From the NCBI RefSeq assembly GCF_003712195.1, contig NZ_RDSD01000014.1, positions 1 through 64,000 of the forward strand: 64,000 bases of DNA, read 5' to 3'. The stretch comes from Proteiniphilum sp. X52 (lineage in GTDB: Bacteria; Bacteroidota; Bacteroidia; Bacteroidales; Dysgonomonadaceae). Numbering within the stretch: position 1 is the first letter of the stretch; every line of letters starts with the position of its first letter. This document shows, in pieces, positions 1-64,000 of this stretch. The notes below the pieces were generated by a model. That model was given only the letters and a program-made list of their open reading frames with translations, was not told the origin of the DNA and did no database searches. The position numbers were made by a program, and so were the translations under genes.

Positions 1-428
1 ATCGAGTAGGTAGGGGGATTACTCCCCCGCCCTCTCACACCACCGGACGTGCCGTTCGGCATACGGCGGTTTAATTTGTTTTCAAAGAATGTCTAATCTC
101 ATAGTAGTCCAGCACACTGACTAAGCCCCTGCGCAGCAGGATTTCTTTTGTCAAGTTCGTTGAGCATCACGTTGCTCAACAAGGGCGACAAATTTCCCCC
201 TTGCGGTGTGCCTACTTCGGCAGCCGAATATATCCCGTTTTCCATTACTCCCGATTTCAGACACTTGCGTATCAGGCTCTCGGTGTCCGGGTCTCGGATT
301 ACCCTGCCAACGTAGCTCATCAGCTTGTCTTGTGGAACGTTGTCGAAGTATTTCTCCAGCTATTGGGCTCGTCGGTGACTACGCCACGTGTGGGCTTTCA
401 CCACAGATGTATATCATGCCCGTCATAC
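1..428 (-). mobile_element. Group II intron remnant, class C, copy 1
   Basis: Read on the minus strand the element starts at 428 with GTATGACGGG right after a T-tract, has a domain I-like start (GGTGAAAG near 393), then a piece of reverse-transcriptase ORF, then a recognisable domain V (39-70: ACCGCCG pairing with CGGTGGT, CGC-type triad as in class C introns) and a domain VI-like hairpin, ending in CGAT at position 1. A complete class C intron is near 1.8-2 kb, so most of domains I-IV and of the ORF is deleted. It sits directly behind the hicB terminator, the known target type of class C introns. The ribozyme is almost certainly dead. The window begins exactly at the intron 3' end, which may be an assembly break at a repeat. 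Confidence 0.8.
71..359 (-). pseudogene. Group II intron reverse transcriptase/maturase fragment, copy 1
   Basis: Two pieces of a group II intron protein are joined out of frame. The first (about 359 down to 145) reads through EKYFDNVPQDKL and GTPQGGNLSPLLSN, which are reverse-transcriptase blocks before the YADD active site. The second (about 137 down to 71) reads GLVSVLDYYEIRHSL and then stops, which fits the extreme C-terminus of such a maturase. The YADD box, thumb and X domains are missing. An in-frame stop also lies directly upstream of the first piece. The fragment cannot give a working protein. Confidence 0.75.
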
Positions 429-454
429 AAAAAAGCCCCCGGAAAACCGGAGGC
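429..454 (-). terminator. Rho-independent terminator of hicAB
   Basis: An 8-bp stem (GCCTCCGG with CCGGGGGC, one G-U pair) with a TTTT loop is followed on the minus strand by six T. It lies 36 nt past the hicB stop, and the group II intron remnant begins at the next base. Confidence 0.8.
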
Positions 455-489
455 CAATCGTTGATTAAAAAACAAAGGCTCTTATAGCG

Positions 490-900
490 TTACATTGTAA
501 GGGTAGATTCTTTCAACTCATCCGCCATTCTGTTGAACGCCTCTTTTACTTTCTGAAATTGCTTTTGCGACATATTTTTCGAACCTGCAGCATAATGCCG
601 GAAGTTAGACGGGCTCATCCCCATATATTTTGCAGCCTTGGTAACATTTAAAAAATCGAAATGATTGAAGAAGCTGGGGAAATCAAATACCCAATCCACT
701 TCCAATTCGGGGAAAGATTCGTCCGGATACTCTTCTTTCATTTCATCGTAAAATGCAAAGCAATCCTTTTTTGCTTCTTCTACGGTAGAACCGGCCCCAC
801 CCAAATCAAAATGTTCGAAAGGATAATCACATGTGCAGATATATCCTTCAGGTCCATTTTTTGTAATTGTAATCGTTACTTTTAATTTTTTCATACCCAT
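490..900 (-). CDS. hicB: HicB-like antitoxin
   Basis: A 136-residue protein that is probably the antitoxin of a type II HicAB pair. Residues 1-55 look like the HicB partial RNase H fold (MKKLKVTITITKNG start, YICTCDYPF, then a GAGSTVEEA helix turn). Residues 80-130 look like a helix-turn-helix (VTKAAKYMGMSPSNFRHYAAG), which would bind its own promoter. It follows the toxin gene by 44 nt in the order hicA-hicB and ends just before a terminator. The second Met at 894 is an alternative start. HicB normally masks HicA and represses the operon. That function is inferred from family resemblance and gene pairing, not from a full match of catalytic residues. Confidence 0.72.
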   Translation of the reverse strand: MGMKKLKVTITITKNGPEGYICTCDYPFEHFDLGGAGSTVEEAKKDCFAFYDEMKEEYPDESFPELEVDWVFDFPSFFNHFDFLNVTKAAKYMGMSPSNFRHYAAGSKNMSQKQFQKVKEAFNRMADELKESTLTM

Positions 901-944
901 TTATTATTATGTTATTGTATGAATGTTGATTAAGAACAGGAGGA

Positions 945-1130
945 TTAACCCCTCCTGTCCTTTTTGGCTTTTTCAATCATCGACTTGGCTAACCTCTCAT
1001 CGATATCCTTATGTCTTGGAAGTGGAAAATTTCGTCCATTTTCATAACTCCATATCTCGTGGTTACCGCCTTGCCGTTGAAATTCGCAGCCTAAAGCTCT
1101 AAGCTTTTGTTGTAAAAGCAAAAGTTTCAT
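945..1130 (-). CDS. hicA: HicA-like mRNA interferase toxin
   Basis: A 61-residue protein with the HicA pattern: an N-terminal helix ending in LRALGCEFQRQGGNHEIW, where the GGNHE histidine is the family's catalytic residue, then FPLPRHKDID and a C-terminal helix. HicA proteins cut translated mRNAs and are neutralised by the adjacent HicB. An upstream Met at 1190 would add 20 residues that resemble no HicA, so the start at 1130 is preferred. The gene precedes hicB and both lie between two near-identical intron remnants, which could recombine and lose the pair. Confidence 0.75.
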   Translation of the reverse strand: MKLLLLQQKLRALGCEFQRQGGNHEIWSYENGRNFPLPRHKDIDERLAKSMIEKAKKDRRG

Positions 1131-1231
1131 AGATCGCTTTGTTTTTACAATCAACACTACGAAAATACGCATATTTGCGTACATATGCAAATAAATTCCT
1201 GATTATTTTCAATAAAAATACAGATTTTCTT

Positions 1232-1659
1232 ATCGAGTAGGTAGGGGGATTACTCCCCCGCCCTCTCACACCACCGGACGTGCCGTTCGGCATACGGCGG
1301 TTTAATTTGTTTTCAAAGAATGTCTAATCTCATAGTAGTCCAGCACACTGACTAAGCCCCTGCGCAGCAGGATTTCTTTTGTCAAGTTCGTTGAGCATCA
1401 TGTTGCTCAACAAGGACGACAAATTTCCCCCTTGCGGTGTGCCTACTTCGGTAGCCGAATATATCCCGTTTTCCATTACTCCCGATTTCAGACACTTGCG
1501 TATCAGGCTCTCGGTGTACGGGTCTCGGATTACCCTGCCAACGTAGCTCATCAGCTTGTCTTGTGGAACGTTGTCGAAGTATTTCTCCAGCTATTGGGTT
1601 CGTCGGTGACTACGCCCCGTGTGGACTTTCACCACAGATGTACATCATGCCCGTCATAC
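1232..1659 (-). mobile_element. Group II intron remnant, class C, copy 2
   Basis: This is a near-identical direct repeat of 1-428 (offset 1231), with the same internal deletion, the same joined ORF pieces and an intact domain V at 1270-1301. Only a few substitutions are visible (for example Asp to Tyr in DPYTESL and Ser-Pro to Ser-Ser in NLSSLLSN). Its 5' end follows the T-tract of the terminator behind the pspC-domain gene, again the class C target. Its 3' end meets AT-rich DNA upstream of hicA. Two copies with one shared deletion behind two different terminators suggest spread or conversion of an already deleted form, or a misassembled longer repeat. Confidence 0.8.
1302..1590 (-). pseudogene. 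Group II intron reverse transcriptase/maturase fragment, copy 2
   Basis: It has the same structure as the fragment at 71-359: a reverse-transcriptase piece with GTPQGGNLS fused out of frame to the last codons of the maturase. The active-site YADD motif is absent. Confidence 0.75.
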
Positions 1660-1697
1660 AAAAAAGGGAAAACCGCTCCCCGGGGGAACGGCCTTCC
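1660..1697 (-). terminator. Rho-independent terminator behind the PspC-domain gene
   Basis: On the minus strand a stem pairs CCGTTCCCC with GGGGAGCGG, extended by GGAA/TTCC, and is followed by six T. The class C intron remnant starts at the next base (1659). Confidence 0.8.
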
Positions 1698-1740
1698 TGT
1701 TCACAATGAAAAGTCAAGTAGAGTAGAATAAAACAGTTAT

Positions 1741-3735
1741 TTATATCGAGTCAGTGGAAAGTGTCATAAAAACTTCCCCCTCTCCAGAAATATCCACAGG
1801 CAGATAATTGGTATTGCGGGAGTAATTCCTGATCCTCTTGCGCACGACGGCCGGAGGCCTGTTGTCTTTATAATCACGCAGAGCTTCACTCATCTCAATG
1901 GTTTTGCCCGCCGGCACCGATATTTCCACGGTGATGCTCTGGTTTCGGAATCCCTGCTCCACCGGTACCGAAAAGAATTCCGGAAGTAACAACAGGGAGT
2001 CTTTCTGTACAATCTCATAAGAAAACTGCGCGATATCGGCTTTGGCGGAACGAAGATCTTTGCCATGTATGGCAGATATGACCCGCACATGGAACAACGA
2101 GTCGCCGCTTTTACCTATCTGAAGGTTAATGTTATCAAAAAGGAGCGAATCTTCATTGATCGTGGTATAAGGCAGTTCGTTGATTTTAGTGCCCGGCCCG
2201 TATCCTGTCTTGAATTCAGCATAATCTTCACTATAGGGTTGCATCTCCACATACATCTTGCCCGAATGAACCGGCGCGATGGAGACGGTTCTTTCGCTGG
2301 AGCTTTCCACGCTGAACTTGTCGGCTACCCGTGCGCCCAGTATGCCGGAAACCACCAGGCCTGCCATCCAAAACAGAGAGGCGACAATCCCGATAGCCGG
2401 ACGCGATTTGGCTTTCATGGCACGACGTATGAACCATGCAACGACAGCTATGATAGGTACGAGGAAGATCAATCCCAGTGCAATAAAAAGCAAACTGGTC
2501 TCATAACCGGGATCGATAAACAGCGACTTCAATGGCGAGAGATTTGTTCCGGTGGCTAATAATCCGACAAACAGACCGATCAACACCAACAAGAAGATTC
2601 CCACGACAGAGAAGAAGATGATTTTCAGAAAGATCACCAATGCATTCAGACAGCCGGAGCGTTCAGGCGGGGATACTGTCGCTCCACGGAGCTCATACAG
2701 AGGCGGTTCGGGCGGCATCTGCTCCATCCGGCCGGCTTCACCTTCTCCATCCTCATCACCCTTCACTCCCGGATCCGCGGCAAGGAAAGCCTCTTTTTTT
2801 CCTACCGAAGGGCGAAAGTTTCCCTCATGGGAGGTACGGCTCCGCGAACTTGCCACATTGTCGGTCACCTTTTCCCTGATCGAACGGATATAATCCTCTT
2901 CACCCATCATTTCCAGCTTCTGTTTCACGGTCTTTGCCACGGGAATAATCGCCCAAAGGACAACATAGACTACCACCAGACTCGAGTTGATATTCCAGTT
3001 GAAACTCACATTGTCAAAGATCCGGTTCAACGGAAAAACGGAGATCATCCCGATCATATTCAATGCAAGCGGTGTAAGGAACAGGAGACGGGGTATCCAT
3101 GAATCGATGCGGAAATAGGCAGCAATACCGCCGCACACCCCACCGATAAAACGGTCGTTGGGGTTGCGGTAAAGCCGCTTGGAAACATTCGATTCCAACA
3201 CTTTCGGTTTTAACACGATCCATAATACAATGTATATCCAAAAAAGAAATCCGAAGAACAACACAAAGAGAAGTCTTATCCATACGGGGTCGGTTTTGAA
3301 ATAGTGCGCTAACCCGCCACAAACACCTCCAATGATCCGGTCGCCGGCATTCCGGTGTAAACTTTGGCGTTCGCTCCCGGTTGACCAAGTCTCACTTTTG
3401 GGGGTACCGGAATTTCCCGTACCGGGTTGAGATGTTTGGGATTCCTGCCCTGCGCCCGCAACCTCCTCGTAATCCGAATCAAATTCCTGCGGCCTGCCGA
3501 TACTGTCGATAACAGCTTTCACATCTTCATCAGTGATGCAATGGATGCCATGCTTCAAACGGTTGCCAAACAATTCGGCGATACGACATTCTATGTCGTT
3601 CACAATCTCATCGCCGCCCTCTTCGCGGGAAAAATAGGTCTTGAGACTACCAATATACTGCTTCAGCATTTCGTAAGCACTCTCCTCGATGGCAATCACC
3701 TGACCCTGAAAATTAATGTTGATTACTTTCTTCAT
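1741..3735 (-). CDS. PspC domain-containing membrane protein
   Basis: A 664-residue inner-membrane protein. Residues 1-90 form the short N-terminal region seen in Bacteroidetes PspC proteins (MKKVININFQG start). Two PspC domains follow, each with an (D)R(I/F)IGGVCGG motif, at about 126-178 and 188-260. Further membrane segments lie around 360-450, and a C-terminal extracytoplasmic region could be an adhesin-like beta domain. PspC proteins sense or counter envelope stress, but the substrate here is unknown. A longer start at 3762 would overlap padR by 20 nt. The 3735 start is preferred because relatives begin MKK. It follows padR by 7 nt, so the two form an operon in which PadR probably controls both. 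A terminator lies at 1660-1697. Confidence 0.85.
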   Translation of the reverse strand: MKKVININFQGQVIAIEESAYEMLKQYIGSLKTYFSREEGGDEIVNDIECRIAELFGNRLKHGIHCITDEDVKAVIDSIGRPQEFDSDYEEVAGAGQESQTSQPGTGNSGTPKSETWSTGSERQSLHRNAGDRIIGGVCGGLAHYFKTDPVWIRLLFVLFFGFLFWIYIVLWIVLKPKVLESNVSKRLYRNPNDRFIGGVCGGIAAYFRIDSWIPRLLFLTPLALNMIGMISVFPLNRIFDNVSFNWNINSSLVVVYVVLWAIIPVAKTVKQKLEMMGEEDYIRSIREKVTDNVASSRSRTSHEGNFRPSVGKKEAFLAADPGVKGDEDGEGEAGRMEQMPPEPPLYELRGATVSPPERSGCLNALVIFLKIIFFSVVGIFLLVLIGLFVGLLATGTNLSPLKSLFIDPGYETSLLFIALGLIFLVPIIAVVAWFIRRAMKAKSRPAIGIVASLFWMAGLVVSGILGARVADKFSVESSSERTVSIAPVHSGKMYVEMQPYSEDYAEFKTGYGPGTKINELPYTTINEDSLLFDNINLQIGKSGDSLFHVRVISAIHGKDLRSAKADIAQFSYEIVQKDSLLLLPEFFSVPVEQGFRNQSITVEISVPAGKTIEMSEALRDYKDNRPPAVVRKRIRNYSRNTNYLPVDISGEGEVFMTLSTDSI

Positions 3736-3742
3736 ATGGATG

Positions 3743-4099
3743 CTATTCTGATTGATTTTCATGTGACTCGCCCCTCTTTTGCGTGAGGGTCTCAACTCCC
3801 GTCGCTAACTCATTCCAGGTGGCTTGCAGGAGGATGTAAAACTCGTCTCCCTTTTCCGTCAGACGGAAATATTTGCGCGGAGGCCCCGAAGTACTTTCCA
3901 CCCACTGGTAGGTAAGTATTCCGGCATTCTTCAAACGGTTGAGCAAAGGATAAAGGGTTCCCTCCAAAAGTTGCAATCCGGCATTCTTCATCTCGTCGAT
4001 AATATCGCCGGGATAGGCCTCGCCCCTTCTGATGATGGAAAGAATGCAATATTCCAGTACTCCCTTTCGCATCTGGCTTTGCGTATTTTCAATATTCAT
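3743..4099 (-). CDS. PadR family transcriptional regulator
   Basis: A 118-residue winged-helix regulator. LEYCILSIIRRGEAYPGDI is the recognition region typical of PadR, followed by LLEGTLYPLLNRLKNAGIL and the wing with GPPRKYFRLTEKG. A C-terminal helix should serve dimerisation. A longer reading from 4132 adds 11 residues without support, so the Met at 4099 is chosen. It is the first gene of an operon with the PspC-domain protein, the same pairing seen in other Bacteroidetes. PadR proteins usually repress their own operon and release DNA on binding a small molecule or under envelope stress. The effector here cannot be read from the sequence. Confidence 0.88.
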   Translation of the reverse strand: MNIENTQSQMRKGVLEYCILSIIRRGEAYPGDIIDEMKNAGLQLLEGTLYPLLNRLKNAGILTYQWVESTSGPPRKYFRLTEKGDEFYILLQATWNELATGVETLTQKRGESHENQSE

Positions 4100-4119
4100 C
4101 TCTGTATCATTTTGTATCG

Positions 4120-4149
4120 CAAAGATACCCAAAGCAAGGTATTATGCAA
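4120..4149 (-). promoter_or_regulatory. Probable promoter of padR-pspC operon
   Basis: On the minus strand TATCTTTG (4127-4120) matches the Bacteroidetes -7 box TAnnTTTG. A TTG at 4149-4147 lies 19 nt upstream at the -33 position. Confidence 0.6.
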
Positions 4150-4244
4150 TACAAAGTACCAAATATTTTCCCGGTATTAATTTTATTTAACATTAAAAGT
4201 GACGAATGTGGTCTGAATGGGACTGTATAGAGTTTGATTCTTGT

Positions 4245-4252
4245 TACTTTTG
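4245..4252 (+). promoter_or_regulatory. Probable -7 box upstream of coaBC
   Basis: TACTTTTG fits the Bacteroidetes -7 consensus TAnnTTTG. It lies about 150 nt before the coaBC start, so the leader would contain the palindromic repeats at 4292-4394. No good -33 TTTG is seen at normal spacing. Confidence 0.4.
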
Positions 4253-4291
4253 CACATCAATCGTGACAACGTCCCGGGAGATCGGGACAAG

Positions 4292-4394
4292 TAGTCCCCC
4301 GATTTATCGGGATTATCAAAATAACATAACTTGCCCCGACTTGCCGGGATCATCAAAGTAACATAACTTGTCCCGACTTGTCGGGATCATCAAA
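4292..4394 (+). repeat. Tandem 37-39 bp repeats with REP-like palindromes
   Basis: There are about two and a half copies of a 37-39 bp unit, each holding a palindrome of the form CCCGACTTGTCGGG followed by ATCATCAAA and TAACATAAC. The last copy runs into the coaBC start. The same palindrome recurs at about 21838-21852 upstream of the chromate transporter, so it is a dispersed element. Confidence 0.75.
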
Positions 4395-4403
4395 TGAACA
4401 TGT

Positions 4404-5603
4404 ATGTCGCTTCAGGGAAAACATATTGTATTAGGTATCACAGGCAGCATCGCAGCCTATAAATCGGCTATTCTCACCCGGCTGTTGATAAAAAAGGGAG
4501 CGGAAGTACAGATCGTGATCACCCCGGCCGGGAAGGAGTTCATCACGCCGGTGACGCTCTCCGCGCTTTCGGGCCGGCCGGTGATCAGTGATTTTTTCGC
4601 CTCGGGCGATGGTACCTGGCACAGCCATGTGGATCTGGGATTGTGGGCCGACGTGATGATTGTGGCTCCGGCAACGGCGGCCACCCTCGGCAAGATGGCC
4701 AACGGGGTGGCCGACAATATGCTTATCACCACCTATCTTTCCATGAAAGCGCCTGTCTTTGTGGCGCCGGCCATGGATCTCGACATGTACAGGCATATTT
4801 CCACCCAACGCAATATCGAGAAACTGAAAAGCGACGGAGTGCAGATCATCGATGCGACCGACGGGGAGCTGGCCAGCCATCTTGAAGGGAAAGGCAGGAT
4901 GGAAGAGCCGGAAAATATTGTCTCCGTTCTGGAACGGTTCTTGGCTACCGGAAATGATCTTGACAAGAAAAAGATCATGATCACCGCGGGGCCGACTTAT
5001 GAACGGATCGATCCGGTACGTTTCATCGGCAATTTCTCTTCCGGGAAGATGGGATTCGCTTTGGCGGAAGAATGCGCCTCAAGGGGTGCTGAGGTGATCC
5101 TGATCACAGGCCCCTCCGCGTTATCAGTTTCACATCCCAATATATTAAGGGTGAATGTGGAGTCAGCCGTCGAGATGTATGACGCCGCACTCAAGATTTT
5201 CCCGCAAATGGATGCAGCCATCCTCTCGGCAGCAGTAGCCGATTACCGTCCGGAGCGAATGAGTGAGGAGAAAATTAAACGGTCGGCAAATGAGCACTTG
5301 TCACTCTCTCTTGTTCCCAATCCCGATATCGCAGCTTCGCTCGGAAAAATAAAAAAACCGGGGCAATTGAGTATCGGTTTTGCCCTGGAGACCAACGACG
5401 AAGAATCGAATGCGATAAAAAAGGTAGAAGAAAAAAACTTCGACTACATTGTGCTCAACTCACTGAATGACCGGGGAGCAGGCTTCGGACACGACACGAA
5501 CCGAGTGACGATCCTTTCCCGCGACGGCGAAAAACAATCGTTCTCGCTGAAATCAAAGAAGGAAGTGGCAAAAGATATTATTGACACGGTTTTTGGTGAT
5601 TGA
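4404..5603 (+). CDS. coaBC: Bifunctional CoaBC: phosphopantothenoylcysteine synthetase/decarboxylase
   Basis: A 399-residue cytosolic enzyme for two steps of coenzyme A synthesis: CTP-dependent joining of phosphopantothenate to cysteine, then FMN-dependent decarboxylation to phosphopantetheine. The CoaC flavoprotein half spans about residues 1-185 (GITGSIAAYKS start, HSHVDLGLWAD with the active-site His, PAMDLDMY close to the PxMNxxMW motif). The CoaB half spans about 190-399 (ITAGPTYERIDPVRFIGNFSSG, AAVADYRP, then a Lys-rich KIKR loop). Length is normal for the family. The start at 4404 gives the usual N-terminus. It stands alone, with repeat-filled gaps on both sides. Confidence 0.96.
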   Translation: MSLQGKHIVLGITGSIAAYKSAILTRLLIKKGAEVQIVITPAGKEFITPVTLSALSGRPVISDFFASGDGTWHSHVDLGLWADVMIVAPATAATLGKMANGVADNMLITTYLSMKAPVFVAPAMDLDMYRHISTQRNIEKLKSDGVQIIDATDGELASHLEGKGRMEEPENIVSVLERFLATGNDLDKKKIMITAGPTYERIDPVRFIGNFSSGKMGFALAEECASRGAEVILITGPSALSVSHPNILRVNVESAVEMYDAALKIFPQMDAAILSAAVADYRPERMSEEKIKRSANEHLSLSLVPNPDIAASLGKIKKPGQLSIGFALETNDEESNAIKKVEEKNFDYIVLNSLNDRGAGFGHDTNRVTILSRDGEKQSFSLKSKKEVAKDIIDTVFGD

Positions 5604-5650
5604 TAATTTGAAATCAGCAGTCTCCAATATCCAAATCCGAGAGCCGACAC

Positions 5651-5702
5651 CCGAGATCCGAGACCCAAGATCCAAGATCCGAGACCCAAGATCCGAGACC
5701 CG
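5651..5702 (+). repeat. Degenerate tandem micro-repeat
   Basis: Repeats of words such as GATCCGAGACCCAA fill the gap between coaBC and the M23 peptidase. They are followed at about 5765-5820 by repeats of CACTTTTCA and CATTTTTCA. No gene or RNA is seen in 5604-5829. Confidence 0.6.
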
Positions 5703-5829
5703 GAATCTAAAGTCTTGGTTCCGTCATCAATCTTAGAAACTGTTTTTAATTCCTCTCTCGGCTCTGATCTTCACTCTTCACTTTTCACTTTTCACTTTTC
5801 ATTTTTCATTTTTCACTCTTAACGATATA

Positions 5830-7524
5830 ATGCGACTACATAAATCACAACTTATACTTTTCTTGTTTTTCACCGGTACCCTCCTGTCTTATCCGCAACA
5901 ATATAGAAATCCCGTCACCATTTCGCCGGCTCTTAGCGCCAACTTCGGTGAATTAAGGAATAATCATTTCCATTCGGGGATCGATTTCAAGACACAACAG
6001 ATGGTCGACAAGCCCATCGTCGCCATCGAGGACGGGTATGTTTCCCGCGTCAGTGTCTCCCCCGGGGGCTACGGGTTGGCACTCTATGTAGATCATCCTT
6101 CTACCGGCCATACCAGTGTCTACGCGCATCTCAACAGCTTCTCCAGAGAGATCGCCGAATGGGTAAAGGAACAACAATACCGGCAGGAGCGATTCAGTGT
6201 CATTCTTTATCCGGAGCCGGGCATGTTGCCGGTAAAGAAAGGAGAACAAATTGCGTTGAGCGGCAACACCGGCAGTTCGGGCGGGCCCCATCTCCATTTT
6301 GAGATACGCGATAGCCACACGGAAGAGCCGCTGGACGCATTGGAATTTCTGGCGAAGATACCCGATTCACAAAAACCGGATATTCAGGGAATCACCTTTT
6401 ACCCCATCCTTGAAAAAGGGGTAGTTAACGGTAGCGCCAATCCGGTCAGACTGGATATCAGCAAAGATAAAGCGGGAAATCCGTCACCACTGGGAAAAAA
6501 CATTGAGGCGTGGGGACGCATTGGCGTGGGTGTGAAGGCATACGACCGGATGGACGGCCAAAATAACATCTACGGGGTAAAACATATCCGTCTTTTCGTG
6601 GATGACCGTCAAATATTCAGCAGTGGCATACACCGGTTCTCATTCGCGGAGACACGTATGCTGAACAGTTTCATCGATTTTGAAGATTGGAGAAGGCAAC
6701 GGTCATTCTTTATGAAATCATTTATTGAGCCGGGCAACACCCTTCCATTCTATGAAGCCGAAAACAACGGATATATCCATATTGACGAAGAGAGGCCCTA
6801 CCGATTCCGGTATGAACTGGAAGATCATTACGGGAACAGGCTGACCTACAATTTCACCGTCGACGGAAAATCCCAGCCTATCCCCCAAAGACCGGATTGT
6901 AACAACTGGATGGCCTGGAACCTCCATAACTCTTTTATGGAGATGGGGTTTCAATTACAAATTCCAAAAGGAAACCTGTATGATGATATCTGCTTCTTCC
7001 ACTCCTCCACCAAAAGCCCCCACCATTATTCCGACCTGCACCGGGTAAATGACACCCCTGTCCCACTGCACAACGGTGCAGACATGTGGATCGGCATGCA
7101 TACCGACACATTGCCGAACAAAAAAAATTACGGGATCGTCAGGATCAACGGCAACGGATCGGAAAGTTGGGTCGGGGGAGAGTATGTCCGGGGAGGTGTC
7201 AAAGCCAGCATCCGCGAGCTGGGTGATCGGTACGCCATATCGGCCGATACTATCGCTCCCGTGATAACACCTCTGGAACCAGCCACCTGGGTAAATCAAA
7301 AACGCATCCGCATCCGGCTCAGGGATGACAAGAGCGGTATCGCCTCATTCAGGGGAGAGATCAACGGCGACTATGTATTGTTCACACACGACAGCAAATC
7401 ATCGATCTATACCTACCGGTTTGATGACAGCCGGCTGACAAAAGGCCAACAGCAGGTATTGGTCTTTACTGTTGTTGACGGGACAGGCAACCGAAGCGAG
7501 TATACCTACAATTTCTTTTATTAA
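5830..7524 (+). CDS. M23 family metallopeptidase (exported)
   Basis: A 564-residue protein with a hydrophobic signal peptide (residues 5-22). The LytM/M23 domain covers about 35-165, with zinc ligands His48 and Asp52 in HSGIDF and the HLHFE motif at 154-158. It likely cuts peptide crosslinks of peptidoglycan in the periplasm. The remaining 400 residues are beta-rich and of unknown role, as is usual for Bacteroidetes members of this family. All zinc ligands are present, so activity is plausible. Its stop touches the stop of the convergent pncB gene with no spacer. Confidence 0.9.
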   Translation: MRLHKSQLILFLFFTGTLLSYPQQYRNPVTISPALSANFGELRNNHFHSGIDFKTQQMVDKPIVAIEDGYVSRVSVSPGGYGLALYVDHPSTGHTSVYAHLNSFSREIAEWVKEQQYRQERFSVILYPEPGMLPVKKGEQIALSGNTGSSGGPHLHFEIRDSHTEEPLDALEFLAKIPDSQKPDIQGITFYPILEKGVVNGSANPVRLDISKDKAGNPSPLGKNIEAWGRIGVGVKAYDRMDGQNNIYGVKHIRLFVDDRQIFSSGIHRFSFAETRMLNSFIDFEDWRRQRSFFMKSFIEPGNTLPFYEAENNGYIHIDEERPYRFRYELEDHYGNRLTYNFTVDGKSQPIPQRPDCNNWMAWNLHNSFMEMGFQLQIPKGNLYDDICFFHSSTKSPHHYSDLHRVNDTPVPLHNGADMWIGMHTDTLPNKKNYGIVRINGNGSESWVGGEYVRGGVKASIRELGDRYAISADTIAPVITPLEPATWVNQKRIRIRLRDDKSGIASFRGEINGDYVLFTHDSKSSIYTYRFDDSRLTKGQQQVLVFTVVDGTGNRSEYTYNFFY

Positions 7525-8697
7525 TCACAACCCCAGTACCGCCTGGGCAATCGCTATCTCCCGCTCGCTGCCGGTATGCTTACCCTCTACATCCGATAGT
7601 TTGACACACTCCTGCCACTCCTCGCGGGGAGTCATCTTGCAGCGGAAAAGCTTCATCACGATATTCATCCCTTTGATATCGTTCCCTACATCGGCTGTCA
7701 GATTTGTGCCAATCCCGAAAGTGGCGCCGATGCGGTCACCGCAATATTCTTTGATTTGAATAGCCTTGTCCACATTCAGGCTGTCGGAAAAAACCAGGTA
7801 TTTGAGTTTAGGATTTACACGTAACTCCTCATACCGCCGGATCACCTTGTCGGTAAACAAGAACGGATCACCGCTATCGTGACGCAGGCTGGTGAAGAGC
7901 GACGCGTGTTTTTTACTGAAGTTACGCAGAAAAACATCGGTGGTATAAGTATCGGTCAGCACAGTACCCAAGTCTCCGTCGTAAACATTGATCCAATTCT
8001 CCATCGACATATAATTGGCCATCTTGTAACCGTAGATCGACCCGTGGAACTGCACCCATTCGTGCGGATGGGTACCCGATACGTTCAGGTTATGCTTAAA
8101 TGCCATATAGACATTGCTCGTCCCATAGAGACTGGTGCCGGCATGTTGCTTCAACAGCCCGGTCACCCGGTCTTCCACGTCGGCGCTGAACCGCCGCCTC
8201 ATTCCGAAAAGGGAAACGGAAAGATTGTGTTCCCGCATTTTCTTCGCTTTCTCCACAGTGACCGCTTCCATATATTTCAGGTCGGGATAGCGGCCAGTCT
8301 CACGGAAAAAAAGCTCCGATACGGTGGCCAGGATAGGCGTTTCCCAGAGAGTGACACGGTAAAGGAGACCGATCGCCTTTATATGCAACTTGCTCCCCAC
8401 CATGCCGATCTCCACTTCCGAGGGATCGAACCGGAATCCTTTCAGGAAATCGATATAAATGGGCGGCAAATAAGGCATTTGCCTCCTTACAAATGCCTCT
8501 TCCTCTTTGGTGAGCGCGAGGTTCGACATCTTCTCCAGTTCTTTTCTCAGCAGTCGGTCAAATCCTTCCGGATAATCACCATTACTCCGGTCGATGAATT
8601 CAAACTCGCCGTAAGCCCTTGGAAAGAGCTTCGAATAGGCATAACCGGTGGTAAACTTATAAAGATCGGTATCGAGGATACTCTTCATAATTGCCAT
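7525..8697 (-). CDS. pncB: Nicotinate phosphoribosyltransferase
   Basis: A 390-residue enzyme that makes nicotinate mononucleotide from nicotinate and PRPP, the first step of the NAD salvage pathway. Family hallmarks are the N-terminal LDTDLYKFTTGYA and FEFIDR strand, a central SGTHPHEW region, and the SLRHDSGDP motif with the conserved acidic pair. Length is typical for bacterial PncB. The start at 8697 (MAIMKS) is close to an AAAAGAGA stretch; the Met three codons later is possible. It converges with the M23 peptidase gene. A -7 box lies 50 nt upstream. Confidence 0.95.
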   Translation of the reverse strand: MAIMKSILDTDLYKFTTGYAYSKLFPRAYGEFEFIDRSNGDYPEGFDRLLRKELEKMSNLALTKEEEAFVRRQMPYLPPIYIDFLKGFRFDPSEVEIGMVGSKLHIKAIGLLYRVTLWETPILATVSELFFRETGRYPDLKYMEAVTVEKAKKMREHNLSVSLFGMRRRFSADVEDRVTGLLKQHAGTSLYGTSNVYMAFKHNLNVSGTHPHEWVQFHGSIYGYKMANYMSMENWINVYDGDLGTVLTDTYTTDVFLRNFSKKHASLFTSLRHDSGDPFLFTDKVIRRYEELRVNPKLKYLVFSDSLNVDKAIQIKEYCGDRIGATFGIGTNLTADVGNDIKGMNIVMKLFRCKMTPREEWQECVKLSDVEGKHTGSEREIAIAQAVLGL

Positions 8698-8746
8698 ATC
8701 TCTTTTGATTCAATTTATTGATCGTTTGCGTCAAGCGAGGGCAGCG

Positions 8747-8754
8747 CAAATTTA
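8747..8754 (-). promoter_or_regulatory. -7 box of pncB promoter
   Basis: TAAATTTG on the minus strand matches TAnnTTTG and lies about 50 nt before the pncB start. The three dispersed repeats at 8755-8834 lie just upstream and would overlap the -33 region. Confidence 0.45.
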
Positions 8755-8834
8755 GAGGAGCCTGCGACTCAATTAACCCTTGAGAAGCGAAGGCGACTCA
8801 ATTGAAAATAGAGGAGCGAAGGCGACTCAAAATG
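8755..8834 (+). repeat. Three copies of a ~20 bp dispersed repeat
   Basis: GAGGAGCGAAGGCGACTCAA occurs three times with small changes. The same word in reverse complement lies at about 16266-16285 before tolC. The gap 8698-9093 holds these repeats and the pncB promoter. I see no gene or RNA in the rest of it. Confidence 0.65.
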
Positions 8835-9093
8835 ACCATTGTAGTTGAATAATACAACATCTCAAACCCAAATCCGGTTCACCTCTCTTTTTATTCTTGA
8901 GTCCCCTCCGAAAAGTCTTTTTTACCCAAATTTCCCTCAAAACGACTATTGATTTTCAATGAGTTGGAGACCGGTGAAATCGGTTTTTGCCATCATCAAC
9001 AGATTTTTCCCATTCTTTTTAAACGAATCGAAAAAACCGGGAGATTGTAAACCGATGGTAAAAAACATGAAGGCTAAAAAGGAACGGAAAGAT

Positions 9094-9291
9094 TTACTTC
9101 CTCATGAAGCTGCCTATCAATCCTCCAAGCAATAAGCCATAGATGCAATTAGCCCACCATTCCGACGAAAAACCAAAGGTACCGTCATAGATCCCATAAT
9201 ATTGCCAGTAAAAATATCCGGCAATCGATCCCAGCATCATTCCAAGGAAAGAGGCCCTGTTTTTCCTGAAAAATAAAAAAAATGTCTTCAT
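9094..9291 (-). CDS. Small DUF6132-like membrane protein
   Basis: A 65-residue protein with two hydrophobic segments (about 14-30 and 48-63), a Gly-rich SIAGYFYWQYYG turn in the first and YGLLLGGLIGSF in the second. Size and pattern resemble the DUF6132 family of Bacteroidetes, whose function is not known. It follows the thioredoxin-like gene by 25 nt on the same strand, so the two are probably co-transcribed. The usual cysteines found in some relatives between the segments are absent here. Confidence 0.65.
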   Translation of the reverse strand: MKTFFLFFRKNRASFLGMMLGSIAGYFYWQYYGIYDGTFGFSSEWWANCIYGLLLGGLIGSFMRK

Positions 9292-9316
9292 AACGATAAC
9301 GGCTGATGGAACATTC

Positions 9317-9760
9317 TTAATGATGCATCTTATTCACTATTTTCTCTAAATTGCCGGCAGATACGACCCCCATGACTCGTTTTGTTTCAACATCCCCATT
9401 AAATATTAATAAATTGGGAATACCCGAGACATTGTATTTATAATAATATTCGGCATGCCCTTCAATGTCCATGGCATAAAAATGAATACCTTGAAGATTT
9501 TCCGCATCCAACTGTTCTATATTGTGGCGCATCTTTTGGCACAATTCGGAATCTTTCCTATAGAAAAACAGAAAGGTTATGCCCTCTTTGTCCAGACTAA
9601 TCTCATCCACTTCCGTGAGAATGGAATTGGTGTTCTCCGACAAAGGGATATGGTTGACTTTTTTTTCGGCTATAACTCCGGTCAGCACGAAGAATATTAC
9701 AATTGCCAGCAAAAAATGCCAGGGTTTGAAATAAAAAGAGTGACCATTGCTCATATTCAT
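9317..9760 (-). CDS. Membrane-anchored thioredoxin-like protein lacking the CxxC pair
   Basis: A 147-residue protein with one N-terminal membrane helix (about 13-31) and a thioredoxin fold outside it. ITFLFFYRKDSELCQKM is the position of the active site. A normal thioredoxin has WCxxC, while here the first Cys is Ser and only the second Cys remains. The cis-proline region is present in VSGIPNLLIFNGD. It may bind partners or a mixed disulfide rather than act as a dithiol reductase. It is paired with the DUF6132-like gene downstream. The second Met (9754) is an alternative start. Confidence 0.78.
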   Translation of the reverse strand: MNMSNGHSFYFKPWHFLLAIVIFFVLTGVIAEKKVNHIPLSENTNSILTEVDEISLDKEGITFLFFYRKDSELCQKMRHNIEQLDAENLQGIHFYAMDIEGHAEYYYKYNVSGIPNLLIFNGDVETKRVMGVVSAGNLEKIVNKMHH

Positions 9761-9766
9761 TTACTC

Positions 9767-9890
9767 AAGATTTATTTATGATTTGCCTTCCCAATAAGAT
9801 CATTCCTGTAAAACTCCTCATCGAGCACACCATTACGGATACGGTAGAGACCATTGCTATTTCTAATCCTCGTTTTATTGGATGATAAAA
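9767..9890 (-). pseudogene. Possible degraded coding remnant
   Basis: The minus strand of the gap 9761-10103 has an open stretch without a start codon that reads NGLYRIRNGVLDEEF and ends in YRNDLIGKANHK before a stop, with a stop about 40 codons upstream. The composition looks protein-like, but I recognise no family. The rest of the gap holds only the terminator at 10040-10077. Confidence 0.25.
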
Positions 9891-10039
9891 TTGATTACCC
9901 TCCTATTTTTCGTAATACAAAGTTATGGTAGAGTTCCCCGCCTTTTTTCACAAACTTACCGAAACGAATGTTTTGGTTACCCAACTGTACAAAACCGGCA
10001 CCCAAATGTGGCCGACTGAAACATGTACGACGGAAAATC

Positions 10040-10077
10040 AAAAAAAGAAAGGCGCCATTTTTTGAGCAACGCCTTTC
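10040..10077 (-). terminator. Terminator of the efflux operon
   Basis: GAAAGGCG (10047-10054) pairs perfectly with CGCCTTTC (10070-10077). On the minus strand the stem is followed by seven T. It lies 26 nt past the stop of the PII-like gene. Confidence 0.8.
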
Positions 10078-10103
10078 CGAAATTGATCATCCGGACCAAA
10101 GAA

Positions 10104-10397
10104 TCACATCATATCTTCAATATTCCAGACAAAGGCGCGCAGGCCCAAGTTGGGCGATTCCTCATCGAGTTCCCTCAGATAGTCGAGCAACAGCTTCACC
10201 CTGTCATCCTCCACAATGGTGAGGATGGCCTTGTTCACCGAAGGCCAGGCGTGGGAGCCGTAATGCGGCTCTCCGGTCTTGCTTCCCCGTCCGTGGATCT
10301 CTTTCCATGAAGTGAACCCGCGTATATTGAGCGAACTCAGGTTGGCCACGATCTCATCGTAATGCGCCTGGTCCAAAGTTATCATTACTGCTTTCAT
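10104..10397 (-). CDS. PII-like small protein linked to the RND pump
   Basis: A 97-residue protein with a ferredoxin-like/PII-type pattern: a first strand MKAVMITLDQ, a helix, a flexible region with FTSWKEIHGRGSKTGEPHYGSHAW that corresponds to the PII T-loop, a strand KAILTIVEDD and a final helix. It resembles DUF3240-type PII-like proteins that accompany heavy-metal or drug RND pumps. It is the last gene of the tetR-tolC-MFP-RND locus, so a role in sensing or trimming pump activity is inferred. The histidines in the loop could bind metal, but this is not shown. Confidence 0.65.
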   Translation of the reverse strand: MKAVMITLDQAHYDEIVANLSSLNIRGFTSWKEIHGRGSKTGEPHYGSHAWPSVNKAILTIVEDDRVKLLLDYLRELDEESPNLGLRAFVWNIEDMM

Positions 10398-10457
10398 TTT
10401 TTTAAAAATTAGAAGTGAGAACTAAGAAATTAGAAGTGAGGAATTAACAAATTCCCA

Positions 10458-13400
10458 TTACCAATTATCCGTTGTCCATTGTCCATTATCAACTATCAAT
10501 TCAGCGCGGTGTTTCCTGCGCCTTCTGCGCACACCGTAGCCAGCCATCATGGAATAGAGCGCCGGGATCAGTATGAGGGTAATGATGGTGGAGAAGGTCA
10601 TACCTCCTATAATGGAGATCCCCAGAGATTTCCACATCTCCGATCCCTGACCTGTGCCAATTGCCAGGGGAATCATACCCAGGATAGTAGTAAGGGTGGT
10701 CATCAATACGGGGCGCAACCTCGAACGGCCTCCATGCACCACCGCCGTGATGATGGACATGCCCCTCTCCCGGTTCAGGTTGATATAGTCGATCAACACG
10801 ATAGAGTTTTTCACCACCATTCCCACAAGCATGATCAACCCGACAAATCCCATAATACCGAGCGGTTCACCCGTGAGGGCAAGGAAGAGGATTGAACCGG
10901 TAAAAGCAAACGGCACGGTCAGGATGATCATAAACGGATAGGAGAGCGACTCGAACTGCGATGCCAATACAATATATACCAGCAGAGAAACGATCATAAG
11001 AAGAAGTCCCAACTGTGAAAATGATTCCTGCTGGTCTTCCAGAGACCCACCTATCTCCATCTGCACGCCTGCCGGCAGATCGGCTTGGGACATAATGGTA
11101 TTTACATCGGCCACCACCTCACTGAGGGCACGTCCGTAAATGGTACCGGTCACCGTCGCAATACGCTGGCGATCCTGCCGGTCGATCTGCGGCAATGTGG
11201 AAGTTTCTATCACTGTTCCCAGATCGCGCACCCGCACACCGGCTCCCATCGTGTTGTATATCAGTATGTTTTCGACATCTTCGATAGACTGCCGGTATTG
11301 TTCTTCATACCGCACCCGGATATCATACTCTTCTCCTTCTTCACGGAAACGTGACATGACAAGACCGTTGATCCTGTTTCGGATAGCATTGGCCGCCGTA
11401 CTCATGTTCAATCCGTTCAACGCTAATTTCTCGCGATCGAACTGTATCTGGTACTCCATCCGGTAATCTTTTCTCGATACCGTGATATCGCGCAATCCTT
11501 TCACTCCTTCCAGTTTGGTTCTCATCTCGGCAGCGAGTTGGTCGGTGGTTGCAAGGTCATAACCGTAGATATTCACCGCGACATTACTTCCTCCGGTCAT
11601 CCCCATATTGCCTCCGCCCGGCATTACCTGGAAACGGTGCAACTCCGGCATATTGGCAAGATCCCGACGTATTTCGTCAGATATATCATAGATGGTCTTT
11701 TTCCTGTTCTTGGCCTCCGTCAAACGCATCGTATAGGTCATGATATTGGAAGCATTATCCTGCATGGCCGCCCAGGTGTTATCTTCATCGGCGGCCCCCA
11801 CACTGAAAGAGATGATCTGGATCTCCGGATATTTCTCCCGCATTCCCTGTGCTATCCTGTGGCCGGTTTCCCGGGCGACTTCCATACGGGTTCCGGTAGG
11901 CATCTCCACGGTAATGGCAATTTGGTTGTTGTCCGATGCCGGCATAAATTCCGTTTTCAACGTGATGGCACTGATCACCACACTTATGATAAAAACAACG
12001 AACACACCCAACATGGTGAGTCGTCTCCTGCGGGCCACCCAATTCACCACCCGGGAGTAAGCATGGTCGATCCTGTTGAGTACCGGTAATACCTTTTTAT
12101 TGTACCACCTGTCGAAACCGGACACCTTGGCATCCTTGTTCGAGCGCATCATCTTCGCGCTCATCATCGGAGTAAGTGTCAAGGCTATGATCAGCGACAG
12201 CGAGATGATGATGGTTACCATCCATCCCAACTGATTGAACATCACACCGGCAAAACCACTGACCATGGTCATCGGAAGAAATACCGCAATAATGGTCAGT
12301 GTAGAGGCGATTACGGAAAGGGATACTTCTTCCGTACCGTACACAGCAGCCTGTCTGACACGGCTTCCCCGTTCAATATGGGAGGTAATGTTCTCCAGCA
12401 CCACAATGGCATCGTCCACCACCATCCCGATAGTAATGGAAAGAGCCGAGAGCGAGATAATATTGATACTATTCCCGGTGAGGTAAAGATAAATAAACGA
12501 ACCGATCAGCGAGATAGGTATGGTCACCATGATAATGATGGTGGCACGCCACCGCCCCAGGAAGAGAAGGACGATGATGCCCACAATGACCAGCGCCAGC
12601 AGGATCGTCTCGAGCAAACTGTTGATCGACACCTTGATATAATCAGAAGTATCCATTACCGTAACCAGCTTGATATCGGGCGGAAGGCTCTTCTCCAGTT
12701 CGGGCATTTGCGCCTTCACCGCGTCGGCAATGGCCGCCGTATTGGCACCCGACTGTTTTTGGACCACGATGGAAGCACTCCGCTGCCCGTTGGTATAGTT
12801 CTCCTGTATACGGGACTCCAGCGTGTCTTTCACCGAGGCCACATCCCGCAGATAGATGGCGCGTCCCTGGTTGTTACCCACAATGATATCGTTCAGGTCG
12901 CGGCTGTTCTTGAATTCCCCCTCCAGGCGTAACATATAGGTCTGCGTGCCGATATCGAAATTACCGGCGGGGACATTCACATTTTCAGTGGCGATCACTT
13001 GTGCGATCTGTTCCAGGGAAATATTGTATGCCTCCAGTTTTTCAGGTATCACATTCACCTGTATCTCCCTTTGGGGGGCACCACTGACAGAAACGGTTCC
13101 CACACCCGAAATACGGTTGAGCGGGTTGGCCACCTGTTCGTCGAGTATCTTATAGAGTGCTCCCGAGCTCTCTTGCGCGGTGGCGGAGAGCACCACCACC
13201 GGTATCATGTCGGAGCTGAATTTCAGGATCATGGGGTCTTCCGTCCCGTCGGGAAGGAATCCCGATACCAGGGCCACCTTGTCCCGCACATCGTTCATCA
13301 CGGCATCCATATCTGTGCCGAATTCGAACTCCAGCATGATCATCGACATACCGTCCCGGGATTGTGATGTAATCTCTTTCAGTTTCTCGGTAGAGTTCAG

Positions 13401-13610
13401 GACATCTTCCAGCGGACGGGTCACATTGGTCTCCACGTCTTCGGCACCCGCGCCCGCATAGGAGGTCATGACCGAGACGATATTCAGGTCGATATTGGGA
13501 TAGAGGTCTATAGGCAATTGCCTGTAGAACAAAATGCCTATCAGCACAACACCGATAAATATCAATGATGTTCCCACGGGATTTTTTACCGCGGTTTCAT
13601 ATATCTTCAT
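10458..13610 (-). CDS. RND efflux transporter, permease subunit (AcrB/MdtB-like)
   Basis: A 1050-residue inner-membrane proton-driven pump with the RND plan: one helix, a large periplasmic loop, six helices, a second loop and five more helices. The proton-relay aspartates are present in GMVVDDAIVVLEN in TM4. ALSITIGMV and the FAGVMFNQLGW region are typical of the HAE1 family. Together with the MFP and TolC proteins upstream it should form a tripartite exporter for drugs, detergents or bile-like compounds. The substrate cannot be assigned. A short tail after TM12 is basic and then polar. Confidence 0.95.
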   Translation of the reverse strand: MKIYETAVKNPVGTSLIFIGVVLIGILFYRQLPIDLYPNIDLNIVSVMTSYAGAGAEDVETNVTRPLEDVLNSTEKLKEITSQSRDGMSMIMLEFEFGTDMDAVMNDVRDKVALVSGFLPDGTEDPMILKFSSDMIPVVVLSATAQESSGALYKILDEQVANPLNRISGVGTVSVSGAPQREIQVNVIPEKLEAYNISLEQIAQVIATENVNVPAGNFDIGTQTYMLRLEGEFKNSRDLNDIIVGNNQGRAIYLRDVASVKDTLESRIQENYTNGQRSASIVVQKQSGANTAAIADAVKAQMPELEKSLPPDIKLVTVMDTSDYIKVSINSLLETILLALVIVGIIVLLFLGRWRATIIIMVTIPISLIGSFIYLYLTGNSINIISLSALSITIGMVVDDAIVVLENITSHIERGSRVRQAAVYGTEEVSLSVIASTLTIIAVFLPMTMVSGFAGVMFNQLGWMVTIIISLSLIIALTLTPMMSAKMMRSNKDAKVSGFDRWYNKKVLPVLNRIDHAYSRVVNWVARRRRLTMLGVFVVFIISVVISAITLKTEFMPASDNNQIAITVEMPTGTRMEVARETGHRIAQGMREKYPEIQIISFSVGAADEDNTWAAMQDNASNIMTYTMRLTEAKNRKKTIYDISDEIRRDLANMPELHRFQVMPGGGNMGMTGGSNVAVNIYGYDLATTDQLAAEMRTKLEGVKGLRDITVSRKDYRMEYQIQFDREKLALNGLNMSTAANAIRNRINGLVMSRFREEGEEYDIRVRYEEQYRQSIEDVENILIYNTMGAGVRVRDLGTVIETSTLPQIDRQDRQRIATVTGTIYGRALSEVVADVNTIMSQADLPAGVQMEIGGSLEDQQESFSQLGLLLMIVSLLVYIVLASQFESLSYPFMIILTVPFAFTGSILFLALTGEPLGIMGFVGLIMLVGMVVKNSIVLIDYINLNRERGMSIITAVVHGGRSRLRPVLMTTLTTILGMIPLAIGTGQGSEMWKSLGISIIGGMTFSTIITLILIPALYSMMAGYGVRRRRRKHRAELIVDNGQWTTDNW

Positions 13611-13670
13611 ACTATTTTATTTTTTATTCCAGATTCAATATTCCAGGTTCGAAATAATCAATCTTGAATT

Positions 13671-14705
13671 TTAATCAATAACTTCCACCTCAGTCCCGTC
13701 AATCAGGCCTGTATTCCCCTCCACGATTACCCTGTCACCGTCGTTCAGTCCTGAGACGATCTCATATTTATCGTTGATACGGACTCCCGGTTGTACCAAA
13801 GTGTAGATAGCCTTTCCCTCTTTTTCCACGAACACATAACGGTCGTTTGAGCCGACCTGCTTGAGGACAGCCCTGTCGGAAAGCAACGGACGCTCGTTGG
13901 TGCCGAAATTCATCCTCACACGGGCGAACATGCCGGGACGCAGCCGCTGATCACCATTAGGCACCGATATCTCCACGGTAAAAGTGTGCGAAACCGGGTC
14001 GAGCGTGGGGTAAACCAGTGACACACTCCCCTGAAATCTTTCACCGCCCAAGGCGTCTACTGACACTTCCACAGGCATTCCCTTCACCACCTGGCTATAA
14101 TAAGACTCTGAAATATTGACTTTCACCTTCACCGGATTGATACTCTCAATGGTGAGGATAGGTAATTGTCCGGCCACATCACCCGGATCGTAATTACGGG
14201 CAGTCACCACCCCGTTCACCGGACTGGTCAGTGTGGTATTCTCATCCAGATTATTCAGGGCATACTCCGCCACATCGAGTTGGGTCTTTGCCTGATCGAG
14301 CTGCTGTTTGGAAATACCCCCCACTTCATATAGCTCTTTATAACGTTCATAGTCCCTCTTTAAGGTGGCCACCTGTGTCTGTTGTTGTGAAAGGTTTGCC
14401 TTATCCATGGTTACCAGGGTCTGCCCGCGACGAACCTGCGAACCCACATCCACTTTAATCTCGCGGATCCGTCCTCCCATGGCGGGAGCAATATTATTCA
14501 CCTGATCGGCCTCTACCGTGGCGGTAAAGGTAGATATCTGCTCCACCGGCACTAACTGCACCTCTTCCACACGTACCTTGGTTTTCCGTGAAGCTTCACT
14601 TTCAGCGCTTCCGGTACGGTCTGCTCCCCCGCAGGAGGCAAGCAATGCGACTGCCAGCAAAGGAGTTATTCTCAATAAACTGTATCGTCTCATATAATTA
14701 TTCAT
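13671..14705 (-). CDS. RND efflux periplasmic adaptor (MFP/HlyD family)
   Basis: A 344-residue lipoprotein with a lipobox LLASC near residue 25. A barrel-sandwich domain follows (VGSQVRRGQTLVTMD), then an alpha-hairpin (about 95-145), the second lipoyl half (LTSPVNGVVTARN), a beta-barrel, and the membrane-proximal domain ending in GDRVIVEGN. It links the inner-membrane RND pump to TolC. The gene lies between tolC and the pump gene with short gaps, all co-directional, so the three are one operon. Confidence 0.94.
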   Translation of the reverse strand: MNNYMRRYSLLRITPLLAVALLASCGGADRTGSAESEASRKTKVRVEEVQLVPVEQISTFTATVEADQVNNIAPAMGGRIREIKVDVGSQVRRGQTLVTMDKANLSQQQTQVATLKRDYERYKELYEVGGISKQQLDQAKTQLDVAEYALNNLDENTTLTSPVNGVVTARNYDPGDVAGQLPILTIESINPVKVKVNISESYYSQVVKGMPVEVSVDALGGERFQGSVSLVYPTLDPVSHTFTVEISVPNGDQRLRPGMFARVRMNFGTNERPLLSDRAVLKQVGSNDRYVFVEKEGKAIYTLVQPGVRINDKYEIVSGLNDGDRVIVEGNTGLIDGTEVEVID

Positions 14706-14776
14706 ATATTTTATTTTTAAATTTGGGATTTCAAAATCTCACCATCTCCGCAGTCCCCCGGTCGTATAACACCTTT

Positions 14777-16234
14777 TCACTCAAAATTCACCGGTGCGAT
14801 ATCATAACCGAGCACCTTTTCCAGGTCGGCTTTGGCCGAGAGATAATCGTAAATGGCGTTCCTGTACTGCAACTCGGCGTTGAGCACGGCCAGTGCCGCC
14901 GCATTGACATCCACGATGGTGCCCATCCCCGTCTCGTACCGCTTCAGGGTGATCTCATGTCCTTTACGCGCCTGTTCGACGGACGACTGTGCGGCCACTA
15001 CCTGTTCGATATTTTTGTGGATAAGGTCGTAATTGTTTCTGATCGACAACTTGAGTCCTCTTTCCACATCCTTGCGCTGTTCATCCAACTGCCATAGCTG
15101 TAGCTGCGATTGTTTCAAGTTGTGGTAGCGTTGTCCGCCGCTGAAGAGAGGTATCTGAAGCGTAACACCCAGCATGGAATAAGGATCCCATCGGTAAGTG
15201 TTGATCTTGAAATCGTTGTTCTGGCTCATATAAGTCCAGTTGAAAGAGGTAACCAGTGAGGGAGCATACTGCAGTTTCTGCAGTTCATAGGCTTTCAGAG
15301 CTTGTTCGGCCTGCAGGTCGAATTGCCTGATATCGCTGTTGTTGATGAGCGAAGTGTCCGCCGGGATAATGGCATCAAACATACTCTTCTGATAATCATC
15401 CAGCGAACCCACCACTTTCAGCGGCAGATCGCTGTCTATGCCCATCAGCATTTTCAGTTGCAGTTCGGCGATTTTCATCATATTCTCCGACTGGAGTATA
15501 CTGGGGATAAGGCTTTTCAGCCGCACATCGGCGGTGATCACATCATATTCGGCCACTATCCCCTGATTGTATCGGAGACGGATGTCCTCCAGGTTAATGG
15601 AGTCTGTCTCGTAGGTTTTCCTGAATACGTCGTGGCTGTCCTGTGCCAGCAGCAGGCTGAAGAATGATTTCTTCACCTGGTTCACCAGATCGATGCGCGA
15701 CGCGCGCGCTTTCTCCATGGAAAGTTGGATATCCACCTCACTCATCTGGATATTTTTCCAGAGCGAGGGTACCACCAACGGCAGGCTTACATTCAACCCC
15801 GCCGACCAGGAATTGAAACGTCCCATCTGGATACCTTCTCCGGAACTTTCGGTATCACCACCCATCACCTTTTGCAACACCTGCAGTACCTCTAACTCTT
15901 TGTCGGTATAGTCTCCGGGATTGATGCCGCCACCTATCAGGCTGAAACCTTCATCAAAATATACCGTCTGCCTTTTGATGGCCCGCTGGTACTGCCCGAT
16001 CAGATCCATCTGAGGCATAAGGGCTCCGTAGGCTGATTTCTTCGCATACTGCTTCTTGGTGATCTCCATATCGGCGACCTTTATTGTGGGATTTTCGCTC
16101 AAGGCGATCTCCAATGCCCGGTTCAAATCGATCCGCAAACTATCGGTTTGTCGCGCTGTCGCCCTCGATAAGCCGGCAAGGCCCGGCACCATCAGTAATA
16201 ATAGTATTTTGCTTCGTAGATTCATTATAATCAC
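14777..16234 (-). CDS. TolC family outer membrane efflux protein
   Basis: A 485-residue outer-membrane channel with an N-terminal signal peptide (about 8-27 after MNLRSK). Two OEP repeats of long amphipathic helices follow at about 35-240 and 265-470, with NLEDIRLRYNQGIVAEYDV and LKRYETGMGTIVDVN as the repeated elements. It would form the exit duct of the tripartite pump. The Met at 16225 is an alternative start. The upstream gap to tetR is filled by the 72-bp repeat, so the two genes need not share a transcript. Confidence 0.93.
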   Translation of the reverse strand: MIIMNLRSKILLLLMVPGLAGLSRATARQTDSLRIDLNRALEIALSENPTIKVADMEITKKQYAKKSAYGALMPQMDLIGQYQRAIKRQTVYFDEGFSLIGGGINPGDYTDKELEVLQVLQKVMGGDTESSGEGIQMGRFNSWSAGLNVSLPLVVPSLWKNIQMSEVDIQLSMEKARASRIDLVNQVKKSFFSLLLAQDSHDVFRKTYETDSINLEDIRLRYNQGIVAEYDVITADVRLKSLIPSILQSENMMKIAELQLKMLMGIDSDLPLKVVGSLDDYQKSMFDAIIPADTSLINNSDIRQFDLQAEQALKAYELQKLQYAPSLVTSFNWTYMSQNNDFKINTYRWDPYSMLGVTLQIPLFSGGQRYHNLKQSQLQLWQLDEQRKDVERGLKLSIRNNYDLIHKNIEQVVAAQSSVEQARKGHEITLKRYETGMGTIVDVNAAALAVLNAELQYRNAIYDYLSAKADLEKVLGYDIAPVNFE

Positions 16235-16265
16235 TTGTTTTAATAGTTCAATTACATTAGACTAT

Positions 16266-16285
16266 TTGAGTCGCCTTCGCTCCTC
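16266..16285 (-). repeat. Dispersed 20 bp repeat copy
   Basis: GAGTCGCCTTCGCTCCTC is the reverse complement of the repeat found three times at 8755-8834. Here it lies about 30-50 nt upstream of tolC. Confidence 0.6.
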
Positions 16286-16339
16286 GATTTTCAATTCTGG
16301 CAACGACATAATCCAAGCAAGCTTGTTTTCTGTTCGTAT

Positions 16340-16499
16340 TGCTTAACGAAACAGTTCAATTACATTAGACTATTTCTGCGCTCGGCAAAGTAAATAAATT
16401 CACTTTGCACTTGCTTAACGAAATAGTTCAATTTCATTAGACTATTTCTGCGCTCGGCAAAGTAAATAAATTCACTTTGCACTTGCTTAACGAAATAGT
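16340..16499 (+). repeat. 72 bp tandem repeat, 2.2 copies
   Basis: A 72-bp unit beginning TGCTTAACGAAA starts at 16340, 16412 and 16484. The first two copies are almost identical and the third stops at the tetR stop codon. A single copy in the opposite orientation lies at about 31735-31825 upstream of the serpin gene, and a diverged relative at about 37745-37850. It is an intergenic repeat family with no coding content. Confidence 0.85.
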
Positions 16500-17108
16500 T
16501 CATTTGTTTTTTTGTTGTTCCAGGTGGGCATCTATAATCCGAATCCCTTTGCCGGTCATGATACCCCGTAAAAAATTGATCATCATTGTGTAGAAAAGTT
16601 CTCTAAACGAAAAAGGAGGCTTTTCGAGGTAGGAGGCGCGGATATAAGTGTAGGTGCTTTCTTCTACCAGAAAGGCAGCTACATTCACATTCAGATCCTC
16701 ACGGATATATCCCTCTTCAATCCCCTGCCGCAGGAAATTCCTCAAATCAACATTATTGATCTCGGTATGCCTCCTGATCAGACTGGCAGCCCGAGGATAA
16801 TATTTCTGAATGTCTTCGAAGAATTTCACATTCCAAACAGGTGTATTCTCATGCACTTCGATGATTTTGATAAAAACCTCCACCACATTATCGCATTGGG
16901 CGAATAGAGTTTCAAACATCTCTTTTCTTCTATCTCCAAACCAGAGAAGAGTCGACAACAGAATATCTTCCTTATCTTTGAAATTCTCATACAATGTTCT
17001 TTTAGAGATACCTATAGAGGATGCTATCTCATCCATCGACACATTCTTTATACCGTATTGCCGGAACAGATCACCTGCTTTTTCTATAATTCGTTCCTTT
17101 AATTCCAT
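16500..17108 (-). CDS. TetR/AcrR family transcriptional regulator
   Basis: A 202-residue regulator with a TetR N-terminal helix-turn-helix (residues 5-50: IIEKAGDLFRQYG, SMDEIASSIGISKRTLYENF). The C-terminal ligand domain is of no specific subclass. It stands directly upstream of the tolC-MFP-RND locus on the same strand, separated by 265 nt of repeats. It is therefore probably the local repressor of the pump and responds to a pump substrate. The 3' end of the gene abuts the 72-bp repeat. Confidence 0.9.
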   Translation of the reverse strand: MELKERIIEKAGDLFRQYGIKNVSMDEIASSIGISKRTLYENFKDKEDILLSTLLWFGDRRKEMFETLFAQCDNVVEVFIKIIEVHENTPVWNVKFFEDIQKYYPRAASLIRRHTEINNVDLRNFLRQGIEEGYIREDLNVNVAAFLVEESTYTYIRASYLEKPPFSFRELFYTMMINFLRGIMTGKGIRIIDAHLEQQKNK

Positions 17109-17566
17109 TTTTCTATCTAAAAAAGCGGAGCAAAGGTAAAGCGGAAAACCCGAAAAGTCAAATCAGTTTCCAAAGTTTTAACATAGTTTACCTATAAATT
17201 TGTGTGGCGCCCGGAGCTTCCGCGCGGGCGGCAGCGCCTTGTGGCCCGCAACGCCGGCCCTGCTCCTGTCACTGCCAGCAGCATACCCATACCCATTTCC
17301 AAGCACCAGTCGCAGGAGGATAAACAATACCGGCCAATGGATAGCGCCAAAATATTTATCCACGCCGCTGACAAATCCAGGATAAGCTTCCGCTATAGGG
17401 GGAAGCCGGAAGAAGAGTCCCGCGATCAACCAAATCGGAAAATGGCTGTAAATGTATGAAAATGTTTATTGATATTGTGGGGGAGAAGCAATAAAAATTA
17501 TAATTTGTGATGATAATTTTCTAAATTTGCACACATTTATATTTTTACCGCACAATAACAATCAAA
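17109..17566 (+). other. Gene-poor gap with a GC-rich island
   Basis: Bases about 17200-17300 are far richer in G+C than their surroundings and hold a stem of GGCGC with GCGCC. Short open frames exist on both strands, but none resembles a known protein or has a clear start context. TAAATTTG (17195-17202) and TAAATTTG (17522-17529) are possible -7 boxes, the second 38 nt before maeB. The island may be a remnant of a lost gene or a transferred fragment. Confidence 0.3.
17522..17529 (+). promoter_or_regulatory. -7 box of maeB promoter
   Basis: TAAATTTG fits TAnnTTTG and lies 38 nt upstream of the malic enzyme start. A TTTG at 17504-17507 is closer than the normal 19-21 nt spacing. Confidence 0.45.
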
Positions 17567-19870
17567 ATGGCAAATAATAAACTACATGACGACGCGCTGG
17601 CTTATCATTCGCAAGGGCGTCCCGGAAAAATAGAAGTCGTTCCCACAAAACCCCATAGCTCGCAACGCGATCTCTCACTCGCCTACTCTCCCGGTGTGGC
17701 AGAACCTTGCCTGGAGATCGAAAAAGATCCGCACACAGCCTATGATTACACGTCGAAAGGTAATTTAGTGGCAGTAATCTCCAACGGCACCGCCGTACTG
17801 GGGCTGGGTGATATCGGCGCGATGGCCGGCAAACCGGTGATGGAAGGGAAAGGATTGCTCTTCAAAATATTCGCCGGGATCGATGTGTTCGATATCGAGG
17901 TAAACGAGAAAGACCCTGAAAAATTTATTGAAGTGGTGAAGGCTATCTCCCCTACTTTCGGCGGCATCAACCTGGAGGATATCAAAGCGCCGGAATGCTT
18001 CGAGATCGAGGAACGCCTGAAAAATGAGCTGGATATGCCCATCATGCACGACGACCAGCATGGTACGGCAATCATCTCGGCCTGCGGATTGTTGAATGCT
18101 TTGGAACTAAACGGTAAGAAGATTGGAGATATCCGTATCGTGGTGAACGGTGCGGGAGCCGCTGCCAACTCTTGCACACGGTTGTACATCGCTTTGGGAG
18201 CAAAACCGGAAAATATCGTGATGCTTGACTCCAAAGGGGTGATCAACACTTCGAGGACTGACCTGAACGACCGCAAAAAACCATTTGCCACCACCCGCCA
18301 TATCTTTACTTTAGAGGAAGCTATAAAGGACGCCGATATGTTTCTCGGCCTTTCCGTAGCCGATGTTCTCACGCCCGAAATGCTCCGGTCAATGAATTCC
18401 GACCCGATCGTATTCGCGCTGGCCAACCCCAACCCCGAGATTTCTTACGAGCTGGCCATGGCTTCAAGAGAGGACATTATTTTCGCGACAGGGCGTTCCG
18501 ATTATCCCAACCAGATTAACAATGTCTTGGGATTCCCCTATATTTTCCGCGGAGCGCTCGATGTGCAGGCAACCTGCATCAATGAAGAGATGAAAGTCGC
18601 CACGGTGCACGCTCTGGCAGAGCTGACTAAAAAAGCGGTACCCGACGTGGTGAATGCCGCCTATAGCATCAAGAAACTGAGTTTCGGCAGAGACTATATC
18701 ATTCCCAAACCACTGGACCCGCGATTGCTGACCACCGTTGCCCCCGCGGTGGCACAAGCGGCAATGGAATCGGGCGTAGCCCGCAAGCCGATCACCGACT
18801 GGGAACAATATGACCACAAGTTGCGCGACCTGATGGGATTGGACAACAAGATGATCCGCCGCCTGTTCGAAATGGCGCGCCAGAATCCCAAGCGTGTGGT
18901 CTTCTCCGAGACCAACCACCTGAATATGCTCAAGGCAGCCGAGAGGGCGTATGCCGAAGGGATCTGCCACCCTGTTTTGCTGGGGAATGAAGAAAAGATC
19001 TCCAAAACGGCGAAAGAAAACCAGATCAGCCTCGAAGGAATCGAGATTGTAAACCTGCGGCACGACCGCGAAGAAGAGCGGCGTTTACGCTACGCCGAAA
19101 TTCTCGCGCGGAAGCGGAAACGGCAGGGTATGACCTTCGATGAGGCAGCGGAAAAGATGTTCGAACGCAACTATTTCGGCATGATGATGGTGGAGACCGG
19201 TGATGCCGATGCCATGATCACAGGGGTTTTCAGCAAGTACGCCGACACCACCGATATTGCCAAGGAGGTGATCGGCATCCGCGACGGGTTGAACCATATC
19301 GGCGCCATGCATATCGTCAATACTAAAAAAGGTGTGCTCTTCCTCGCGGATACCCTTTTCAACCGCCACCCCGACACCGAAGCGTTGATAGATATCGCCC
19401 GGCTGGCCAACGCCACCGTCAAGTTCTTCGCGCATGACCCGGTGATCGCCATGATTTCCTATTCCAATTTCGGGGCCGACTCGGTGGGCAGTCCCGCCAG
19501 CGTGCACAAGGTGGTGGCGACGCTGCACGAAAGATACCCGGACCTGGTAGTCGATGGTGAAATGCAGGTCAACTACGCGCTCAACAAAGAGTTGCGCGAC
19601 AAGAAATATCCGTTCACCCGCCTGCAGGGCAAAGAGGTGAATACGCTGGTATTTCCTAACCTCAGCTCGGCCAATTCGGCGTACAAACTATTGAGGGAGA
19701 CAGGGACAAGCGACATTATCGGCCCCATCCAGATGGGATTGAATAAACCGGTGCATATCCTCGATGTGGAAACATCGGTACGCGATATAGTCCACATGGT
19801 AGCCGTAGCGGTAATCGATGCGATTGTGGAGGAAAATATCCAAACCAACAACCTCACAAGGATAGAATAG
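17567..19870 (+). CDS. maeB: NADP-dependent malic enzyme (malic enzyme-phosphotransacetylase fusion)
   Basis: A 767-residue cytosolic enzyme that oxidatively decarboxylates malate to pyruvate and makes NADPH. Residues 1-420 are the malic enzyme: SPGVAEPCLEI, the metal site MHDDQHGTA, the NAD(P) fold IVVNGAGAAANS and ALANPNPE. Residues about 430-767 are a phosphotransacetylase-like domain (VVFSETNHLNML start, NPDTEA-like HPDTEALID, GPIQMGLNKP), which in this family is regulatory and senses acetyl-CoA rather than acting as a transferase. Length is typical for MaeB. It is transcribed alone from a promoter at about 17522. Confidence 0.95.
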   Translation: MANNKLHDDALAYHSQGRPGKIEVVPTKPHSSQRDLSLAYSPGVAEPCLEIEKDPHTAYDYTSKGNLVAVISNGTAVLGLGDIGAMAGKPVMEGKGLLFKIFAGIDVFDIEVNEKDPEKFIEVVKAISPTFGGINLEDIKAPECFEIEERLKNELDMPIMHDDQHGTAIISACGLLNALELNGKKIGDIRIVVNGAGAAANSCTRLYIALGAKPENIVMLDSKGVINTSRTDLNDRKKPFATTRHIFTLEEAIKDADMFLGLSVADVLTPEMLRSMNSDPIVFALANPNPEISYELAMASREDIIFATGRSDYPNQINNVLGFPYIFRGALDVQATCINEEMKVATVHALAELTKKAVPDVVNAAYSIKKLSFGRDYIIPKPLDPRLLTTVAPAVAQAAMESGVARKPITDWEQYDHKLRDLMGLDNKMIRRLFEMARQNPKRVVFSETNHLNMLKAAERAYAEGICHPVLLGNEEKISKTAKENQISLEGIEIVNLRHDREEERRLRYAEILARKRKRQGMTFDEAAEKMFERNYFGMMMVETGDADAMITGVFSKYADTTDIAKEVIGIRDGLNHIGAMHIVNTKKGVLFLADTLFNRHPDTEALIDIARLANATVKFFAHDPVIAMISYSNFGADSVGSPASVHKVVATLHERYPDLVVDGEMQVNYALNKELRDKKYPFTRLQGKEVNTLVFPNLSSANSAYKLLRETGTSDIIGPIQMGLNKPVHILDVETSVRDIVHMVAVAVIDAIVEENIQTNNLTRIE

Positions 19871-19910
19871 AAGAGATCACCTCACCCCGGCAATGTAAAT
19901 CCGGGCAACT

Positions 19911-19936
19911 ACCCTGTAAAACGGTTTTGCAGGGAG
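19911..19936 (+). promoter_or_regulatory. Stem-loop before trpB2
   Basis: CCCTG-AAAAC pairs with GTTTT-CAGGG around a short loop. It lies between maeB and trpB2, 35-60 nt before the trpB2 start. No T-run follows, so it may be an mRNA processing or leader structure rather than a terminator. Confidence 0.35.
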
Positions 19937-19972
19937 AAACAAACAGAAAATCAAACCCAAACAAATATAGCA

Positions 19973-21328
19973 ATGATGGAAAAAAGAAAAAAATTCATTC
20001 TCCCGGAAGAAGAGATCCCCACACGGTGGTACAATGTGACCGCTGAAATGAAAACCAAACCCCAACCCATGATCAACCCGCAGACGAAACAGCCGTTGAA
20101 AGCGGAAGATCTTTATCCTCTTTTTGCCGAAGAGTTGTCGCGTCAGGAGATGAACCAGACCGACGTATGGATTGATATCCCTGAAGAGGTGAGAGAAAAG
20201 TACAAGATATACCGCCCCAGCCCGCTGGTACGTGCTACCGGATTGGAAAAGGCACTCGACACACCGGCGCATATCTACTTTAAAAACGAAAGTGTGAGCC
20301 CGGTCGGATCCCATAAACTCAATTCGGCACTACCCCAGGCATACTACAATAAGATAGAAGGGATCACCAATATCACTACCGAGACCGGAGCCGGACAATG
20401 GGGTACCGCGCTGGCCTTCGCCGCCAGAGCATTCGACCTGGAACTGGCCGTGTATATGGTAAAGATCAGCTACGAACAGAAACCTTACCGACGCTCGCTG
20501 ATGCAGACTTGGGGAGCGCAGGTGATCCCCTCTCCCAGCATGTCGACTAAAGCAGGACGGAAGATCATCACCGAACATCCCAATTACCAGGGCAGTTTAG
20601 GCACAGCCATTTCCGAAGCCATTGAACTGGCGATGCAGACCCCCAAATGCAAATATGCGCTGGGAAGTGTGCTCAACCATGTGGCACTGCACCAGACGGT
20701 CATCGGTCTGGAGGCAGAGAAACAGATGGCAATGGCCGAGGAGTATCCCGACGTGATCATCGGCTGTTTCGGCGGTGGCTCCAACTTTTCCGGCATCAGC
20801 TTTCCCTTCCTTCGCCACAATATTGCCGGAAGAACCCACACCCGGTTTATTGCGGCCGAGCCTGCTTCCTGTCCCAAGCTGACGCGAGGGGAGTTCCGTT
20901 ACGACTTTGGCGACGAGACCGGTTATACACCGCTGATCCCGATGTACACATTGGGCCACAAATTCGCACCGGCCAATATCCATGCCGGAGGATTGCGTTA
21001 TCACGGGGCAGGCAGTATCGTGAGCCAACTGCTGAAAGACAAGTTGATTGAGGCGGTAAGCATCAAACAGCTGGAAACCTTTGAAGCAGGCATACTCTTT
21101 GCCCGCACCGAAGGTATCATCCCTGCCCCCGAATCGACCCATGCTATCGCTGTCGCCGTCCGGGAAGCATTGCAAGCCAAAGAAGAGGGAAAAGAAAAGG
21201 TCATTCTCTTCAATCTCTCCGGACACGGATTGGTAGATATGGCCGCTTACGACCAATATCTGGCGGGTGACCTGAGGAATCATGAGGTGTCGGATGAAGA
21301 TATCCGCAAATATTCAGCTGAGTGCTGA
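19973..21328 (+). CDS. trpB2: Tryptophan synthase beta-like (TrpB2 type), PLP-dependent
   Basis: A 451-residue fold type II PLP enzyme. The long N-terminus (about 50 residues with a LPEEEIPTRWYN start) is the mark of the TrpB2 subgroup, which is about 50 residues longer than TrpB1. The PLP lysine is in SPVGSHKLNSAL, the substrate region in TETGAGQWG, and the phosphate cup in GCFGGGSNFSG. TrpB2 makes tryptophan from indole and serine and usually acts without TrpA. No trpA or other trp gene is near, so indole salvage is the likely role. An alternative start is one codon downstream. Confidence 0.92.
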   Translation: MMEKRKKFILPEEEIPTRWYNVTAEMKTKPQPMINPQTKQPLKAEDLYPLFAEELSRQEMNQTDVWIDIPEEVREKYKIYRPSPLVRATGLEKALDTPAHIYFKNESVSPVGSHKLNSALPQAYYNKIEGITNITTETGAGQWGTALAFAARAFDLELAVYMVKISYEQKPYRRSLMQTWGAQVIPSPSMSTKAGRKIITEHPNYQGSLGTAISEAIELAMQTPKCKYALGSVLNHVALHQTVIGLEAEKQMAMAEEYPDVIIGCFGGGSNFSGISFPFLRHNIAGRTHTRFIAAEPASCPKLTRGEFRYDFGDETGYTPLIPMYTLGHKFAPANIHAGGLRYHGAGSIVSQLLKDKLIEAVSIKQLETFEAGILFARTEGIIPAPESTHAIAVAVREALQAKEEGKEKVILFNLSGHGLVDMAAYDQYLAGDLRNHEVSDEDIRKYSAEC

Positions 21329-21393
21329 TCTCATTGAGAATTAGCGCTATTGCGGATAAACAAACGAAAAAGGGCAAAAAATAACATAAATAA

Positions 21394-21425
21394 TTTGGAA
21401 GTTTCATTTTTAGCCCCTATCTTTG
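21394..21425 (+). promoter_or_regulatory. Consensus-like promoter of a putative ncRNA
   Basis: TTTG (21394-21397), 20 nt spacer and TATCTTTG (21418-21425) match the Bacteroidetes -33/-7 promoter very well. No convincing gene starts behind it. A strong stem begins about 8 nt further on. Confidence 0.7.
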
Positions 21426-21430
21426 AAAAT

Positions 21431-21632
21431 AGAATTGAATGAGTTATTGCCGCATTGGTCGATTGGGAAACTCATCAATTACATTTTATGAACCGAGACT
21501 CGTTTTTGGTATCAATGGCGGGCCGCATCCTCCGGGATTCCGGTTTTACCGGAACAGCGGATTACAAAGATACCGGGACACTCAAATCCTGTCATAAGGA
21601 GTTTCGTCTTATTCCACCGATGCGGCTTTTTT
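21431..21632 (+). ncRNA. Putative structured non-coding RNA, about 200 nt
   Basis: A transcript starting near 21431 would open with a 12-bp stem (21433-21445 with 21469-21480, one bulge). A long-range helix follows, GCCGCATC (21522-21529) with GATGCGGC (21619-21626), directly followed by six T, so the helix doubles as a terminator. Inside it lie hairpins TTCCGG/CCGGAA (21538-21554) and ATAAG/CTTAT (21594-21612). A second strong hairpin is at 21636-21681. An open frame across this stretch (from 21488) runs through both hairpins and resembles nothing known. The sequence is not recognisable as tmRNA, RNase P, SRP or 6S RNA by motif. Function is unknown. Confidence 0.5.
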
Positions 21633-21635
21633 ATA

Positions 21636-21681
21636 AAAAGCAGATTAGCAAGAAGATCTTCTCTGATTGCAATCTGCTTTT
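21636..21681 (+). terminator. Strong second hairpin behind the putative ncRNA
   Basis: AAAAGCAGATT (21636-21646) pairs perfectly with AATCTGCTTTT (21671-21681), with further pairing of GCAA/TTGC and AGAAGA/TCTTCT inside. The A/T-rich ends allow termination on either strand. Confidence 0.6.
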
Positions 21682-21837
21682 CACTTTATATGGAAGATGA
21701 TTCAAGATTTAGCCACGCTGATTTTGGCTCTGCCGAACATTGTTTCAATTCAGATTCAAGATTATGAATTGCAAATCGACGTAATCAAATCGTAAAATTA
21801 TCACATTAGTTTTATCAGTCTCATTGGCACTACATGT

Positions 21838-21852
21838 TCCGACTTGTCGGGA
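21838..21852 (+). repeat. Copy of the CCGACTTGTCGGG palindrome
   Basis: This is the same palindrome as in the coaBC leader (4292-4394). It is followed by ATTAGTC and then by the 8-bp tandem repeat. Confidence 0.55.
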
Positions 21853-21866
21853 TTAGTCTCATTGGC

Positions 21867-21945
21867 ACATTGACACATTGACACATTGACACATTGACAC
21901 ATTGACACATTGACACATTGACACATTGACACATTGACACATTAG
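21867..21945 (+). repeat. 8 bp tandem repeat, about 10 copies
   Basis: Perfect head-to-tail copies of CACATTGA end 5 nt before the chromate transporter start. Copy number in such arrays can change by slippage, which would alter the leader or promoter spacing of chrA. Confidence 0.9.
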
Positions 21946-21949
21946 TTTG

Positions 21950-22507
21950 ATGGCTACAATAAAACAATATTGGGAACTCTTCCTGATCTTCTTTAAGATC
22001 GGCGCCTTCACTTTTGGAGGAGGCTACGCCATGATTCCCCTTATCCGCAACGAGGTAGTCGACAAAAAGAGGTGGATAGAAGATGACGAATTCATAGATA
22101 TGCTTGCCATTGCCCAGTCGATGCCCGGCCCGATCGCCCTCAACACAGCCTTGTTCGTGGGACATAAACGGCGGGGATTTAAAGGCAGCCTCTTTTCCGC
22201 GGCGGGTGTTATTTTACCCTCCTTTATCGTGATCCTGCTTATCGCCATGGTGTTCACCCAGTTCAAGGATAACCAGGTAGTAGAGCGTATATTCAAAGGT
22301 ATCCGTCCCGCGGTGGTGGCACTGATTGCCGCGCCCTTGTTGAGCCTGGGCAAATCGGCCGGGGTGAGATGGAAAAACCTGTGGATTCCCGTAGCCGTGG
22401 CACTTGTGGTCTGGCAGCTAAACGTCTCCCCCATGTATGTTGTACTGGCGGCTATCCTTTTAGGAATTTCCCATTTTCTTTATTTGAGGACGAAAATAAA
22501 TAAGTAA
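21950..22507 (+). CDS. chrA1: Chromate transporter, first short CHR subunit
   Basis: A 185-residue membrane protein with one CHR domain. FFKIGAFTFGGGYAMIPL is the signature of the chromate transporter family, followed by QSMPGPIALNTA and about five to six membrane helices. Short CHR proteins act as pairs in which the two halves have opposite topology and together equal one long ChrA. The second half lies 1 nt downstream. The transport substrate may be chromate or a related anion. The ATG at 21950 is used; an in-frame TTG lies just before it. Confidence 0.9.
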   Translation: MATIKQYWELFLIFFKIGAFTFGGGYAMIPLIRNEVVDKKRWIEDDEFIDMLAIAQSMPGPIALNTALFVGHKRRGFKGSLFSAAGVILPSFIVILLIAMVFTQFKDNQVVERIFKGIRPAVVALIAAPLLSLGKSAGVRWKNLWIPVAVALVVWQLNVSPMYVVLAAILLGISHFLYLRTKINK

Positions 22508-22508
22508 A

Positions 22509-23066
22509 ATGGAACTATTTGACCTCTATCTGGCATTGTTTGTAGCATTCTTTAAGATCGGCCTGTTCGGTTTCGGAGGAGGGTATGCCATGCTGCCTCT
22601 TATACAGCACGAGATCGTCGATACGCATCAATGGATGTCGGTAAGCGATTTCACCGACATTGTGGCCATCTCACAGACCACGCCCGGGCCCATAGCCTTC
22701 AATTCAGCGGCCTATATAGGCTATTCGGCCGTTACTGAGATGGGCTTTGGGTCGGGTTACGGGGTGATAGGCTCGGCAATCTGCACCTTCGCGGTAAGTC
22801 TTCCCTCTCTTATCCTGATGACACTTGCCACCGCCTTTTTCTTCCGCCTCAGGAATAACCCATGGTTGCGGTCGGCCCTCTCGATACTAAAGCCGGCTAT
22901 TATCGGATTGATTGCCTCCGCGGCACTTATGCTGGTCACCCCCTACAATTTTATCGATTATAGAAGTTGGATTATTTTCGGAGCGGTATTAGTGGCATCC
23001 ATCAAAAAGGTAGACCCCATTCTGCTCATTTTTCTCTCCGGCGTGATCGGGTTGATTCTTTACTGA
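22509..23066 (+). CDS. chrA2: Chromate transporter, second short CHR subunit
   Basis: A 185-residue paralogue of the upstream gene, with FFKIGLFGFGGGYAMLPL and QTTPGPIAFNSA at the same places and about six membrane helices. It starts 1 nt after the first subunit's stop, so the two are translationally coupled and probably form a heterodimer. Its last 7 nt overlap the end of the convergent gene on the minus strand. Confidence 0.9.
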   Translation: MELFDLYLALFVAFFKIGLFGFGGGYAMLPLIQHEIVDTHQWMSVSDFTDIVAISQTTPGPIAFNSAAYIGYSAVTEMGFGSGYGVIGSAICTFAVSLPSLILMTLATAFFFRLRNNPWLRSALSILKPAIIGLIASAALMLVTPYNFIDYRSWIIFGAVLVASIKKVDPILLIFLSGVIGLILY

Positions 23067-23416
23067 ACCGGTTTCTCCGATATCCCGGATTCATTCGTCC
23101 CATGGAATGCCTCCTTTTGGAATTCCTCTGACTCTTTTAGTGCTTTTTTCAAAGCTTTCCTTGCTTTCTGCCTACGCCCCGCTCTCTTTCCGCCACGGAT
23201 AAGTAGTACCAGCAAGAACAGGAGGAATGCCGCAATCAGGATCAAAAACCATCTTTCAGTATAAAATGGATCGTTCGTGTAGTCAATATCTATATTGAGG
23301 TTGACGCCGGTTATCTCTTCGCCGGCAACAGCCGGCAACGGAACTGATACCAAGCCCCATAATCCCGCAACTCTCCCAAATATCAATTTCTGTCCTATTC
23401 TATTTATTTTCATCAT
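23060..23416 (-). CDS. Small membrane protein of unknown function
   Basis: A 118-residue protein with an N-terminal signal-like segment (about 10-30, with AVAG), a short acidic periplasmic part (NLNIDIDYTNDPFYTERW), one membrane helix (about 56-74, LILIAAFLLFLLVLLI), and a basic, Lys/Arg-rich cytoplasmic tail (GGKRAGRRQKARKALKK). I recognise no family. It overlaps the GNAT gene by ATGA, so it is translated from the same transcript. The 3' ends of this gene and chrA2 overlap. Confidence 0.6.
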   Translation of the reverse strand: MMKINRIGQKLIFGRVAGLWGLVSVPLPAVAGEEITGVNLNIDIDYTNDPFYTERWFLILIAAFLLFLLVLLIRGGKRAGRRQKARKALKKALKESEEFQKEAFHGTNESGISEKPVQ

Positions 23417-23913
23417 ACCACTTTCTGATAAGCAAGCCGTTCAGTTCCGTTGGACACATAGATGACACCGCAACGGGTGAATCGGAGTTTATCCAGGATC
23501 TGCCGCATCACCCGGTTATCACGATGGGTATCTACCCGGATGTTGGGGCACTGTTCGAAACACCACCGGAAACAAGCTTCAGCCACACCTTTTTCCTTTC
23601 CTGCCGACGCGAGACGATGCACTGTCCCATAGGGGTCACTATTGAGCCATTCCCCTTCATATATCTTCTTATAAGTGGGGTCTTCACCCATCATAAAGCA
23701 GAAAGTCCCGACCAACTCTCCATCCTGGTTTTCGCAAACGAAACTATGTCCGGCACCAATCTCTTCCGTGATATATACAGTGGAAGGATATCCCTCTATC
23801 CATTGCGAAGCATTTCCTGTGCGGCGCATAAAATCGCGCGCGATGGCGTATATTTCCATCACCTGCGGCAGATCGCCATGGGTCGCGGGTCGTATCCGGG
23901 TGATCATTTTCAA
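23413..23913 (-). CDS. GNAT family N-acetyltransferase
   Basis: A 166-residue acetyl-CoA dependent transferase. The N-terminal IRPATHGDLPQVMEIYAIARDFM is the usual GNAT beginning, FVCENQDGELVGTFCF gives strands 2-4, and HRLASAGKEKGVAEACFRWC is the acetyl-CoA pyrophosphate loop region. DTHRDNRVMRQILDKLRFTRCG is the C-terminal motif. The substrate is unknown. It is the first gene of a coupled pair with the small membrane protein and follows topA on the same strand. Confidence 0.88.
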   Translation of the reverse strand: MKMITRIRPATHGDLPQVMEIYAIARDFMRRTGNASQWIEGYPSTVYITEEIGAGHSFVCENQDGELVGTFCFMMGEDPTYKKIYEGEWLNSDPYGTVHRLASAGKEKGVAEACFRWCFEQCPNIRVDTHRDNRVMRQILDKLRFTRCGVIYVSNGTERLAYQKVV

Positions 23914-23965
23914 TTATTTACAGCACCACGGTTGAATGGTGCTGAGTCTTGACTCTTTATCTCTT

Positions 23966-26386
23966 TTATACCTTTTTAGCCGATGTTTTCTTTGCCGTCG
24001 CCTTCCTGGTGGTCGATTTTCCCGTGGTTTTCTTGGCAGTTGCCTTGGCAGTGATGGCTTTTCCCGCTCCTTTTTCCGCTTTGGGTTCTTTCCCCTTGTC
24101 GGTATCTGCCATGATCTTCTGACAATCTTCTAATGAGAGCTCCTCAGGTTTCCGTCCCTTTGGAATTTTATAATTCGACTTTTTATAGGCGATATAAGGA
24201 CCATAACGCCCGTTGAGCACCTGTAGACCGGGTTCTTCCTCAAATGTTTTAATGACCTTTTCCTGATCTTTTTTCTCTTTAGCTTCGATCAGTTCGATCG
24301 CTTCATTGAGTTGGATCTCCAATGGATCGACTCCTTTGGGCAGAGAGACAAACTTACTGTTGTGACGGATATAGGGACCGAAACGTCCAACCCCTATCAC
24401 TATCTCTTTGCCCCTGAAGTCACCCAGTGCGCGGGGCAGCTCGAAGAGTTTAAGGGTCTCTTCGAGGGTAATGGTTTCGATGGATTGTGATTTCTGCAAT
24501 GAAGCAAAAAGCGGCTTCTCCTCTTCATCTTGGGTACCGATCTGCGCCATGGCGCCATAACGGCCGATCTTCACCGACACCTGCCGTCCCGTCTTGGGAT
24601 CTGTGCCCAACACCCGTTCCCCCGCCTTATGTTCGGTCCGCATCTGGGATGTCTCCTCCACAATGGGATGAAACATCTTATAGAAATCAGCGATTGCCTT
24701 ATTCCACTGCGCTTTTCCTTCGGCAATCCTGTCGAAATCTTTCTCCACATTCGCCGTGAAATTGTAATCGACGATCGACGGGAAATATTCCATCAGGAAA
24801 TCGTTCACAACCATACCGATATCGGTCGGGATTAATTTGTTTTTGTCGGCGCCGGCAATTTCTTTCTTGTCGGTGTCTTTGATAACACCTTTTTTGAGGG
24901 TGAGGATATTATAGATTCTCTCTTCTCCTTCCACATTTCCTTTTTCCACATACTCCCGGTTCATAATGGTGGAGATGGTGGGCGCGTAGGTGGAGGGACG
25001 TCCGATACCCAGTTCTTCCATCTTTCTGACCAATGCCGCTTCGGTATATCTTGGGGGGCGCTGTGTGAAACGCTCCGTAGCATTGGTTTCCAGCATGGCA
25101 AGTTGTTCTCCTTTTTTCATGGGAGGCAACATCCCCTCTTCATTCTCGCCGTTCTCCTCATCCGTCCCTTCCAGATACACGCGCAGGAAACCGTCGAATT
25201 TGATCACCTCACCGTTGGCCACGAATTTACCGTCGTCGTTGGAGATGCTGATATCCGCAGTGGTACGCTCCAGTTCGGCATCGGCCATCTGTGAAGCAAT
25301 GGTGCGCTTCCAGATCAGTTCATAGAGTCGCTTTTCCTGGGCGGTACCATCGATCTCATGCGTACTGATATAGGTCGGCCGTATGGCTTCGTGCGCTTCC
25401 TGTGCACCTTTCGACTGGGTAGCATACTGCCGGCTTTTGATATATTTCTCACCGTATTGCGCGCCAATCTCCGTCTTGGCGGTTCCGATCGCCAATGCTG
25501 ACAGATGTACCGAGTCGGTACGCATATAGGTGATCTTGCCCGACTCATAAAGACGTTGTGCCACCATCATCGTCTGTCCCACCGAGAAGCCTAACTTGCG
25601 TGATGCCTCCTGTTGCAGGGTGGAGGTGGTGAAGGGAGGCGCGGGTGATTTCCTGGCCGGGCGGACGTGGACATCCCCCACGGTAAAGGCCGATGTCTTG
25701 AGTTTCTCCAACAATGCCAGCGCTTCGGCTTTGGTCTTTAACCGTTTGTTGAACTCGGCCTTGATCTCATACCGATGACCGTTTTCCTCTTTCGTGAAAT
25801 GAGCTACGATACGGTAAGCTGCTTCCGACTGAAAATTCTGGATATCGCGTTCCCGCTCCACGATAAGGCGTACGGCAACCGACTGCACGCGTCCGGCAGA
25901 GAGGGCCGGTTTTATCTTTCTCCACAGCACGGGTGACAGTTCAAACCCCACGATACGGTCAAGGACCCTGCGCGCCTGCTGCGCGTCTACCAAGTTCCGA
26001 TCAATGTTACGGGGATTCTTGATCGCTTGCTGAATGGCATCCTTGGTGATCTCATGAAACACAATACGTTTGGTCTTCTCCTCTTTCAGGTCCAGCGCGT
26101 CGAAGAGATGCCATGAGATGGCTTCTCCCTCACGGTCCTCATCGGAAGCCAGCCATACCGTCTCGGCTTTTTTTGCCGCCGCTTTCAGTTCGGAGACAAT
26201 TTTTTTCTTATCGGATGGAATTTCATAGATCGGTGTGAAACCATTCTCGATATCAATGCTAAAATCTTTTTTCTTTAAATCGCGAATATGTCCATAGCTG
26301 GACATGACATGAAAATCCTTTCCGAGAAACCTCTCAATTGTCCTTGCTTTTGCAGGCGACTCAACGATAACCAGGTTTTTATCCAT
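23966..26386 (-). CDS. topA: DNA topoisomerase I (type IA)
   Basis: An 806-residue enzyme that relaxes negative supercoils. The TOPRIM domain is at about 3-140 (VESPAKARTIE, ASDEDREGEAISWHL), the active tyrosine lies in GKITYMRTDS, and the KPALSAGRVQSVAVRL strand is present. The C-terminal part has repeated GRYGPYI-type topoisomerase C repeats instead of four-Cys zinc fingers. The last 45 residues are a Lys/Ala/Thr-rich tail (TAKKTTGKSTTRK), a common nucleic-acid binding extension in Bacteroidetes. A promoter lies about 110 nt upstream. Confidence 0.96.
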   Translation of the reverse strand: MDKNLVIVESPAKARTIERFLGKDFHVMSSYGHIRDLKKKDFSIDIENGFTPIYEIPSDKKKIVSELKAAAKKAETVWLASDEDREGEAISWHLFDALDLKEEKTKRIVFHEITKDAIQQAIKNPRNIDRNLVDAQQARRVLDRIVGFELSPVLWRKIKPALSAGRVQSVAVRLIVERERDIQNFQSEAAYRIVAHFTKEENGHRYEIKAEFNKRLKTKAEALALLEKLKTSAFTVGDVHVRPARKSPAPPFTTSTLQQEASRKLGFSVGQTMMVAQRLYESGKITYMRTDSVHLSALAIGTAKTEIGAQYGEKYIKSRQYATQSKGAQEAHEAIRPTYISTHEIDGTAQEKRLYELIWKRTIASQMADAELERTTADISISNDDGKFVANGEVIKFDGFLRVYLEGTDEENGENEEGMLPPMKKGEQLAMLETNATERFTQRPPRYTEAALVRKMEELGIGRPSTYAPTISTIMNREYVEKGNVEGEERIYNILTLKKGVIKDTDKKEIAGADKNKLIPTDIGMVVNDFLMEYFPSIVDYNFTANVEKDFDRIAEGKAQWNKAIADFYKMFHPIVEETSQMRTEHKAGERVLGTDPKTGRQVSVKIGRYGAMAQIGTQDEEEKPLFASLQKSQSIETITLEETLKLFELPRALGDFRGKEIVIGVGRFGPYIRHNSKFVSLPKGVDPLEIQLNEAIELIEAKEKKDQEKVIKTFEEEPGLQVLNGRYGPYIAYKKSNYKIPKGRKPEELSLEDCQKIMADTDKGKEPKAEKGAGKAITAKATAKKTTGKSTTRKATAKKTSAKKV

Positions 26387-26494
26387 TCAAAATGATCTTT
26401 CTTCTTATTTATTCTATTAAAAACAATGCTCGTCTTATAAACAATCTTGTTCTGTCCCACCTCATCCGATCTTAACAAATCTACTTTTCGGGTG

Positions 26495-26524
26495 CAAAAG
26501 TAGTAAGTTTTGTGCAAGGAGCAA
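26495..26524 (-). promoter_or_regulatory. Probable topA promoter
   Basis: TACTTTTG on the minus strand (26502-26495) matches the -7 box. A TTG at 26524-26522 lies 19 nt upstream. Confidence 0.55.
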
Positions 26525-26550
26525 CAATTTTCCCCGAAATTCCTTCTTTA

Positions 26551-27219
26551 TTAAGGTGTTTTATGCTTATCTCCTGATGTGGAACCGGGGAATGGGGATT
26601 TGGGATCGGCCTGCCTGTTTGGCGGATGGGAAACGGCAACCCCATGAATCGATGTCAGTATCTGAGAGAGTTGCAATGAGAGTGAACGACGTATTTCCAG
26701 GCGCATGCGGCAAATGTCGGTAAAATCCTGTGTCCATCGTACGGCGTCAAATTGTTTTAACACACGCATCACCTCGTTAAGTAAAATATAATCGAAAGCA
26801 ATATCGATGGTGTCGTCCACTGTTCTCTCCACGATCTCGGCATTGGCCACAGCATCGGCGGCAGCTTCCTTGTATGCCTTGATAAGTCCCCCCGTCCCCA
26901 GGAGGGTACCACCGAAATAGCGCACGACGATGATGAGCACATCGGTCAGTCCTGCCGAGAGGATCTGCCCAAGAATAGGTCTTCCGGCCGTTCCCGAGGG
27001 TTCACCATCATCGTTTGAACGGAAATCGTTTCTCTCCCACCCCAGCATATAGGCCCAGCAGACATGGCGGGCATCGTAATATTTTTTACGCTGCTCCTCC
27101 AGGATGGCCTTTACCTCATCGGCACTCTTTACCGGAAAGATATGCGAGATAAATTTACTCTTTTTTTCGGTAACATACCCTTCGGCAGGTCGGGTCACCG
27201 TCTTATATGTATCGTCCAT
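26551..27219 (-). CDS. YigZ/IMPACT family protein
   Basis: A 222-residue protein. Residues 10-120 match the UPF0029/IMPACT domain (KKSKFISHIFPV, DARHVCWAYML, DDGEPSGTAGRPIL, VRYFGGTLLGTGGLIKAY). A shorter DUF1949-type ferredoxin-like domain follows. In other bacteria the family is linked to translation control or ribosome binding, but no reaction is proven. The Met at 27219 (MDDTYKTV) is chosen over 27249 because relatives start there. The last ~30 residues (SHPPNRQADPKSPFPG) are Pro-rich and look like an added tail. Confidence 0.88.
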   Translation of the reverse strand: MDDTYKTVTRPAEGYVTEKKSKFISHIFPVKSADEVKAILEEQRKKYYDARHVCWAYMLGWERNDFRSNDDGEPSGTAGRPILGQILSAGLTDVLIIVVRYFGGTLLGTGGLIKAYKEAAADAVANAEIVERTVDDTIDIAFDYILLNEVMRVLKQFDAVRWTQDFTDICRMRLEIRRSLSLQLSQILTSIHGVAVSHPPNRQADPKSPFPGSTSGDKHKTP

Positions 27220-27447
27220 TCCACAAATATAATGAAAGTCGAGAGGCAAGACAAGCTTGTTTGAGCTTGCCCGAGACGCATCTTATATATTATACAAATA
27301 TAGTAAAAGTGGATGGAACAGGCATAATGCCGACAGGGTTGTTTGAATGCTTCACCAAAAACATACCCGCCAAACCGGTAATCGAACCGGAATGACGGGT
27401 AAACAAGTTATACAGGATATGCTCAACCTTGGTTGAAAGATATCCCC

Positions 27448-29988
27448 TTAACACTTGGATGCGCCGCAGTTACGGCACTTGAGGCATCCTTCCTGATAAA
27501 CCAATGTTTCCTGACCGCAGACAGGACATTTCTGCCCTTTGGCTTCGGTCTCGTTGGGCAGGTATTTCTTCAGTGCCCGCTCCACACCGTTCTTCCACGT
27601 GTTGATGGTCTCGCTGTCGAGCTCCAGTCCCGATACCAGCTTGATCACCTGATCGATGGGCATTCCGTAACGCAGTACGCCGGAAATCAACTTCGCATAG
27701 TTCCAGTATTCGGGGTTGAACTTACCATCCAGCCCCTCAATGGTCACCTTGTAACCGCGCCTGTTCTGGAACTGGAAATCGTAATGCTTCCGCCCGTCAT
27801 TGTCGTACGCTTTGATGATCTTTCCGGAAGTGACATTCTTGGGCACCATAATCCCATCGTCTTCGTCGTTAATCCCGGTGAAAATCTCATATGGCCTGCC
27901 ATTGTGTAAGCCGATGAAAGCGATCCATTTCTCCTTATTGTTCTGGAACTTGATCACATCGGCTTCCAGCTCCACAGGACGGGAGGTGACGATCACCGGT
28001 AGTTCGTAACAATCATCATCTTTTTCCTCTTCTTTTTTGTCACCGTTGGAGATAAGCACGCCGGCCCGCGATCCGTCGCGATAGACCGTACAACCTTTAC
28101 AACCGCTCTTCCACGCTTCCATGTATAATTGGCCCACCAGTTCCTCGGTGGCATCATTCGGCAGGTTGATAGTCACGCTGATGGAGTGGTCCACCCATTT
28201 CTGCACTCTTCCCTGCATCTTTACCTTTTGCAGCCAGTCCACATCGTTGGAGGTGGCTTTATAGTAGGGTGATTTTGCCACCATCTCGTCGATTTCCGCG
28301 TTGGTGTAGCGTTTGGTGGTGGAATAGCCGTTGGCTTCCATCCAGGTAACGAATTTATGATGGAATACCGTGTATTCTTCCCACGAATCGCCGTTCTCAT
28401 CCACGAAGTCGACCTTCACATCCTTGTCACTGGGGTTTACCTTACGACGACGGGTATAAACAGGCAAAAAGACCGGCTCGATACCCGAAGTGGTCTGCGA
28501 CATAAGACTGGTTGTTCCTGTAGGGGCGATGGTGAGGAGGGCTATATTACGCCTTCCGTATTTCACCATATCCTCACACAGCTGAGGATCAGCCTCTTTC
28601 AGGCGATTGATAAAGGGATTGTTTTTCTCTCTTTCCATATCGAATATCTCGAATGCGCCCCGCTCTTTTGCCATCTCCACAGATGAGGCATAAGCATTGA
28701 GCGCCACTGTACGGTGTACTTTTTCCGAGAAATCATTACCTTCGTCCGTTCCATAACGGATGCCCAAGGCGGCGAGCATATCTCCCTCCGCGGTGATACC
28801 TACACCGGTACGACGTCCCTGGAGGGTTTTACGCTGGATCTTTTTCCAGAGGTTACGCTCGGAATATTTCACTTCTTCCGATTCGGGGTCAGCTTCTATT
28901 TTTTCGAGGATCATATCGATCTTTTCCGACTCCAGATCCACGATATCGTCCATGATACGTTGGGCCAACCGCACATGCTTGCCAAAGAGTTCGAAATCGA
29001 AATAGGCATCCTCCTTAAAGGGATTCACCACATAGGAATAAAGGTTGATAGCCAGCAGGCGGCAACTATCGTAAGGACACAACGGTATTTCACCGCACGG
29101 ATTGGTCGATACGGTTCTGAAACCCAGGTCGGCATAACAGTCGGGAATCGACTCGCGGATAATGGTATCCCAAAACAGCACACCAGGCTCGGCCGATTGC
29201 CAGGCATTGTGCACAATCTTTTTCCACAACCTCCCGGCATCAATCGTTTTCTCATATTTCGGTTTGTCGGAATCGATAGGAAACTTCTGCACATAAGGTT
29301 TTCCTCCTGATGCGGCTTTCATAAATCCATCATCGATTTTTACCGAGATATTGGCTCCGGTTACTTTGCCCTGCTCCAACTTGGCGTTGATAAAGTCTTC
29401 CGAATCAGGATGCTTGATGGATACGCTCAACATCAAAGCGCCTCTGCGACCGTCCTGCGCCACTTCACGCGTGGAATTGGAGTAACGCTCCATGAAAGGG
29501 ACCAAGCCGGTGGAAGTGAGAGCCGAATTCTTTACGGGCGATCCTTTCGGCCGGATATGGGAGAGGTCGTGCCCTACGCCTCCCCGGCGTTTCATTAATT
29601 GCACCTGCTCCTCGTCGATACGGATAATGGCGCCATAGGAGTCGGCATCGCCATCCATCCCTATCACAAAGCAATTGGATAACGAGGCCACCTGGTAATC
29701 ATTTCCGATACCGGTCATGGGACTTCCCTGGGGAATGATATAACGAAAACGGTCGAACAAATCGAACAGTTCTTTCTCGCTCAACGGATGGGCATATTTC
29801 TTTTCAATCCGGGCTATTTCTTTGGCCAACCGCCAATGCATATCTTCGGGTGTCTTTTCATAGATATCGCCATGACTGTCTTTGAGGGCGTATTTGCTTA
29901 CCCACACCTTGGCCGCCAATTCATCGCCCTGGAAATACCTCAACGAGGCGTTATAGGCTTCGTCGAAAGCGTATGTCTTCTTCTTCAT
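27448..29988 (-). CDS. nrdJ: Adenosylcobalamin-dependent ribonucleotide reductase (class II)
   Basis: An 846-residue enzyme that reduces ribonucleotides to deoxyribonucleotides with a B12-generated thiyl radical. It shows the radical-site finger loop Cys in STNPCGEIPL, the substrate Cys in SLSNCFVIG, the NCG-type ten-stranded barrel, GRRNIALLTIAPTGT and GIEPVFLP. The C-terminal TSCPD-like part ends in a four-Cys zinc site (CPVCGQ, CLKCRNC) before the redox Cys at SKC. The start at 29988 (MKKKTYAFDEA) is preferred over 30021. No cobalamin riboswitch was found upstream. Confidence 0.94.
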   Translation of the reverse strand: MKKKTYAFDEAYNASLRYFQGDELAAKVWVSKYALKDSHGDIYEKTPEDMHWRLAKEIARIEKKYAHPLSEKELFDLFDRFRYIIPQGSPMTGIGNDYQVASLSNCFVIGMDGDADSYGAIIRIDEEQVQLMKRRGGVGHDLSHIRPKGSPVKNSALTSTGLVPFMERYSNSTREVAQDGRRGALMLSVSIKHPDSEDFINAKLEQGKVTGANISVKIDDGFMKAASGGKPYVQKFPIDSDKPKYEKTIDAGRLWKKIVHNAWQSAEPGVLFWDTIIRESIPDCYADLGFRTVSTNPCGEIPLCPYDSCRLLAINLYSYVVNPFKEDAYFDFELFGKHVRLAQRIMDDIVDLESEKIDMILEKIEADPESEEVKYSERNLWKKIQRKTLQGRRTGVGITAEGDMLAALGIRYGTDEGNDFSEKVHRTVALNAYASSVEMAKERGAFEIFDMEREKNNPFINRLKEADPQLCEDMVKYGRRNIALLTIAPTGTTSLMSQTTSGIEPVFLPVYTRRRKVNPSDKDVKVDFVDENGDSWEEYTVFHHKFVTWMEANGYSTTKRYTNAEIDEMVAKSPYYKATSNDVDWLQKVKMQGRVQKWVDHSISVTINLPNDATEELVGQLYMEAWKSGCKGCTVYRDGSRAGVLISNGDKKEEEKDDDCYELPVIVTSRPVELEADVIKFQNNKEKWIAFIGLHNGRPYEIFTGINDEDDGIMVPKNVTSGKIIKAYDNDGRKHYDFQFQNRRGYKVTIEGLDGKFNPEYWNYAKLISGVLRYGMPIDQVIKLVSGLELDSETINTWKNGVERALKKYLPNETEAKGQKCPVCGQETLVYQEGCLKCRNCGASKC

Positions 29989-30370
29989 CGGGAAAAAATT
30001 AAATAATAAATAAAATTCCAATTCCTTTAGACATTTCCCGCAACCTGATCAGGCAAACTGGCCTCTTGTTCGAATTACGTGACGAAAATGTCTAAATGTT
30101 ACTTATTCTCCAAAACAGACCGTTCAATTTTTCAAAGCAAGGTTTTTTTGGTTTTGCAAGTTTATGGAAACTTTCCAAGAATCCAAAATTTTTATCCATT
30201 TTTTTATCAACAAAATCTCAAAGTTTTCCAGAATAAATCACAAAAGTTTAATAATCAATTATTTAATTTTTCAAAAGGGAGAAAAAGTTTTCCGATTGGT
30301 ACAACTTCGCTGAATTTCAAACTAATAAATAAGTAAAAATAATGATACAAAAAACAGGGAAAATATGAAT
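29989..30370 (-). other. AT-rich leader region of nrdJ, no gene supported
   Basis: This gap is very A/T-rich. An open frame at 30079-30336 on the plus strand reads as low-complexity Phe/Lys/Gln sequence and has no family resemblance. No B12 box or NrdR box was recognised. The serpin terminator follows at 30371. Confidence 0.4.
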
Positions 30371-30405
30371 AAAAAAATCACCCAACAGGTGAAACTTGTT
30401 GAGTG
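30371..30405 (-). terminator. Terminator of the serpin gene
   Basis: CACTCAACA pairs with TGTTGGGTG on the minus strand (one G-U pair) and is followed by ATTTTTTT. Confidence 0.75.
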
Positions 30406-30464
30406 ATAGGTTTTCCGGAAGTTACCCTGTCATCCGGATCATAAAGGATGCGTAAATCCAGGGA

Positions 30465-31727
30465 TCAAAAATTTTTCACCGCTCCCATAAAGAGAATGAG
30501 TCCGGTGGAATTTTCCTGGATGAGATAAAGGAAAGGACGGTTAGCGTTGAATACCACTTTTTCCGGGTTTAAGGGAAGGGCCGTGGTGAGCATCCCGATT
30601 GTAGTAACCGCTGCCGCTTCGGTGCCCAACTCATCAGTACTGATATAGGTATCTTGTTTCACGAAACCAATTTTGGCGGGTCCGTCACTCATCCGCGAAA
30701 AATCGGCCGCATGGCCAAAAGCGATCCCCATCCCCATTTTTGCAAGTACCTCGTTCAACCTTTTACTATACTCTGTTTTGAATTTCGGTAACGAGAGTTC
30801 TACCTCGGCCTCACGTAAACCCGACTTCAAATTTTCCCAATATCCCTCCTGACGGGTTAGCGCTACCACATCCTGTAGTTTTTTACCCTCCGCGGGCAGG
30901 AGCACCATCATACTGAAAGCCTGGTTACCGTAGGGAAGTCGTACTAACTGGAGGTGCTCATCAGTGGCATAATTAAACTTTGCGGTCTGGTTCATCATCT
31001 TCACATTTTTCCGCGTGCCATTTTCGCAGGTGAACGGCCTTTCGGAAGTGTTCTTCTTGTCAAATTCCGAAGTCCATATGCCTTTAAAATAAATGGCATT
31101 GAGCAGATACATCAGATCTTCCGGCTTGGTACTCTCTATCACTTTTTCTATCAAGCCGTTGGTATTATCCGATGCCCACTTATTGATCATACCCGCAGTT
31201 TCACGACGAGCGAAATCGACAGCTTCCACCGTCGCCTCATAGAACGAGCGATTACTATTCACAAAATCGGGCTTGATCTTAACGGATTGATTGGTAAAAA
31301 TAGCGTTGGCAATGGATAACTTAGTGGAAGGATCTGTTTTTAATAACGCCTCACGGAGTTTTTTATAGTAACTATTGAGTTCGTCATCCGAAAACCCATC
31401 CATTTTCAGCGTTTGCTGCATGGCCTCCTTTGTTTGGCCGGCAGCACCGTTGCTTGTCATGGCAAGAGCCATGCTCAGGCTCAGCGGCGAGACCATGAAG
31501 TTATTGTCTTCGCCGAGGGATTCTTCCACAAACAGGTGTTCAAAAAAATCGAACGCAAATCTCTGGTCCGCGCGTACCATCTGCCGCTCTTCCGAGCGCA
31601 GGTCTATCCGGATGGGATCGGGGAGTTCGCCGGCCCGCACATCAGCGCCGTTTTTATCACAAGACATAGCCCAAAACAGGCTCGTAATCATTACCATTAA
31701 TAATGATGAGTTGATCTTCGATTGCAT
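30465..31727 (-). CDS. Serpin family protease inhibitor (lipoprotein)
   Basis: A 420-residue protein with a lipobox LFWAMSC at about residue 23, so probably anchored to the membrane or exported. The serpin fold covers about 50-420: FAFDFFEHLF, NFMVSPLSLSMALAMTSNGAAG, AIFTNQSVKIK, WASDNTNGLI and the shutter SPLS. The reactive centre hinge is GTEAAAVTT, so the inhibitory loop geometry is intact. NRPFLYLIQENSTGLILFMG is the usual C-terminus. The start at 31727 is used because an upstream Met (31769) is only 14 codons of repeat-derived sequence. It probably inhibits host or competitor serine or cysteine proteases. Confidence 0.93.
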   Translation of the reverse strand: MQSKINSSLLMVMITSLFWAMSCDKNGADVRAGELPDPIRIDLRSEERQMVRADQRFAFDFFEHLFVEESLGEDNNFMVSPLSLSMALAMTSNGAAGQTKEAMQQTLKMDGFSDDELNSYYKKLREALLKTDPSTKLSIANAIFTNQSVKIKPDFVNSNRSFYEATVEAVDFARRETAGMINKWASDNTNGLIEKVIESTKPEDLMYLLNAIYFKGIWTSEFDKKNTSERPFTCENGTRKNVKMMNQTAKFNYATDEHLQLVRLPYGNQAFSMMVLLPAEGKKLQDVVALTRQEGYWENLKSGLREAEVELSLPKFKTEYSKRLNEVLAKMGMGIAFGHAADFSRMSDGPAKIGFVKQDTYISTDELGTEAAAVTTIGMLTTALPLNPEKVVFNANRPFLYLIQENSTGLILFMGAVKNF

Positions 31728-31734
31728 AACAGTT

Positions 31735-31825
31735 ATTTTTAAGTGAACTATTTCGTTAAGCAAGTGCAAAGTGAATTTATTTACTTTGCCGAGCGCGGAA
31801 ATAGTCTAATGTAATTGAACATTTT
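31735..31825 (-). repeat. Inverted copy of the 72 bp repeat
   Basis: GCAAGTGCAAAGTGAATTTATT and the neighbouring words are the reverse complement of the unit at 16340-16499. It lies just upstream of the serpin start, where it would affect the leader or promoter. Confidence 0.75.
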
Positions 31826-32098
31826 CCATTTACTTGTTTATATGATGCTTTCAAACGGCCCATTGTTGCAAAAAGACTGTTAAAAAAAATAAAAAGGAGA
31901 AAAGATGGGTAGGCGGGAAGGTGGGAAAGATGACCGGGGGAGTGCGGGGGACCGGGGATGGCCGGAGAGGATGGATGAAGATTTTGACCGCGGCCACTGT
32001 AAATGATAAAATTAATGCCTATTTTTGTCTGCTGATTGATCAGGTTTCACACTGGTCGGTCTGATTGATGTACCACATTTAAATTATTGTCTGTCGGA
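31826..32098 (+). other. G-rich gap before speA
   Basis: No gene is seen. Bases 31907-31957 hold six runs of three to five G with short spacers, enough for a G-quadruplex on the plus strand. Weak A/T-rich sequence follows up to the speA start. Confidence 0.4.
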
Positions 32099-33997
32099 AT
32101 GAGAAGATGGCGTATCGAAGACTCGGAAGAGTTGTATAATATCAACGGTTGGGGAAACGGTTATTTTTCCGTCAACGAAAAGGGTCATGTGCAGGTAACT
32201 CCACGTAAACAGGCCGGTTATAGCGTAGACCTGAGCGAGCTGATGCGTGAATTGTACTTGCGCGATGTTTCAGCTCCCGTATTGATACGGTTTCCCGAGA
32301 TACTGGACAACCGTATTGAAAAGATATCCCAAAGTTTCGCCATCGCATCGAAAGAGTATGAATATAATGCCCAGAATTACATCATCTACCCTATCAAGGT
32401 AAACCAGATGCGGCAAGTAGTGGAGGAAATCGTATCAAGCGGCAAACGATTCAACATCGGCCTGGAAGCCGGATCCAAGCCGGAATTGCATGCCGTGCTT
32501 GCGATCAATACCGACAATGACTCGCTTATCATATGCAACGGATACAAAGATGAAAGCTATATTGAACTGGCGTTGCTGGCGCAAAAGATGGGAAAGAAGG
32601 TGTTCATTGTGGTGGAAAAACTGAATGAACTCGACCTGACCATCCAGATCGCGAAGCGGTTAAAGGTAAAACCCAATATAGGCATTCGTGTGAAGTTGGC
32701 CAGCTCCGGTAGCGGAAAGTGGGAAGAGTCGGGTGGCGACGGCAGCAAGTTCGGCCTCAATTCAAGTGAACTGCTCGACGCGTTGGAGGTGCTCAAGGCA
32801 AACAAAATGGATGACTGCTTTCAGCTTATCCATTTTCACATAGGAAGCCAGATCACAAAAATACGCCGTATCAAGACCGCATTGCGTGAAGCGGCCCAGT
32901 TCTACGTGCAACTCCATGCCTTGGGCTTCAAGATCCAGTATGTAGACATAGGGGGCGGATTGGGGGTCGATTACGACGGCACGCGTTCCTCCTTCACCGA
33001 GAACAGCATCAATTACTCTATACAAGAGTATGTGAACGACTCGGTGTTTGCCTTCGTGGATGCCGCCAACAAAAACGAACTGCCCCACCCCGACATCATT
33101 ACCGAGTCGGGACGCGCGCTTACGGCACATCATTCGGTATTAATCTTTGAAGTGCTGGAAACGGCTACCTTACCGGCATGGCGGGAAGACCAGGAGTTGG
33201 AGGAGGATGCCCACGAATTGGTGAAAGAACTCTACAATATCTGGGATACGCTCACACAGGCACGGATGCTGGAAGCATGGCACGACGCGCAACAGATCAG
33301 GGAAGAGTCGCTCGACCTGTTCAGCTTGGGCATGCTCGATTTGAAAACCCGGGCACAGATGGAGCAACTCTACTTCTCTATCGTGCGCGAAATCAATATC
33401 ACCAGCAACCGGGCCAAGCACGCGCCCGAAGAGTTGCGGCAATTATCGACTTTGCTGCCCGACAAATATTTCTGTAATTTCTCGTTGTTCCAATCGCTCC
33501 CCGACTCCTGGGCCATCGACCAGGTGTTTCCCATCATACCTATTCACCGGCTGGATGAGAAACCCGACAGGACAGCCACACTGCAGGATATCACCTGCGA
33601 CTCCGATGGGAAAATATCCAATTTTGCCTCGCAGGACGGATTCCGATCCACCTATCTTCCCGTCCATTCGCTTAGAAAGGACGAGCCTTATTATATAGGT
33701 GTCTTCCTGGTGGGGGCTTACCAGGAGATTTTGGGCGACCTGCATAACCTGTTTGGTGACACCAACGTGGTGCATGTCTCCACAGGCGATAGTGGATACA
33801 AGATCGATCAGATGATCGACGGGGAGTCGGTGGCAGAAGTCCTCGAATATGCGCAGTACAATCCCAAAAAACTGGTTCGCACCGTGGAGACCTGGGTGAT
33901 GAGTTCCGTGAAACAAGGGAAGATCTCGGTGGAAGAAGGGAAAGAATTCCTCTCGAACTACCGGTCGGGGTTGTACGGATACACCTATCTGGAATAA
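32099..33997 (+). CDS. speA: Biosynthetic arginine decarboxylase
   Basis: A 632-residue PLP enzyme that turns arginine into agmatine, the first step of the polyamine pathway. NGWGNGYFSVNEKGHV is the standard start, and the PLP lysine is in YPIKVNQM. Other conserved parts are GLEAGSKPEL, LASSGSGKWEESGG, HIGSQI, VDIGGGLGVDYDG and ESGRALTAHH. Length matches the SpeA family (630-660). An in-frame TTG lies 12 nt upstream, but the ATG fits better. Its 3' end overlaps the convergent CDF gene by 13 nt. Confidence 0.95.
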   Translation: MRRWRIEDSEELYNINGWGNGYFSVNEKGHVQVTPRKQAGYSVDLSELMRELYLRDVSAPVLIRFPEILDNRIEKISQSFAIASKEYEYNAQNYIIYPIKVNQMRQVVEEIVSSGKRFNIGLEAGSKPELHAVLAINTDNDSLIICNGYKDESYIELALLAQKMGKKVFIVVEKLNELDLTIQIAKRLKVKPNIGIRVKLASSGSGKWEESGGDGSKFGLNSSELLDALEVLKANKMDDCFQLIHFHIGSQITKIRRIKTALREAAQFYVQLHALGFKIQYVDIGGGLGVDYDGTRSSFTENSINYSIQEYVNDSVFAFVDAANKNELPHPDIITESGRALTAHHSVLIFEVLETATLPAWREDQELEEDAHELVKELYNIWDTLTQARMLEAWHDAQQIREESLDLFSLGMLDLKTRAQMEQLYFSIVREINITSNRAKHAPEELRQLSTLLPDKYFCNFSLFQSLPDSWAIDQVFPIIPIHRLDEKPDRTATLQDITCDSDGKISNFASQDGFRSTYLPVHSLRKDEPYYIGVFLVGAYQEILGDLHNLFGDTNVVHVSTGDSGYKIDQMIDGESVAEVLEYAQYNPKKLVRTVETWVMSSVKQGKISVEEGKEFLSNYRSGLYGYTYLE

Positions 33998-34884
33998 GCG
34001 CATTCCTCGTCCGCCACTTCAAACTCAATGGTACAGTGATGTACCCCCATTGACAGCAGTTTGTCCCGGATCTCCAATTTCAGCAGGTGTTGCGCCTCCA
34101 TCGGAAGGGGGCCGCGAAGCACCACGTGAACGGTCATTACGTTGTATTCGCCGTCTACCGACCAAGCATGGAGATCGTGCAGGTCTTGCACTCCACCGAT
34201 TCCCAGTAGCGCCCGTTTCACTTCTTCCATATCAAGATGCGAAGGACTCCCCTGCAAAATAACACGCAGGCTTTGACGGATATTTCTATACACATTATAA
34301 AGGATATAGAGAGAAATGAGAATGGAAAGGAGAGGATCGATAATTGGCGCGTCGACAAAATACATGATTCCCGCACCGACCAACACCGCCAGCCACCCCA
34401 GCACATCTTCCAGGAGATGTAGCGACACCACCCTTTCGTTCATTGAGCTTCCCCTCCTCAGCCGAAGGACAGCCATCCCGTTGATGATCACTCCCAGCAC
34501 GGCAAGTAACAGCATCCCTTTCACATCGGGATGTTGAGGATTCAACAGACGGGGAATAGCATGCGTCAGGATCAGGATACTTCCCACCAGCAGCACCACC
34601 GAATTGATCACGGCCCCTAATAACGAGAAACGTTTGTAGCCATAGGTATATTCCTTGGTCCGGGGTCTCTGTGCCACTTTTTGGAAATACCATGACAGCC
34701 CGAGCGAAAAACTGTCGCCCAGATCATGGACCGCATCCGAAAGGATTGCCACACTGTTGGTTATCAAACCACCGGCCAACTCAATGATGGTGAAAGAGAG
34801 ATTCAGAAAAAAAGCCGCCCTGATATTCTTCACATCGGTGTGACCGTAGTGATGATCGCGATGGTGGTGCTGATGTGCATGCAT
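33985..34884 (-). CDS. Cation diffusion facilitator family transporter
   Basis: A 299-residue inner-membrane metal/proton antiporter. It starts with a His-rich metal-binding tail (HAHQHHHRDHHYGH), then six membrane helices, with metal-site residues in SDAVHDLGDS (TM2) and HLLEDVLGW (TM5). The C-terminal cytoplasmic domain (about 210-299) carries HDLHAWSVDGEYN. The likely substrates are zinc, cobalt or cadmium. It converges with speA and follows the peptidase gene by 13 nt on the same strand, so those two may be co-transcribed. Confidence 0.93.
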   Translation of the reverse strand: MHAHQHHHRDHHYGHTDVKNIRAAFFLNLSFTIIELAGGLITNSVAILSDAVHDLGDSFSLGLSWYFQKVAQRPRTKEYTYGYKRFSLLGAVINSVVLLVGSILILTHAIPRLLNPQHPDVKGMLLLAVLGVIINGMAVLRLRRGSSMNERVVSLHLLEDVLGWLAVLVGAGIMYFVDAPIIDPLLSILISLYILYNVYRNIRQSLRVILQGSPSHLDMEEVKRALLGIGGVQDLHDLHAWSVDGEYNVMTVHVVLRGPLPMEAQHLLKLEIRDKLLSMGVHHCTIEFEVADEECAYSR

Positions 34885-34897
34885 AACCCAACGCTGT

Positions 34898-37042
34898 CTA
34901 TTTATCGATGCCGACGCGATTCAGGATAAAGGCAAACTCAAAGGCAGTATCTTTGATGCCGTCATACCGCCCCGTGGCACCTCCATGGCCTGAATCCATA
35001 TTCATGTGTAGTAACACGATATTATCATCCCTCTTCATGGCACGCAGTTTAGCCGCATATTTGGCCGGTTCGTGGAAAAGCACCTGCGAATCGTTGATAC
35101 CGCCGGTAATCAATATATTGGGATAATCCTGCGCGGAGATATTATCATAGGGCGAGTAAGAAAGGATATAGTTGTAATATTCCTCTTCATTGGGGTTCCC
35201 CCACTCTTCATATTCGCCGGTGGTGAGCGGCAGTGTATCGTCGAGCATAGTGTTGACCACGTCGATAAAAGGCACCTGCGCCACGATAGTCTGGTAAAGG
35301 TCCGGACGCATATTCGCCACGGCACCCATCAGCAATCCTCCCGCGCTTCCGCCCATGGCGGCCAGTTTGTCGGAAGATGTATAACCATCCTGTATCAGTT
35401 TTTCGCTGCAGGCGATAAAATCGGTAAAGGTATTCTTCTTTTGCAACAGTTTGCCGTCTTCATACCATTGCTCACCCAGGTCGCTCCCTCCACGGATCTG
35501 GGCCACGGCGTACACAAAACCGCGATCGACCAGGCTGTACATGCTCGCGCTGAAGTAAACATCGGAACTTACGCCGTAACTTCCGTAGGAATAGAGCAAC
35601 GCGGGATGGCTGCCATCTTTCTTCAATCCTTTCTTGTAAACGACAGCCATGGGAACCTGCACTCCGTCGGGGGCGGTGGCCCAAAGCCGTTCCACTGTAT
35701 AATCATCAGGGTTGAATCCGGAAGGCACTTCCTGTTCTTTCAGCTTTTCGGTTTCTTTTGTCTCTATGTTATATTCGTATAAAGTAGTGGGGCGGTTAAG
35801 CGACGTATAGGAATACCGGAAAGTGACGGCATCGTATTCGGGATTACCGCCGAGCGATGCCGTATAGACCGGTTCGGGAAAAGCGATCGTTTCGGTTTCT
35901 CCCTCCCCGGACACCGGTTTGACCTGAATTTCGGCCAGTCCGTTTTTCCTTAACTCGAGCAACACATGACCTTCCAGTATATCGATCGACTCTATACGGA
36001 CATTTTCATCATGGGGCACAAACAGTTTCCAGGTAGCCCGATCTTCATAGCCGGTGAGCGGCATCTCGTAGATCATACCGTTAAGATTCTCTTTGTCTTT
36101 ATAACGCACAAAAAACTTGTCCTTATGCGGATAAACACTATACTCCACATCCTGCACGCGGGGAAGGAACACTTTGAACGGATCGGCAGGCCGGTCGGCA
36201 GAGATATATCTCTCCTCCGAAGTGGTGGAACTTGCACTGGCAATAAAAATATGCTGCTTGGTCTTGCTACCGTAGACGTAAGTGCCAAAACGGGCATCCT
36301 TCTCTTCATATATTAACTCTCCTGTGGGAGCATCCAGTTGCTGCCTGTATATTTTCGAAGATCGCAATGTCTGGTCGATCAGGCTGTAGAAAAGCGTCTT
36401 ATTGTCATTGGCCCACGCTACCGAGGCAACGCCCTCCATCGAAAATCCCACATTTTCACCCGAAGCAAGGTCTTTGACCTTCATGGTGAATTCGGCATAT
36501 GAACCGGTCTCATTATAGAAATAAACCGCCTTGCTGTTATCCGGACTGATGGAATAGCCTCTGAAAATAAATGCAGGTTTCCCCTCGGCCATGGCATTCA
36601 CATCGAAAATAATCTCCTCGGGGGCATCCATCGCCCCTTTACGGCGGCAATAGGTACGGTACTGTTTCCCTTTTTCAGTGCGGCTATAGTAGTAATAACC
36701 ATCCTTAAACGAGGGATAAGTCTCATCATCCTCTTTCATTCTCCCTACAATCTCATCGAAAATGATCTGCTGAAGCGCCTTGGTGGAGGCCATTATGCTA
36801 TCTGTATAGATATTCTCGGCATTGAGGTAATCAATCACCTTCGGGTTGTTTTTGTCTTTCAACCAATAATAGTTGTCCACACGCTGTCGCCCGAAATTAA
36901 TAAACGTGTCGGGGATCACCTCCGCCACCGGAGGAGCGGGAAAATCGGATTGTTTCAAAATCTTCACTTCTTCTTTTTTAGGATTGCACGATACGACCAT
37001 AAGTGTAATGACACTGACAATCACCAAATCAATATGTCTCAT
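34898..37042 (-). CDS. S9 family peptidase (oligopeptidase B-like) lipoprotein
   Basis: A 714-residue protein with a lipobox VVSC at about residue 19, so probably a periplasmic or surface lipoprotein. The N-terminal beta-propeller (about 60-430) and C-terminal alpha/beta hydrolase fold form a prolyl oligopeptidase. The catalytic Ser lies in GGSAGGLLMG, the Asp in the NILITGGINDSQV region, and the His in MDSGHGGATG. Oligopeptidase B-type members cut peptides after basic residues, but the specificity here is not proven. Confidence 0.92.
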   Translation of the reverse strand: MRHIDLVIVSVITLMVVSCNPKKEEVKILKQSDFPAPPVAEVIPDTFINFGRQRVDNYYWLKDKNNPKVIDYLNAENIYTDSIMASTKALQQIIFDEIVGRMKEDDETYPSFKDGYYYYSRTEKGKQYRTYCRRKGAMDAPEEIIFDVNAMAEGKPAFIFRGYSISPDNSKAVYFYNETGSYAEFTMKVKDLASGENVGFSMEGVASVAWANDNKTLFYSLIDQTLRSSKIYRQQLDAPTGELIYEEKDARFGTYVYGSKTKQHIFIASASSTTSEERYISADRPADPFKVFLPRVQDVEYSVYPHKDKFFVRYKDKENLNGMIYEMPLTGYEDRATWKLFVPHDENVRIESIDILEGHVLLELRKNGLAEIQVKPVSGEGETETIAFPEPVYTASLGGNPEYDAVTFRYSYTSLNRPTTLYEYNIETKETEKLKEQEVPSGFNPDDYTVERLWATAPDGVQVPMAVVYKKGLKKDGSHPALLYSYGSYGVSSDVYFSASMYSLVDRGFVYAVAQIRGGSDLGEQWYEDGKLLQKKNTFTDFIACSEKLIQDGYTSSDKLAAMGGSAGGLLMGAVANMRPDLYQTIVAQVPFIDVVNTMLDDTLPLTTGEYEEWGNPNEEEYYNYILSYSPYDNISAQDYPNILITGGINDSQVLFHEPAKYAAKLRAMKRDDNIVLLHMNMDSGHGGATGRYDGIKDTAFEFAFILNRVGIDK

Positions 37043-37310
37043 GCGATTATTTTATTTTTGTTTACTCAATCGTCCGATTTACCGAGTCGTTCCACTATTA
37101 TATTGACTCTTTTACCGGCTTCGTTTGGCAAAATTACATGATTTTTTCTGAAAACAACACGAACCGGCAAAATAGCTGTGATACACACACCATAAATCCA
37201 AAATTTATGTGAAAAAATATTGAACATTCTATCTATCCTTTTATAAAGTGGCAATTCAATCAATCTAACGGAGATAATAATACCGCATAATTGAAACATT
37301 ATGATACGGA

Positions 37311-37669
37311 TTAAGAAACTGTTTTGAATTTTACGAGTAATTATTTCACGCTTATTTTTCCACTCTTTCATATGACTAAAATATTTATTTTCAATGGTGT
37401 CATATGGAACTCGCTTTAGTCATGATCTTGTGTGATAATGATTATCATGCTCGTTTCATATGATTATTTTATTTTTTTATTTCGGTATATGGAACCTTCG
37501 ATGTTCAAAATAATCATTCCCTTCGGGTGTTTATTGTTTTTTGCCCTTTTTCGCGCCTTTGAACTTTCATTTCTTTTAAGTAGCCCGCCACATTTCAATC
37601 AATGAAAATCCAAATCCATCAAAAATGGCTAAAAAACAATGGATGAAAAAATTCAAAACAGCTTCTTAA
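37311..37669 (-). mobile_element. MITE-like element, copy A (359 bp)
   Basis: Both ends carry the inverted repeat AAGAA(A/G)CTGTTTTGAATTTT. The inner sequence matches a second copy at 43668-43864 in inverted orientation, including a stretch next to AAAAATGGCT and another with GGCGCGAAAAAGGGC. Copy A has about 160 extra bases in its middle (about 37374-37530). No transposase is encoded, only fragments ending at the terminal repeats. The intergenic stretch 37043-37310 before it holds nothing else I can support. Confidence 0.7.
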
Positions 37670-37727
37670 ATCATCTCGATCATAATTCAAATTGAGTAGC
37701 ATGGCAGTTCTTTTAAGAATAATTTGT

Positions 37728-37735
37728 TACCTTTG
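37728..37735 (+). promoter_or_regulatory. -7 box of proA promoter
   Basis: TACCTTTG matches TAnnTTTG and lies 138 nt before proA, so the leader would span the diverged 72-bp repeat relative at 37745-37850. Confidence 0.4.
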
Positions 37736-37744
37736 GACTCAAAA

Positions 37745-37850
37745 TACTTTCAATTACATCAGGCGTTTTCACGTTTATCGCACTATTTCTACGCTAGACA
37801 TAGTCAAAACAAGTTTTGCCCCTGTGCTCGCTTTTCGAAATAGATTTTTT
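37745..37850 (+). repeat. Diverged relative of the 72 bp repeat family
   Basis: ACTATTTCTACGCT and CGAAATAG lie at the same spacing as in the repeats at 16340 and 31735, but the middle is changed. It lies in the proA leader. Confidence 0.4.
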
Positions 37851-37873
37851 CACCATCTCGATTTGACAGCAAT

Positions 37874-39061
37874 ATGAAGAATGAACAAAAAAACGACGTG
37901 TTACTCTCTCTCGGGCAGCTATTGGAGTTAAACAGAGAGAATATTATGAAGGCCAACGAGGCCGATATCAGCGCATATCCCGGCATGGACGACTCCATGC
38001 TGGACCGGCTTAAAGTAGATGAGAAGAAGATCGACGGTATGATCCGTTCATTGGAGGAAGTGGCCTCACAACCCGATCCGGAAGGGAAAACCCTTTATGA
38101 ATTTGTCCGGGAAGACAGATTACGTATTGTCAATCAGACGGTACCGTTCGGAACCATCCTGATCATTTACGAATCGCGGCCGGACGTCACCATCGAAGCG
38201 GCGGCAACGGCTTTCAAGGCCGGTAACCATATTTTGCTGAAAGGGGGGAAAGAAGCGCGTCAGACCAATCTGCTGCTCACCGGGCTGTGGCAGCAGGCAC
38301 TGGCCGGTCAAAATGCCAGCACTGACTATATACAGTATCTCGATTTATCCCGCGAAGAGACACAACGCCTCATCAGGGAAAACAGTCACCGTGTGGATCT
38401 CATCATTCCCCGCGGTGGAGAAGGGTTGATCCGGTTCGTGCAGGAGAACGCTTCGGTACCGGTCATTGTGAGCGGCAGGGGCAATAATTTTCTCTATGTG
38501 GATGATAACTCCGATTTCGCGATGGCTGTCCGGCTGGTGGTGAACGGGAAAAAGCGTATCAGCGTATGCAACGCCATAGACAAGGTGTTGCTCCACAAAG
38601 ATATCGATGAATTGGAAGAAAAGCTGTCCAATCTGGTGACAAACCTTGCGGAAAAAGGCATAGAGGTGTGGGGAAACAAAGAAATAGCCTCTCTCCACAA
38701 CAGCATAAAGGTAGAAAACAACGCAGCCACCCTCTGCGAAGAATATCTGGCGCCGAAACTATATACCTCTCTCGTGGACGGGATACAGGATGCCATCCAT
38801 ATGATCAACCACTACTCCGGTGGACACACGGCGGTGATAGTCACCAATGATGCCACAAAAGCCGTTGAATTTATGCAACAGGTGGATTGTGCCGCAGTCT
38901 ATCACAATGCTTCATCGCGTTTCACCGACGGGGGGCAGTTCGGCGTCGGGGCGGAGATCGCCATTAGTACCCAAAAACTGCATTTCCGTGGGCCATTGGG
39001 TGCACAGGAGTTGGTCACTAACAAGTGGTTCGTGTATGGGAACGGGCAGATCAGGGAGTAG
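37874..39061 (+). CDS. proA: Glutamate-5-semialdehyde dehydrogenase
   Basis: A 395-residue NADPH-dependent enzyme that reduces glutamyl phosphate to glutamate semialdehyde in proline synthesis. The N-terminal half binds the cofactor (TVPFGTILIIYESRPDVT). The catalytic Cys lies in KRISVCNAIDK. The C-terminal half has HYSGGHTAVIVT and ASSRFTDGGQFGVGAEIAIST. Length is slightly below the usual 415 residues but no motif is missing. It is followed by proB and proC, so the three make the complete proline pathway from glutamate. Confidence 0.95.
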   Translation: MKNEQKNDVLLSLGQLLELNRENIMKANEADISAYPGMDDSMLDRLKVDEKKIDGMIRSLEEVASQPDPEGKTLYEFVREDRLRIVNQTVPFGTILIIYESRPDVTIEAAATAFKAGNHILLKGGKEARQTNLLLTGLWQQALAGQNASTDYIQYLDLSREETQRLIRENSHRVDLIIPRGGEGLIRFVQENASVPVIVSGRGNNFLYVDDNSDFAMAVRLVVNGKKRISVCNAIDKVLLHKDIDELEEKLSNLVTNLAEKGIEVWGNKEIASLHNSIKVENNAATLCEEYLAPKLYTSLVDGIQDAIHMINHYSGGHTAVIVTNDATKAVEFMQQVDCAAVYHNASSRFTDGGQFGVGAEIAISTQKLHFRGPLGAQELVTNKWFVYGNGQIRE

Positions 39062-39200
39062 ACAACCTGAATTCTCTCAGGGCAAGAGCAGCAGCAAGCA
39101 CGTTTGTCTGATGCCGGGAGACGACTGAAAATCCACGGAGTGAAAAAGGAAAAAAAGCAAAAAAATAAAAAACTAAAAGTGAAATCTGCGAGTAAATAGG

Positions 39201-39962
39201 ATGAAAAAGAAACTGATCATAAAAATCGGCACCTCTACGCTTACGGCAGGGACGAACCGGATATCATTCGCTGTGATCGAAAGCCTGGCGCGACAGATCG
39301 TGGAACTGAAAAAAGAATATGATATCGTAATCGTCTCGTCAGGGGCAATTGCTACCGCCAGACAATTTGTAGAGATCAATGGTTTTAACAAGCGGGTCGA
39401 CTCGAAACAGGCCCTGGCCGCCATCGGACAGACCAAACTGATGGAGTTGTACGACAATATTTTCAGCACATTCGGACTGAATATCGCCCAGATATTACTG
39501 ACCTATCGTGATTTTGAAAATCCGGTAGCCAACGAGAACACCCGAAATACCATCAAACGCCTCTGGCAGGTCGATTATATTCCTATTGTCAATGAGAACG
39601 ATACCGTCTCCATCGAGGAGATCGTGTTGGGCGACAACGATAAACTCTCGGCTTTGGTCGCGGCAATCATCGAAGCGGATCTACTCATCCTTGTCTCCGA
39701 TATCGATGGCATTTTCGACCGGAATCCTCATCTGCATGCCGATGCGCGATTGATTGCCGAAGTATCCGATCTGAATTCCATCAAAGAATATATCGAAGAG
39801 AAGGAATCATTACTCGGTACCGGCGGCATGTCTTCCAAAGTACATGCGGCAGAAATATGTATGTTGCACAGCGTGGAGATGTGGATCGTGAATGGCCAAC
39901 GTGCCAATTACATCATCAACGCCATGGGCAACCGCATTCCCTTCACCAAGTTCAGCAAATAA
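39201..39962 (+). CDS. proB: Glutamate 5-kinase (without PUA domain)
   Basis: A 253-residue amino-acid kinase that phosphorylates glutamate for proline synthesis. KKLIIKIGTSTL is the N-terminal nucleotide motif, followed by SSGAIATAR, VNENDTVS, DNDKLSALVA and LVSDIDG. The C-terminal PUA domain of the longer ProB type (about 370 residues) is absent, as in many Bacteroidetes. Proline feedback inhibition normally acts on the kinase domain, so it may still be regulated. It lies 139 nt behind proA. Confidence 0.94.
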   Translation: MKKKLIIKIGTSTLTAGTNRISFAVIESLARQIVELKKEYDIVIVSSGAIATARQFVEINGFNKRVDSKQALAAIGQTKLMELYDNIFSTFGLNIAQILLTYRDFENPVANENTRNTIKRLWQVDYIPIVNENDTVSIEEIVLGDNDKLSALVAAIIEADLLILVSDIDGIFDRNPHLHADARLIAEVSDLNSIKEYIEEKESLLGTGGMSSKVHAAEICMLHSVEMWIVNGQRANYIINAMGNRIPFTKFSK

Positions 39963-40058
39963 GGTGGGAAAGTGGAAAAGTGAGAAAGTGGAAAAGAAGC
40001 CCCGATTAGGTAATTGGTAATTGGTAATTAGTAATTGATAATTGATAATTGGTAATTG

Positions 40059-40847
40059 ATGAAAGTGAAACATGGTTTTATAGGCTTCGGCAATCTGGCC
40101 AAAGCAGTTTATCAGGGTTTAAAAGAGGAAGAAGGGATTGAGTTCTCCTATTACGCCAGAAGCCGGAGAGAAACAGATATAGCCTATTATGAAAGGATGG
40201 ACGATCTGGTCGCCTTTGCAGATGTGGTCTGGCTGATGGTAAAGCCACAGGATTTGTCCGCTGTGCTGGAAGCGCTGAAACCACTCAACCGGATAAGAAA
40301 GACCATCGTTTCACCCGTTGCCGGCAGAAATATAGCTTTCATTGAGCGTTATCTGGGTAAAGGGCAACTGATCGTGCGCATCATGCCCAATCTGGCAATG
40401 GCTTACCGTAAATCGGTGACTGCTTTCGCCACCAATCAGCCCGGGAACCGGAATGCCACAGAAATTTTCAACCTGCTGAAAAAATTGGGGAAAGCGGTAC
40501 AATTGGAAGAGAGCGGCTTCGACTTGTTCACCGCAGTCTTCGGAAGTGGCCCCGCTTTTATCCTCTCCTTTATCCAGATTTTCAAGGAGAAAATGCAAGA
40601 GTTCAATCTTCCCGGAGCGCTTCTCGACGAACTCCTGTTAGAACTCACACAGGGGACTACCCTCTATTTTAGCCAGAACCAGAAAAACCACAGTATCGAG
40701 CAGTTGATACAAAATATCACCAGCAAAGGAGGTACCACCCAAGCCGGCCTGGATTACTTCCGCGCTCACCAAATAGGGAAACACTTCGAAGGGATACTGG
40801 ATGCCGCCAAAAACAGGTCTGTGGAGATGGCTAAAAACGGAGATTGA
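40059..40847 (+). CDS. proC: Pyrroline-5-carboxylate reductase
   Basis: A 262-residue NAD(P)H-dependent enzyme for the last step of proline synthesis. The N-terminal Rossmann motif is GFIGFGNLAKAV, VWLMVKPQDL is the cofactor strand, RIMPNLAMAYRKS lies in the catalytic region, and FGSGPAFI and TSKGGTTQAGL are the C-terminal signature. An in-frame TTG precedes the ATG at 40059 used here. The upstream gap is made of GGTAATTGATAATT micro-repeats. hydE follows 3 nt downstream. Confidence 0.93.
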   Translation: MKVKHGFIGFGNLAKAVYQGLKEEEGIEFSYYARSRRETDIAYYERMDDLVAFADVVWLMVKPQDLSAVLEALKPLNRIRKTIVSPVAGRNIAFIERYLGKGQLIVRIMPNLAMAYRKSVTAFATNQPGNRNATEIFNLLKKLGKAVQLEESGFDLFTAVFGSGPAFILSFIQIFKEKMQEFNLPGALLDELLLELTQGTTLYFSQNQKNHSIEQLIQNITSKGGTTQAGLDYFRAHQIGKHFEGILDAAKNRSVEMAKNGD

Positions 40848-40850
40848 GGG

Positions 40851-41966
40851 ATGAAAAAGGCAGAGACAAAAGATGATATCATGAACAGGCTCTCTTCTGC
40901 TTCGTTGAAAAAGGAAGATATTGTTCCCATCTTGAAAATGGGCACCAAAGAAGAGATGCGGATCCTCCAATCCCTGGCAATGCAAATCAAACAGGAGAGG
41001 GTTGGCCGGATAGTCTATTTCCGCGGGCTTGTGGAATTTTCAAACCTATGTCGCAAAAACTGCTTTTATTGCGGATTGAGGAAAGAGAACAAAGGGGTGA
41101 ACCGTTTCCGCCTTAGCGAAGAGGAGATCCTGCAAGCCGCCGCCTTTGCGCATGAAAAACGCTACGGCTCGTTAGTGCTCCAGTCCGGGGAAAATCAAAG
41201 CGAGGAACATATCGATTTTATTTGCAGGGTCGTGGAGGAAATCAAGTCAAAGTACGACCTGGGAATCACCTTATCCTGCGGGGAGCAGAGTGAGGATACC
41301 TACCGTCGTTTTTTGGCAAGCGGAGCGCACCGCTATCTGCTTCGCATAGAGACTTCATCACCGGAACTATACGGGAAATGGCATCCCGGGGACGGGAAAC
41401 ACAGTTTTGAGACGCGTCTCAATTGTCTGAAATCACTGAAAAAAATCGGTTTTCAGGTGGGTTCCGGGAGTATGGTAGGGGTACCTTACCAGACGTTGGA
41501 GGATATCGCGGGTGACATCCTTTTCCTACGGGACATGGAAGTGGACATGATGGGGATTGGCCCTTTCGTCGAACATTCGGGGACCCCGTTCTACCGGAGC
41601 GAGGCTTATTCCATCCCACGGGAAGAACGGCTGAAGGTCACGCTGACGATGATAGCCGTTTTGAGAATATTGCTAAAGGATGTGAACATCGCCTCCACCA
41701 CAGCCATGCAGGCGTTGGACAAATTCGGCAGGGAAAAGGGATTACTGTTCGGCGCCAATGTGATTATGCCCAACCTCACCCCTGCCACCCGGAGGAAAGA
41801 CTACCTCCTTTACGAGCACAAACCGGATCTCGACGAAGATGCTCTCCTATGCGATAATTCTCTCGAGGCGCGTATAGCCAGTGTGGGAGAGACAATCGGA
41901 TACGGACAATGGGGAGATCCGCTGCATTTTTTTCGTCGGATCAACCACTCTTCATCACCATCTTAA
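40851..41966 (+). CDS. hydE: [FeFe]-hydrogenase maturase HydE, radical SAM
   Basis: A 371-residue radical SAM enzyme. The 4Fe-4S cluster Cys are in CRKNCFYC (about residues 63-70), followed by GLRKENKG and the EEEILQAA region. ETSSPELYGKWHPGD and the PFVEHSGTPF loop fit HydE. HydE, with HydF and HydG, builds the H-cluster of [FeFe]-hydrogenase. Neither partner nor a hydrogenase lies in this window, so they must be elsewhere if the enzyme works in that role. PylB is a related alternative, less likely here. It starts 3 nt after proC. Confidence 0.88.
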   Translation: MKKAETKDDIMNRLSSASLKKEDIVPILKMGTKEEMRILQSLAMQIKQERVGRIVYFRGLVEFSNLCRKNCFYCGLRKENKGVNRFRLSEEEILQAAAFAHEKRYGSLVLQSGENQSEEHIDFICRVVEEIKSKYDLGITLSCGEQSEDTYRRFLASGAHRYLLRIETSSPELYGKWHPGDGKHSFETRLNCLKSLKKIGFQVGSGSMVGVPYQTLEDIAGDILFLRDMEVDMMGIGPFVEHSGTPFYRSEAYSIPREERLKVTLTMIAVLRILLKDVNIASTTAMQALDKFGREKGLLFGANVIMPNLTPATRRKDYLLYEHKPDLDEDALLCDNSLEARIASVGETIGYGQWGDPLHFFRRINHSSSPS

Positions 41967-41984
41967 AATATGACTGTGTCGATG

Positions 41985-42005
41985 TTGGCTCCGCCGAACA
42001 TTGTT
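41985..42005 (+). repeat. Dispersed repeat word near CTCCGCCGAACATTG
   Basis: GGCTCCGCCGAACATTGTT also occurs at about 21728-21750 (as GGCTCTGCCGAACATTG) and in reverse at about 43890-43915 (CGTTCGGCGGAGCC). All three lie in gaps. The gap 41967-42183 shows nothing else. Confidence 0.5.
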
Positions 42006-42183
42006 CAACCCAAATGACCTGCCCACCTGTCCGCCTTCCCTTATTGACTGATCAGTGATATGGGCATATTATTCGCATTTCCAGCTATGGGTTCCCCACG
42101 AAACATCGAAAGTTCCCCGCTTCAGTTGCACACATTTCAAACTTACATGCGAGACTGGAATCAATAAATTCCAAAAGTAAAGG

Positions 42184-42618
42184 TCAGTTTCTCTCCCCTT
42201 TGGCTTTGTAGGCAATGGCATAAAAACGGATCTGCTTGATTACCGAAAGTAAACCGTTAGAGCGCGTTGGCGAAAGATGTTCGGTAAGTCCGATCTCTTT
42301 CATGAAGCGCAAATCGGTGTTGATAATCTCATCGGGGGTACGCCCGTTAAATACCCGTAGTACCAGTGCCAGCAATCCCTTGACTATGATGGCGTCACTT
42401 TCGGCCTGGAACCAGAGCTTTCCGTCACGGTAATCGGTCTGCAGCCAAACACGGCTTTGACATCCCTCGATAATATTCTCAGGGATTTTATATTTTTCAT
42501 CGATCGGTTGCAGAGCGTTTCCGTGTTCAATAATAATGGCATACTTATCCATCCAGTCATCGTAGATGCTGAACTCATCAATAATTTCCTGTTGTACTTT
42601 GTCTATTGTTTGCATCAT
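42184..42618 (-). CDS. sufE: SufE family Fe-S cluster assembly protein
   Basis: A 144-residue protein that normally accepts persulfide sulfur from SufS and passes it to SufB. The active Cys lies in ENIIEGCQSRVWLQ, and KGLLALVLRVFNGRTP and ARSNGLL-type FTPTRSNGLL are conserved. No other suf gene lies nearby. It overlaps the upstream M28 gene by 4 nt, so it is translated from the same transcript. Confidence 0.9.
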   Translation of the reverse strand: MMQTIDKVQQEIIDEFSIYDDWMDKYAIIIEHGNALQPIDEKYKIPENIIEGCQSRVWLQTDYRDGKLWFQAESDAIIVKGLLALVLRVFNGRTPDEIINTDLRFMKEIGLTEHLSPTRSNGLLSVIKQIRFYAIAYKAKGERN

Positions 42619-43625
42619 GTTCCTTTTTCTGTATAAATCACTTCCATTACTGTTTGTCCGGCTGCCTTGAGGCTGCCCTTGTCGATATTGCGCATATCAT
42701 CTCTATGGGTGTGCCAGTGTGGCGCAAATCCGGTATGGGTATCGGTCTTGAGATTGATTATATTGACACTCGGCGCCCGGTGATGCTGGTTGACCGGCAA
42801 ATGATCGTCGGTAATATAACCTCCGCTTTTCGAGAGGAAGTAGTTTCCGTATCCTAATTTCGCCGCGACGCCCCATACCTTTTCCAATACTTCCGACGCA
42901 TATTTCATGGAATATCCCTCTTTCAGGAAGGTGGCGTTTGCGGCGCCCACCATATCAAGCAAAATGCCATAGGCGGCTTTGTAATGTGCCACATGAGGTT
43001 GTTCAGACCAGTATTGCGACCCGAGACACCACCAGTCCCCCTGTACCCAATCGGCAGCAAAAGAGGGTTGTCCCCAATCTTCCAGGTCGAAAAAGATCAT
43101 GTCGATTCCGACTTCCACCGGGAGCCGGTGCAGGTGGCGGGCAATTTCCAATAGAACCCCTACCCCACTGGCTCCATCGTCGGCACCCGCAATGGGTTGT
43201 CGTTGCTTGTCAGGCACCGATTCCTCGTCGGCAAAAGGGCGGGAATCCCAGTGTGCGAAAAGTAAAATTCTTTTCTCTTTTTCAGGATAATAACTCCCTA
43301 TGATGTTGCGTATCGTCAGATTTTCACCGTCGTAGTGGGTAATATCGGCCTTTTGTTCTATCACCTGTGCTCCGAATTCGGCCAGTTTTCCCGTTAAATA
43401 ATCACCACAGGCTTTATGTGCCGGCGAGCCGGGCACCCTGGGGCCAAAACCCACCTGTTTCGCCACAAACGCATAAGCACTGTCAGCATCGAATTCAGGA
43501 GAAATTTGCCGGTATAATTCCAGCTGTACCATATTCTTATTGGATTGACAGGAATTGCATGATATGGAAAACAGCACTCCGGCTATTAACAGGATCAACA
43601 GAAAAAAACTACCCGCACGTTGCAT
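42615..43625 (-). CDS. M28-fold glutaminyl cyclase-like lipoprotein
   Basis: A 336-residue exported protein with a lipobox SISC at about residue 23. The M28 zinc hydrolase fold has LLFAHWDSRPFADEE, ADDGASGVGVLLEIA and FDLEDWGQPSFA, which hold the conserved Asp and Glu zinc ligands, and DDHLPVNQHHRAP near the C-terminus. The WWCLGSQYWSEQPHV and LKEGYSM stretches match Bacteroidetes type II glutaminyl cyclases more than aminopeptidases. These convert N-terminal Gln to pyroglutamate on exported proteins. An M28 peptidase role is the alternative. It precedes sufE with a 4-nt overlap. Confidence 0.82.
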   Translation of the reverse strand: MQRAGSFFLLILLIAGVLFSISCNSCQSNKNMVQLELYRQISPEFDADSAYAFVAKQVGFGPRVPGSPAHKACGDYLTGKLAEFGAQVIEQKADITHYDGENLTIRNIIGSYYPEKEKRILLFAHWDSRPFADEESVPDKQRQPIAGADDGASGVGVLLEIARHLHRLPVEVGIDMIFFDLEDWGQPSFAADWVQGDWWCLGSQYWSEQPHVAHYKAAYGILLDMVGAANATFLKEGYSMKYASEVLEKVWGVAAKLGYGNYFLSKSGGYITDDHLPVNQHHRAPSVNIINLKTDTHTGFAPHWHTHRDDMRNIDKGSLKAAGQTVMEVIYTEKGT

Positions 43626-43667
43626 ATAATTTGTTTATTTCAAGATTTGACTGCGCTGATTTGAATT

Positions 43668-43864
43668 TTAAGAAGCTGTTTTGAATTTTTTCATCCATTG
43701 TTTTTTAGCCATTTTTTGATGGATTTGGATTTTCATTGATTGAAATGTGGCGGGCCACTTAAAAGAAATGAAAGTTCAAAGGCGCGAAAAAGGGCAAAAA
43801 CAATATGAAAGAGTGGAAAAATATGCGTAAAATAATTACTCGTAAAATTCAAAACAGTTTCTAA
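43668..43864 (+). mobile_element. MITE-like element, copy B (197 bp)
   Basis: The ends TTAAGAAGCTGTTTTGAATTTT and AAAATTCAAAACAGTTTCTAA form an inverted repeat of about 20 bp. The inner sequence matches the longer copy A (37311-37669) but lacks its central 160 bp. No transposase ORF is present. Confidence 0.7.
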
Positions 43865-43949
43865 AATCCCAGATTCAGAATTTTGAATTGGGTCAACGTT
43901 CGGCGGAGCCAAAATCGGCCTAGTGAAATCATCAACCTCTCTACTTCCC

Positions 43950-44092
43950 AGTTCTAAGTTCTTAGTCCCAAGTTCTAAGTTCTTAGTTCCAAGTTCTCAG
44001 TTATAAGTTCCCAGTTCTCAGTTCTAAGTTCTCAGTTCTAAGTTCTCAGTTCTAAGTTCTCAGTTCCAAGTTCTAAGTTCTAAGTTCTCAAT
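43950..44092 (+). repeat. Degenerate 10 bp tandem repeat
   Basis: AGTTCTAAGT and AGTTCTCAGT alternate for about 140 bp. Low-complexity arrays of this kind recur in other gaps of this window. Confidence 0.75.
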
Positions 44093-44115
44093 TTCCAATT
44101 CCAATCCACGAATTA

Positions 44116-45630
44116 TCACTGATTCCTCTGATAAGAAAAATTCGAAATCCCTATATTTTGATAAGTCTCTCTCAACGCCTCTTCATTGTCGGAGATAACC
44201 AACAACTTATCTCCCGCATGCAGTTCGGTTTGACCGGTCGGCACGAAAAATTGATCCCCTCTTTTCACCATAACGACCAGCGTCTTATCCGGCAAAGGCA
44301 TCTCTATCAGATTCTTACCATAATTCAAGGTCTGTTCTGTAATAAGTATTTCAGTCATGGCCGATTTGATCTCTTCCGCAAATTCCACATCAAAATCCTC
44401 CAACGCCTTATGTTTTTGCGGTTTTTCGGCCAGATTGAGCCATCTTGCCACCATCGGGAGGGAAGTACCCTGCACAAGTAACGAGACAATGGTAATCACA
44501 AAAACAATATTAAAAATCCACCGTGCATCGGGAATTCCCGCGGCCAACGGTAAAATAGCGAAAATGATAGGCACTGCGCCTCTCAGCCCCACCCAAGAAA
44601 TATAGAGGTTGTCCCTGAAACCTATTTTACGGAAGGGGATCAATGTAAGAAATACAGTGAGCGGACGTCCGATAAAAATCAGGAAAGCGGAGATAATCAA
44701 GGCGGGCACGATTACTTCAACCAGTTCGCCGGGATTGACAAGCAAACCGAGAGTAAGGAAGAGCAATATCTGACTCATCCAGGCCACTCCATCAATAAAT
44801 TTCATAGAGGTTCGCTTATGCGAGAACTTGGCATTTCCTATCACCAGTCCGGCAATATACACGGCAAGGTATCCGTTTCCTCTCAGATAGTAGGTGGCTG
44901 CAAAAATAAATATTCCCTGGGTCAATAAAAGAATAGGATAAAAAGAACTGTTATCCATACGAATACGGTTAATGATAATCACCGATCCCTTCCCCAGCAG
45001 ATAACCCATTCCCGCGCCGACAGAGAGTTGTATCACGATGGTGAGGATCACCATGCCGATATCGGGATCGCTTCCGGACTGGATGATTCCCATAAACACA
45101 ATGGTAAGCATATACGCCATCGGGTCGTTGCTTCCACTCTCCAGCTCCAGCAATGGCCGGAGGTTATTTTTAAGTGAAAGTCCTTTTGAGCGCAATATCC
45201 CGAATACCGATGCCGAATCGGTCGATGAGAATGTGGATGCAAGCAACATGGCCGCCACCAGGCTGATTCCCGAGGCCGGAAACATATGACCGGACAACCA
45301 ATAGGTGAACAGGCCTGTCAGAAGGGCGGTAATAAACACCCCTAAGGTGGCAAGCATCACTCCGGGCCAGATAACCGGCTTGATGTCAGAGAATTTAGTA
45401 TCCAATCCACCGGAAAACAGAATTACTGTCAAACAGATCGTGCCGATCGTTTGGGCAGTTTGCACATTCTCAAAAACCAGACCGAATCCATCCGATCCGA
45501 AAACCATTCCCACCACAAGGAAAAGCAACAATATGGGAACACCAAAACGATGGCCTGCTTTCCCAATCAGCATGCTTATAAAAAATAGAATAGATCCTAC
45601 TAATAACAATAATTCAGGGCTTATCGTCAT
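44116..45630 (-). CDS. Potassium/proton antiporter (CPA1, NhaP2/CvrA-like)
   Basis: A 504-residue inner-membrane protein with about 12 helices of the Na+/H+ exchanger fold (FSGGLDTKFSDIK, SSTDSASVFGIL and the ESGSNDPMAY ion site with Asp pair). It has a C-terminal TrkA-C-like regulatory domain (about 410-495, ITEQTLNYGKNLIE, VMVKRGDQFFVPTG). This architecture is that of the K+/H+ antiporters that protect against high cytosolic potassium or pH. It is followed by the LD-carboxypeptidase gene upstream on the same strand. Confidence 0.93.
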   Translation of the reverse strand: MTISPELLLLVGSILFFISMLIGKAGHRFGVPILLLFLVVGMVFGSDGFGLVFENVQTAQTIGTICLTVILFSGGLDTKFSDIKPVIWPGVMLATLGVFITALLTGLFTYWLSGHMFPASGISLVAAMLLASTFSSTDSASVFGILRSKGLSLKNNLRPLLELESGSNDPMAYMLTIVFMGIIQSGSDPDIGMVILTIVIQLSVGAGMGYLLGKGSVIIINRIRMDNSSFYPILLLTQGIFIFAATYYLRGNGYLAVYIAGLVIGNAKFSHKRTSMKFIDGVAWMSQILLFLTLGLLVNPGELVEVIVPALIISAFLIFIGRPLTVFLTLIPFRKIGFRDNLYISWVGLRGAVPIIFAILPLAAGIPDARWIFNIVFVITIVSLLVQGTSLPMVARWLNLAEKPQKHKALEDFDVEFAEEIKSAMTEILITEQTLNYGKNLIEMPLPDKTLVVMVKRGDQFFVPTGQTELHAGDKLLVISDNEEALRETYQNIGISNFSYQRNQ

Positions 45631-45642
45631 TTTATGATAGTT

Positions 45643-46551
45643 TTATTGTATGAGTGAAATAAAATCTTCTTCAATTCTCAATGCGGCTATCCCCCCCATA
45701 ATCAGCGGGAAGTTCAATTTCACATGTCCCACCGGGAAATTAAAACAGAGCGGGAAATCATATTCACTGACTGCCTCTCTGATAGATTCCGACAGTGGGG
45801 AATACATTTGGTTGTCCTCTTCATAACCGGTGAACTGACCGACAATCAGGCCACTGATCCTTCTGAATATTCCGGCAAGTTTCAACTGATGTATCATCCG
45901 GTCCACACGATAAGGCACTTCGCCAATATCCTCGATGAACAATATGCCTCCATTGGGAATTCTCGCATATTTAGATCCCAACAGGCCGCAGAAAACCGAC
46001 AGATTTCCCCCGAACAATCTCCCTGTAGCCTCTCCCTTTCTGTTCAAATGAGAATTTTTCTCTCCCACAGGAATCCGGTATTTCACAGGCTGCCCCGCCA
46101 AGATACTTTTTGTGTGACGCACAGCTATATCTTCCGCCCCTTCATCGGAAAAATGTTGGGCCATCGGCCCGTGAAGGGAAGCTATGCCGTAGGTTTGCAG
46201 CGCGGCATGAAGTAGGGTTATATCACTATAACCGACAACCCACTTCGGATTTCGTTTGATCCCCGAAAAGTCAAGCTTTCCAAGCAAATGGACCGTGCCA
46301 TAACCGCCTCGAGAGCAGAAAACAAGTCTCACCTCCGGATCATCGAACGCTTTTTGCAGATCAGAAAGTCGCTGTGCCACCGAGCCGCTGAATCGCCCTA
46401 TGTCGCCCAAGGCGTTTTCACTGATTTCCGGACATAGTCCCCAGCTATCCAAGACAGCGGCCGCGTCCCGCACCACATATCCGTCAATTTTTCCCGCAGG
46501 AGAGAGGATGACGGCTCTATCGTTGAACTGCAGTGACGGCGGTCGCTTCAT
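45643..46551 (-). CDS. LD-carboxypeptidase (peptidase S66)
   Basis: A 302-residue serine peptidase that removes the terminal D-Ala from tetrapeptides in peptidoglycan recycling. The nucleophile Ser lies in FCSRGGYGTVHLL, the Glu in GGILFIEDIGEVPYRVDRM, and the His in FPVGHVKLNFPLIMG. Length and motif order are standard. It sits between the antiporter and gyrB genes, all on the minus strand with short gaps of 12-18 nt. Confidence 0.93.
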   Translation of the reverse strand: MKRPPSLQFNDRAVILSPAGKIDGYVVRDAAAVLDSWGLCPEISENALGDIGRFSGSVAQRLSDLQKAFDDPEVRLVFCSRGGYGTVHLLGKLDFSGIKRNPKWVVGYSDITLLHAALQTYGIASLHGPMAQHFSDEGAEDIAVRHTKSILAGQPVKYRIPVGEKNSHLNRKGEATGRLFGGNLSVFCGLLGSKYARIPNGGILFIEDIGEVPYRVDRMIHQLKLAGIFRRISGLIVGQFTGYEEDNQMYSPLSESIREAVSEYDFPLCFNFPVGHVKLNFPLIMGGIAALRIEEDFISLIQ

Positions 46552-46569
46552 CTTGTTAATTTATCCCCT

Positions 46570-48543
<1,974 letters not shown>

Positions 48544-48602
48544 TTAAAACTACCTGTGAATTAAATACTTATAATGGATTTACCCATTCTTCCAAAACTG
48601 AA

Positions 48603-48633
48603 CAAAAATACGAAAAAACAGTCACTTTTCCAA
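48603..48633 (-). promoter_or_regulatory. Probable gyrB promoter
   Basis: TATTTTTG on the minus strand (48610-48603) matches the -7 box. A TTG at 48633-48631 lies 20 nt upstream. The stretch 48640-48860 beyond it holds short inverted repeats (GCGAG/CTCGC) and no gene. Confidence 0.5.
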
Positions 48634-48864
48634 CCTCTTTTTGTTTTTTTAGAACGTTCGCTTGAAGCCAAATGAGCAGAAAGCCCAACCGGTTCGTATG
48701 TTTTCAATAAGCGAAAACTGAAGCAAAACAAGTTTTGATTATGTTGAGCGAAAAAACCACTAAAGGGCGCTTGAATATGCCACAGCGAGCGAACGACTCG
48801 CTTTAGTAAAGGGTCGCGTGAAGCTGAAAACGGTTACGTTTTTCGGGAAAAGCCCATAAACGAC

Positions 48865-48885
48865 AAAAGCGGACAATAAGTCCGC
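48865..48885 (-). terminator. Terminator behind the Dabb gene
   Basis: GCGGAC (48869-48874) pairs with GTCCGC (48880-48885) and is followed by TTTT on the minus strand. It would end the tRNA-Glu/rpsT/Dabb transcript. Confidence 0.7.
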
Positions 48886-48921
48886 CTTTGTGATATAATG
48901 ATATAGAGTAGAGTGTGCAGT

Positions 48922-49227
48922 CTAAAACTCGTAATCGATTGCTGCCCTACCGATGCCTACTTTGGCGATAAACTCCCCCACTTTCATATGCGCGGGGTGT
49001 TCAGCATACATTTTCAGATCTTCCAGTGAATCAAATTCACTGTCGAGCACAACATCATAATTTTCGGAGGAAGCCTGAGGATGATTCGCGAAGACCTCTA
49101 TCTTTCTGATTACGGGTATCACCTTTTTTAACGCTTCCAGCTTTTCCTTAACCAGGAGAATGTTTTCCGTTTTAGCATTCCCTTCGGCCTCTCCGGCCAA
49201 CTTAAAGAATACCAGATGTTTTATCAT
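48922..49227 (-). CDS. Dabb (stress-responsive A/B barrel) domain protein
   Basis: A 101-residue protein with the dimeric A/B barrel: IKHLVFFKLAGEA start, KVIPVIRKIEVFANHPQ, SSENYDVVLDSEFDSLEDLKMYAEHPAHMKVGEFI. The HPAHMKV helix motif is typical of Dabb proteins. The reaction is unknown. It follows rpsT by 1 nt on the same strand, an unusual pairing, and should be made from the same transcript. Confidence 0.85.
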   Translation of the reverse strand: MIKHLVFFKLAGEAEGNAKTENILLVKEKLEALKKVIPVIRKIEVFANHPQASSENYDVVLDSEFDSLEDLKMYAEHPAHMKVGEFIAKVGIGRAAIDYEF

Positions 49228-49228
49228 C

Positions 49229-49483
49229 TTAACTCAGGCTGTTCACATGAGAAGCCAGTTTCGACTTGAGGTTATTGGCCTTGTTTTGATGTATCACATT
49301 CTTCTTGGCCAACTTGTCAAGCATAGAACAAACTTCGGGATACATCTTCTGAGCCTCTTCTTTGGAAGTGATCGCACGTAATTCCCGCACTTTATTTCTG
49401 GCAGTGCGTGACACGTATCTGTTTGCCAGACGACGCGCTTTGGTTTGTCTGATTCTTTTTACAGATGATTTATGATTTGCCAT
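49229..49483 (-). CDS. rpsT: 30S ribosomal protein S20
   Basis: An 84-residue basic protein of the S20 family ([22 protein letters not shown] start, [32 protein letters not shown]). It binds 16S rRNA in the small subunit body. It sits between tRNA-Glu and the Dabb gene on the same strand. The strong promoter at 49648 is upstream of the tRNA. Confidence 0.96.
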
Positions 49484-49523
49484 TTCTGTTGACGCGTATG
49501 TTTAAATTTTTCTAAATAAATTG

Positions 49524-49595
49524 TAGCCCATAGGGGAATCGAACCCCTCTTTCAAGAATGAAAATCTTGCGTCCTAACCGATAGACGAATGGGCC
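49524..49595 (-). tRNA. tRNA-Glu (UUC)
   Basis: The reverse complement folds as a tRNA: acceptor GGCCCAT/ATGGGCT (first pair G-U), D arm GTCT/AGGAC, anticodon stem CAAGA/TCTTG with loop TTTTCAT (anticodon TTC), and T arm GGGGTTCGATTCCCC. The CCA end is not encoded. Confidence 0.97.
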
Positions 49596-49647
49596 CTTTC
49601 GGGCGTGAACCCTATTGTTAAAAATGTTGCTGTCTCAATTGCGGGTG

Positions 49648-49678
49648 CAAATATAGAACGTTTTTCTGAAAGCACAAA
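49648..49678 (-). promoter_or_regulatory. Promoter of tRNA-Glu-rpsT operon
   Basis: On the minus strand TTTG (49678-49675), 19 nt, then TATATTTG (49655-49648) give a near-perfect Bacteroidetes promoter. It lies about 53 nt before the tRNA. Confidence 0.75.
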
Positions 49679-49778
49679 ACTTTTCTTTTAATTTTCTTCA
49701 TTTTTCTTTTCATTTCTCTTCCCAGATCTGTTCAAAAGGCTGGAAAAGAGAAAAAAACTATTTTTATATTATACCCAA

Positions 49779-49809
49779 TTGGTTCTTTCAAATATTTTAT
49801 CTAATTTTG
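49779..49809 (+). promoter_or_regulatory. Probable rpmH promoter
   Basis: TAATTTTG (49802-49809) fits the -7 box and TTGG lies 19 nt upstream at 49779. Transcription would include the 19-bp tandem duplication. Confidence 0.55.
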
Positions 49810-49830
49810 CAGCCCGTAAAACAAGGTTTC

Positions 49831-49868
49831 AATTATTAAGGTAAGGGGAAATTATTAAGGTAAGGGGA
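49831..49868 (+). repeat. Perfect 19 bp tandem duplication in the rpmH leader
   Basis: AATTATTAAGGTAAGGGGA occurs twice in direct succession. No gene is seen elsewhere in 49679-49965. Confidence 0.85.
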
Positions 49869-49965
49869 ACGGCAAGAATCGGGCGTCAAAAAACCTGGAA
49901 CTAACCGTACTTACTCCATATATAATACAGAAGACAAAAATAAGAAACAAAAATAAAATAATCGT

Positions 49966-50112
49966 ATGAAAAGAACATTTCAACCCTCTAACAGAAAGAG
50001 AAAAAACAAACATGGATTCCGTTCCAGAATGGCTTCCAAAAACGGAAGGAAAGTGCTTGCCGCCCGTCGCGCAAAAGGCAGGGCTAAATTATCCGTGTCA
50101 GACGAATATTAA
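49966..50112 (+). CDS. rpmH: 50S ribosomal protein L34
   Basis: A 48-residue basic protein that starts [19 protein letters not shown], continues [19 protein letters not shown] and ends SVSDEY. This is the standard L34 pattern. L34 is part of the large ribosomal subunit near the exit tunnel. The gene is short, but its conserved sequence and its own terminator downstream make it certain. Confidence 0.96.
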
Positions 50113-50126
50113 AAACATTATCTTTA

Positions 50127-50164
50127 AAAAAACAGGAATAGCATTGCCCATTCCTGTTTTTTGT
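50127..50164 (+). terminator. Terminator behind rpmH
   Basis: AACAGGAAT (50131-50139) pairs with ATTCCTGTT (50150-50158), followed by TTTTTG. Confidence 0.85.
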
Positions 50165-50241
50165 TTTTCCCAGCACACCCCTGACCGCACTTTCACTTTT
50201 CTTTTTCCCTATCTCTGCTCTCCCACTCTCATTATTTTTTG

Positions 50242-50249
50242 TACTTTTG
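50242..50249 (+). promoter_or_regulatory. -7 box before the PASTA gene
   Basis: TACTTTTG matches TAnnTTTG 40 nt before the PASTA start. No TTTG is seen at the -33 position. Confidence 0.45.
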
Positions 50250-50288
50250 TATTCCGTATATGCTTATACACTTATACGCTCGATTGTT

Positions 50289-50954
50289 ATGAGTAAAGGA
50301 CAAACTAAAGAATCCATCCTCAGCAGCAACATTGTAAAAAACCTGCTGATGATTATAGCATGCGGTGTACTGCTTGTCGTGCTGGCATTGCTATTACTGA
50401 ACGTTTATACAAGACACGGACAAAATGTGGTTGTGCCTTCATTGGAAAGCCTCCAGATAGAAGAAGCAACTACTATCCTCAGAGCCAAAGGCCTACAGGC
50501 CGAGATCGTGGACTCCATTTATCAACGTGATGCCGCGCCGGGAGCAATCATTGATCAGAGGCCCAAAGCCGGAAATAAAGTGAAGGAGGGACGCGCCATC
50601 TATTTGACGATCTACGCCAAGAATCCTCAGATGATCGCCATACCGGAATTAACGGACTACTCCATCCGTCAGGCCTCCGCGCTACTCAATTCGCTGGGAT
50701 TCACCCAGCTATCGATTCAGGAGGTACCGGCAGAATACTCCGGCCTGGTGGTAGCCGTGGAATACCGGGGTAAAAGACTGGCCCCCGAAGAAAAGATCCC
50801 TGCCGGCTCGGCACTTACACTGGTTGTCACCAGCGGAGTCCTTGCCGACTCATTAAGGATCGATAATGAATACATCGTACCGCCCGCAAGGAGAGGCAAC
50901 GGCAATGGCCTTCAATCGGGAAGCGACGGGGCAATAGACGATTCATTTTTCTAA
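50289..50954 (+). CDS. PASTA domain-containing membrane protein
   Basis: A 221-residue protein with an N-terminal cytoplasmic tail, one membrane helix (about 19-41, MIIACGVLLVVLALLLLNVY) and two PASTA domains outside (about 48-115: VVPSLESLQIEEATTIL, DQRPKAGNKVKEGRAIYLTI; 116-190: IPELTDYSIRQASALL, KIPAGSALTLVVTSG). PASTA domains usually bind peptidoglycan or muropeptides. There is no kinase or transpeptidase domain. The Met at 50289 is used because upstream codons from 50247 overlap the -7 box. It starts the conserved PASTA-rluD-ddl-acyltransferase cluster. Confidence 0.9.
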   Translation: MSKGQTKESILSSNIVKNLLMIIACGVLLVVLALLLLNVYTRHGQNVVVPSLESLQIEEATTILRAKGLQAEIVDSIYQRDAAPGAIIDQRPKAGNKVKEGRAIYLTIYAKNPQMIAIPELTDYSIRQASALLNSLGFTQLSIQEVPAEYSGLVVAVEYRGKRLAPEEKIPAGSALTLVVTSGVLADSLRIDNEYIVPPARRGNGNGLQSGSDGAIDDSFF

Positions 50955-50964
50955 CAGATTACTT

Positions 50965-52041
50965 GTGACGGAACAGAATTTGGACGACATCGATTTTTTA
51001 TCTGAGGATGACGATGGAATAGTAGAAGGGTCCCGGGAAGAAAATCGGAAATTCGAACATTATCGGTTTGTGGCGGATAAGGGACAAACTATGCTGCGAA
51101 TCGACAAATTTCTGTCTGTCAGGATAGAAGGGATTTCCAGAAACCGTATTCAGCAAGCAGCCGACGCTGATTGTATCCTGGTGAACGGACAACCGGTAAA
51201 ATCGAGTTACAAGGTAAAACCGCTCGATGTGATCTCTATCGTGATGGATCGTCCCAGGCGCGAACTGGAGATCATACCTGAAGACATCCCGCTTGACATT
51301 GTCTATGAAGATGATGTGCTGATGGTGATCAATAAACCCGCCGGCATGGTAGTACACCCCGGTCACGGAAATTATACCGGGACACTGGTCAACGCCGTAG
51401 CATATCATCTCAACCGGGATGATATCCGTGACATGGATGATCCGAGACTGGGCCTTGTGCACAGGATCGATAAAGATACGTCAGGCCTGCTGCTGGTAGC
51501 CAAAACCCCTGAGGCCAAAACAAACCTCTGCGGACAGTTTTTCCGGAAAGAGACAAAACGTATGTATGCCGCTTTGGTATGGGGGAATCCGGCGGGCGAC
51601 CACGGAACCATAGAGGGTAATATCGGGCGTGACCCGAACGACCGTATGCGTATGCGTGTCTTCCCCGACGGTGATCACGGCAAACCGGCTGTCACCCACT
51701 ACAGCGTACTGGAACGATTCGGTTATGTAACATTCGTACAATGCCGGTTAGAGACAGGGCGCACACACCAGATCCGTGTTCACATGAAACAGATAGGACA
51801 TCCATTGTTTAATGATGAACGCTATGGAGGCAATGAAATCCTTCGCGGCACCCGTTTTGCGAAATACAAGCAGTTTGTTTTCAATTGCTTCGCGCTCTGT
51901 CCCCGGCAATGTCTACACGCGCAAACATTAGGTTTTGTACATCCCAACACGGGAGAAGAGCTCTATTTTGAAAGCGATATCCCGGAAGACATGCAATCGG
52001 TCATCGACAAGTGGAGAGCCTATGGCAGTGTGGCCCGATGA
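50965..52041 (+). CDS. rluD: RluA/RluD-family pseudouridine synthase
   Basis: A 358-residue enzyme that makes pseudouridine in RNA, most likely 23S rRNA as in RluD. The N-terminal S4 domain (about 38-95, RIDKFLSVRIEGISRNRIQ) is followed by the catalytic part with the Asp motif VHRIDKDTSGLLLVAKT and ETGRTHQIRVHMKQIGHPL. It starts with GTG at 50965, 10 nt behind the PASTA gene. Which base it modifies cannot be decided from sequence. Confidence 0.92.
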   Translation: MTEQNLDDIDFLSEDDDGIVEGSREENRKFEHYRFVADKGQTMLRIDKFLSVRIEGISRNRIQQAADADCILVNGQPVKSSYKVKPLDVISIVMDRPRRELEIIPEDIPLDIVYEDDVLMVINKPAGMVVHPGHGNYTGTLVNAVAYHLNRDDIRDMDDPRLGLVHRIDKDTSGLLLVAKTPEAKTNLCGQFFRKETKRMYAALVWGNPAGDHGTIEGNIGRDPNDRMRMRVFPDGDHGKPAVTHYSVLERFGYVTFVQCRLETGRTHQIRVHMKQIGHPLFNDERYGGNEILRGTRFAKYKQFVFNCFALCPRQCLHAQTLGFVHPNTGEELYFESDIPEDMQSVIDKWRAYGSVAR

Positions 52042-52120
52042 TTCGAAGGAAAGGTGGGAAGTGGGAAGGTTTGTTGATTTAACAGTTTTATAATCTGACG
52101 GTTTAGAATTTGGGATCTGA

Positions 52121-52212
52121 ATTAGCAATCTACGAAGTCAATTATCAATCGACGAAGTCAATTAACAATCGACGGAGTCAATTAACAATCGACGGAGTCA
52201 ATTTGCAATCGG
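52121..52212 (+). repeat. 20 bp tandem repeat, 4.6 copies
   Basis: ATTAACAATCGACGGAGTCA and close variants lie head to tail between rluD and ddl. Confidence 0.85.
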
Positions 52213-52261
52213 TGTAAGCCAAATCTTGAATTTTAAATCTTAAATTTTGAATCTTGAAATA

Positions 52262-53245
52262 ATGAAAAAAAATGTCGCCATTGTGTGGGGAGGCTACTCT
52301 TCGGAAATAGTGATATCCGAAAAGAGTGCTGCCGGCATATACTCCTTTATCGACAAGGAGAAATACGACGTCTACAAGGTCAGGATAGACCGCACCTCAT
52401 GGGAAGTGGAAGATCAGGGTTTTTATCCGGTCGACAAAAATAATTTCAGTTACAGGGATGGCAACGGCAGAAGTGTCCTGTTCGATTTCGCCTATATCAC
52501 CATCCACGGCACACCCGGCGAAGATGGAACACTCCAAGGTTATTTCGATATGCTGGCTATTCCCTACTCCAACTGTGGAGTGCTGGCCTCAGCGCTGACG
52601 TTCAACAAATTCACCTGTAACAGTTTCCTGAAAAACTTCGGAATCAGGGTGGCCGATTCGATACTCCTGCGGAAAAATGATCCCTGTCACCCCCATGAGA
52701 TCATCTCCAGGCTGGGATTACCCGTCTTCGTAAAACCCAATCTGGGCGGTTCCAGTTTTGCCACCACCAAAGTAAAGGAGAGCGCTCAACTCTCAGAAGC
52801 TGTGGAAGAGGCTTTCAGGGAAGCATCCGAAGTGATTGTCGAGCGCTTCCTGCAGGGGAGAGAAGTGACCTGCGGCTGCTTCAAGACCGATAAAGGAATG
52901 ACGGTGTTACCCGTTACGGAAGTAGTTACCACCAATGAGTTTTTCGATTTTGACGCCAAGTACAATGGCCAGGTGGAAGAAATCACCCCGGCGCGGCTTC
53001 CCGCAGAAATCACCCAGGCTATTCAGCAGCAGACCGAAAGAATATATCACCTGATCGGTGCGAAAGGGATCATCCGGGTCGATTATATCTTGACAGGCGA
53101 TGAGCCTGTTCTCCTGGAAGTGAATACCACACCGGGAATGACCGCCACCAGTTTTATTCCTCAACAGGTAAATACTGCCGGACTCTCCATGACAAATATT
53201 ATCTCTGAGATAATAGAAACAGAAATGAATCAGGTATACTTTTAA
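52262..53245 (+). CDS. ddl: D-alanine--D-alanine ligase
   Basis: A 327-residue ATP-grasp enzyme that makes D-Ala-D-Ala for peptidoglycan. VAIVWGGYSSEIVISEKSA is the N-terminal motif, VFVKPNLGGSSFATTKV the ATP-binding part, and RVDYILTGDEPVLLEVNTTPGMTATS the metal and substrate C-terminus. The Met at 52262 is chosen; a TTG at 52247 is upstream. The downstream acyltransferase gene starts 14 nt after. Confidence 0.95.
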   Translation: MKKNVAIVWGGYSSEIVISEKSAAGIYSFIDKEKYDVYKVRIDRTSWEVEDQGFYPVDKNNFSYRDGNGRSVLFDFAYITIHGTPGEDGTLQGYFDMLAIPYSNCGVLASALTFNKFTCNSFLKNFGIRVADSILLRKNDPCHPHEIISRLGLPVFVKPNLGGSSFATTKVKESAQLSEAVEEAFREASEVIVERFLQGREVTCGCFKTDKGMTVLPVTEVVTTNEFFDFDAKYNGQVEEITPARLPAEITQAIQQQTERIYHLIGAKGIIRVDYILTGDEPVLLEVNTTPGMTATSFIPQQVNTAGLSMTNIISEIIETEMNQVYF

Positions 53246-53259
53246 CCCGTAACAATATT

Positions 53260-54411
53260 ATGACAGAAAGAATGAATCGATTCAACGATATCAGTCCCAT
53301 TCCCGACAGCAAAGTTCCGGAGACGATTGAGAGGCTCATGGCCAACAGTTATTTCAGGCGCGCGGCCGAACCCTTTGTAAAACCCCTTCCGTGGGAGGAG
53401 TTTACGGCAATCATGGGTCAATGCAGGACCAAGAACGATTTTCAGCGTCACGTCATCTATCCGGCCATGAAGCAACTGATCGCCAAAACCACTGCCGAGA
53501 TGCGTGGTGCCGGATGGGAAAATATTCCCGAAGGCACAGGAAACCTTTTTATCTCCAACCATCGTGATATTGTACTGGATGCCGCTTTCCTGAATATACT
53601 CATGATCGATCAGGATAAACCTACCACAGAGATAGCGATAGGAGACAACCTCCTTATTTACCCCTGGATAGAAGAATTGGTACGCCTTAACAAAAGCTTC
53701 ACCGTAAAACGGAGTGTGTCTGTACGCCAGAAGCTGGAGGTGTCAAAACATCTTTCGGAATATATCCATGACACGGTGAACCGGAGGGCACAACCGGCAT
53801 GGATTGCACAATGCGAGGGGCGGGCAAAAGACTCGAACGATAAAACACAAGTAAGCCTCCTTAAAATGCTCACTCTGCACGATAGCACCAATCCGGCGCG
53901 GGCATTGCAAGACCTGCACATCATTCCCCTTTCCATTTCCTATGAACTGGATCCATGCGATTATCTCAAGGCCAAAGAGTTCCAGCTTAAACGAGATAAT
54001 CCGGACTACAAAAAAACCGAGGCCGACGACATTGAAAATATGTACACCGGCATCATGGGTTTCAAGGGACGTGTCGCATTCAGGTTCGGCACCTGCATCG
54101 ACCGGGCAGTCGGTGACATTCCCGAAACCGTTGGCAGGAATGAGTTACTCGAAAAAGCGGCTTCCCTTATCGACCGGGAGATTTATCGCAATTACACCTT
54201 TTTCCCGTTCAATTACGTGGCATACGACCTGATGACCGGTACCGGACGGTTCTCATCGGAATATACCGACGAAGACCTGTCGAATTTCAACACATATCTG
54301 CAGAAGCAGATCGACAAAATAAACATCCCCAACAGAGACGATGATTTCCTGCGTGAGAAAATCATCGGGATGTACGGGAACACGGTTAAGAACAATCAGC
54401 TAGCACAATAA
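53260..54411 (+). CDS. PlsC/PlsB-like acyltransferase
   Basis: A 383-residue protein likely acting at the membrane in phospholipid acylation. The acceptor site NHRDIVLD resembles the NHx4D box of glycerophosphate acyltransferases but carries one extra residue between His and the last Asp. Further blocks are QCEGRAKDSND, which fits the EGxR-type motif, and PLSISYELDPCDYLK. No membrane helix is strong, so membrane contact may be peripheral. It stands between ddl and the NigD-like gene, a conserved Bacteroidetes order. Confidence 0.83.
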   Translation: MTERMNRFNDISPIPDSKVPETIERLMANSYFRRAAEPFVKPLPWEEFTAIMGQCRTKNDFQRHVIYPAMKQLIAKTTAEMRGAGWENIPEGTGNLFISNHRDIVLDAAFLNILMIDQDKPTTEIAIGDNLLIYPWIEELVRLNKSFTVKRSVSVRQKLEVSKHLSEYIHDTVNRRAQPAWIAQCEGRAKDSNDKTQVSLLKMLTLHDSTNPARALQDLHIIPLSISYELDPCDYLKAKEFQLKRDNPDYKKTEADDIENMYTGIMGFKGRVAFRFGTCIDRAVGDIPETVGRNELLEKAASLIDREIYRNYTFFPFNYVAYDLMTGTGRFSSEYTDEDLSNFNTYLQKQIDKINIPNRDDDFLREKIIGMYGNTVKNNQLAQ

Positions 54412-54418
54412 ATGCGCA

Positions 54419-55033
54419 ATGAGAGGTTTTACGGCTACTCTTTGGGCATTTCTGCTGATCCTCCTTCTTTCCGCATGTGAAAAGGATCGGGGAAGGATGG
54501 ACGACTATCTGGTGGAATTTGCCACGGTAGTAAAAGAAAACTCAAACTACCGTTTTAGACTCGACAATGGCAGGTTGCTTATTCCCGAAGCAGTAAAAGA
54601 CTACTCCGGGAAAGAGGGTCAACGCGTCATTCTCAATTACACGCCATTGGAGGGAGACGCCATCAAAATTAATTTTGTATCCAATATATTCACAGGTATT
54701 ATTCAAGCGGAGGGATTCCCGCAAAATTACTCAGATGATCCGGTGAAAATCCAAAGTGTGTGGGTCGGCGGAGATTACCTGAATCTGGTCATGGAAATAG
54801 AATACCTTAGAGAATCACACAGCGTGGCCCTGTTCCGTGATCATTCTTCCACATCGGTAGATCTCTATTTCAGCCATTCTTCAAACGATGATCCTCCGGG
54901 ATATCCCAAGATAATGCATGCTTCTTTCCTTCTCACGGACTTGCGGGAGCGGGCAGAGAGTTCTCCAGTCCCCTTCCGGTTTTTTATCAACACCTATACC
55001 GGAATTCGTATATTTGAGCTGGAATTAAAATAA
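54419..55033 (+). CDS. NigD-like lipoprotein
   Basis: A 204-residue protein with a lipobox LLLSACEKD at about residue 20. The rest is beta-rich and matches the NigD-like fold (DDYLVEFATVVKENSNYRFRLDNGRLL, VSNIFTGIIQA, VWVGGDYLNLVMEI, FINTYTGIRIFELEL). NigD proteins are Bacteroidetes lipoproteins, some linked to bacteriocin immunity. The role of this one is unknown. It is the last gene of the cluster and a terminator follows at once. Confidence 0.85.
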   Translation: MRGFTATLWAFLLILLLSACEKDRGRMDDYLVEFATVVKENSNYRFRLDNGRLLIPEAVKDYSGKEGQRVILNYTPLEGDAIKINFVSNIFTGIIQAEGFPQNYSDDPVKIQSVWVGGDYLNLVMEIEYLRESHSVALFRDHSSTSVDLYFSHSSNDDPPGYPKIMHASFLLTDLRERAESSPVPFRFFINTYTGIRIFELELK

Positions 55034-55063
55034 AAGCTGCGAATTTTATCCGCAGCTTTCCTT
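55033..55063 (+). terminator. Terminator of the PASTA-rluD-ddl cluster
   Basis: AAAGCTGCG (55033-55041) pairs perfectly with CGCAGCTTT (55051-55059). Confidence 0.75.
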
Positions 55064-55130
55064 ATTTCTATGCTTATTCAATAACAAACCGGTTCTTTTT
55101 ACTCCCCCGCGCTTGTCCCACCAAAGTGGG

Positions 55131-55976
55131 TTACCCCGGGATTCCCGGGATAGGATCCTCATCTATCACAAAGTCGATGGGTAGGAGACATTTCACATGT
55201 ACCTTTTCACCGTTATTCTCACCCGGTATCCATTTCGGCATAAGACCCAACACGCGGATCGCTTCCTCATTGAGAGACTTATTCGATCCTTCCACCACCT
55301 CTATATTTGAGATGGAGCCGTCACTGGCTACTATGAACGAACAGAGGATCCGTCCTTCGATACCTTCCTGTCTGGCTTCACGCGGGTAACGGATATTATG
55401 CGCGATAAACGCAGACAATCCCGACTCCCCATAGGTATATTGCGGCATCTTATCCACTATGGTGTAGATCGTGTTGTTCTCAATTACCTCAGGGTTCGTT
55501 TTGGAATAATTACGTGTAACCTGGACTGGGTTACCCGACGCTACCGCATGCTGATTGAGCCTGAAATACATGGGGACATAGGTTTCGGAACGCACGATCT
55601 CTCCCTTATGCCTGGCTGGACGCCAGGGCGGCATAGCCTCCAAAATACGCAGCGCCTCCTGATTCAGCAACGAGTCAGCACGATGGATAATATTGAAGTT
55701 GGAAAGTGTACCGTCTTTCTCCACCACAAAGGTATATACCACCAATCCCTGGGCATTCCGCGCTCTCGCATCTTCCGGATACTTCAACGTGTTCGCAATA
55801 AAACGGTGCATTTCCGGAGTTCCTCCCGGATATATCGGCATTATATCGGGTTCTTCAAAAACCTTGTCGCTACTCGACATCGGCGCTTCTTGCGCCAAGA
55901 GAACTGACTGTTTCGCAACAAAGCCTCCAATAAAAATGCAGGTGACGAAAACAAAGAGAAATTTAGGTATACTCAT
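55131..55976 (-). CDS. Exported protein with two TonB C-terminal domains
   Basis: A 281-residue protein with an N-terminal signal or anchor (about 6-28). Two TonB_C-type domains follow: about 45-150 (YPEDARARNAQGLVVYTFVV, MPPWRPARHKG) and about 165-275 (YPREARQEGIEGRILCSFIV, MPKWIPGENNGEKVHV). TonB domains normally pass energy to outer-membrane receptors. The usual Pro-rich spacer is missing, so it may act in a different complex. The gene stands alone and its last codons overlap a CCCGGGATTCCCGGG palindrome. Confidence 0.82.
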   Translation of the reverse strand: MSIPKFLFVFVTCIFIGGFVAKQSVLLAQEAPMSSSDKVFEEPDIMPIYPGGTPEMHRFIANTLKYPEDARARNAQGLVVYTFVVEKDGTLSNFNIIHRADSLLNQEALRILEAMPPWRPARHKGEIVRSETYVPMYFRLNQHAVASGNPVQVTRNYSKTNPEVIENNTIYTIVDKMPQYTYGESGLSAFIAHNIRYPREARQEGIEGRILCSFIVASDGSISNIEVVEGSNKSLNEEAIRVLGLMPKWIPGENNGEKVHVKCLLPIDFVIDEDPIPGIPG

Positions 55977-56166
55977 CTGACTAAAATCCGCTGAAATATG
56001 TTACATTTGATCCAGAGACAAAGATATAAAAAACCACTGGTTTACACAAAGGAAAAAACGGCATGGATCTTAAATTTTCTTTCCCTATAGGAATGTTTCG
56101 CGTTGATCCACGTGGATGCGAACGATTGCCATCCGCCACCGTCGCACGCTTCAAATCCCTCACTAT

Positions 56167-57888
56167 TCAGCCCCTTGTTTCACCGTCATCCCGGATCACA
56201 GGAAAGGAATCACACTCTCTTCCGGTACTATTCCGTTGATCGTGAAGAACGCATGAATAGGTTTTATACCCTCCCGACAAGTTATAAACCGCCGTATATC
56301 CGTGCTGTGAAAGGATGCGTGAGGCTATATAGCCCCTCAATCCCACCGCGCAGTAAATATAAATCGGTTTACCGGCGGGAACTTCGGAAAGCCTGCCCCG
56401 CAATTCATCCAGGGGAATGTTGACAGCCTTGTCGATATGCCCGGAGTCAAATTCCTCCTTGGTCCTCACATCAAGGATCATAGTATCTGCTCCCACCTTG
56501 TCCATATCATTCCAGTGGACAATCTTTACCCGTCCGGCAAGGATATTCTCGGCAATAAATCCCGCCATATTCACCGGATCTTTCGCGGAAGAAAAAGGAG
56601 GGGCATAAGCATGCTCTATCTCCTGCAAATCGTAAACAGTTCCTCCGTTACGGATCACCTGCGCCAATAGGTCAATGCGTTTATCCACCCCGCCGAATCC
56701 GACCACCTGTGCCCCGAGAAGTTTCCCGTCGGGAGCGAAGTTGATTTTGACCGACAACGGTAAGGCGCCGGGGTAATAGCCGGCATGGGATCCCGCATGG
56801 CTGATCGACGTCATATACTTTATTCCTTCCCGCGAAAGCAATCTTTCCGAAGCTCCGGCGGAAGCGACGGTCATGTCGAATAGTTTGGCGACGGAAGTTC
56901 CGATCGTCCCTTTGTAAACCCTGCTGTTTCCCGTGATGATGTTGTCAGCGGCGATTCTCGCCTGTTTGTTCGCCGGGCCGGCAAGCGGGATAAGTGTGGG
57001 ACTCCCGGTGACAGGGTTCTTCACTTCCACGGCATCGCCCACCGCATAGATATCCGCGTCGGACGTCTGCATATAGTCATTCACCACGATCCCTCCCAAA
57101 CGGCCGATTTCCAGTCCGGCGCCCTTGGCCAGGCTGTTCTCAGGCGTTACGCCGATACTCAGGAGAACCATATCAGCCGTAAGGGATTTTTGGCTTGCCA
57201 AATGCACCTTGACACGCCCATTATCAGATTCGAACGCTATAATATTTTCATTGAGGAAAAGGTCTATTTTCCGTGAACGGAGATAGTGATGCACCATAGC
57301 CGCCATGGGGTAGTCAACCGTTCCCATCACCTGATCGGCCTGCTCGACCACCGACACCGACAGGCCGGCTTCTTTTAGGTTTTCGGCCATTTCAAGTCCG
57401 ATAAACCCGCCTCCCACAATCACCGCCGATGCTGCTTTTTTTCCGGTGATTGCGGATTTTATCCGATCCATATCTGGCACATCGCGCAACGAGAAGATGT
57501 TCTCATTCTTTATGCCGCTGATTGCCGGTTTTACGGGTTGCGCACCGGTAGAAAGGATCAGCTTATCGTATCCTTCCTTATATATGGCTGCCGTTTTCAG
57601 ATCTTTTACCGTGACGGTTTTTTCTTCAGGATCTATTGCGATAACTTCCGATTTTACACGAACATCCACGCGGAAACGACTTCTGAAACCTTCCGGAGTT
57701 TGCAGGAATAAATCTTCCCGGTTCCCGATCGTTCCCCCGATATGATACGGCAGGCCGCAATTGGCATAAGATACATATTCATCTCTCTCGAAAAGAATAA
57801 TTTCCGCCTCCTCATCCAGCCTTCTGAGGCGCGCAGCCGCAGTAGCCCCTCCGGCTACTCCCCCGATAATAATGATCTTCATATTCAT
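56167..57888 (-). CDS. CoA-disulfide reductase-like FAD oxidoreductase with C-terminal rhodanese
   Basis: A 573-residue flavoprotein. The FAD/NAD(P) fold starts IIIIGGVAGGATAAARLRRLDE. Cys near 43 in YVSYANCGLPYHIGG is the catalytic Cys of CoA-disulfide reductases. VIVGGGFIGLEMAENL binds NAD(P)H, and YAVGDAVEVKNP binds FAD. The C-terminal rhodanese domain (about 460-545) has YCAVGLRGYIA with the sulfur-carrier Cys. The order suggests persulfide or CoA-disulfide reduction in redox defence. The last ~30 residues are not typical of the family. The MarR gene lies 57 nt upstream on the same strand. Confidence 0.9.
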   Translation of the reverse strand: MNMKIIIIGGVAGGATAAARLRRLDEEAEIILFERDEYVSYANCGLPYHIGGTIGNREDLFLQTPEGFRSRFRVDVRVKSEVIAIDPEEKTVTVKDLKTAAIYKEGYDKLILSTGAQPVKPAISGIKNENIFSLRDVPDMDRIKSAITGKKAASAVIVGGGFIGLEMAENLKEAGLSVSVVEQADQVMGTVDYPMAAMVHHYLRSRKIDLFLNENIIAFESDNGRVKVHLASQKSLTADMVLLSIGVTPENSLAKGAGLEIGRLGGIVVNDYMQTSDADIYAVGDAVEVKNPVTGSPTLIPLAGPANKQARIAADNIITGNSRVYKGTIGTSVAKLFDMTVASAGASERLLSREGIKYMTSISHAGSHAGYYPGALPLSVKINFAPDGKLLGAQVVGFGGVDKRIDLLAQVIRNGGTVYDLQEIEHAYAPPFSSAKDPVNMAGFIAENILAGRVKIVHWNDMDKVGADTMILDVRTKEEFDSGHIDKAVNIPLDELRGRLSEVPAGKPIYIYCAVGLRGYIASRILSQHGYTAVYNLSGGYKTYSCVLHDQRNSTGRECDSFPVIRDDGETRG

Positions 57889-57945
57889 GTGTTCCTTATT
57901 TGTCACTCTATATATTTGCCAATAACAATAATGCAGGTGAAACTT

Positions 57946-58308
57946 TTATTCTTTTACGATGGAAGCCCATTGGGCAAGCAGCGAATGGATATCGATATCA
58001 TGCTTTCTCATTTCCCTGATTTTTTTCCTGCCGGTATCTGTCAGCGTAAAAATCATCTGACGCTTATCGGAGGTTCCTATCTCGCGTAAAATAAAATTCT
58101 TTTCTTCCATAGTATGGATGATACGTGACACCCTTGAACCGGACAGTCCGATGAAATCACATAATTCGTTCGCGGATTTCGGCTTGTCATCTTTCAGGCA
58201 GCAAAGCAAAGCCCCTTCATTGATAGTAATGCCCGTTTCCTCCGCGAACCGCTTCTCATAATCGTAAAGAGCTTTATATATATCTTTTAGACGGCAGATT
58301 GATTCCAT
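57946..58308 (-). CDS. MarR family transcriptional regulator
   Basis: A 120-residue winged-helix regulator. SANELCDFIGLSGSRVSRIIHTMEEKNFI is the DNA-reading part and REIGTSDKRQMIFTLTDTGRKKI the wing. Four cysteines (positions 5, 36, 37 and 46) are compatible with thiol-based redox sensing, which is an inference. It sits directly before the CoA-disulfide reductase gene on the same strand and is its likely regulator. Confidence 0.9.
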   Translation of the reverse strand: MESICRLKDIYKALYDYEKRFAEETGITINEGALLCCLKDDKPKSANELCDFIGLSGSRVSRIIHTMEEKNFILREIGTSDKRQMIFTLTDTGRKKIREMRKHDIDIHSLLAQWASIVKE

Positions 58309-58521
58309 TACAAATAATTGCTACTACAAATTTTTTGCAAAGTAAATATTTTTCGGTCAAAATTCCAAAAAACTTATTAACCGGTTAATTTGGTAAAACC
58401 GCCCGTTCCCGCAAAATCGCGAGGCGACCGTCGAAGCAGGAAGGTAATGGCTTTCAAGAGAAAAAAAATGGGTTATTGCTACTAAAACAAATCACATGAT
58501 CAATTTATCATTGAAAATCTG

Positions 58522-58529
58522 TATCTTTG
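58522..58529 (+). promoter_or_regulatory. -7 box of typA promoter
   Basis: TATCTTTG fits TAnnTTTG and lies 27 nt before the typA start. Confidence 0.55.
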
Positions 58530-58556
58530 CACTCCTAATAAGAAAGATTGTTTTAC

Positions 58557-60359
58557 ATGCAGAATATCCGAAATATTGCCATCATCGCCCACGTGGATCA
58601 CGGCAAGACCACTTTGGTGGACAAAATGTTGATGGCAGGCCATCTCTTCAGGGACCACCAGCAGACAGAAGGTTTGATTCTCGACAACAACGACCTGGAG
58701 AGGGAGCGGGGTATCACTATCCTCTCAAAGAATGTCTCCATACGATACAATGATATCAAGATAAATATTATCGACACGCCCGGCCACGCCGATTTCGGCG
58801 GTGAAGTGGAGCGCGTGCTCAACATGGCGGATGGCTGCCTGTTGGTGGTAGACGCTTTTGAAGGGCCTATGCCGCAGACCAGGTTTGTATTGCAAAAGGC
58901 ACTCGAGATCGGGCTAAAGCCTATCCTGGTGATCAACAAAGTGGATAAACCCAACTGCCGTCCCGAAGAGGTGCAGGAGGATGTGTTCGACCTGATGTTC
59001 AGCCTTGACGCCACCGAAGAGCAACTCGATTTCCCCACCATTTACGGTTCCGCCAAACAGGGATGGATGTCTGATGACTGGAAAAAACCGTCCGGCAGCA
59101 TCACTCCCCTGCTGGATGCGATCATCCAATATATTCCTGCCCCCAAAGTGCTGGAAGGCACGCCGCAGATGCTGATAACCTCTCTCGATTTCTCCAACTA
59201 TGTGGGTCGCATAGCTGTGGGACGCGTACACCGCGGCACCATCGCTTCGAACAAGGATTATGCGCTTTGCAAAAGAGATGGGAGCATTCAAAAGATCCGT
59301 ATCAAGGAGGTAAACCTGTTTGAGGGGTTGGGGCGCGTCAAAGTGGACGAGGCCACATCGGGCGACATCTGCGCACTGATCGGAATTGAAGGATTTGATA
59401 TCGGGGATACGGTGACAGATGTGGAAAAGCCCGACCCGCTCGACCCCATAGCTATCGACGAACCGACCATGTCGATGCTGTTTACCATCAATAACTCACC
59501 CTTTTTCGGTCAGGATGGCAAATATGTCACTTCGCGCCATATCTACGAGCGGCTGATGCGGGAGTTGGACAAGAACCTGGCACTTCGCGTGGAGGAGACC
59601 GGCAGCGCCGATTCATGGATCGTATATGGGAGGGGGGTATTGCACCTCTCGGTGCTGATCGAAACCATGCGCCGCGAAGGATATGAGCTGCAGGTGGGGC
59701 AGCCGCAGGTGATCATCAAGGAGATCGGAGGAGAAAGGCACGAGCCGATGGAACAGCTCACGGTGAACCTCCCCGAAGAATCGGCCAGCAAAGTGATCGA
59801 CGTCATCACCCGCCGCAAGGGGGAATTGCTTACCATGGAAAATAAGGGCGACCGCATGCACATGGAATTCGTGATTCCCTCACGAGGGATCATCGGGCTG
59901 AACAATACCGTGCTCACGCTTTCCGCCGGAGAGGCTATCATGGCGCATCGTTTTCTGGAATTCCGTCCATGGAAAGGAATTATCGAAAAACGCCAGAATG
60001 GATCCATCATCGCGGGTGAGTCGGGAAATGCCTATGCCTATGCCTTGGACAAGTTGCAGGACAGAGGCAGGTTTTTCATTGAACCGCAAACCGATGTGTA
60101 TGAAGGACAGGTGGTGGGCGAACACAATAAGGAGGGCGACTTGGTGGTCAACGTCACCAAATCGAAAAAGCTGACCAACGTGCGCGCGTCAGGAAGCGAC
60201 GACAAGGCGCAATTGGCTCCGCCCGTCATCTTCAGCCTGGAGGAGGCCTTGGAGTACATCAAGGAAGATGAGTATGTGGAAGTGACACCCAAACACATGC
60301 GTATCCGCAAGATACTGCTGGATGACAACGACCGCAAACGGGCGGTCAAGAAAGGGTGA
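58557..60359 (+). CDS. typA: Translational GTPase TypA/BipA
   Basis: A 600-residue ribosome-binding GTPase used in stress and cold response. GTPase motifs are AHVDHGKTT, DTPGHADFGGEVER and NKVDKPNC. Domains II, III and V and the TypA-specific C-terminal domain (about 490-600, GESGNAYAYALDKLQDRG) follow. An in-frame TTG lies 9 nt upstream of the ATG used here. It is transcribed alone. Confidence 0.96.
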   Translation: MQNIRNIAIIAHVDHGKTTLVDKMLMAGHLFRDHQQTEGLILDNNDLERERGITILSKNVSIRYNDIKINIIDTPGHADFGGEVERVLNMADGCLLVVDAFEGPMPQTRFVLQKALEIGLKPILVINKVDKPNCRPEEVQEDVFDLMFSLDATEEQLDFPTIYGSAKQGWMSDDWKKPSGSITPLLDAIIQYIPAPKVLEGTPQMLITSLDFSNYVGRIAVGRVHRGTIASNKDYALCKRDGSIQKIRIKEVNLFEGLGRVKVDEATSGDICALIGIEGFDIGDTVTDVEKPDPLDPIAIDEPTMSMLFTINNSPFFGQDGKYVTSRHIYERLMRELDKNLALRVEETGSADSWIVYGRGVLHLSVLIETMRREGYELQVGQPQVIIKEIGGERHEPMEQLTVNLPEESASKVIDVITRRKGELLTMENKGDRMHMEFVIPSRGIIGLNNTVLTLSAGEAIMAHRFLEFRPWKGIIEKRQNGSIIAGESGNAYAYALDKLQDRGRFFIEPQTDVYEGQVVGEHNKEGDLVVNVTKSKKLTNVRASGSDDKAQLAPPVIFSLEEALEYIKEDEYVEVTPKHMRIRKILLDDNDRKRAVKKG

Positions 60360-60434
60360 TATAATATCAACGAATCCATTTCACCTAATCATCGTGGAAC
60401 AAACTTCCCGAGAACGGCATCTAATCGCCTTCAC

Positions 60435-60857
60435 TCAGGCTTTTGATTTATCCCGAAGCAACTCTTCCAGCAAAGCCACCTTTTCCTTCTCCGATTGAAG
60501 CATCCGCTCGTACAGCCCCACTTTTTCATCATACAACTGCACGATCTTTTCGATTGGGTTATTGATCGTGGCATTATTATATAATGCCGAGTAATGACCA
60601 GAAAAGGTGTTCGAAACAATATGCACTGTTCCCTCGTCGGTAAAATTCTTTATGGCATCCGAAGGGATATTCATCGCGTTGGCTATCTTCTCCAGCATTT
60701 CATTATCCAGCTCCTCCTTATTCTCGAGCTTGGATACCGATTGTTGTGTCAGGTGCAGCCTCTCCGCCAGATCCTCCTGTTTCACACCCAGTATTTCACG
60801 AAGACGTTTCACGTTATATCCCAAATGTTTCCGGTTAACCCTGTAAATTGTTTCCAT
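60435..60857 (-). CDS. XRE family helix-turn-helix regulator
   Basis: A 140-residue protein with an N-terminal XRE HTH (about 12-65, LREILGVKQEDLAERLHLTQQSVSKLENKEEL). A region of unknown fold and a C-terminal coiled coil (about 105-138, EKVGLYERMLQSEKEKVALLEELL) follow, probably for oligomerisation. The Met at 60857 is used because the longer frame from 60881 begins with TTG. It stands alone behind typA on the other strand and divergent from the ncRNA candidate at 60933. Confidence 0.85.
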   Translation of the reverse strand: METIYRVNRKHLGYNVKRLREILGVKQEDLAERLHLTQQSVSKLENKEELDNEMLEKIANAMNIPSDAIKNFTDEGTVHIVSNTFSGHYSALYNNATINNPIEKIVQLYDEKVGLYERMLQSEKEKVALLEELLRDKSKA

Positions 60858-60932
60858 AATTGCTTTCCATTTAAAATCCAAGAAAAACCCGGATAATTGT
60901 TATTAATTAGCTTTAACATTCTGTCTTTGTAT

Positions 60933-61044
60933 CAGGGTGTTAAGAGGAAGCAGGCTCTGCTGGGGAGCAACCTGTCAGCAATAAGCATCCTGACTGTATG
61001 CAGTAATGTTGGTTTTAGGAGGTGGATATCCTGCCTCCTTTTTT
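60933..61044 (+). ncRNA. Putative structured non-coding RNA, about 110 nt
   Basis: TGTCTTTG (60922-60929) is one base off the -7 consensus. Behind it CAGGGTG (60933-60939) can pair with CATCCTG (60986-60992), enclosing smaller stems GCAG/CTGC and GTCAG/CTGAC. A CTG/CAG hairpin and the terminator AGGAGG/CCTCCT (61017-61039) with six T follow. No ORF of reasonable length or codon quality lies inside. Not recognisable as SRP or 6S RNA by core motif. Confidence 0.4.
61017..61044 (+). terminator. Rho-independent terminator without an upstream gene
   Basis: AGGAGG (61017-61022) pairs with CCTCCT (61034-61039), with the self-complementary GGATATCC in the loop and a run of six T. It implies a short transcript on the plus strand. 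Confidence 0.7.
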
Positions 61045-61060
61045 GTATTAATGACACTGT

Positions 61061-61258
61061 CTATATGGCTAAGAAAATCCAAATGTAAATCCTATCGTAA
61101 ACATACTTTCCACAACGCTTCGACCAATTACCAACGGAATGTTTCGTAAATTCCCCGGGGATTTCCATCCCATGGAAACGTGACAGCGATTTTATCCTGT
61201 TCTTTTCCCTTGTGGTGTCTTTTACTATTGAACTTCTTAACCTTATCAAAGAACGCAT
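61061..61258 (-). pseudogene. IS110-family transposase remnant
   Basis: The minus strand reads SLIRLRSSIVKDTTREKNR, IKSLSRFHGMEIP and then SVGNWSKR before leaving the family pattern. This matches the region of IS110/IS116/IS902 transposases where KDLTRYKNRIK, FHGIEFP and HWSNRF-like blocks occur. A stop lies directly upstream and the C-terminal part is missing. Only about 65 codons survive. Confidence 0.65.
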
Positions 61259-61479
61259 TTAATATAGCTTATTTTTTCGCTATTTTGCTGGAGTTTCCAA
61301 TTTCAAACATAGGAACTTGTTTTGTGATGAAAGATGAAACATAGTAAACTCCTTAACCAACAAAAATACAAAAAAAAATTTTATACGGCGTTGTATTTTA
61401 TTCCATTATAATTATATTCTACTCCACCTGCCAGAAGTTAAACAACCAAAAGTGTTGAAATACCTCCTATTTGATCCCC
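61259..61479 (+). other. AT-rich gap before the susC-type gene
   Basis: No gene is seen. The sequence is A/T-rich and leads to the promoter at 61455. No sigma or anti-sigma gene lies upstream of the receptor. Confidence 0.4.
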
Positions 61480-61487
61480 TATGTTTG
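61455..61487 (+). promoter_or_regulatory. Probable promoter of the SusC-type receptor gene
   Basis: TATGTTTG (61480-61487) matches the -7 box and TTG lies 22 nt upstream at 61455-61457. The leader would be about 140 nt. Confidence 0.55.
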
Positions 61488-61631
61488 CACCACAAGCTCC
61501 TGCGGACACAAGGCCCTGCTTTGTCAAAAAACGACCCGGTGTTCCTTTTAAGGTATCGACACCCAAATAAACAAGAACAAACCTGTAATATCTGAAAGAA
61601 TTAATTAATCAATTTAAAACAAAATGTGAAA

Positions 61632-64000
61632 ATGAGACAAGTATTTTTAAGTGTAACGAAAGGAATTTTGTCAGCGTTTATATGGGCATTTTCCGTATAT
61701 ATGTCCGCACAGACCGTTACGGTCAGCGGAACGATTACTGACGTGAAAGGGGAATTATTGGCGGGCGTATCAGTCAGAATAGAGGGGACGGGCATCGGTG
61801 TGGTCACAGATATGGATGGCCGTTTCATTTTACCGGATGTACATCCGGAGGCGGTACTGGAGATATCGTATGTAGGTATGGAAACTCAAACCATTCCTAT
61901 CAATGGACAGACCAATATAAATGTGGTGTTGGAGGAGGATGTCGAGACTTTGGAAGAGATCGTTGTCGTGGGCTACGGGACTATGAAAAAAGTGAATCTC
62001 ACCGGATCAGTATCTGCAATACGATATGATAAAACACTAGAAAACAGGCCCATTACGAATGCATCTCAGGCCTTAGCAGGAAAAATCCCCGGCGTATGGG
62101 TAAGCCAGAATTCAGGTTCGCCGGGAAGTGACGGTGCTACCATCAGGATCAGAGGCTACGGCACCCTGAATAATACAGACCCTCTCATACTCATCGATGG
62201 AATTGAAGGGCAAATTGCTGAAATCAATCCAAATGATATTGAAAGTATCACTGTCCTGAAAGATGCCGCCTCCGCGGCCATATATGGTTCGCGCGCCGCA
62301 AACGGGGTAATACTCATTGAAACAAAGAAGGGAACAGGAGAACAAAAGATTTCACTCAACTATAATGGATACGTGGGTGTTTCCCAACTGGGACGGAGGT
62401 ACAACCTGATTTCCGACAGTTACGAGTATATGCAAATGTGGAATGCTGCGAACGTAAGCAGTGGCGGGGAAGCACTATTTCCGGATGATGTATTGGAGGC
62501 TTTCAAGACAGGTAATGATCCGTACAAATATCCCAGTACCAATTATTTCGATGAAGTATTCAGAAGTGCCATCACCACACAGCATAACTTATCGGCCCAA
62601 TTGTCAAGCAATTTGTCAACCACCTACCTGTCTGTAAATTATTTAAAACAGGAAGGGATTGTCAAAAACACTAATTCCAACAGGTACGGCATCACAGTGA
62701 ACAACAATATGAAGATCAACGACAAGATAGACATAGGGACAAAGCTTATTTATACGCGAAAGATTTCAAGCCAGCCTTATGACGGGATCAGCAGGGTAAT
62801 TTACATGATGGCCAACGGGCATCCCTTCTCAACGCCTTATTTAGAAGACGGAAAGACGTTCGGAGGCACTATGGCCCTTTACCAATCGGGCGCCAGGGCC
62901 GGACAACCCATAGTAGATACCCGGAACCCGTTTCCTGATCTACACAACGGTGAAAATACCTACACCAACAATTTTGTCAAAGCCAATTTTTCAGCCACAT
63001 ATAAAATTACCGGTTCCCTGAACTTAACGGCTCAATACAACGGACAGTATAACAACAATACCAGGGATAGGTATAACGAACTGCATTATTGCTATACAGA
63101 CCTGGATCTGAACAATCAGACAAAACCTCTTGACTTTCCATCCACCATAAACCTATACAGAGGGGTATCCGATAATTTTTATTCCACTTTTTTCACCAAT
63201 TTGAATTTTAACCGCCAATTCAATACCACTCACGAAATATCGGGCGTATTGGGATTTCAAACGGAAAGTCTCGAGAGAAAAACAACAGAAGCCCAAAAAT
63301 CGGATCCCCCAAAAAAGGATGGCTTGCACCAAGTAAGCGCAGGCACATCAAATCCAATCGCGAACGGCAACAAAAACCTGTGGAGAATGCTCTCCTATTT
63401 TGGGAGAGTCAATTATGCCCTGTTGAGCAAATATCTGTTTGAAGCGAATCTAAGGGCGGATGCCTCTTCCCGATTCGCCAAAGAAAACAGATGGGGGTAT
63501 TTCCCCTCATTCTCTGCCGCCTGGCGGCTCAGTGAAGAACCATTCATGAAGAAATGGGAGATTTTCGATAATTTGAAACTGAGAGCTTCATGGGGAAAAC
63601 TGGGCAACCAAAATATTGGCTCTTCCAATAATAGGGATTATTTTCCCTACCTGACGTTTATCACACAGGATTACGGCACCAGCTATAATTTCGGGAATCA
63701 ACTCGCACCGGGTGCCGCTGTAACGGCTTTAGTGGATCAAAATATCACTTGGGAGACAACCACTACCACCGACATCGGAATCGATATGGGATTTCTCGAT
63801 AACAGACTCACCATTGAAAGCGATTTTTTTGTCAAGAACACCTCAGGCATTATTGTACAACTACCCATCCCCAGGGTGATGGGAGGATTGAGCGCCCCCT
63901 TTGAGAATGTAGGCAAAATGAAAAATAAAGGTTTTGAAGTTATTGTAGGATGGAATGACAGGATCCCGGAAAATGATTTGAGTTATAACCTCGGGGCAAA
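61632..64000 (+). CDS. SusC/RagA family TonB-linked outer membrane receptor (5' part)
   Basis: The frame is open for 789 codons to the window edge. A signal peptide (about 1-30) is followed by a carboxypeptidase-regulatory-like domain (TVSGTITDVKGELLAGVSV, DMDGRFILP). Next comes the TonB box region EEIVVVGYGTMKK, then a plug domain (RIRGYGTLNNTDPLILIDGIEG, DIESITVLKDAASAAIYGSRAANGVI). Barrel strands with SWGKLGNQNIG and WETTTTTDIGIDMG follow. It imports glycans or peptides with a SusD partner, expected just past 64000. The substrate is unknown. The C-terminus lies outside the window. Confidence 0.95.
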   Translation, partial: MRQVFLSVTKGILSAFIWAFSVYMSAQTVTVSGTITDVKGELLAGVSVRIEGTGIGVVTDMDGRFILPDVHPEAVLEISYVGMETQTIPINGQTNINVVLEEDVETLEEIVVVGYGTMKKVNLTGSVSAIRYDKTLENRPITNASQALAGKIPGVWVSQNSGSPGSDGATIRIRGYGTLNNTDPLILIDGIEGQIAEINPNDIESITVLKDAASAAIYGSRAANGVILIETKKGTGEQKISLNYNGYVGVSQLGRRYNLISDSYEYMQMWNAANVSSGGEALFPDDVLEAFKTGNDPYKYPSTNYFDEVFRSAITTQHNLSAQLSSNLSTTYLSVNYLKQEGIVKNTNSNRYGITVNNNMKINDKIDIGTKLIYTRKISSQPYDGISRVIYMMANGHPFSTPYLEDGKTFGGTMALYQSGARAGQPIVDTRNPFPDLHNGENTYTNNFVKANFSATYKITGSLNLTAQYNGQYNNNTRDRYNELHYCYTDLDLNNQTKPLDFPSTINLYRGVSDNFYSTFFTNLNFNRQFNTTHEISGVLGFQTESLERKTTEAQKSDPPKKDGLHQVSAGTSNPIANGNKNLWRMLSYFGRVNYALLSKYLFEANLRADASSRFAKENRWGYFPSFSAAWRLSEEPFMKKWEIFDNLKLRASWGKLGNQNIGSSNNRDYFPYLTFITQDYGTSYNFGNQLAPGAAVTALVDQNITWETTTTTDIGIDMGFLDNRLTIESDFFVKNTSGIIVQLPIPRVMGGLSAPFENVGKMKNKGFEVIVGWNDRIPENDLSYNLGA

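Follow-up and report, generated by a model that had tools for sequence, protein, structure and literature searches.

6S RNA accumulates in stationary phase. The classical form (SsrS; Rfam family RF00013) is described as a closing stem, a large bulge and an apical stem with internal loops, and 6S biology is known to include the sequestration of RNA polymerase and its release through synthesis of short product RNAs, or pRNAs (PMC8414754). Two families from the Bacteroidetes are also close to the RNA considered here, namely 6S-Flavo (RF01685), which Weinberg 2010 counts among the RNAs having the function of a validated class (PMC2864571), and Bacteroidales-1 (RF01693; Weinberg 2010, PMC2864571), which Rfam describes as "6S-Bacteroidales RNA suggested". 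In addition, 6S RNA has been detected in F. psychrophilum (PMC5581868, PMC9723704), and dRNA-seq of B. thetaiotaomicron is reported to reveal the 6S RNA of Bacteroides together with pRNAs of two classes (PMC7366714). RF01693 is not named alongside this RNA in the available text of that report; that the two are the same is suggested by the Rfam label and by their occurrence in one order.

The window, i.e., the whole stretch of 64,000 nucleotides of Proteiniphilum sp. X52 analysed here, contains a member of the second of these families. Positions 21448-21633 (+) match RF01693 over the full length of the model (1-179 of 179) at 138.9 bits (E 3.5e-23), well over the curated cut-off of 60 bits by which membership is judged. 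The preliminary description of this locus had proposed an RNA of unknown role and had named an Rfam hit to a known RNA as the result that would speak against it; the hit to a suggested 6S RNA is such a result. A scan at permissive threshold gave nine further Rfam matches, every one under its own cut-off, among them 6S-Flavo (RF01685), which scores 23.9 bits against the window RNA (E 0.33), short of its cut-off of 85. The covariance model of classical 6S RNA (RF00013) finds no match in the same genome or in any of 296 genomes of the class (this one included), in searches that both matched the control genomes of E. coli and B. subtilis. Thus, the window RNA fills an otherwise empty slot. The earlier statement that the locus lacks 6S motifs holds for the classical model and fails for RF01693, and the miss by RF00013 may be why these motifs went unrecognised. 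The consensus of 69 homologs shows the 6S layout of a closing stem, a large central bubble and an apical stem with internal loops, and the gene stands on its own in the manner of 6S genes, with a housekeeping promoter and usually in single copy. In our judgement the locus is very probably a 6S-type RNA gene, the Bacteroidales version of 6S RNA, and its 6S activity is suggested by the family label, the layout, the homology to 6S-Flavo and the dRNA-seq report from B. thetaiotaomicron. As such, the window copy is ordinary, a housekeeping regulatory RNA that Rfam annotation would name.

Regarding its structure, both the segment 21431-21632 (z -3.5) and the longer 21394-21690 (z -4.8) fold better than shuffled sequences, 0 of 200 shuffles being as good in either case. 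Covariation was assessed on homologs, of which 128 were collected, 98 of them over the Rfam cut-off; a partial match (L042), a locus never added (L142) and a match cut by a contig start (G002) were excluded before counting. Removal of one truncated row, of identical rows and of rows with at least 93% identity left an alignment of 69 Bacteroidales homologs (A1); L105, a match cut by a contig end, is absent from A1 and from the terminator counts outside the genus. A structure of 33 pairs, specified after the alignment was seen, is paired in 93.0% of cells. At 28 of the 33 both sides change, and none of 500 shuffles reaches any of the measures taken; sliding the partners lowers pairing to 40-46%.

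The closing helix joins 21449-21457 (GCCGCATTG) to 21618-21626, with all 9 pairs changing on both sides and 94.7% of cells paired. Beside the central bubble, GAAACUC (21467-21473) pairs with GAGUUUC (21599-21605) in 97.3% of cells; two of these seven pairs change on both sides in A1, and all seven do in a deeper alignment of 104 matches (A2). Having been fitted to the structure, A2 leans towards it, and its last four rows are chance hits that were kept for this helix test and for the model R2 (see below) and left outside the other A2 counts. RNAalifold predicts both outer helices unaided from the 69 homologs, and the structure line of RF01693 in Rfam leaves both unpaired. The 5' side of the central bubble (21474-21494) is unpaired in the consensus, and its 3' side (AAAUCCUGUCAUAAG; 21584-21598) contains several nearly invariant columns and a single predicted pair, column 179 with 194, at the place where the 6S class has a hairpin opposite the 5' central bulge. 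A short inner helix of GAG (21495-21497) with CUC (21581-21583) is predicted, and 2 of the 69 sequences are compensatory at its middle pair; in the deep set, complements of at least 5 bp occur in 56 of 100 rows, against a mean of 31.5 (maximum 38) with swapped partners, and at a minimum of 4 bp the count no longer exceeds that for swapped partners (79 against at most 79). In the apical stem (21502-21513 with 21569-21579) all pairs change on both sides and 88.5% of cells are paired. It leads into an internal loop, AAUGGCGGG, and a helix CCGC (together 21514-21526); the helix has its partners at 21557-21560 and changes on both sides at all four pairs, U21516-G21517 go with 21565-21566, and 8 of the 9 loop columns are invariant or nearly so. 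Opposite lies the conserved GGAUUACAAAG (21559-21569; 8 of 11 columns nearly invariant). The RNA therefore shows what is expected of RF01693, covariation in the apical stem and a conserved AAUGGCGGGCC/GGAUUACAAAG core.

A different long-range helix of 8 bp, GCCGCATC (21522-21529) with GATGCGGC (21619-21626), had been pointed out in the preliminary description. It was rejected because it shows no covariation in the 69 homologs, its score being reached by 259 of 500 shuffles and its paired cells by 212 of 500, and the supported partner of its 3' strand is 21449-21457. Its 74.7% of paired cells do exceed the slid versions (23-50%), since both strands are well conserved. GCCGCATC at 21522-21529 is a second copy, and the 8-mer occurs five times in the window against 2.3 expected. 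Folding of the window copy slightly favours another partner for GAGUUUC (-65.7 kcal/mol, against -64.1 for the GAAACUC helix). Across homologs, GAAACUC/GAGUUUC beats the alternative pairing in 61 of 69, and in 25 of the 69 it is the fold of lowest energy. It is possible that the alternative, CGAGAC with GAGUUUC, represents a released form of the RNA.

Upstream, a promoter of the Bacteroidetes primary sigma type (21394-21425, +) consists of TTTG (21394-21397), a 20-nt spacer and TATCTTTG (21418-21425), by comparison with the consensus given in PMC7366714. This promoter had been pointed out before, and the homologs bear it out: 31 of 34 genus homologs (1.8 expected) and 56 of 63 other homologs above the cut-off (3.9 expected from shuffles) carry TAnnTTTG, the -7 box, ahead of the RNA, one locus with too little sequence (L014) being left out of the upstream counts. 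The TTTG box accompanies it in 31 genus homologs, where shuffles would lead one to expect the pair in 0.04, and in 33 of the others, among which the distance from TAnnTTTG to the RNA varies. Just 5 of 30 homologs below the cut-off have TAnnTTTG (1.0 expected from shuffles), which may be due to diverged promoters or uncertain ends. Three genus loci (L009, L013 and L019) lack TAnnTTTG and yet have a leader resembling TTGAATGAGT, preceded by another sequence that they share in part; judging from these sequences, the promoter was perhaps replaced and the leader kept.

Transcription would start near 21431, leaving a 5' leader (21431-21447) ahead of the Rfam match that is a near-complement of 21469-21480. 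The stem of 12 bp that had been noticed at the start point, AAUUGA-AUGAGUU with AACUCAUCAAUU and one bulged A, is present and forms when the first 60 nt fold alone (-12.5 kcal/mol); in the full-length fold it is open. The leader sequence UUGAAUGAGUU resembles UUGAUGAGUUU, the complement of the 5' strand that leads from the bubble into the helix. Among scored genus homologs, the duplex of leader and strand is better than with shuffled leaders (p<=0.05) in 29 of 34, which come from related genomes and are not independent. Outside the genus, 14 of 42 scored homologs reach this level and 28 fall short. Unscored were one of the 35 homologs of the genus and 21 of the 63 others, in which the box or the motif was missing or the leader too short; in L009, L013 and L019 the 17 upstream bases nearest the RNA served as the leader. 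Within the RNA, this 5' strand is the best target of the leader in just 21 of 34 homologs of the genus and in 7 of 45 beyond it, and the word ACUC occurs three times in the window RNA. The leader pairing seems lineage-specific, found in this family and a few other clades. It is a doubtful proposal that the leader acts as a built-in pRNA mimic, which would pair with that strand in the nascent RNA and hold the precursor in the released, inactive form until trimmed or displaced.

Downstream, a second hairpin (21636-21681, +), already noted in the preliminary description, proves real and is the likely terminator: the stretch 3' of the RNA folds below -16 kcal/mol in all 35 genus homologs, with 3.0 expected from shuffles. 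The looser threshold of -10 kcal/mol is passed by 19.8 of 35 shuffles and is hence too lax. A scan for ungapped stems finds the hairpin in just 6 of 35 genus homologs (2.1 expected) because its stem is bulged in this genus. In the other homologs, a terminator-like hairpin of different sequence occupies the same place in 47 of 62 (14 expected). The run of six T that had been noted at the end of the 8-bp helix is untypical, a U-run following the closing helix in 5 of 35 genus homologs and in 20 of 62 outside the genus, and was rejected as the usual terminator of the genus. Since the hairpin is conserved and the U-run rare, the second hairpin is the most likely site of termination, after which the 3' end would be trimmed back towards the closing helix to give the mature RNA. 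A short AUA-containing spacer after this helix, found in 75 of 97 homologs against 41 expected from shuffles, is a possible processing signal.

RF01693 matches 36 of 37 genus genomes (this one, with its one copy, included), in single copy, and 5 of 24 other relatives; such conservation, along with the pairs that change on both sides, is what the preliminary description had proposed to look for in relatives. Across the order 85 of 295 genomes have one match each (63 over the cut-off), as have 21 of 296 across the class (11 over the cut-off). The conserved pattern of the 3' part appears, among the matches listed (80 of at least 120), in records titled Bacteroides, Phocaeicola, Parabacteroides, Tannerella, Muribaculaceae, Dysgonamonadaceae and others. 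Also among the matches listed is a metagenome-assembled record titled Lachnoclostridium sp. (L202), by name outside Bacteroidota, which has the 6S pattern and is probably a misnamed or mixed bin.

These distributions also bear on the relation between Bacteroidales-1 and 6S-Flavo. RF01685 matches 14 of the 296 class genomes, and in four of them (G080, G211, G313 and G316) RF01693 hits the same place, so that the two families together cover 31 of 296 Bacteroidia genomes. A model (R1) trained on the 69 Bacteroidales homologs, none of them among the 14 6S-Flavo loci at issue, has one match each in 64 of the 296 genomes of the class, and at 10 of the 14 6S-Flavo sites it hits the same place; on the fetched loci, from which G192 was left out, it matches 3 further sites. 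An iterated model built from A2 (R2) matches 134 of 296 class genomes, two of which have a second match, and overlaps every one of the 14 sites. Most of the 6S-Flavo loci were in the training set of R2, and hence R1 alone counts as independent evidence for the union; E-values are rough, the search filters were stricter, and 162 of the 296 genomes have no R2 match. The two families share the elements AAACUCA and GAGUUU, whereas several 6S-Flavo loci do not have the apical hairpins. Collectively, these sequence comparisons make Bacteroidales-1 and 6S-Flavo look like one family that is wider than Rfam says. The literature search found no publication evidently joining the two, and in the literature searched each name was found only in the available text of PMC2864571. 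According to PMC7366714, Wehner 2014 predicted pRNAs in Bacteroidetes, and the union may well be in print there already.

Could the RNA be an independent sRNA that resembles 6S RNA in shape only, serving as a base-pairing regulator or a protein sponge? The absence of an RF00013 match would fit this reading. However, the wide and mostly single-copy occurrence in the class, the covarying 6S-like fold and the homology to 6S-Flavo all argue against it, as do the 6S RNA and pRNAs found experimentally in a Bacteroides (PMC7366714, as far as its text is available), and we consider it improbable. Less probable still is a cis-acting leader or 3'-UTR element, such as a riboswitch or attenuator, of the trpB2 or chromate transporter genes. 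These genes flank the RNA and share its orientation. Of the 35 genus loci, 27 have long flanks and eight do not; 25 of the 27 keep both neighbours, and the remaining two are cut by contig ends. Among 43 long-flank loci outside the genus, by contrast, a single one (L080, of the same family) has them; the neighbouring genes change outside the family, which counts against a cis-regulator, and the RNA has its own promoter type and a hairpin ahead of chrA. Regulation of the flanking genes in cis was accordingly rejected, and the earlier view of an independent non-coding RNA gene gains from the conserved promoter, the covarying structure and the changing neighbours alike. Finally, an intergenic accident or a small coding gene has next to no chance of being correct, since, despite open frames of 52 and 81 codons (21439-21597 and 21455-21700), the covariation is reached by 0 of 500 shuffles and the aligned homologs are set apart by one- or two-base indels, on which grounds a coding gene was rejected.

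Several repeats lie elsewhere in the window. Between the RNA and the start of the chromate transporter gene, 21860-21943 holds 10.5 copies of the 8-mer CATTGACA (98% match); CACATTGA occurs nine times in this array and at most once in each genus relative (26 with flanks), and the array is possibly a recent expansion or a variable spacer. A direct repeat of 435 bp (1-435 and 1232-1666; 98% identity) carries in each copy a minus-strand Rfam match to a group II intron, identical over 71 of 71 bases, pointing to a pair of intron ends or to a nested copy at the edge of the window. Arrays of 7-bp units (CCGAGAC, TTCACTT, GGTAATT and AGTTCTA) are found at 5637-5702, 5770-5817, 40009-40058 and 43945-44104, and 16339-16502 is a 72-bp tandem repeat (2.3 copies, 97% match).

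As a 6S-type RNA, the transcript would act by analogy with its described counterparts. The closing helix, second helix, bubble and apical stem would together imitate an open promoter, so that RNA polymerase with the primary sigma factor would bind the RNA and be kept off DNA promoters; the polymerase would then copy a pRNA from the bubble, upon which the RNA would refold and the polymerase be released. Unlike in classical 6S RNA, the promoter imitated would have to be that of the Bacteroidetes sigma factor. In other 6S RNAs, GG stands at pRNA positions 4/5 or 5/6 (PMC8414754). Read off the sequence, a candidate pRNA from the strand running into the GAAACUC helix, GAUGAGUUUCCC, has no GG at either place, and a candidate from CCGAG (21493-21497), CUCGG, does contain this GG and would start at the far, apical edge of the bubble.

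With classical 6S RNA, then, the RNA shares the layout, from the closing stem through the large bulge to the apical stem and its internal loops, and differs in escaping the covariance model; with Bacteroidales-1 it shares the full-length match and the order, and differs from the Rfam model, which pairs the apical part only, in that covariation supports the closing helix and, to a lesser degree, the one beside the bubble. What the analysis adds is this fuller consensus structure with a covariation-supported closing helix, a separate terminator and evidence for a single family. If the leader did act as a pRNA mimic, 6S activity would depend on RNA processing. The analysis yields a covariance model with which to annotate 6S RNA where, as in this phylum, the sigma factor and the promoters depart from the textbook ones, and it opens the question of how a 6S RNA imitates a TTTG/TAnnTTTG promoter.
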